A stretch of 25,530 nt of DNA from a virus. The number at the start of each line of letters is the position of its first letter. Within the stretch, counting starts at the first letter, position 1. Made by a program: the position numbers and the translations under genes. The notes beneath the pieces are model-generated. The model worked only from the letters and a program-made list of their open reading frames with translations. It had not been told where the DNA came from and ran no database searches. The stretch spans positions 1 to 25,530 of IMG/VR virus record IMGVR_UViG_3300023179_000465, one strand, 5' to 3'. Shown one piece after another: positions 1 to 25,530 of the stretch.

Positions 1-1
1 A

Positions 2-1810
2 GGCACACAAGGTGTTCAAGCTGCTCAAGGTGTTCAAGGCATAATTGGCGCTCAAGGCATTGACGGCCCCCAAGGTGTGCAAGGCGTAATTGGCGCTCAA
101 GGCATACAGGGTATAACCGGCGCTCAAGGTATTGAAGGCCTCCAAGGTGTGCAAGGCATAACCGGCTCTCAAGGTATTGAAGGCCTCCAAGGTGTGCAAG
201 GCATAACCGGCTCTCAAGGTATTGAAGGTCCCCAAGGTGTGCAAGGCGTAATTGGCGCTCAAGGTATTGACGGCCCCCAAGGTGTGCAAGGCGTAATTGG
301 CGCTCAAGGCATACAGGGTATAACCGGCGCTCAAGGTATTGAAGGCCTCCAAGGTGTGCAAGGCATAATTGGTGCTCAAGGTATTGACGGCCCCCAAGGT
401 GTGCAAGGCGTAATTGGCGCAGGGTCTCAGGGCACAACTGGCGCACAAGGCACAACTGGCACAACTGGTGCACAAGGCGCAACTGGCGCAGGGTCTCAGG
501 GCACAACTGGCGCACAAGGCACACAGGGTGTGCAAGGCATAATTGGTGCTCAAGGCATACAGGGGACAACTGGTACGCAAGGAACAACAGGTAACAGCAC
601 AAGTTTATTCTTATATAAAGCAAATACAAATGCAACTTCTGGATACCCAGGAGACGGTAATATTCTGTGGAATCAAGCAAGTCAAATCACTGCAACTCAA
701 ATTAATATAAGTCATTTAACTGATAACAATATTGATATTGATGTGTTCTTGTCATTACTTTCTTCAACTGAAACAATTCTTATACAGGATCAAAATAACA
801 GCTCCAATTATCAAAATTTTACTATAACAGGAACACCTACAAATATAAATCCTGGTGCAGCAAATAGTTATTGGGAAGTTCCAGTCAATTTAACCAGTTC
901 AGGCGGCCTTGGTACTACTAACTTTTCTAACAATCATTCATTATTTTTAGCATTAGTTCAAGGCACACAAGGCACACAAGGCATCCAAGGTGTTCAAGGC
1001 ACACAAGGCACACAAGGCACACAAGGCACACAAGGCACACAAGGTGTTCAGGGCACACAAGGTGTTCAAGGCATAACCGGTAGTCAAGGCACACAAGGTG
1101 TTCAAGGCACACAAGGCACACAAGGCATCCAAGGTGTTCAAGGAATAATTGGTGCACAAGGCACACAAGGTGCTCAAGGTACAACTGGCGCACAAGGCAC
1201 AACTGGCGCACAAGGTACTATTGGCGCACAAGGCATAACTGGTGCTCAAGGTACTATTGGCGCACAAGGCACAACTGGCGCACAAGGTACTATTGGCGCA
1301 CAAGGCATAACTGGTGCTCAAGGTACTATTGGCGCACAAGGCACAACTGGTGCTCAAGGTGTTCAGGGCACACAGGGTGTTCAAGGCTCGGGTGCTCAAG
1401 GTGTTCAAGGCACACAAGGCACACAGGGTGTTCAAGGCACACAAGGTGTTCAAGGCACACAAGGTGTTCAAGGCACAAGTGCTACTAATAGAGTAGTGTC
1501 GTATTCGGATGGAATATCAATCCAATTGAACAGTGATACTACCGACATAGCTACTCAAACCAACACTCAAGCAGCAGGTACATTAACAATAACTATCATA
1601 GGAACTGGGACAACTGGACAAAAAATTATATTGAGATTGCAATCTGCCAATGTACAAACATTCAGTTGGAGTAGTAGTTTTGCAGGTTCTACAGATGTAT
1701 CATTGCCCACCACTTCATCGGGCAGTAACAAATATGACTATGTGGGATTTATGTATAACAGCACAGCGTCTAAATGGCAACTGTTGGCCAAGAACTTTGG
1801 ATTCTCTTGA
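2..1810 (+). CDS. Collagen-like tail fibre protein (5' partial)
   Basis: The reading frame is open to the left edge, so the true start lies outside the window; the GTG at 77 is only an internal Val codon. The visible protein has two long collagen-like Gly-X-Y tracts (about nt 2-590 and 958-1480), built from blocks such as GAQGIQGITG and GTQGVQG. Between them is a roughly 120-residue globular beta-type segment (nt 595-955), and a roughly 105-residue non-repetitive domain closes the protein (nt 1485-1810). Collagen-like tracts in phage proteins form trimeric rods, so I infer an elongated virion fibre with globular interruptions and a C-terminal tip. The repeats are also near-identical at DNA level. 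It is followed by fibre-associated small genes and a second fibre gene, which supports a host-recognition locus. Fibre identity is inference from architecture; the receptor is unknown. Confidence 0.8.
   Translation, partial: GTQGVQAAQGVQGIIGAQGIDGPQGVQGVIGAQGIQGITGAQGIEGLQGVQGITGSQGIEGLQGVQGITGSQGIEGPQGVQGVIGAQGIDGPQGVQGVIGAQGIQGITGAQGIEGLQGVQGIIGAQGIDGPQGVQGVIGAGSQGTTGAQGTTGTTGAQGATGAGSQGTTGAQGTQGVQGIIGAQGIQGTTGTQGTTGNSTSLFLYKANTNATSGYPGDGNILWNQASQITATQINISHLTDNNIDIDVFLSLLSSTETILIQDQNNSSNYQNFTITGTPTNINPGAANSYWEVPVNLTSSGGLGTTNFSNNHSLFLALVQGTQGTQGIQGVQGTQGTQGTQGTQGTQGVQGTQGVQGITGSQGTQGVQGTQGTQGIQGVQGIIGAQGTQGAQGTTGAQGTTGAQGTIGAQGITGAQGTIGAQGTTGAQGTIGAQGITGAQGTIGAQGTTGAQGVQGTQGVQGSGAQGVQGTQGTQGVQGTQGVQGTQGVQGTSATNRVVSYSDGISIQLNSDTTDIATQTNTQAAGTLTITIIGTGTTGQKIILRLQSANVQTFSWSSSFAGSTDVSLPTTSSGSNKYDYVGFMYNSTASKWQLLAKNFGFS
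128..217 (+). repeat. Tandem 45-nt repeat inside collagen-like tract
   Basis: Two adjacent 45-nt units (128-172 and 173-217), each coding for 15 residues (GIEGLQGVQGITGSQ), appear identical base for base. A larger block beginning near 83 recurs near 290, an offset of 207 nt (69 codons). Both periods are multiples of three, so slippage or unequal recombination would change fibre length without breaking the frame. Confidence 0.8.
1187..1350 (+). repeat. 72-nt direct repeat in second collagen-like tract
   Basis: A 72-nt unit coding for GAQGTTGAQGTIGAQGIT-type triplets is present about twice in tandem; the copy starting near 1187 recurs at 1259. The period is in frame (24 codons, eight Gly-X-Y triplets). 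Confidence 0.75.
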
Positions 1811-1818
1811 AAGCAAGT

Positions 1819-2139
1819 ATGGAAGACATTATCAATCAAAATCACAACAATATGCAGATAACTACAGTATCGCCTATTTCTAGATTTGATTATTATAATG
1901 TAAATAATTCAATATATCATGCAGGTATCAATCAAGGCTTACCAAGGCATGAACATACTTTTGCTCACACTACTGTGTGTGTTCAGGGTCGAATCGTTGT
2001 TCGCAAACAAAACAAAGAAATAATAATTGGTATGAATGATAATCCTTTATTATTAACTGCCAATGAATGGCACGAAATAGAAGCTCTAGAACCTAACACT
2101 ATTTTTATAAATCAATTTCCAAAAGGATTGGAGGAATAA
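1819..2139 (+). CDS. Small cupin-like protein between fibre genes
   Basis: A 106-residue protein. I chose the ATG at 1819 rather than the one at 1774, because the earlier start would run 37 nt into the fibre gene. The motif RHEHTFAHTTVCVQGRIVV, followed by about 35 residues and then NEWHEIEAL, resembles a single-domain cupin. In that family clustered histidines on a small beta-barrel may bind a metal. A few T4-like and other aquatic phages carry such small cupins near tail fibre genes, but a role is not established. It is followed 1 nt later by a 62-residue ORF, suggesting co-translation. The ribosome site is weak. The fold is moderately supported; the function is unknown. Confidence 0.6.
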   Translation: MEDIINQNHNNMQITTVSPISRFDYYNVNNSIYHAGINQGLPRHEHTFAHTTVCVQGRIVVRKQNKEIIIGMNDNPLLLTANEWHEIEALEPNTIFINQFPKGLEE

Positions 2140-2140
2140 C

Positions 2141-2329
2141 ATGGCTATTTTAGCAGTGGTTAATGTTACGACCAATGAATTGGTTGCTACCATAATGGCT
2201 GAACTAACTGATTATTGCCCAGAGGGCTGTTATTTTGTTGAACTTCCACCGGACCATACCTGGGTTGATGGAAAAATTGTTCCTTATTCTGCTATACAGT
2301 ATGGAACAAAACAACTACAGGTATTCTAA
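2141..2329 (+). CDS. Hypothetical 62-residue protein between fibre genes
   Basis: This short gene has a strong Shine-Dalgarno (GGAGG, 8 nt before the ATG) and sits 1 nt after the cupin-like gene; its stop is directly abutted by the GTG of the large fibre. The sequence (AVVNVTTNELVATI near the start, then PEGCYFVELPPDHTWVDGK) has the look of small phage tail-associated proteins with a 'value plus uncertainty' beta pattern, but I cannot assign it to a family. Position suggests a fibre accessory or assembly protein. That is inference only. Confidence 0.6.
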   Translation: MAILAVVNVTTNELVATIMAELTDYCPEGCYFVELPPDHTWVDGKIVPYSAIQYGTKQLQVF

Positions 2330-5206
2330 GTGCCTACTATTGTTTTAACGTCGGGAACAAAATGGTATGTACCAGCAGATTGCCAGTCTGCAACTGTTGA
2401 AATCATTGGTGCTGGTACTGACAAAAATGGTGGCGCATATGCCAAAAGCACAGGGGTAGCTTTTACTCCAGGTTCCTTAATTGATATCTCTGTTGCTGCT
2501 GGAAGATCCACTGATACCACATGGTTAAATACCAAAACAGCTTTGCGTACCAACCCGGTGAATGTGATGTGGTCGGGCACTCAATTTGTTGCATACGACC
2601 AAACCAGTTATACAATTATTACCAGTCCTGACGCTGTTACCTGGACATACCGACCCATTCCCACATCTGTTTTCAGTGCCAATGTTGCTAAAAGCCAAGA
2701 TGTTTTTTCGGCAATTGGTTCAACAATTGTGGCATTTGGCTACGATGCTAGCAGTACTTTTGTCACCAAGGGAGCATACTCCACTGACAGTGGAGTAACG
2801 TGGAATGCAATCACTTTTGTCACATCAACTTACCTGCCCAGTGCGGTTTATGCAGCCAACGGTTATTTTGTGCTGTCATGTGCAACCAGCAGCAGCGCCA
2901 CCGGCTTTACTCAATTTGTTGTTAGTTCTGCTAGTGTCAGCAGCACATGGACTGTTAGTCAGACTTCTCTCAACAGTGACGCTCAGGCTAAATTTACAGA
3001 ATCAATGAATTCTAATAGATCCATCTATGCCGGTGGATATTATGTGTCTTGTGGAACTACATACAATTCTACCTATCCAAGCGGTGTAAATGCTCTGGGA
3101 TATACCACTTCCGCTGGTGGGGTTGAAACTTTTGTAAGTGTGGCCACACTTGGAGTCACCGCTGGCGTTGCTGGTGTAGCCTACGGTTCCGGCGTTTGGG
3201 TTGTGGTCGGCAGCGGTGGAACCATATCCACAACAACTGATATTACTTCAGGAACATGGACACCACGCACATCGGGAATATCATATGCCATAAACAGTAT
3301 TGTGTATGATGGAACAAAATTTATTGCAACCTACGTCAATAACATTTCAACTTATATTGGAGTATTGACCAGCACCAATGGAATCACCTGGACACAGGTC
3401 ACAACAACTCAACCCAATTCCAGCAGCTTCAATGCAGGAAATCCAGGCTACAACGTTATACCTCAGGTGGTGGTTGGTTCAGGATCAATAACATACTGTA
3501 CAACCGGTTATAGAGGCACTGGAATTTCAAAAACTACCGATAATGGTACCACTTGGTCTTGGATCATTTCTGGTGACGGCTCTCCAACATCAAGTGCCAA
3601 TGGTGCAGCCGCTGCCAGCGGCTATTGGTGCTCGACCATTTTTCCCGCAAACACTCAATCTGCATTCAGTACCTACAGTTCAGGTGCAGGAAACTTTTTT
3701 GCAGGAGGATTGGGTGGTACCGACTTTAATGTTTGTTGCAGTCCTGGGTCCGTCGGCGGCCCTGGCGGTGCAGCTGGCCCTAACGGCCCAGGCGGTGCTG
3801 GTGGCAATGGTACCGACCAGGGCGGCGGCGGCGGCGGTGGTGCCAATGGCGGAGGTGCAGGCAATCCAGGAACCACTCCAAACACTGGGGGGCAAGGTGG
3901 CACAAGCAGATCAGGTAATCCAGGGGGTACAGGCGGATTTACAGGGTCCATTAATGGTTCAGCTGGTACCAACGGCAGCGGCGGTGGTGGTGGTGGTGGC
4001 GGTTATGGTAGCCTGGCTGCAGGCGGCGCTGGTAGCACTGAGATTATTTGGACAGATTGGCTGAGTGCAACTTATGGAGTTGGCAGTGGCGGCGGAGGTG
4101 GCACAGGCGGCGGGTTTGGCGCTGCTGGCGGTTACGGCGGCGGCGGGTCAGGTGCGTTGGGGCAAGGTCTTATTGTTATCACTTATACATCCACACCGTT
4201 ATCTGGTACATACACTCAAGTTTTTACCTCTACCCAAGCTAATATTTATATGCCTTCGGGCATCACATCGCTAACAGCCGAAGCTATTGGTCCAGGATCC
4301 AATGGAGGAATATATGCTACTGGTGGTCAAAATGGTGGTGGAGGTGGTGCCTACGCTGTGTCAACTACTACGTCGATTACCGGTGGTACTGCGGCCTATG
4401 CCAATGTGCCCGCAGCGTCTGCATATGGTTCAACAGCCGACAGTTGGTTTAGATTTTCTGGAAACACTGCTCCCAGTTCTGCTGCTCAGGGGGTTCTTGC
4501 TAAAGGAGCATCAAGCAACACAGGAGGCAGTTCTGCTACCAGTTATGGCAACACTGCTTACAGTGGTGGCAATGGAGGTCTTAGCATTGTTCCTACCTCA
4601 TCAACACGCCAACGGGGCGGCGGTGGCGGCGGTGCTGCTGGACCCAGTGGTATTGGTAAAGCTGGTGGTGCTGCTTATGGTACTGCCAGCAACGCCTCTG
4701 GTGGTGGTGGCGGAGGTGGTGGAACCAATGCAGGAAGTTCTACTGCGGGATCAGCCGGGACTAGTACTGCCGGTGGTGCAGGCGGAACTGGTCCCACAGG
4801 AACAGCAGGTGGTACAGGTGGTACAACCACCCCCAGCGCACCAGGTGCAGGATCCACTGGGTCCGGTGGTGGAGGCGGAGCGCCATCGACCACCACCGGA
4901 GCCACAGGTATTAGTGCCAGAAGTGGTGCAGCAGGTAGCCAGTATACCATTAGTGGGTGGACTTATAATAGTGTTAACTATGGCCCCGGATCTGGTGGCG
5001 GTGGTGGCGGGGTTGGTACCAGTACCTCCTTATACGGTAATGGCGGAGCAGCAGGTGGTTATGGAGCCGGCGGCGGCGCAGCATCTGGATCGGCTACATC
5101 ACCAGCAGGAGTAGGCGGCGCAGGCACTGGTGGATTGGTTGTTATCACATATACCGTGGTTGGAGCTGTTGTTTCTAACAGTGGTAATTTTTTCTTATTT
5201 TTCTAA
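2330..5206 (+). CDS. Glycine-rich tail fibre/adhesin with Asp-box propeller segment
   Basis: A 958-residue protein starting at a GTG directly after the preceding TAA. There are two glycine-rich modules. Each opens with a beta strand set (VLTSGTKWYVPADCQSATVEIIGAG at residues 5-29 split around its core; FTSTQANIYMPSGITSLTAE near 630) and closes with an xGLxVITYT motif (about residues 613 and 940). Between are long Gly-rich sheets such as GGGGGGGANGGGAG. Module 1 is interrupted by residues about 75-430, which carry Asp-box (BNR) motifs of the S-x-D-x-G-x-T-W type: SPDAVTW (~97), STDSGVTW (~150), TTDITSGTW (~302), TSTNGITW (~347) and TTDNGTTW (~402). Asp boxes mark sialidase-type beta-propellers. 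Gly-rich sheets form the receptor-binding tip of some T-even adhesins. I infer a receptor-binding fibre with a propeller that may touch glycans. No sialidase catalytic set was identified. Confidence 0.78.
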   Translation: MPTIVLTSGTKWYVPADCQSATVEIIGAGTDKNGGAYAKSTGVAFTPGSLIDISVAAGRSTDTTWLNTKTALRTNPVNVMWSGTQFVAYDQTSYTIITSPDAVTWTYRPIPTSVFSANVAKSQDVFSAIGSTIVAFGYDASSTFVTKGAYSTDSGVTWNAITFVTSTYLPSAVYAANGYFVLSCATSSSATGFTQFVVSSASVSSTWTVSQTSLNSDAQAKFTESMNSNRSIYAGGYYVSCGTTYNSTYPSGVNALGYTTSAGGVETFVSVATLGVTAGVAGVAYGSGVWVVVGSGGTISTTTDITSGTWTPRTSGISYAINSIVYDGTKFIATYVNNISTYIGVLTSTNGITWTQVTTTQPNSSSFNAGNPGYNVIPQVVVGSGSITYCTTGYRGTGISKTTDNGTTWSWIISGDGSPTSSANGAAAASGYWCSTIFPANTQSAFSTYSSGAGNFFAGGLGGTDFNVCCSPGSVGGPGGAAGPNGPGGAGGNGTDQGGGGGGGANGGGAGNPGTTPNTGGQGGTSRSGNPGGTGGFTGSINGSAGTNGSGGGGGGGGYGSLAAGGAGSTEIIWTDWLSATYGVGSGGGGGTGGGFGAAGGYGGGGSGALGQGLIVITYTSTPLSGTYTQVFTSTQANIYMPSGITSLTAEAIGPGSNGGIYATGGQNGGGGGAYAVSTTTSITGGTAAYANVPAASAYGSTADSWFRFSGNTAPSSAAQGVLAKGASSNTGGSSATSYGNTAYSGGNGGLSIVPTSSTRQRGGGGGGAAGPSGIGKAGGAAYGTASNASGGGGGGGGTNAGSSTAGSAGTSTAGGAGGTGPTGTAGGTGGTTTPSAPGAGSTGSGGGGGAPSTTTGATGISARSGAAGSQYTISGWTYNSVNYGPGSGGGGGGVGTSTSLYGNGGAAGGYGAGGGAASGSATSPAGVGGAGTGGLVVITYTVVGAVVSNSGNFFLFF

Positions 5207-5260
5207 CACCACACGCTGCAACATGCAGATGTTACAAAAATAGCAACAATCAGACTGTGA

Positions 5261-7945
5261 TTGGGTCATGGCACAACAAATTTAATTGCGACTGATTTAA
5301 ACAGCATAAATGTATGTGTGAATACATCATTATCTCAACAAATTTATAAAAACGGTCTGGCCAAAACCACAATTGCTGCCGGCGGCAGCATACACCCATT
5401 GATCATCCCAGCAGATTCTTCGGGTACAGGACTGATGAATCCGTCTGTGTATGTAGATGAACAAACTATTTTGGTAAACCTACGCCATGTGAATTATACA
5501 TTATGGCATAGCGAACACAAAAAGTTCGAGCATAGATACGGTCCGCTACAATATCTACATCCAGAAAACGACATACATCTTCGCACATGGAATTACATGT
5601 GTGTGCTGAATCCTGATCTCACAATCAAACAAGTGACAAAAGTGGATACATCAGCTTGTGATCAAGTGCCAATTTGGGAATTTGTAGGACTAGAAGATGC
5701 AAGATTAATGCGATGGGATCACAAATTGTGGTTAACTGGAGTACGCAGAGATACCACCACTCACGGTGAAGGGCGCATGGAATTGTCGGAAATCACCGTA
5801 GCACCAGATCAAACCAAAGAACTCAGACGCAAGCGTATTCCTGCGCCAGGGGACAATACCAGTTACTGCGAGAAGAACTGGATGCCAGTACTGGATCAAC
5901 AGTTTACCTATGTCAAGTGGACCAATCCCACAGAAGTGGTAAAATACGATATCAACACTGGCAAAACACATACTGTATTTGCTGACACCGGACCTCGTAT
6001 ACCTGGTGTTCCAGATTTTCGTGGTGGCAGTCAAGTTATTCCATACGGTAATAACTACATAGCCATAGTGCATGAAACCAACTTGTTTAACAGTCCAGCT
6101 GGTAAAAAAGACGCCACATACAAGCATAGATTTGTAATGTGGGATCGTAGTTGGAAATTGTTGGCCTACACTGACGCATTTAGTTTTATGAATGCTGATA
6201 TTGAATTTTGCTGTGGTGCGGCCTGGTATGAAGATCATTTGTTGGTAACTTTTGGATTTCAAGATAACTGTGCATTCATCTTGAAAATACCACGAACATG
6301 TGTGGATGAATTTATTCAACAAGCAAACTATACCAGTGAATTGGTGCCAACTATAACTCACAATGGTACAACAAACAAATTTGATTGGGGAACATTGGCC
6401 AATAACAAATGGTTCCATAACACCGTGATCAATGAAATATTTGTAGACAATGCTTATCAGCGATTTTTTGAAGTTGCCCCAGGTGATGTGGTTGTGGATA
6501 TTGGTGCCAGTGCAGGTCCGTTTACTTGGAGTATTGCATCTAAAAAACCCAGCCGCGTGATCTGTCTTGAACCACATACAGATTTATATCCTACACTGGT
6601 AAAAAATGTCAGTAATACAGGCATAGATGTTACTGCTATAAACAAAGCACTAGGTCATTCAGATGGGAAACATTACCTTTGTGGCATGTATGACGAAAAC
6701 AAACAAGATTACAGTGATGGTACAGATGGAGTTGTATTAGATACTATTAAATTCAGTACCTTGTTATCTGAACAAAAAATTAAGCATATTGACTTTCTCA
6801 AGATGGATTGCGAAGGTGGAGAATATGATGTGTTCAATGATGACAATTATGACTGGGTTATGAACAATGTTCGCAAGATTGCCATGGAAGTGCACCTTGC
6901 TACACCTGAACTCAAAGAAAAATTTCGTAAGTTTAGAGATACATATTTGAAAAAGTTTACAGACTTCCAGATTCTCAGTCTTGATTATGCAGATATCAAA
7001 TGGGGACTGTGGGACGACTGGTTTATTGAACGATACACCGCAGTGATGGTTTATATTAACAATCCAGTTGCAGCGCCAGTTAAACAAAAGTGGCAAAACT
7101 ACCCAGCACCTACACTTGAAATCACTACAATTATTCCAGAAAAAGGTTGCGTGGTTGACTGTGTGTTCTGCCCACAACGTACACTAGAGGAAGTGTACAA
7201 AGGTACTAGGATCTTGACTTTGGACGCATTTAAGACCATGGTTGACAAAGTACCTACAGATGTACGGATCACGTTTGCTGGATTCACTGAGCCTTGGATG
7301 AACAAATACTGTACCGAAATGGTGGTATATGCACACGAACAAGGACATCCTGTAAGTGTGTTTACCACTGGAGTTGGAGTCAGCATCGAAGATATGGAAG
7401 CAATTGTACATATACCATTTGCTGGCAACCCCAACGGTGGGTTTGTATTGCACTTGCCCGATGCTGAAATGCTAGCAAGACATCCTATCACTCCGGGTTA
7501 TCTCAAAACACTAGAGTGGATTCGAGACAACAATCACAAAATACAAAATTTTTCTGTAATGAGTATGGGCAAAGAACTTCATCCTAGCATTCGACACATA
7601 TTTGATTGGGCGCCCAGCTATGAGATGTGGAGCAGAGCTGGCAATCTCATTAGAGAAAGCGTGGCTAAACCACAATTGGTTACCTTGCGTGATCGCTGGA
7701 ATGCTATCACACACACAGGTCCTAAAACTTGTGGATGTGTCGAAGGACTATATCACAATGTGCTATTACCCAATGGTGATGTGAGTCTGTGTTGTATGGA
7801 TTATGGGCTAGAGCATATCATTGGAAACTTGAATACACAAACATATGAAGATGTTATACCAGAGGATCAAACTTGTTACAGCTTGTGTAACTTCTGTGAA
7901 AATGCTACAGATCCTAAAGAAAAAATTATAACTTTCCATCGTTAA
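5261..7945 (+). CDS. Three-domain enzyme: GH130-like propeller, FkbM methyltransferase, radical SAM
   Basis: An 894-residue protein with three parts. Residues about 40-370 resemble the five-bladed GH130-type propeller seen in phage glycan enzymes: GLEDARLMRWD near 142 and FRGGSQVIPYGN near 253. Residues about 395-600 are an FkbM-type methyltransferase: SAM-binding VVVDIGASAGPFTW near 410 and DFLKMDCEGGEYDVF near 510. Residues about 615-894 carry a radical SAM motif C630-x3-C634-x2-C637, then a C-terminal cysteine set (C824, C826, C844, C845, C872, C876, C879) like a SPASM/twitch auxiliary cluster region. The likely role is modification of a sugar or surface glycan; the substrate is unknown. 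The start is uncertain: an in-frame TGA lies directly before the TTG at 5261, and the nearby ATG at 5268 is in another frame. The next in-frame candidates are GTG at 5318 and ATG at residue 59. It is followed 1 nt later by another fused enzyme. Confidence 0.75.
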   Translation: MGHGTTNLIATDLNSINVCVNTSLSQQIYKNGLAKTTIAAGGSIHPLIIPADSSGTGLMNPSVYVDEQTILVNLRHVNYTLWHSEHKKFEHRYGPLQYLHPENDIHLRTWNYMCVLNPDLTIKQVTKVDTSACDQVPIWEFVGLEDARLMRWDHKLWLTGVRRDTTTHGEGRMELSEITVAPDQTKELRRKRIPAPGDNTSYCEKNWMPVLDQQFTYVKWTNPTEVVKYDINTGKTHTVFADTGPRIPGVPDFRGGSQVIPYGNNYIAIVHETNLFNSPAGKKDATYKHRFVMWDRSWKLLAYTDAFSFMNADIEFCCGAAWYEDHLLVTFGFQDNCAFILKIPRTCVDEFIQQANYTSELVPTITHNGTTNKFDWGTLANNKWFHNTVINEIFVDNAYQRFFEVAPGDVVVDIGASAGPFTWSIASKKPSRVICLEPHTDLYPTLVKNVSNTGIDVTAINKALGHSDGKHYLCGMYDENKQDYSDGTDGVVLDTIKFSTLLSEQKIKHIDFLKMDCEGGEYDVFNDDNYDWVMNNVRKIAMEVHLATPELKEKFRKFRDTYLKKFTDFQILSLDYADIKWGLWDDWFIERYTAVMVYINNPVAAPVKQKWQNYPAPTLEITTIIPEKGCVVDCVFCPQRTLEEVYKGTRILTLDAFKTMVDKVPTDVRITFAGFTEPWMNKYCTEMVVYAHEQGHPVSVFTTGVGVSIEDMEAIVHIPFAGNPNGGFVLHLPDAEMLARHPITPGYLKTLEWIRDNNHKIQNFSVMSMGKELHPSIRHIFDWAPSYEMWSRAGNLIRESVAKPQLVTLRDRWNAITHTGPKTCGCVEGLYHNVLLPNGDVSLCCMDYGLEHIIGNLNTQTYEDVIPEDQTCYSLCNFCENATDPKEKIITFHR

Positions 7946-7946
7946 C

Positions 7947-9857
7947 ATGAAAAATCTAGCTAACTTTATTGAAGACTCTGAAAATCCCATGATCAACTTT
8001 GAGTTGGGAAAAGAATACGAAAGCATAGGCCAAACTGGCGCAGCTATCAGCTTTTATCTGCGTACAGCAGAACGTAGCTCAACTGATTTGCAACAATACG
8101 AAGCGTTGATGCGATGCTGCATTTGTTTGGAAAAACAAAAAACCAGAGACGATACAGAAAAAGGTCTACTGTTAAAAGCCATAGCATTGATACCAACTAG
8201 ACCTGAAGCATATTTCTTGCTCAGCCGGATACACGAGAATCGCAGCGAATGGCAAGAAAGTCATAGTATGGCAGTGCTGGGACTTAACTTGGCTGATTTC
8301 AGTACTGAATCTGTAATTCCAGAATTTTATCCAGGATATTACGGATTGTTGTTCCAGAAGGGCATGACCAGCTGGTGGGTAGGGCTGACTGAACAAAGTC
8401 GGCAAATCATGCTATTCCTCAAAGACAACTACAAGATGTTGCCAATGTATGAAACTGCGGTAAACAACAATCTTAAAAATTGTGGATTGCCTCGGGTTCC
8501 CCTGCACGAAACGCCTAAGTGGAACAACGCACCTGATATTGTTCCGCTGTATACTCACACATACTACGATTCCAGTATGCTTGATAATATACGATTATCG
8601 TTTGATGGTATCAATGCTATCAAGAAAAACTTTAGTCAAAGCTATCAAGATTTGTTTGTGTTGGCAGCAACCAAAGGTAAGCGCAATGGGCAATATTTAG
8701 AAATTGGCAGTGCTGAACCCTTCTACGGTAATAACACAGCATTATTAGAAACCATGTTTGACTGGAAAGGGTTAAGCATTGAATATGATCTAGCCAAAGT
8801 TAAAGACTTTGAATACAGACGTAAAAACTCTGTGATATGCGCAGATGCAACCACAGTCGACTATTCTGCAATTCTTGCCACTAAGGAATTTTCCAAAGAT
8901 ATTGATTACTTACAAGTCGATTGCGATCCTCCAGAAGTTTCTTTTGGAATATTAAAAAGTATGCCATTTGACCAATATCGATTTGCAGTGATAACATTTG
9001 AACATGATTATTACTGGAACAAAAATGTAAGAGATCAAAGTCGAGAATTTCTCAAAAGCCAAGGTTATGAACTTTTGGTTAGCGATCTTGCTTATAATAA
9101 AGTTCATAGCTATGAAGATTGGTGGGTGCATCCTGAACTAGTAGATGAAGCCACAAGAAATAGTCTGCGAGATATAGGAGATAACATAAAATTTGCCACA
9201 GACTATATGTTTCCTACCAATTTGCCAACCGCAGCAGTCACAGTCCCTGTCAAAGTAAACATTGCACGAACTGCGTCTACCATAATCAATCAGCAACCCA
9301 GGCCCGGTGTATGGATAGTTGATAATTTTTATCAGAATCCAGATGCAATACGTAAGTTTGCATTAGAGCAAGAATACGATCAAGGTGGCCTGGGTAAACT
9401 TTACATAGGTGACCGTACTAAAAAACAATTTTTGTTTCCTGGACTCCGAGAAGAATTTGAGTACATTATGAATCGCAAGATTGTTAGATGGGAAGAACAT
9501 GGCATGAACGGTCGATTCCAAGTATGCAAGGAAGGCGAGCCGATCCCTTATCATTGCGACAATCAAACTTGGGCAGCTATGTTGTATCTGACCCCGGACG
9601 CACCGTATCAAACAGGTACCTCAACTCACGCACTCAGAGGCACAGATATCAGGCATATCACTCATCCTGATATTTTAAAATGCTTTAGACCTGGCAGTCA
9701 GAATCTAGATCGAACTATATTTGAGCCAGTGGATTCATTTGGTAACGTATACAATCGCTTGGTTATATTCAATGCAGGATATATTCACTCAGCCACAGAT
9801 TATTTTGGATTTACTAACGAGAATTGCCGACTGTGGCAAATATTCTTCTTTGATTGA
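7947..9857 (+). CDS. Three-domain protein: TPR-like, methyltransferase-like, 2OG-Fe(II) oxygenase-like
   Basis: A 636-residue protein starting 1 nt after the previous stop. Residues about 1-175 are helical and TPR-like (FELGKEYESIGQTGAAISFYLRTAE is typical of a TPR pair) and resemble the TPR arm of phage glycosyl-modifying proteins. Residues about 225-400 look like an FkbM-type methyltransferase fold (QYLEIGSAEPFYGNNTALLE near 248, then IDYLQVDCDPPE). Residues about 450-636 look like a 2OG-Fe(II) oxygenase-type domain: GVWIVDNFYQNPDAIRKFA near 453, a H536-x-D538 pair in PYHCDNQTW, and a distal H614 in FNAGYIHSATDYFG. Together these would supply a facial triad. The gene probably acts with its upstream neighbour on the same glycan or fibre. 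It ends exactly where the convergent Nudix gene ends. Confidence 0.72.
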   Translation: MKNLANFIEDSENPMINFELGKEYESIGQTGAAISFYLRTAERSSTDLQQYEALMRCCICLEKQKTRDDTEKGLLLKAIALIPTRPEAYFLLSRIHENRSEWQESHSMAVLGLNLADFSTESVIPEFYPGYYGLLFQKGMTSWWVGLTEQSRQIMLFLKDNYKMLPMYETAVNNNLKNCGLPRVPLHETPKWNNAPDIVPLYTHTYYDSSMLDNIRLSFDGINAIKKNFSQSYQDLFVLAATKGKRNGQYLEIGSAEPFYGNNTALLETMFDWKGLSIEYDLAKVKDFEYRRKNSVICADATTVDYSAILATKEFSKDIDYLQVDCDPPEVSFGILKSMPFDQYRFAVITFEHDYYWNKNVRDQSREFLKSQGYELLVSDLAYNKVHSYEDWWVHPELVDEATRNSLRDIGDNIKFATDYMFPTNLPTAAVTVPVKVNIARTASTIINQQPRPGVWIVDNFYQNPDAIRKFALEQEYDQGGLGKLYIGDRTKKQFLFPGLREEFEYIMNRKIVRWEEHGMNGRFQVCKEGEPIPYHCDNQTWAAMLYLTPDAPYQTGTSTHALRGTDIRHITHPDILKCFRPGSQNLDRTIFEPVDSFGNVYNRLVIFNAGYIHSATDYFGFTNENCRLWQIFFFD

Positions 9858-10292
9858 TTATCTAATGCAGGTGCGTTCAAGAGAAGTTATCTTTTTTTGA
9901 ATAGTATCTAAGTTCACTGTGTTCCACAAACCAGGATGTAATGGTCTCGGCCAGCGTCCGGTTTCAATCCAGGCATAGCCAATGTGTTCGTGATTTAAAT
10001 CTGGAGTGAACTCATTGTCTACTTTGCACCAAAACGTGTGATATTCAAATGCAGAGTCGGGACTAGTAAATTTTTCAATTGGAATCAACTGCTGATACTC
10101 AGGAACAGATCCTAATTCTTCGGCACATTCACGATCCACAGCAGCAATTAATGTTTCGTTGTGCTCTACTTTGCCTCCAACTAACCCCCAGGTGTCAGGG
10201 TACTTAGAATCGTTACGCAACAGATAGAGATATCTACCGGTGTTTGGGCAGTAAAACCAAACTCCTACAGCTCTTACAATACCAGATTCCAT
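9858..10292 (-). CDS. Nudix hydrolase
   Basis: A 144-residue protein with a complete Nudix box: G40-x5-E46-x7-R54-E55-x2-E58-E59-x-G61 (GGKVEHNE, then DRECAEELG). These residues coordinate Mg2+ for cleavage of nucleoside diphosphate-X substrates. I chose the ATG at 10292 (MESGIVRAVGVWFY). The longer frame to 10346 runs deeper into gp15 and adds a stretch with no Nudix-like pattern. The chosen start overlaps the 3' end of gp15 by 19 nt and has GGTGG about 3-7 nt upstream, so translation is probably coupled to gp15. T4 also encodes a Nudix protein (NudE), but this one is not clearly its orthologue. Its substrate is unknown. It is the last gene of the leftward block. Confidence 0.85.
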   Translation of the reverse strand: MESGIVRAVGVWFYCPNTGRYLYLLRNDSKYPDTWGLVGGKVEHNETLIAAVDRECAEELGSVPEYQQLIPIEKFTSPDSAFEYHTFWCKVDNEFTPDLNHEHIGYAWIETGRWPRPLHPGLWNTVNLDTIQKKITSLERTCIR

Positions 10293-11686
10293 GTACCACC
10301 AGTGTATAATCCATCGATACTCTTGACCCATTTGGTGCCATTCCAATAGAATTGAATACCAGTGGTCAAATTGATTACATATTGTGCATCTGTAGTATCT
10401 CTACTGTTGAATACAATTACCCATCGTGTGCCGTCGTACTCAATGATGTCATTGGCGTGAGCTATTAATGGTTGGCCTCCAGTTCCTGTCCAGGCCAACG
10501 GATTGGAAGGATTATCAGCGTACCCAGTGCTTTCGTTTATTAAATATCGTTGACCAAGTGTTGCAATAGGTAATCCGTCACCGGGCGCAGAAGTCAGTGG
10601 ATTAATAACAGAATCTACAGGACTCAATGTGTTTTGTGGTGCAGTGTCTGGATCAATATTGTAAATTAATAATCGATCATCAGCTGGGTTAACAGCAATG
10701 GTACCAATGATGCTAGAATCGGGTGCCCAGGGATTGTCCAAAGTAATGTAGCTGATACCTGGACGTAACACACCGTATGCTCCGATCACAGTGGGCCAGG
10801 TAATCTGCGGACTTTCTACTATGGGAAATGTAAATGGCGCTAAACTAATGCGATCAGGATTCACTGGCTGCGGAGGTTGTAGTACCTGTAGCTGCCCATC
10901 CAGCAGCAGCACTTGATAACTCCATGGGGTGACTTTGACTCGGGTACCCAATAACAAATCGTTGTCAGTTAGTGCATTAACAGCATCGCCTTGTGCATCA
11001 AACACACTGGCAATAACACGTTCCACAACACCCAACTTCTTGACCTTTGCTGGCGATGAGATCCAGATAGGCATGCTGAATGTCATGGTCATAATATCTA
11101 AAGGTTCATTTGTGTTGGTACCAACAGGAATAGTTTTACTAGACCATTTGACGTTGTCAAGATTACACACAGTGAGACTGGTCCAGTCAATGTAGTTGTC
11201 TGTGGCCTGTATCTCCAGCGCAGGATTAAACAGTGTGGCAATCTGCTCAAACAACTGCATCTTTTGATTGGTATTGCTCGTCCAGATATCCAAGTCTATA
11301 GTGAGCTTGTAAGGTACGGGCATGAGTCTCTCAATTTGAAATGCATTGCCTTGTGTGGTTTCATAGCTTTCTGTGCCTGCATCCCATGTGCGTTGACGCA
11401 CAAACATCTTGTTCACATGGTAGGGTTCTTGCATACGCTCTCTATCGTATGTTAGGCCAGTGATGTGAAAGGTCATGAGTGGAGTGGAATTTAAACTGTT
11501 GGCAGAGTTTTGATTTAATATGGTTTGTGCTTGTCTGCTGGCATCACCATAGCGTATGGGCACACGTATTAGATCACTTGTGCCTTGTTCATTACGTCCG
11601 TACTCAACTTCAAACAAGCTAAACATACGTGTGAATTGCAGCAGATAGCGACGAATTTGTTCGTCAAAAAAGAACATTTGACTCAT
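10274..11686 (-). CDS. 15: Tail sheath stabiliser/terminator, T4 gp15 family
   Basis: A 470-residue protein, much longer than T4 gp15 (272). The N-terminal part matches the gp15 family in layout: MFFFDEQIRRYLLQFTRMFS, then DLIRVPIRYGD, then PLMTFHITGLTYDRERM and PYKLTIDLDIWTSNTNQKMQ. gp15 forms a hexameric ring that caps the tail tube and sheath and joins the tail to the head neck. The extra C-terminal region (nt about 10600-10274) is Trp-rich and repetitive: ANDIIEYDGTRWVIVF and GIQFYWNGTKWVK. I read this as an added surface module. The Shine-Dalgarno GAGG is about 7 nt upstream. The start codon overlaps the stop of the GIY-YIG remnant as ATGA. Confidence 0.85.
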   Translation of the reverse strand: MSQMFFFDEQIRRYLLQFTRMFSLFEVEYGRNEQGTSDLIRVPIRYGDASRQAQTILNQNSANSLNSTPLMTFHITGLTYDRERMQEPYHVNKMFVRQRTWDAGTESYETTQGNAFQIERLMPVPYKLTIDLDIWTSNTNQKMQLFEQIATLFNPALEIQATDNYIDWTSLTVCNLDNVKWSSKTIPVGTNTNEPLDIMTMTFSMPIWISSPAKVKKLGVVERVIASVFDAQGDAVNALTDNDLLLGTRVKVTPWSYQVLLLDGQLQVLQPPQPVNPDRISLAPFTFPIVESPQITWPTVIGAYGVLRPGISYITLDNPWAPDSSIIGTIAVNPADDRLLIYNIDPDTAPQNTLSPVDSVINPLTSAPGDGLPIATLGQRYLINESTGYADNPSNPLAWTGTGGQPLIAHANDIIEYDGTRWVIVFNSRDTTDAQYVINLTTGIQFYWNGTKWVKSIDGLYTGGTWNLVL

Positions 11687-11778
11687 TTAGCAACCTCACG
11701 CATTTTAGGATGTTTTTGGAAAGTTTGCCCAATATAAATTTTACCATTTGCGGTATTGGTTATTTTATAAATGTGCAT
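11683..11778 (-). pseudogene. GIY-YIG endonuclease remnant (31 codons) between gp14 and gp15
   Basis: A 31-residue frame starts 2 nt after the gp14 stop and ends in an ATGA overlap with the gp15 start. It begins MHIYKITNTANGKIYIGQTF, which is the N-terminal signature of GIY-YIG nuclease domains (IYKIT-N-x(3)-GKIYIGQT). The downstream catalytic part of the domain (Arg, Glu) is absent, so no nuclease activity is expected. The most likely reading is the residue of a homing endonuclease gene that once sat between the neck genes and eroded. The clean start, stop and overlaps mean it could still be translated and couple gp14 to gp15. The neighbours of this operon include two HNH homing endonucleases, which fits the history. 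Confidence 0.75.
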
Positions 11779-11780
11779 AG

Positions 11781-13139
11781 TTAGCTGCTTTTCTGATAAG
11801 GTTGTGTGGGTGGATACGGATTAGGCGGTAAATTACCACCTTGGTCACCATTAGCATCATTTGGTATCAAGGCCTGACTCAAGCTCTGACGGCTAGGTAT
11901 ATTGCCAAGGTCTGTTGTATTCACAGTGTATGTATTATTAACAAACGACGAGCGCAACGTGTCGTTACTAGCACCTGGGGTGAGATTGGTTCGCACATTG
12001 CTTTCAATCTTGACCCAGACCGATCCATTGAAACGGAACAGTCGATTGGGAAAGTAATCCAGTCGTAATGCAAACTGCCCAGCAACAGGATTGGGTGGGA
12101 AATTAACACCAGCAGTGACCGGCAATCCGTTAGGGGCTTGGCCATCACCAGTTAGATAACCTGCTGTGTAGCCATCACCTCTAGGCGAATTGCCGTCATT
12201 GGCCACAGTTCGGCTAGCATCACTTATGGTATAGTCTGCTGTGTAAGTGGCAGATGCAGGATTAGCAGGAGTGCCGTCAGGATTGGTTGCCACAATATAA
12301 AACTTCACAACATCAAATCCGGACCGTGGTACTTCGGCTTCTGCTTGCACAAGAATAGCGTCGTTGATAGACAAGTCTCTTGGACGGGTACTTTGTCGAT
12401 CCTGAATAGTTTCAGGATTGGTTTTCTCTGTCCAGTATTGTGTATTGGTAATATCTGTGCCCGGTGGAACATTTTTGTTTGATGTATAATATTTGTCTCC
12501 CGATAACACTGTGACACCACCTGGATAAAAATTGCCTGGATCCCAGATGTTGTTGGGCTCAAACGGTTGTTTGGTAATTTGATCAAACTCTTGTGCATTA
12601 ACCATGGGCGTGGCTTTTACTCTCCACAAGTGAGGCAACCAAGTTTGACTAAACCCTTCGCTAGCAAACGACGCATCTTGAATCACATACCATTTAGGCA
12701 AAGCTCTAGGTATGGTGCTATCTAATGGATTGTAATCACGTAGATTGGGCAGTTCCAACACATCACCACTCATGAGTTTGCGACCCATGGTATCTATCAT
12801 ATCATTGTAATGGAACGTGATAAACACAGTATCGTTGTTTAGGAACAGGCCAAACTGTGTAAGGTCAAAGTCAATGTCTTGAGTTCGGTAAACACCGCGC
12901 ATGACATAGATATCTGGATCGTAGGTTCTGTCACGGTTTTCCAACAGCAGCAAATCTTCAATAAACAACGGATTGGTTGTGTCATATTTAGGCAAGGTAG
13001 CGTCGTTGTTTCCAGTGTTATCGCCAGTTTGCGGCCCTAGGTATTTGTGCAGGTAGATGTCAACTCCCCCGACGGTGTATTGTTCACTAATAATTCTATC
13101 AAAAAATCGATAGTCGGCCGTTCGGTTAGGCCTGTACAT
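11781..13139 (-). CDS. 14: Neck protein, T4 gp14 family
   Basis: A 452-residue protein if started at the ATG at 13139. The opening reads MYRPNRTADYRFFDRIISEQ, followed by YTVGGVDIYLHKYLGP, PLFIEDLLLLENRDRTYDP, and NNDTVFITFHYNDM. The later ALPKWYVIQDASFASEGF fits the gp14 neck family, which connects the portal/gp13 collar to the tail. It is longer than T4 gp14 (256) because of C-terminal additions, including a CBM5/12-like stretch (GDKYYTSNKNVPPGTDITN then YW, nt about 12480-12420) and a Trp-rich stretch near nt 12080-12000. The frame is open back to 13196 but that part overlaps the HNH gene. The only strong Shine-Dalgarno (GGAG, 13165-13162) is 22 nt from this ATG and 7 nt from an in-frame ATT at 13154, so an ATT start is possible. 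Confidence 0.82.
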   Translation of the reverse strand: MYRPNRTADYRFFDRIISEQYTVGGVDIYLHKYLGPQTGDNTGNNDATLPKYDTTNPLFIEDLLLLENRDRTYDPDIYVMRGVYRTQDIDFDLTQFGLFLNNDTVFITFHYNDMIDTMGRKLMSGDVLELPNLRDYNPLDSTIPRALPKWYVIQDASFASEGFSQTWLPHLWRVKATPMVNAQEFDQITKQPFEPNNIWDPGNFYPGGVTVLSGDKYYTSNKNVPPGTDITNTQYWTEKTNPETIQDRQSTRPRDLSINDAILVQAEAEVPRSGFDVVKFYIVATNPDGTPANPASATYTADYTISDASRTVANDGNSPRGDGYTAGYLTGDGQAPNGLPVTAGVNFPPNPVAGQFALRLDYFPNRLFRFNGSVWVKIESNVRTNLTPGASNDTLRSSFVNNTYTVNTTDLGNIPSRQSLSQALIPNDANGDQGGNLPPNPYPPTQPYQKSS

Positions 13140-13141
13140 AC

Positions 13142-13852
13142 TTAGACGAGGAATTTTAATTCTCCTTTGAGGACTTTGCAACTGTCTCCGTGCCATCGGA
13201 CAAAGTTTGATTTGCCACCCACTATTGCATTACAATGAGGGCAAGAGTATTTAGGTTGTGGTTTACGCAACTTAGCTAAAGTTTCTTCGGTATGATGTTT
13301 TCCAAAAAACGGATTTGCTTCTCCATGAAATCCTTTTCCATAGAAATGGTTTTTGCTTCCCGATTGCTCTGGTCTTTTTTTGCCTGCTCTTTTTTTATTA
13401 CCGGAGATTCTATTAGCACTACGAATGGCTTTTTGTTCAGGACCTTCATTTTGAGCCCGACGCTGAGCACTAATTTTTAATTTTTCTTTCCAAGAATCAG
13501 TGAATACTCGATTTTTTAAAATAGTATTTAAGTTTTGTTTTAACAATTCGTAAACACTTGACGTAATACGATATCGTTGCTGGTCGGGCCCATGACTATG
13601 CATCATCATCTTGCAAGCATACGCCATCTTTTTTTGATCAGCACCATTGGTCATTTTGGTAAGCAACCAATGACAAATAAAGTGTTCGCGGGCAGTGAGA
13701 TCCACAAGATTATCTGTATTATCACTGCCTCCTAAGCAACGGGGAATAATATGATGGGTTTCTTTATAGACATCCACTAATAACTTTCGTGCTGCGGCAC
13801 GATTTATAATTTGATTATACCAGCGGGTATATTTGCTTTGATTGAAAGTCAT
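13142..13852 (-). CDS. HNH homing endonuclease upstream of gp14
   Basis: A 236-residue HNH nuclease. The N-terminal helix SKYTRWYNQIINRA precedes the HNH core: H33-H34 (THHIIPRCLGG), N48 and H57 (AREHFICH). A Lys/Arg-rich middle resembles NUMOD-type DNA-contact segments (KNHFYGKGFHGEANPFFGKH). The C-terminus is a zinc motif, CPHC-x(n)-RWHGDSC. I chose the ATG at 13852 over 13888, because the paralogue at 24402 begins at the same point (NKYTRWY). A CATAAATAC box lies 4 nt before this ATG, suggesting late, possibly leaderless, expression. Its stop is 2 nt upstream of the gp14 ATG. Free-standing homing endonucleases of this type spread between phage genomes by cutting intronless or HNH-less copies of the site next to which they sit. 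Confidence 0.88.
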   Translation of the reverse strand: MTFNQSKYTRWYNQIINRAAARKLLVDVYKETHHIIPRCLGGSDNTDNLVDLTAREHFICHWLLTKMTNGADQKKMAYACKMMMHSHGPDQQRYRITSSVYELLKQNLNTILKNRVFTDSWKEKLKISAQRRAQNEGPEQKAIRSANRISGNKKRAGKKRPEQSGSKNHFYGKGFHGEANPFFGKHHTEETLAKLRKPQPKYSCPHCNAIVGGKSNFVRWHGDSCKVLKGELKFLV

Positions 13853-13855
13853 CTT

Positions 13856-13864
13856 GTATTTATG
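13856..13864 (-). promoter_or_regulatory. T4-late-like box of HNH gene
   Basis: CATAAATAC on the minus strand is a 7/8 match to the T4 late promoter core TATAAATA. The ATG follows 4 nt after TAAATA, so a transcript starting about 6 nt downstream of the box would have no leader. It lies back-to-back with the sigma70-type promoter at 13871-13899. Confidence 0.5.
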
Positions 13865-13870
13865 CCCAGG

Positions 13871-13899
13871 TTGACCAGAAATGCCCAATCATCTATAAT
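13871..13899 (+). promoter_or_regulatory. Sigma70-type promoter for leaderless gene at 13906
   Basis: TTGACC (13871-13876), a 17-nt spacer and TATAAT (13894-13899) form a near-consensus promoter. Six bases (ACACAC) separate the -10 box from the ATG, so the expected +1 base is the A of the start codon. Confidence 0.75.
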
Positions 13900-13905
13900 A
13901 CACAC

Positions 13906-14181
13906 ATGAAGGTTATAAAGCTCAACCGCCGATACAAACTGTTTAAAGAGCAGGGCTATCGAGCCGGGCTGCGATTTGACTACTGGGACAATAATGCTCG
14001 CATTGTTGAACGCACTTGCCGTGAACGGTTGGGCCACAGTGGAATTACACCCCCTTCAGATTGGTATGGCTATTTTGGAAAAAGAGGCTGGACCAGCCCT
14101 ACCCCTTACTTTATCATGTTCCGTCGGGAATCAGACTTGAGTTTTGTGCTACTTTGTGCAGACTTGACCAAAAATGACTAA
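13906..14181 (+). CDS. Hypothetical 91-residue protein, predicted leaderless
   Basis: A small basic N-terminus (KVIKLNRRYKLFKEQGY) is followed by an aromatic-rich body (DWYGYFGKRGWTSPTPYF) and a hydrophobic strand (SDLSFVLLCADL). There is no signal peptide or membrane segment and I recognise no family. There is no Shine-Dalgarno; instead a strong promoter sits so close that the ATG is the predicted transcription start. It is divergent from the HNH gene, 53 nt away, and is followed by another gene with the same promoter spacing, so it is likely an early or middle, non-virion protein. Confidence 0.7.
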   Translation: MKVIKLNRRYKLFKEQGYRAGLRFDYWDNNARIVERTCRERLGHSGITPPSDWYGYFGKRGWTSPTPYFIMFRRESDLSFVLLCADLTKND

Positions 14182-14192
14182 CGTGCTATAAT
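14164..14192 (+). promoter_or_regulatory. Sigma70-type promoter for leaderless gene at 14199
   Basis: TTGACC (14164-14169), a 17-nt spacer and TATAAT (14187-14192) with an extended -10 TGC just before it. Six bases (TACAGT) separate the -10 box from the ATG at 14199. The -35 box lies in the last codons of the preceding gene, an arrangement otherwise identical to the promoter at 13871. Confidence 0.78.
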
Positions 14193-14198
14193 TACAGT

Positions 14199-15362
14199 AT
14201 GACAACCACTAAAGCAAAACCCATGGTCCTAGCTGCAAAAGCCAACGTCAAAGCACTAAACCCGCGTAGCCCGGATACCAAATATGTTGGGCACGAACCC
14301 GAGTGGCATGTGCAACCTGTGAGTAATCGTACCAGCAGCCTAAGCAATGCATTTGGGTGGTACAACTATTTCTACGGCAAGAAAGATGCCAAGGACTTTA
14401 TTGCATATTACTTGGATGCACACAATCGCAGCCGAGAAGCCAAGAAAATCCGTGCTCTGCCGGACAGCCAGATCCGCCTGACCACAGGTTGGTTGTGCCG
14501 CATGAGTACCATGGGGCTGGAACTCAACAAGCACGAGCAGGCCAAACTGGATGCTTTTATTCAGGAAGCATTGGTAGAACACGAGACCGACCTACCTGTA
14601 GCTGTGGCGGAAACCAAAGCAGCGGGGCCTTCTATTCAGGATCGACTGCGAGAAAAAGCCAGCGAAGCAGCTGGTGAACTGGAAGGGCTGTTTGATGAGT
14701 TTGTTGCAGCAGGTGCAAAGACGAGTGCGCAGTTTCAACCCATCACAATCATTCGTGGACACAATGTAGCACCACAACTGATCAGCCAAATACAACAACG
14801 TTGGAAACGCCATCTTGTAGAACTAGAAGCTGTGGTAGCAGGCAAAGATGCACAGTTGGTAGAAGGCTATGGCTATCTGACTAAAACTCAGCTGAAACAG
14901 TTGGTAAAGTTTGCTGAGCAAGTGGTCACAGACTGCAATAACTATGTACAGATCAAGAAAGTTGAACGTAAGCCACGTGCCAAGAAAGCAGTGAGCGCCG
15001 AAAAAGTCACGGCCAAATTCAAGTACCTTAAGACTTTTCCAGATCTTAAACTGGTATCAGAGCCTGCTGTGAAGCTGGTAGATGCAACAGAAGCATGGTT
15101 GTACGATACTGTGAAACGTAAACTGATCCATGTGGTTGGTGATGCGCATCGTGGTAACTTTACTGTAAAGAGTTCGGCTGTGGTCGGGTTCGATACCGGC
15201 ACAAGCTCGCAGAAAACACTGCGCAAGCCTGCAGAAACAATCAAAGCATTGATGTCAGCAGGCAAGCCGGCCACACGCAAGATCTTCAAAGAACTAACCA
15301 CAACCGAGACTCAATGGAACGGTCGTGGTAATGAGAATCTCATCATTCTCAAGGTGTGGTAA
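14199..15362 (+). CDS. Conserved-looking phage protein of unknown function, predicted leaderless
   Basis: A 387-residue protein. The N-terminus is a basic Ala-rich tail (MTTTKAKPMVLAAKANVKAL). The conserved-looking core (SNAFGWYNYFYGKKDAKDFI, then TTGWLCRMSTMGLELNKHE) resembles a protein I associate with marine T4-like phages, though I know no function for it. The middle (residues about 145-250) is predicted to be helical and possibly coiled coil (QDRLREKASEAAGELEGLF). The C-terminal half has Lys-rich strands (KKVERKPRAKKAVSAEK) and a domain ending NENLIILKVW. Expression is predicted from an adjacent promoter without a leader, so it is probably not a late gene. Its transcript would run on into the hairpin in front of gp13. 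Confidence 0.75.
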   Translation: MTTTKAKPMVLAAKANVKALNPRSPDTKYVGHEPEWHVQPVSNRTSSLSNAFGWYNYFYGKKDAKDFIAYYLDAHNRSREAKKIRALPDSQIRLTTGWLCRMSTMGLELNKHEQAKLDAFIQEALVEHETDLPVAVAETKAAGPSIQDRLREKASEAAGELEGLFDEFVAAGAKTSAQFQPITIIRGHNVAPQLISQIQQRWKRHLVELEAVVAGKDAQLVEGYGYLTKTQLKQLVKFAEQVVTDCNNYVQIKKVERKPRAKKAVSAEKVTAKFKYLKTFPDLKLVSEPAVKLVDATEAWLYDTVKRKLIHVVGDAHRGNFTVKSSAVVGFDTGTSSQKTLRKPAETIKALMSAGKPATRKIFKELTTTETQWNGRGNENLIILKVW

Positions 15363-15366
15363 CGGG

Positions 15367-15394
15367 CTAAATATCAGGGACGGAGTCCCTGATG
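15367..15394 (+). promoter_or_regulatory. Late promoter box overlapped by RBS-hiding hairpin, gp13
   Basis: A TAAATA box (15368-15373) is directly followed by an inverted repeat: ATCAGGGAC (15373-15381), loop GGA, then GTCCCTGAT (15385-15393), with an extra U.G pair possible at 15372/15394. The 3' arm contains the ATG (15392-15394), and the Shine-Dalgarno GGAG (15382-15385) spans the loop and first stem base. RNA reading through from upstream would fold and hide both. If the box acts like a T4 late promoter, RNA would start near 15379 and lack most of the 5' arm, leaving the site open. Confidence 0.7.
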
Positions 15395-16162
15395 CAAGAA
15401 CAACAACCCATAGACCTAGTAACACTCAAAAACAACTTGTTTGAGTATGTGCGCCTACAACTAGGACACCAGATCATTGATATTGAGCTGGATCCTGCAC
15501 ACTTTGAAGCTGCGTATCAAAAGACCATTGGCACTTACCGCCAACGTGCTAACAATGCATATGAAGAAAGCTACAGCTTTATGCAGTTGGTCAACCAGCA
15601 AAATATCTACACTTTGCCCCAGGAAGTGCAGAGCGTTAGACAGATTTTTAAACGTAGCTTTGGTATAGCATCTGGGCCATTTGGATCAAATTTTGATCCG
15701 TTCAGTCAAGCACAGATGAACGTGTATCTAATCAATTTTAACCAGAGTGGTGGCTTGGCCACCTACGATTTCTACAGTCAATATGTGGAACTAGCTGCTA
15801 GAATGTTTGGTGGATTCTTGAACTATACCTGGAATCCAGTTACTAAAAAGCTACAGCTAATCCGTAGTCCCCCTGGGGGAGGTGAAGTGGTGCTGCTGTG
15901 GACCTACAATCTCAAGCCAGAAATACAACTGTTGAGTGATTTCCAAATCCAACAATGGATTCGGGATTACATGGTTGCTGCCAGCAAGATGATCATTGGT
16001 GAAGCCCGAGAGAAATTTGGCACCATTGCAGGACCCCAAGGTGGTGGTACTCTAAACGGTGCTGCCATGAAAGGCGAAGCCAAAACTGAAATGGATGCGT
16101 TGATCACACAATTGGTGAATTATGTAGATGGCTCACAGCCATTAACCTTTGTGATTGGCTGA
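15392..16162 (+). CDS. 13: Neck protein, T4 gp13 family
   Basis: A 256-residue protein (T4 gp13 is 309). The opening LVTLKNNLFEYVRLQLGHQI, then IDIELDPAHFEAAYQKTIGTYRQRANNAYEESYSF is the gp13 pattern in T4-like phages, followed by QNIYTLPQEVQSVRQIFKR. gp13 with gp14 forms the neck that seals the portal after DNA packaging and accepts the tail. The C-terminal half has AARMFGGFLNYTW and a Gly-rich turn (AGPQGGGTLNGAAMKGEAK). Shine-Dalgarno GGAG lies 6 nt before the ATG, but within a strong hairpin. Unlike in T4, gp13 is not followed by 14 and 15, which sit about 2 kb away on the other strand. Confidence 0.85.
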   Translation: MQEQQPIDLVTLKNNLFEYVRLQLGHQIIDIELDPAHFEAAYQKTIGTYRQRANNAYEESYSFMQLVNQQNIYTLPQEVQSVRQIFKRSFGIASGPFGSNFDPFSQAQMNVYLINFNQSGGLATYDFYSQYVELAARMFGGFLNYTWNPVTKKLQLIRSPPGGGEVVLLWTYNLKPEIQLLSDFQIQQWIRDYMVAASKMIIGEAREKFGTIAGPQGGGTLNGAAMKGEAKTEMDALITQLVNYVDGSQPLTFVIG

Positions 16163-16177
16163 CATTTATGCTATAAT
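16149..16177 (+). promoter_or_regulatory. Sigma70-type extended -10 promoter for leaderless exonuclease gene
   Basis: TATAAT (16172-16177) is preceded by TGC (extended -10), with a weaker -35 TTGTGA (16149-16154) at 17-nt spacing. Six bases (CAGTAC) separate the -10 box from the ATG, the same distance as at 13906 and 14199. It probably drives the exonuclease, nucleotidase and dNMP kinase genes. Confidence 0.72.
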
Positions 16178-16183
16178 CAGTAC

Positions 16184-16705
16184 ATGGCTGATATTATGAT
16201 TGATATTGAAGGTCTTGCAACAGGCCCAGATGCTACTATTCTTACAATAGCGGCGCAAACTTTTGACCCATTAGGCAGTGGGTATTATCCACGACAATAT
16301 TATGCTCGAATAACATTAGAAAGCCAACCAGATCGAAAGATTGAACAGGGTACCATAGACTGGTGGGCAACTCAAAAAGAAGCTCAGGCAGAAGCATTTG
16401 CTGAAGATGGGCGTATCCCACTAGATCAGGCATTAAAAGAATTACACAAACTAACCTGGCAATGTAATAGAGTATGGATGAATGGACCCACTTACGATGC
16501 CAATATCTTAGAACACGCTTACAAAAGTTATGGAATGGGATTGCCATGGCAGTATTACAAAATTAGAGATACTAGGACCATTTACAGTTTATGGCCTGAC
16601 TTACCAAAACCATCCACAAGCCACCATGCATTACAAGATTGCCGACGACAGATTGATCTACTGCAAGCCACCCTTGAACACCTTAACATTGAAAGTTTAG
16701 TATGA
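16184..16705 (+). CDS. DEDDh-type 3'-5' exonuclease
   Basis: A 173-residue protein with the DEDDh exonuclease pattern: D7-x-E9 in IMIDIEGLATG, D105 in GPTYDANILEHAY, and H147/H148 with D152 in TSHHALQDCRRQ. These acidic residues bind two metal ions and trim DNA or RNA from 3' ends. The TIAAQTFDPLG and TIDWWATQ features fit the exonuclease VIII / Rv2179c-like branch found in many phages. It has no Shine-Dalgarno and a -10 box 6 nt upstream, so a leaderless mRNA is predicted. It overlaps the next gene as ATGA, forming a three-gene nucleotide and nucleic-acid operon. Confidence 0.85.
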   Translation: MADIMIDIEGLATGPDATILTIAAQTFDPLGSGYYPRQYYARITLESQPDRKIEQGTIDWWATQKEAQAEAFAEDGRIPLDQALKELHKLTWQCNRVWMNGPTYDANILEHAYKSYGMGLPWQYYKIRDTRTIYSLWPDLPKPSTSHHALQDCRRQIDLLQATLEHLNIESLV

Positions 16706-17190
16706 AAATTTTTCTAGACATGGACGACGTAGTTGCTGATTGGATGCCTGCTGCTCGGGCAATTGTTAATCGCAATTGGGAATATGGTGAACGTATTCCA
16801 GATACAGATTGGGACAAAGTCAAAGCCAAACAACGTTTCTATCGTGACTTGCCAATCAAACCTGGTGCACACGAGTTGGTAGCATACTGCCAAGATTTGT
16901 TGAGTAAAGGCCTGATTAAAGATTTGAATTTCCTAACAGCATTGCCGCATGACTACAGTGTGCCATTTGCCAGCTATGACAAAGTTTTGTGGGCATTTGA
17001 ACGCTTTCCGGGTATTCCGGTATTGTTTGGACCATTCAGTCATGACAAATGGCGGCACTGTGAGCCTGGTGATATCTTGATTGATGACCGTGTTAGCAAT
17101 TGTGAAGAGTGGATCAGAGCAGGAGGACGGGCTCATATTTACAGACAGTGGCCTGAGTGCCACGCATGGTTGCAGGAGATCGTGAAATGA
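16702..17190 (+). CDS. 5'(3')-deoxyribonucleotidase, HAD family
   Basis: A 162-residue HAD phosphatase. The catalytic motif I, FLDMDDVVADW, gives nucleophile D6 and acid D8. Motif II lies in NFLTALPHDYS and the later acidic motif in GDILIDDRVSNCEEW. This matches the NT5C 5'-nucleotidase family, which removes phosphate from (d)NMPs. Flanking genes are an exonuclease and a dNMP kinase, so the trio probably salvages nucleotides from degraded DNA or tunes dNTP pools. The start ATGA overlaps the exonuclease stop and the 3' end overlaps the kinase start in the same way. Confidence 0.88.
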   Translation: MKIFLDMDDVVADWMPAARAIVNRNWEYGERIPDTDWDKVKAKQRFYRDLPIKPGAHELVAYCQDLLSKGLIKDLNFLTALPHDYSVPFASYDKVLWAFERFPGIPVLFGPFSHDKWRHCEPGDILIDDRVSNCEEWIRAGGRAHIYRQWPECHAWLQEIVK

Positions 17191-17834
17191 TAGTGGGGTT
17201 AATGGGTTTTATCAGTGCCGGCAAAGATACTGCTGCTGACTATTTGGTAAACTTTCACGAGTTCAGAAGAGATTCATTTGCCGCCACACTAAAAGATGCT
17301 GTGGCTGCTGTGTTTGGATGGGATCGTGAATTGCTGGAAGGGCGTACCAAAGAAGCTAGAGAATGGCGAGAACAAATTGATCCGTGGTGGAGTGAACGCC
17401 TAAACATACCCACCCTAACTCCACGTTGGGTGCTGCAACATTGGGGTACAGAAGTATGCAGAAACGCATTTCACAACGATATTTGGATTGCTAGTTTAGA
17501 AAACAAACTGCGACGCAGCAGCAATAACACAGTGATTTCAGATTGTAGATTCCGTAATGAGGTAGCAGCAATCAAGAATCAAGGTGGCCGAGTAATCTGG
17601 ATTCAGCGTGGAATCACTCCGCATTGGTACGACATAGCAGCCAAAGCCAACCACGGTGATGAATCAGCACGTCGTTGGTTGGAAGCTGAAGGAATTCACG
17701 CCAGTGAATATTCCTGGGCAGGTACTCAATTTGATCATGTGGTGGAAAACAATGGTAGTATTTCCAGTCTGTATCGCCAACTCAATGATCTGCTTGTAAC
17801 GGATTTGGTACCCAAGGAACATCAAGCCTTTTGA
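17187..17834 (+). CDS. 1: Deoxynucleoside monophosphate kinase, T4 gp1-like
   Basis: A 215-residue kinase. The P-loop is GFISAGKDT (residues 7-15), the GxxxxGKD variant typical of phage dNMP kinases. Later parts fit the family: a substrate region PRWVLQHWGTEVCR, an ISDCRFRNEVAAI motif resembling the NMP-kinase core strand and helix, and a C-terminal VVENNGSISSLYRQL. It phosphorylates dNMPs to dNDPs for phage DNA synthesis. I chose the ATG at 17187 (GGAG 8 nt upstream, ATGA overlap with the nucleotidase) over 17157. Its last 53 nt overlap the convergent HNH/zinc-finger gene. Confidence 0.87.
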   Translation: MIVGLMGFISAGKDTAADYLVNFHEFRRDSFAATLKDAVAAVFGWDRELLEGRTKEAREWREQIDPWWSERLNIPTLTPRWVLQHWGTEVCRNAFHNDIWIASLENKLRRSSNNTVISDCRFRNEVAAIKNQGGRVIWIQRGITPHWYDIAAKANHGDESARRWLEAEGIHASEYSWAGTQFDHVVENNGSISSLYRQLNDLLVTDLVPKEHQAF

Positions 17835-18186
17835 CTTCTTCTACACAGTTCAAACATATTGTTCTGAGATTGTTCAAAGAAACATTTCTCATGTTGCCAT
17901 CCATGTGATACACTAGAGTTTGACTAGTCAGTCTAGGCCGAAACCCACAGCGATCGCATGTGGGTTTTTTCTTGTATCCTGCTTTTTTCCACAATGCTTC
18001 TGGTGGGCGAATTTTCTTTTTTTGTTTGATACATCGATCACATCTTGATCGATAATGCACAATATCATCTTTGCGGTAGTTTACTGCTACCATTCGTTGA
18101 TTACATACATTGCACATGGGCCTCATGTGATATTTAGCCGCAAACCTTTGCAAAGGTAGCCGCAACACCGTGACTTTTGGCCACAT
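17782..18186 (-). CDS. HNH-like zinc-finger nuclease
   Basis: A 134-residue Cys-rich protein. Cysteine pairs C25/C28 and C49/C52 form one likely zinc site; C77/C80 and C111/C114 form a second around an HNH-like core, LVYHMDGNMRNVSLNNLRTI, with H94, D96 and N105/N106. The N-terminus is MWPKVTVLRLPLQRFAAKYH. I chose the ATG at 18186 over 18222, because the upstream extension runs into the sheath promoter region. The protein resembles small HNH proteins of marine T4-like phages that are neither typical homing enzymes nor endonuclease VII; the function is unknown. Its 3' end overlaps dNMP kinase by 53 nt, and its codons contain the likely terminator of that operon. Confidence 0.75.
   Translation of the reverse strand: MWPKVTVLRLPLQRFAAKYHMRPMCNVCNQRMVAVNYRKDDIVHYRSRCDRCIKQKKKIRPPEALWKKAGYKKKPTCDRCGFRPRLTSQTLVYHMDGNMRNVSLNNLRTICLNCVEEVKRLDVPWVPNPLQADH
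17941..17970 (+). terminator. Rho-independent terminator for exonuclease-kinase operon, inside opposing gene
   Basis: AAACCCACA (17941-17949), a 9-nt loop (GCGATCGCA) and TGTGGGTTT (17959-17967) form a perfect 9-bp stem. It runs into a six-T tract on the + strand, 107 nt after the dNMP kinase stop. On the minus strand the same stem lacks a following T-tract, so it should stop only + strand RNA. It lies within codons for the CxxC zinc knuckle of the opposing HNH gene. Confidence 0.75.
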
Positions 18187-18189
18187 CCG

Positions 18190-18218
18190 ATAAATATCTG
18201 TAACAGTTTTTAAAGGAG
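18190..18218 (+). promoter_or_regulatory. Late promoter box and Shine-Dalgarno of sheath gene
   Basis: ATAAATA (18190-18196) matches seven of eight bases of the T4 late core. A strong Shine-Dalgarno, AAAGGAG (18212-18218), lies 5 nt before the sheath ATG. The box sits only a few bases from the start of the opposing HNH-like gene, so the two transcription units share this short spacer. Confidence 0.65.
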
Positions 18219-18223
18219 CCACA

Positions 18224-21200
18224 ATGGCAACAACTCTAGTATCACCAGGTGTGCAGGTCAGCGTAATTGATGAAAGTCAATATCTTCCAGCAGCTACTAA
18301 CTCAGTACCATATTTTCTCATTGCTACAGCACAGAACAAGGTGTCTGGCAGTGGTGTTGGCGTAGCAGCAGGCACACTCAAAATCAACGCCAATCGTGTT
18401 TATCAAATCACCAGTCAACGTGATCTTGCAGCCACATTTGGTAATCCGTTTTTCTACAAAACCACCATTGGTACTCCTATCAATGGATATGAACTGAATG
18501 AATATGGCCTGTTGGCAGCATACAGTGCATTGGGTGTTACCAATCGTGCATATGTTCAACGTGCGGATATTGATCTCACACAGCTCACGGCCACACTGGT
18601 ACGTCCCACCGGCGAACCCGACAACGGTACTTACTGGTTGAATACTGCAACCAGTCAATGGGGTATTTTTGAATGGAATCAAACCACCGGAGCATTCTCC
18701 AACCGAATTCCGTCAGTTATTACCAGCACAGCCGAGTTGCTAAATGGTGTACCGTTGCAAGATTATGGTGCCATCAATGGTTATGCAATTGTTGCCACCA
18801 ACACTCAAAATCCATTGTACTATAAAAATGGTGCAGTGGCCACAGTTGCCAGTTACAATTCCACCACATTGACTGACTTGTATAACAACTGGGTTTTGGT
18901 AGGTAGCGATGAATGGAAATTAAGCTACCCTGCTGTTCAAGGAGCCAATGCTGTGACCACCACACTCACAGCAAGCAATACCATTGTGATCAATGGTACA
19001 AGTGTAGCGGTACCTGCTGCCACAAACAATACCATCCAGGGACTTAGCACAGCTATCAATAATGCTGCAATCACCGGTGTGTATTCAGCTGTGATCAGCA
19101 ACAAACTTTGCTTGTTTGCCAACAGCACTGCCTCGGCAGATGGAAGCACAGCAAATGATGGTGTCATTGTTATATCTTCAACTGGATCAACTACAGCATT
19201 GTTGACCACGTTGGGTCTCACATCAGATACCACATACTATGCTCCAGGACTGCAACAAAGCCCCAACTACACATATCCACGTTGGTTGGCCACAGATATC
19301 ACACCACGTCCCACAGGTAGTGTGTGGAACAAGATTACTTCACAAAATCTAGGCACATTGATGGTAGTGCAAAAATATAACACTGCATTAGGCAGCTGGG
19401 TACAACAAGCTGCTCCGGTGTACGAAAATGACTGGAATGCCAATGCTGCCCTGGATGCAACTGGTGGTGGAAAAAATATTGCTGCTGGTGATACCTACAC
19501 ACAATACAATGTGAATCCTGCTACTAGCACTGTGACAGCTTATCCTTACAACAGCACATACACATTGCAGGTGTTTGAACGAGCCAGTCAGGGAGCAACT
19601 GTGGTGACAGGTAGTGTAGCTGTTCCTACATTTGTAAATGGTAATCAATTTAACATTACCACAAGCATTGCAAACTCTGGTTTGCTTGAGTCTGTTACAA
19701 CCGTGACCATTAATGGCACTGATGCAGCAGCATTTAATACTGCGGTGAGTTCAGCAGGTTTTCCAAATGTGGTAGCTTCGGTTAATTCAGTTGGTGCAAT
19801 TGTACTAACACAAACCCAAGGTGGGGTTATCCTGTTGCAAAACGTCACAGGAGACCCATTGGCGGCTGCTGGATTTACAACTAGTACCACTGGTTGCCGT
19901 AATATTGTTGACGACAATCAAGAAGCTTACTTACAACTCAGCAGCTGGGTTCCATTGAGCTACACCGCCAGTGCAGTGGCTCCAGATCAGGACCCTGCTG
20001 ACGGAACCTACTGGTATTACAGCAGCCCAAATCAAGTTGACATCATGATCAACACTGGTTCTGCGTGGGTTGGATATCAAAACGACACCAACGACACACG
20101 TGGTTACAATCTCAGCAATACCAATCCAACTGGCCCTATTATTTCGTCTACTGCACCTACCACTCAAACAGATGGCACAGCATTGGTATACGGTGATTTG
20201 TGGGTTGATACTAGCAATCTTGAACTGTATCCGTTGTTAAATCGTTGGCAAGCAGTTGATGGTGTAAATCAATGGGTTACTTTGGACAACACAGATCAAC
20301 AAACGTCGAATGGTATCTACTTTGGTGATGCTCGATGGAGCACAACTGGTACAGTAAATCCCATCTCTGACAATTTGCCGTCAATCACTAGCTTGTTGAC
20401 CAGTAACTATTTGGATGTAGATGCACCTGATCCTACCTTGTTCCCTGCAGGTATGTTGCTATGGAACACACGTCGATCTGGGTACAACGTTAAGAGTTTC
20501 CAGGTCAACTATTTCAATGCCAGCAGCTTCAGCTATCCAACATGGTCTAGTTCTGCTACCTATGCAGTGGGTGATCAAGTGCTGTATAACGCAGTGTTAT
20601 ATGTGGCTATTCAGGCCGGTATTAACAAAAACCCAGACACACAAACATCATACTGGGACTTATTGGAAACCAACTCATGGGTCACAGCAAGTGGTAACAG
20701 AGCCGACGGTTCTCCATACATGGGACGTTTTGCTCAACGTGCACTGATTGTGGCTGCATTGAAATCAGGTATCGACACCAGCATTACAGTACGTGAAGAA
20801 CAAGCACAGTTCAACTTGATGGCTTGCACTGCATATCCTGAATTGATTCCTAACATGGTAGCACTCAGCAATGAGCGCAACAACACTGCATTCGTAGTGG
20901 GTGATACGCCAATGAGACTAGGACCAAATGGCGGAGACATTGCTGCTTGGGCCACAAACAACAGTGGTAATGGAATATTTGCTGAAGATGGATTAACAAC
21001 CAGTACTCCATATGCCGCAGTGTTCTACCCAAGTTGCCAAACCACTGATCTTGGTGGTAGCGCAGTGGTTACTGCACCTAGTCACATGATGGTACGTACT
21101 ATTATCCGCAGTGATTCGGTTAGCTATCCATGGTTAGCACCTGCTGGCACACGTCGTGGGGTGATTGACAATGCTGCCAGAATTGGCTACATCAATAGTA

Positions 21201-21688
21201 TCACAGGTGAATTTGTTACTATTGGTAATAATCAAGGACTACGTGACCTTGAGTACATCAACAAAATCAACCCGATCACATTCATACCCGGTGTGGGTAT
21301 TACCAACTTTGGTAACAAAACCATCTACGGTGTCGACAGTGCGTTGGATCGTATCAACGTGGCACGATTGATTGCTTTCATGCGCGGCAGACTTGAAGAA
21401 ATTGGCAAACAGTTCTTGTTTGAACCCAATGATCAAATTACTCGCAATGAAGTTACCAATGCAGTAAATGGGTTGTGTATTGATTTGGTAGCCAAGCGTG
21501 GTATCTATGACTTCTTGGTAATTTGTGATGATTCAAACAACACACCTGCTAGAATTGATGCCAATGAGTTGTGGGTAGATATTGCTATTGAACCTGTGAA
21601 GGCTGTGGAATTTGTTTATATTCCATTGCGTATCAAAGCAACTGGTACTATTGCTAACTCCCAGAGTGCAACACAAACTTCTATCTAA
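18224..21688 (+). CDS. 18: Contractile tail sheath protein, T4 gp18 family
   Basis: A 1154-residue sheath protein, against 659 in T4. The N-terminus (TTLVSPGVQVSVIDESQYLP) and the C-terminal third fit the family: AALKSGIDTSITVREEQAQ, LAPAGTRRGVIDNAARIGYI, then FGNKTIYGVDSALDRINVARLIAFMR, and finally a strand-forming tail KAVEFVYIPLRIKATGTI. The conserved C-terminal domain polymerises around the tube and contracts on infection. The extra length sits in the middle as several Trp-rich segments (residues about 128-160, 353-400, 586-625, 644-690 and 773-810); the last resembles a CBM5/12 fold (YAVGDQVLYNAVLYVAI). These should be exposed on the sheath surface. A strong late-type promoter, strong ribosome site and strong terminator bound the gene, as expected for an abundant protein. 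Confidence 0.92.
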   Translation: MATTLVSPGVQVSVIDESQYLPAATNSVPYFLIATAQNKVSGSGVGVAAGTLKINANRVYQITSQRDLAATFGNPFFYKTTIGTPINGYELNEYGLLAAYSALGVTNRAYVQRADIDLTQLTATLVRPTGEPDNGTYWLNTATSQWGIFEWNQTTGAFSNRIPSVITSTAELLNGVPLQDYGAINGYAIVATNTQNPLYYKNGAVATVASYNSTTLTDLYNNWVLVGSDEWKLSYPAVQGANAVTTTLTASNTIVINGTSVAVPAATNNTIQGLSTAINNAAITGVYSAVISNKLCLFANSTASADGSTANDGVIVISSTGSTTALLTTLGLTSDTTYYAPGLQQSPNYTYPRWLATDITPRPTGSVWNKITSQNLGTLMVVQKYNTALGSWVQQAAPVYENDWNANAALDATGGGKNIAAGDTYTQYNVNPATSTVTAYPYNSTYTLQVFERASQGATVVTGSVAVPTFVNGNQFNITTSIANSGLLESVTTVTINGTDAAAFNTAVSSAGFPNVVASVNSVGAIVLTQTQGGVILLQNVTGDPLAAAGFTTSTTGCRNIVDDNQEAYLQLSSWVPLSYTASAVAPDQDPADGTYWYYSSPNQVDIMINTGSAWVGYQNDTNDTRGYNLSNTNPTGPIISSTAPTTQTDGTALVYGDLWVDTSNLELYPLLNRWQAVDGVNQWVTLDNTDQQTSNGIYFGDARWSTTGTVNPISDNLPSITSLLTSNYLDVDAPDPTLFPAGMLLWNTRRSGYNVKSFQVNYFNASSFSYPTWSSSATYAVGDQVLYNAVLYVAIQAGINKNPDTQTSYWDLLETNSWVTASGNRADGSPYMGRFAQRALIVAALKSGIDTSITVREEQAQFNLMACTAYPELIPNMVALSNERNNTAFVVGDTPMRLGPNGGDIAAWATNNSGNGIFAEDGLTTSTPYAAVFYPSCQTTDLGGSAVVTAPSHMMVRTIIRSDSVSYPWLAPAGTRRGVIDNAARIGYINSITGEFVTIGNNQGLRDLEYINKINPITFIPGVGITNFGNKTIYGVDSALDRINVARLIAFMRGRLEEIGKQFLFEPNDQITRNEVTNAVNGLCIDLVAKRGIYDFLVICDDSNNTPARIDANELWVDIAIEPVKAVEFVYIPLRIKATGTIANSQSATQTSI

Positions 21689-21706
21689 CGATACCGCTAG
21701 ACTAGA

Positions 21707-21735
21707 AAATGGGGTGGAAACACCCCATTTCTTTT
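21707..21735 (+). terminator. Rho-independent terminator after sheath gene
   Basis: AAATGGGGTG (21707-21716), tetraloop GAAA and CACCCCATTT (21721-21730) form a perfect 10-bp stem followed by CTTTT. The GNRA-type loop and 19-nt spacing from the sheath stop make this a clear terminator. Confidence 0.9.
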
Positions 21736-21748
21736 GGCCTCAACAGAG

Positions 21749-21767
21749 GTAAATAACTGCATAGGAG
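21749..21767 (+). promoter_or_regulatory. Late promoter box and Shine-Dalgarno of tail tube gene
   Basis: TAAATA (21750-21755) follows the sheath terminator and precedes a Shine-Dalgarno AGGAG (21763-21767), then the ATG at 21777. The tube gene can therefore be transcribed apart from the sheath. Confidence 0.6.
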
Positions 21768-21776
21768 ATTACAAAT

Positions 21777-22394
21777 ATGGCCGTTTCATCATTAACAAGA
21801 ATGACAGTGCCCTTGGCAAGCGATCAAAGCGCGAGCAACCAAGGCTTGCTCATGCCCAAACTCAGCTATCGCTTCCGAGTGATATTTGAAAATTTTGGAG
21901 TAAGCACACCACGAACAGAACTTACCAAACAAGTTATGGACTTCAAACGTCCTACAGCAACATTCGACGACATTGTGATTCCAATTTACAACAGTGAACT
22001 AAAGTTAGCTGGCAAATACCATTGGAGCGAAGTTACATGTAATCTACGTGACGATGCGTCAGGTGCAGTAAGCCGATTGGTTGGTGAACAACTACAGAAA
22101 CAGATGGACTTCTTGGAAATGGCGTCAGCTGCAAGTGGTATTGATTACAAGTTTACCACTCGTTACGAAGTGCTTGACGGTGGCAACGGTGCTGCTACAC
22201 CTGTTGTGCTGGAAACATGGGAACTGTATGGCTGCTATCTCAAGAGTGCAGATTACGGAACCACTACCTATGCTGACAGCAAGCCTATGCAAATTGCACT
22301 GGGCATTGTGTACGATAACGCCAATCAAGTACCTAACGGAACTGGTGTGGGCAGCACTATTGCTAGAACTGTCAACGACGTAGTTACAGGATAA
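21777..22394 (+). CDS. 19: Tail tube protein, T4 gp19 family
   Basis: A 205-residue protein (T4 gp19 is 163). The core has LSYRFRVIFENFG, TELTKQVMDFKRPTATFDDI, IYNSELKLAGKYHWSEVTCN and later RYEVLDGGNGAATPVVLETW followed by ELYGCYLKSADYG, the usual order of strands in gp19-type tube proteins, which stack as hexameric rings inside the sheath. The C-terminal tail (NANQVPNGTGVGSTIARTV) is a likely extension. It is first in a tight run with the next three genes, and follows the sheath terminator with its own late-type box. Confidence 0.9.
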   Translation: MAVSSLTRMTVPLASDQSASNQGLLMPKLSYRFRVIFENFGVSTPRTELTKQVMDFKRPTATFDDIVIPIYNSELKLAGKYHWSEVTCNLRDDASGAVSRLVGEQLQKQMDFLEMASAASGIDYKFTTRYEVLDGGNGAATPVVLETWELYGCYLKSADYGTTTYADSKPMQIALGIVYDNANQVPNGTGVGSTIARTVNDVVTG

Positions 22395-22400
22395 TACTGT

Positions 22401-23546
22401 ATGGCCTGGGGAGAAGATTTCCTCAAAGGCTTTTTTGGTGGGCAAGGTCTTAAAGATTATGCCCACGCTTCAAAGACCTTTCGTAGTAATGGATACGAGT
22501 ATGCACCACGGAACAAATTCCTGTTCCATTGCTACTTCAATATCAACACGTCAATGATTCCCAGCTTGGCGGCTGTATACAACAGCACAGAAAAAGCCAC
22601 AATTGGGCTCATGGTCAAGACTATTCAACTGCCCAAGTTCAAGTTAGAAACTGAAGTACTGAACCAATACAATCGCAAACGAGTTATTCAAAAAAAGATT
22701 AACTACCAGCCAGTAACAACCACGTTTCACGATGACGGTGGAGATTTAATACGCAACATGTGGTATAACTATTACAGTTATTACTACAAGGATCCAAATC
22801 AAGCATATGGCCCACCAGCACAGAATGGCACAATTGGCTCTATACAAACCTTACCTGGATTTAGCTACAATGCAAGAGATATCTATGCCAATGATCGAGT
22901 GGTCAACGATTGGGGATTTGTTGGTGAAAGCTACGATCAAGGCAATGCCGGCAGCAACGGAGTAGGGTCTGGTGGAGATCAAACTTCAGGCAAGCCTCCG
23001 TTCTTTAGAGACATAACCATTTACGGTATGGATCAACATAAATGGGCCAGCTATACCTTGATCAATCCATTAATCAGCAACTGGGATCATGACACATATA
23101 ACTACAGTGAAGGAGGTGGTATCATGCAAAACTCCATGACCATTGAATACGAAACTGTAAAATATTTCACTGGAGCTATTGGCGGAGTTAGACCCGATAC
23201 TAATGTGGTTGGATTTGCTGATCCTGCATACTATGATACTGTGCGTTCAAGTTTGGCTAGACCAGGCAGTACACGAACTGTGTTAGGACAAGGCGGATTA
23301 CTAGACGCTGGCATTGGTATCATAGAAGATTTGCAAAGCCGCGGCGTTGCTGGCATCATTGGTGCTGTGCAAAAAGCAGGAACCGCCTACAACACTTTCA
23401 AAGATGCTCCTATTAGATCAATTGTGAACGAAGAAGCCAATGCTGCACTCAACAGTGTGTTACGAACCACTATACCAGCAGCAGTACGTCAAGCTCAAAA
23501 CAGCGCAGGCGGATTTGTTTTCCCAAGACCACCAGGACCTAGATAA
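22401..23546 (+). CDS. Second tube-like tail protein, possible tube initiator or baseplate-tube junction
   Basis: A 381-residue protein, 6 nt after gp19, with AGGA in the gp19 stop region as ribosome site. Residues about 33-130 read like the tube-protein fold: RNKFLFHCYFNIN, LMVKTIQLPKFKLETEVLNQ, RVIQKKINYQPVTTTFHDDG, NMWYNYYSYYYKDPNQ. A second half of the barrel follows a Gly/Ser-rich loop (FRDITIYGMDQHKWASYTLI, SMTIEYETVKYFTG). The C-terminal 120 residues are Ala/Gly-rich helices ending PRPPGPR. In T4, gp54 and gp48 share the tube fold and start the tube at the baseplate. I infer an analogous role, but cannot distinguish gp54-like from a phage-specific tube paralogue. Confidence 0.7.
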   Translation: MAWGEDFLKGFFGGQGLKDYAHASKTFRSNGYEYAPRNKFLFHCYFNINTSMIPSLAAVYNSTEKATIGLMVKTIQLPKFKLETEVLNQYNRKRVIQKKINYQPVTTTFHDDGGDLIRNMWYNYYSYYYKDPNQAYGPPAQNGTIGSIQTLPGFSYNARDIYANDRVVNDWGFVGESYDQGNAGSNGVGSGGDQTSGKPPFFRDITIYGMDQHKWASYTLINPLISNWDHDTYNYSEGGGIMQNSMTIEYETVKYFTGAIGGVRPDTNVVGFADPAYYDTVRSSLARPGSTRTVLGQGGLLDAGIGIIEDLQSRGVAGIIGAVQKAGTAYNTFKDAPIRSIVNEEANAALNSVLRTTIPAAVRQAQNSAGGFVFPRPPGPR

Positions 23547-23908
23547 TGGGCGGAACAGTCAACTCACTCAACACCAATGTAGATCTCACAGTTAGAATCT
23601 ACGATCGGTTCTATTCTTATGAGACATACGTAAGTTCAGAAGAATATGATGTGGTATTCAGCTACATGAAGTCTGTGTTTACTACAGATCTTGCTGCTGG
23701 TAATTTTACTGTGAGTTTGTTTAGAATAGCTGATCTAACACGTACATCAGTGCTGACCATATTGGCAAATATACAAGGACAAGATTCAATTCAGCTCACA
23801 CAAACACTGTGTTACTATCTCAACAACTTACGAAGTGGCAGCACTTTATTGGGATTTGGTGCTAGTGTAACTCCTAACTATTATACCGCAAGGAATGTGT
23901 TAGCATGA
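23546..23908 (+). CDS. Hypothetical 120-residue protein between tube and gp4 genes
   Basis: The ATG overlaps the previous stop by one base (TAATG) and its own stop overlaps the gp4 start (ATGA), so it belongs to the virion operon. The middle reads LTVRIYDRFYSYETYVSSEEYDVVFSYMKSV and is followed by LTRTSVLTILANIQGQDSIQLTQTLCYYLNN, an alternating strand/helix pattern with no catalytic motif, signal or membrane segment. I recall similar-sized conserved proteins at this position in aquatic T4-like phages, but no function. Position suggests a virion or assembly role. Confidence 0.7.
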   Translation: MGGTVNSLNTNVDLTVRIYDRFYSYETYVSSEEYDVVFSYMKSVFTTDLAAGNFTVSLFRIADLTRTSVLTILANIQGQDSIQLTQTLCYYLNNLRSGSTLLGFGASVTPNYYTARNVLA

Positions 23909-24336
23909 GTCGATGGGCAAATGGCTTGTATGTGATCACTAACCCAGAAAAGTATGTGGGGAAAAATCAACCTAGATACAGATCAGGTTGGGAACTAAGT
24001 TTTATGAGATTTTGTGACAATAACAAAGCAGTATTGCAATGGGCTAGCGAAAGCATAGCTATACCTTACCGGAATCCCATAACTGGCAAGAATTCCATGT
24101 ATGTTCCTGATTTCTTTATCACATATCAAACACGTGGTAATCAACAACGTGCTGAGATGATTGAAATCAAACCCAAGAATCAAAGTGTGATTGAAAGCAA
24201 GATGTCTCAGAGAGATCGTGCTGTGGTTGCTATCAATTATGCCAAATGGGCAGCAGCACAGGCATGGTGCAAGCGAGCAGGCATACACTTTAGAGTCATA
24301 ACTGAAAACGATCTCTTTGTAAACGGAAAAAAATAA
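23905..24336 (+). CDS. 4: Head completion nuclease, T4 gp4 family
   Basis: A 143-residue protein. The PD-(D/E)xK-type nuclease core is visible: E30 in RYRSGWELSFMRFCDNN, then P68-D69 in YVPDFFI, and E87-x-K89 in MIEIKPKNQ. The segment AVLQWASESIAIPYRNPITG fits the gp4 family, which is needed to complete filled heads before tail joining. Its start is translationally coupled to the upstream gene (ATGA). A TAAATA box overlaps its stop codon and precedes the second HNH gene. Gene 4 lies elsewhere in T4, so its place between tube and terminase genes is a lineage feature. Confidence 0.9.
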   Translation: MSRWANGLYVITNPEKYVGKNQPRYRSGWELSFMRFCDNNKAVLQWASESIAIPYRNPITGKNSMYVPDFFITYQTRGNQQRAEMIEIKPKNQSVIESKMSQRDRAVVAINYAKWAAAQAWCKRAGIHFRVITENDLFVNGKK

Positions 24337-24340
24337 ATAA
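24333..24340 (+). promoter_or_regulatory. Late promoter box before second HNH gene
   Basis: ATAAATAA overlaps the gp4 stop codon. The following 62 nt are a leader that holds AGGAA about 10 nt before the ATG at 24402. I see no strong hairpin in it. Confidence 0.45.
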
Positions 24341-24401
24341 AGGTGCCAGTCGCGATGCTACCAACATCCACTGACTCTATGATTGAAAGGAATCACAGCA
24401 A

Positions 24402-24995
24402 ATGTATTTACAAAACAAATACACTCGTTGGTATTATAACATTATACAACGAGCAAAATCAAGAAAGTCAACAACGGATGTTTACATTGAAAAACATCAC
24501 ATCGTTCCTCGAAGTTTAGGTGGAGATAATCAACAGGAAAACATTGTCTCGTTAACTGCAAAAGAACATTTCATCTGCCATATGCTGTTAGTTAAAATGA
24601 CCACTGGCAAATCTAAGCGTAGTATGGCATATGCCGCTTGGCAAATGACAAATATCGATTCTCGACAAAGATATAGCCCAACTTCACGCATATATTCATT
24701 GTTGAAGAAAAATCTATCCGAAACATACAAGGGTGTTCCAAAAACAAAAATACATTGGCTTGGTAAATCTCATTCAGCCCAGACAAAAACTTTACAATCA
24801 ACGATTAAAAAAAGTTCAAATAACCCCATGTGGGGTAAAAAGCACAAAGAAAAATCAAAAGAAACTATAAGCGAAAAACAAAAAGGAATTCCAAAACCTA
24901 AGTTTGTTTGTAGTAAATGCCAGGCGACCGTGGGCGGAATGAGCAACCTATTACGGTGGCACGAAGATAACTGTCCGTCTCAGACAATCCGGTAA
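24402..24995 (+). CDS. HNH homing endonuclease between gp4 and gp16
   Basis: A 197-residue HNH nuclease and paralogue of the one upstream of gp14. The N-terminus NKYTRWYYNIIQRA leads to H32-H33 (KHHIVPRSLGG), N47 and H56 (KEHFICH). The Lys-rich middle has a NUMOD-like segment (NNPMWGKKHKEKSKETIS), and the C-terminus has CSKC then RWHEDNC, a probable zinc-binding tail. The gene lies between gp4 and gp16, and its stop overlaps the late-type box of gp16. Such enzymes usually cut the gene next to them in phages that lack the insertion, so the target is probably in gp4, gp16 or gp17. Confidence 0.88.
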   Translation: MYLQNKYTRWYYNIIQRAKSRKSTTDVYIEKHHIVPRSLGGDNQQENIVSLTAKEHFICHMLLVKMTTGKSKRSMAYAAWQMTNIDSRQRYSPTSRIYSLLKKNLSETYKGVPKTKIHWLGKSHSAQTKTLQSTIKKSSNNPMWGKKHKEKSKETISEKQKGIPKPKFVCSKCQATVGGMSNLLRWHEDNCPSQTIR

Positions 24996-25002
24996 ATATA
25001 AT
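24992..25002 (+). promoter_or_regulatory. Late-like box immediately before gp16
   Basis: TAAATA (24993-24998) overlaps both the HNH stop codon and a TATAAT (24997-25002) that ends directly at the gp16 ATG. There is no Shine-Dalgarno. The box could give a leaderless gp16 transcript, or gp16 may be read by coupling from the HNH gene. Confidence 0.45.
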
Positions 25003-25497
25003 ATGACCAAAAAACTTGAGGCCTTATTCGACTTACCGAGCTCAGACGATCTAAATTCCGAAGAACACTCATTAGATATAGATGAAACAAAAATAGCACT
25101 GGCAGAAATCGATGATACCATTGATAAGATAGATGCTGCTTTACCAATGGTTAGAGATTTACAAGCGTCAGATCTGGAGATGGACGATTTGGCAAAAAAA
25201 GCAACTGAATCGTTTAACGAGTTAATGTCGTTAGGGATGAATGTGGATTCAAGATTTGCTGCTGAGATCTTTAGTGTAGCCGGTACCATGCTAGGGCATG
25301 CACTCACTGCCAAGCAGGCCAAATTGACCAAGAAGTTGAAAATGATTGATTTGCAGTTGAAAAAAGCAAATCTGGATGCCAAACTGGCCGATTCAGACCG
25401 AGACCCTCCACAGCAAGGACAAGGCCATGTGTTAGATCGCAATGAACTGTTGGAAAAGTTGTTAGGCGATAGAAAGACAAATGCCAAAAAAGGCTAA
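25003..25497 (+). CDS. 16: Small terminase subunit, T4 gp16 family
   Basis: A 164-residue protein, the same length as T4 gp16. It has an acidic N-terminus (LPSSDDLNSEEHSLDIDETK), a long central coiled-coil (LAEIDDTIDKIDAALPMVRD to ARFAAEIF-like helices, then HALTAKQAKLTKKLKMIDLQ and LKKANLDAKLAD) and a charged tail ending LLGDRKTNAKKG. Small terminases form rings that recognise DNA and regulate the gp17 motor during packaging. It precedes the gp17 start by 20 nt. Upstream there is no ribosome site, only a TAAATA/TATAAT overlap. Confidence 0.85.
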   Translation: MTKKLEALFDLPSSDDLNSEEHSLDIDETKIALAEIDDTIDKIDAALPMVRDLQASDLEMDDLAKKATESFNELMSLGMNVDSRFAAEIFSVAGTMLGHALTAKQAKLTKKLKMIDLQLKKANLDAKLADSDRDPPQQGQGHVLDRNELLEKLLGDRKTNAKKG

Positions 25498-25519
25498 ATA
25501 TCACATAGGACACTGATAT
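25494..25519 (+). promoter_or_regulatory. Late promoter box and possible hairpin before gp17
   Basis: TAAATA (25495-25500) begins at the gp16 stop. ATATCA (25498-25503) can pair with TGATAT (25514-25519), enclosing TAGGA (25506-25510) in a 10-nt loop and taking in the first two bases of the ATG at 25518. The stem is only 6 bp, much weaker than at gp13, but follows the same plan. Confidence 0.4.
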
Positions 25520-25530
25520 GAAAAAATTTC
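25518..25530 (+). CDS. 17: Probable large terminase start (3' partial)
   Basis: Only four codons (MKKF) are visible before the right edge, so the call rests on position: in T4-like phages gp17 follows gp16 directly. A Shine-Dalgarno (TAGGA) and a late-type box precede the ATG. The sequence itself cannot confirm the product. Confidence 0.45.

Follow-up and report, generated by a model that had tools for sequence, protein, structure and literature searches.

In phage T4, the lysozyme gene e carries late promoters inside a hairpin at its ribosome-binding site (PMC3014915), and ribosome-binding-site hairpins have also been described for T4 soc, gene 49, I-TevI and segB and for Aeh1 mobE (PMC3014915, PMC2988022). 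In the latter group, a late gene is embedded in early or middle transcripts, and its ribosome-binding site is hidden when RNA reads through from upstream; none of these hairpins belongs to gp13 or to a jumbo phage. In the RaK2-like jumbo phages CBB and GAP32, the motif ATAAATA has been reported before structural genes, together with a gp55-like sigma factor; the passages on this motif concern promoters only and do not mention a hairpin gate (PMC5259590). We found no report of such a gate at gp13 or in jumbo phages in the open literature, subscription journals lying outside the scope of the search. Here, we analyze a 25,530-nt stretch of viral DNA (the window), in which the same box precedes the gene for the neck protein gp13 and overlaps an inverted repeat. 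The box, the stem and its covariation, an early-type promoter upstream, the computed loss of the fold in late RNA and the dependence on the neighboring gene together make it probable that the gp13 leader is an early/late translation gate of the T4 gene e type, composed of a late promoter and a hairpin.

The product of the gene in question (15392-16162, + strand; 256 aa) matched PHROG 211 (head-tail adaptor Ad2, T4 gp13) in a profile search with an E value of 9.7e-27 over residues 11-256, and the identification as gp13 in an earlier note on this DNA is thus well founded. The layout given in that note was also recovered. On the + strand, a late-promoter box of the T4 gp55 type, TAAATA (15368-15373), shares one base with the 5' arm ATCAGGGAC (15373-15381) of a perfect 9-bp stem, whose apical loop GGA (15382-15384) opens the Shine-Dalgarno sequence GGAG (15382-15385) and whose 3' arm GTCCCTGAT (15385-15393) contains the spacer and the first two bases, A and T, of the gp13 start codon ATG (15392-15394); the G, which had been placed in the arm as well, lies outside it. 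The stop codon TAA of the preceding gene is at 15360-15362 (+ strand). At the box, the window reads GCTAAATA, without the TA at the head of TATAAATA, and this was counted against the gate.

As in gene e, the late box occupies the 5' part of the hairpin, the start region is hidden, late RNA would be without the 5' arm, and the gene sits downstream of early genes. There are two differences: in gene e, the Shine-Dalgarno sequence is in the stem, whereas in the clade of the window, the apical loop consists of GGA and the stem holds the spacer and AUG; and the product of the putatively gated gene is a virion neck component rather than a lysis protein. In T4, gp13 belongs to a late operon, where it follows wac, and TAAATA is absent from its leader.

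The gene in front of gp13 (14199-15362, + strand; 387 aa; PHROG 11903, function unknown) starts just behind an early-type sigma70 promoter, TTGACC-17-TATAAT with TG before the -10 element (14164-14192, + strand; 11/12 matches). Sigma70-type promoters are also present at the second gene in front of gp13 (13871-13899) and, as TTGTGA-17-TATAAT, at the exonuclease gene that follows (16149-16177, + strand), so gp13 is a virion gene amid early-type genes; behind it, the order is exonuclease, nucleotidase, dNMP kinase and then tail sheath and tube. As in T4-type switches, gp13 is codirectional with the upstream early-type promoter, and no terminator was called on the + strand from 14199 to 15392. As a separate observation, three window genes begin ~7 nt after TATAAT (13899-13906, 14192-14199 and 16177-16184) and are likely to be expressed from leaderless early mRNAs.

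From this arrangement, we infer the late start site, promoter use, read-through, repression and timing as follows. Early in infection, RNA from the sigma70 promoter at 14164-14192 would read through the upstream gene into gp13 and fold the 9-bp hairpin, hiding the spacer and start codon, so that initiation at gp13 would fail. In the late phase, RNA polymerase carrying a gp55-type sigma factor would start at approximately 15378/15379, inside the 5' arm; the resulting RNA could not form the stem, its 5' end would lie ~4 nt from GGAG, and translation of gp13 would proceed.

Folding in silico agrees with the earlier prediction that read-through RNA folds the hairpin: opening GGAG..AUG costs 15.1 kcal/mol on read-through RNA and 2.7 on RNA from 15379, and in the hairpin-forming RNA, the start is hidden, with an unpaired probability of 0-0.15 for the AUG and spacer. 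That late RNA would be without most of the 5' arm is likewise supported, the fold falling from -14.6 kcal/mol when RNA begins at the box to -0.6 from box+11, and RNA starting at box+10 to +13 retains at most about four stem pairs. Among relatives with the same neighboring gene (75 distinct leaders), the median fold is -9.9 from the box and -0.9 from box+11. The T4 controls behaved like the gp13 leader (gene e, from -14.9 on long RNA to -2.8/0 on late RNA; gene 49, from -12.9 to -1.4), which was counted in favor of the gate and is in line with the likeness to e, soc, 49 and I-TevI already drawn from the literature (PMC3014915; PMC2988022).

An important question is whether TAAATA is a promoter in this phage group and where its RNA would begin. 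In three long relatives, TAAATA is found 10-40 nt before the starts of 52 of 393 genes, compared with ~8 for its reverse complement, and it thus appears, from sequence, to behave as the late promoter of the group. A gp55-type late sigma factor was found in three relatives (G002, G003 and G004) and in six cultured jumbo phages; none was found in the nearest long contig, G001, which is partial, and the window itself is a 25-kb fragment. The late genes of the three long relatives form two groups, with the ATG either 10-14 or 19-45 nt behind the box and with means of 2.3 and 4.0 Shine-Dalgarno matches, respectively; the short-spacing group comprises 50 genes without a Shine-Dalgarno sequence, none of which reaches 5/6 matches to AGGAGG. 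Since the ATG of these leaderless genes lies there, we infer that late RNA starts at about box+10 to +13, i.e., 15378-15381 (+ strand) in the window and most probably 15378/15379. This independent estimate coincides with the start near 15379 expected previously, and with the position of the box, it implies that late RNA would lose the 5' arm, most of which lies 5' of the start. Apart from the gp13 question, ~40% of the late-box genes in G001-G003 (50/127; L203-L228, L239-L254) carry TAAATA at a distance of only 10-14 nt from the ATG, lack a Shine-Dalgarno sequence and are apparently expressed from leaderless late mRNAs. The idea that leaderlessness is a second shield against read-through found no support, as a same-strand neighbor is present for 31/50 such genes versus 58/77 leadered ones (p 0.12, opposite direction).

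Could the inverted repeat be a chance product without function? Other perfect 9-bp stems do exist in the window, where stems of ≥9 bp with loops of 3-9 have 5 placements compared with a mean of 0.85 in composition-preserving shuffles; a stem somewhere in the window is unremarkable by itself, the count is weak proof, and the evidence beyond chance is comparative. No Rfam family matched the window at gathering score. Relatives of gp13 were collected by protein alone, so that the sample was not selected for the hairpin, and duplicates were removed. TAAATA was present upstream of gp13 in all 206 unbiased loci, at 21-30 nt before the ATG in 205 and at 11 nt in one. Loci from a scan for the pattern TAAATA-N7-ACGGAGTNCC were excluded from these counts because the pattern itself selects for the hairpin; nearly all true hairpins among its hits are at gp13, and the arms of the remaining hits do not match.

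The arms of the relatives differ in sequence yet remain complementary: CAGGGAC/GTCCCTG, CAGGAAC/GTTCCTG, TTGGGGAC/GTCCCCAA and TTGGGTAC/GTACCCAA, and in farther clades, pairs including AGGGAAC/GTTCCCT and AAGGGGGAAC/GTTCCCCCTT. Among nine distinct gap-free leaders, 92.6% of the stem cells pair (only 35-47% in slid registers), and two-sided changes occupy 10 cells versus 3.2 in shuffles, with 0/500 shuffles as high; when leaders whose stem has been lost are included as well (18 gap-free leaders in total), the values are 16 and 7.9. The stem covaries while the loop and box stay constant, so the comparison of upstream regions that the earlier note had proposed came out as it anticipated. Moreover, the covarying pairs include alignment columns 8 and 9, which lie 5' of the expected late start, and a longer RNA must therefore be under selection. 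At the sequence level, the box and the predicted hairpin before gp13 are thus conserved across hundreds of giant phages, and the stem is not a chance product: in view of the conservation and covariation seen across two architectures and hundreds of loci, the functionless reading can be practically dismissed.

The same data bear on two further explanations. One is that the repeat works as DNA, as the operator of a dimeric regulator or as a promoter part, which its shared base with the box might suggest. The arms, however, change freely in compensating pairs at a fixed position, a pattern that fits an RNA stem but not a recognition sequence, and such a repeat is generally absent from late-box genes (median fold z of about 0 to -1.6 in five genomes); we regard this explanation as very improbable. 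The other is that the hairpin is the site of a phage protein, autogenous or akin to a RegA/gp43 translational operator, acting on all gp13 messages. The loop CGGAG is strongly conserved among relatives, as such a site would be, but the conserved part is the Shine-Dalgarno sequence itself and the loops vary (GGA, TGGA, AGGA, ACGGA, ATGGA and even GAAA); moreover, enteric jumbo phages have an unrelated, much longer hairpin, and the stem could not form in RNA from the late box. A protein site is therefore unlikely.

A translation gate concerns read-through from the gene in front, and the nature of this gene is informative. TTGACC-17-TATAAT-type promoters precede it in most relatives; of 163 distinct upstream regions, 97 have TATAAT no more than 60 nt from the start, and none has TAAATA. 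The gene in front of gp13 is thus, judging by its promoter motifs, early-type and never has a late box. In 34 unbiased loci, another gene is inserted between it and gp13; in many of them, a TAAATA at the stop codon of the upstream gene precedes the insert by 10-14 nt, as it does in leaderless late genes. These loci have a weaker gp13 stem, with a median of -4.4 (30 distinct leaders) versus -9.9 (75; Mann-Whitney 8e-8). On the gp13 tree, the hairpin follows adjacency in 6.4 of 14 independent contrasts and opposes it in 0.3 (median p 0.031; 0.016 at a fold threshold of -8 and 0.0625 at -5, the loosest). Thus, the stem tends to decay where a gene separates the neighbors, the tree test being moderately significant. 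The earlier note would have given up the gate if relatives kept gp13 without the stem; such losses do occur, mostly where the front gene is separated or opposite, as the gate predicts, and the true exceptions are 7 of 75 distinct leaders that have no real stem next to the same neighbor. Conversely, L401, L188 and L088 retain a strong stem despite an inserted gene. The recurrent inserts between the PHROG 11903 gene and gp13 include radical-SAM-like genes (L293, L295, L350, L169, L088 and others), a label read from a CxxxCxxC motif in the sequence rather than from a profile test; other inserts occur too.

Translational coupling, in which ribosomes ending the upstream gene open the stem and gp13 depends on them, is to be weighed here. 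The first base of the upstream stop is close to the box, 0 nt (60 loci), 8 nt (80) or 9 nt (13) before it, and a distance of 0 nt would place a terminating ribosome over the 5' arm. In the window, by an estimate from known footprints, it would reach only the foot of the stem. Coupling also leaves unexplained that the 5' arm always has a late box at it or within it, that the upstream gene is of the early type, and that enteric jumbo phages show the same layout behind an entirely different upstream gene. We consider coupling improbable and retain the gate as the preferred reading.

The strongest additional evidence comes from the cultured RaK2-like jumbo phages, whose gp13 is 36-39% identical to that of the window. 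Their hairpin is longer and differently built yet equivalent, the late box either preceding the 5' arm or lying in it. In 15 of them (XaC1, XbC2, GAP32, CBB, Kaldavass, SNUABM_47, EJP2, Hallingskeid, PHA46, Munch, fENko-Kae01, 121Q, Muenster, K64-1 and RaK2), the gp13 leader folds at -17 to -24 (z -5.1 to -8.6) with the Shine-Dalgarno sequence in the 3' arm, and RNA from box+11 folds at only -4.2 to 0. The hairpins of GAP32 (CCCCTAAATATG...CATGTTTAGGGG) and Munch (GCACCCCTATAAATATTGTA...TACAATAATAGGGGTGC) enclose TAAATA and pair the Shine-Dalgarno sequence, and in this respect they are closer to the T4 soc/49/I-TevI form than the hairpin of the window is. Covariation was also seen in the cultured phages. 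In Atu_ph07, Phosso, Vibrio 2.275.O and SCTP-2, where the neighbor is on the opposite strand, no comparable fold of the gp13 leader was found (z -2.0 to +0.7); in PA5oct, the PHROG 11903 neighbor is kept and the fold is weak. Among filtered late-box leaders, gp13 has the strongest fold z in both GAP32 (-6.2; 68 box genes) and Munch (-7.0; 65). The z-filtered list was used for this ranking; an automatic 'switch-like' score over whole genomes was dropped as too lenient, ~35-40% of boxless genes passing its pairing part. A few other late genes of GAP32 and Munch, e.g., tail sheath, have the same layout.

There are thus two architectures, with the Shine-Dalgarno sequence in the loop in the aquatic clade and, in RaK2-like phages, in the 3' arm, the 5' arm then containing the box. 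Whether making the neck protein early does enough harm for jumbo phages to have built a gate in at least two unrelated architectures, coming and going with the orientation and identity of the front gene, is in our judgment an evenly balanced question. A gate at gp13 would bring giant phages, and a gene for virion assembly, into the range of a device known from a few genes of T4 and would give reason to seek a cost of premature neck-protein synthesis. The loci form a natural experiment, the putative gate tending to occur where read-through from an early gene would enter gp13 and to be weak or missing elsewhere, and GAP32, Munch, 121Q and RaK2 are cultured phages that allow direct tests. For phage Sharanji, the laboratory strain MG1655 is on record as a host.

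Several other leaders and intergenic features were noted. In tail sheath leaders of cultured jumbo phages (L474:4340, L475:4056, L472:4380, L479:3017), a hairpin, e.g., ATCCTCCAATAAATA...TTTTGGAGGAT, encloses the late box and pairs the Shine-Dalgarno sequence; the gene follows the dNMP kinase gene. At tail-fibre-like genes, a strong hairpin has TAAATA in or close to its loop, as in CTCTGG-TAAATA-CACCAGAGGA (G001 151050-153506, L228:11050; G002 335951-336649, L219:15951; G003 30372-32849, L240:10372). At a NifU-like Fe-S assembly gene (G001 89253-89627, L225:9253), the late box lies right before CCTTACAATAACTGTAAGG, which pairs an AAGG Shine-Dalgarno sequence. In the window, a terminator-like perfect 10-bp inverted repeat (21707-21730), AAATGGGGTG/CACCCCATTT, with a T-rich stretch behind it lies between the sheath and tube genes, and an HNH/NUMOD3 homing-endonuclease-like gene (24402-24995) sits between structural genes.
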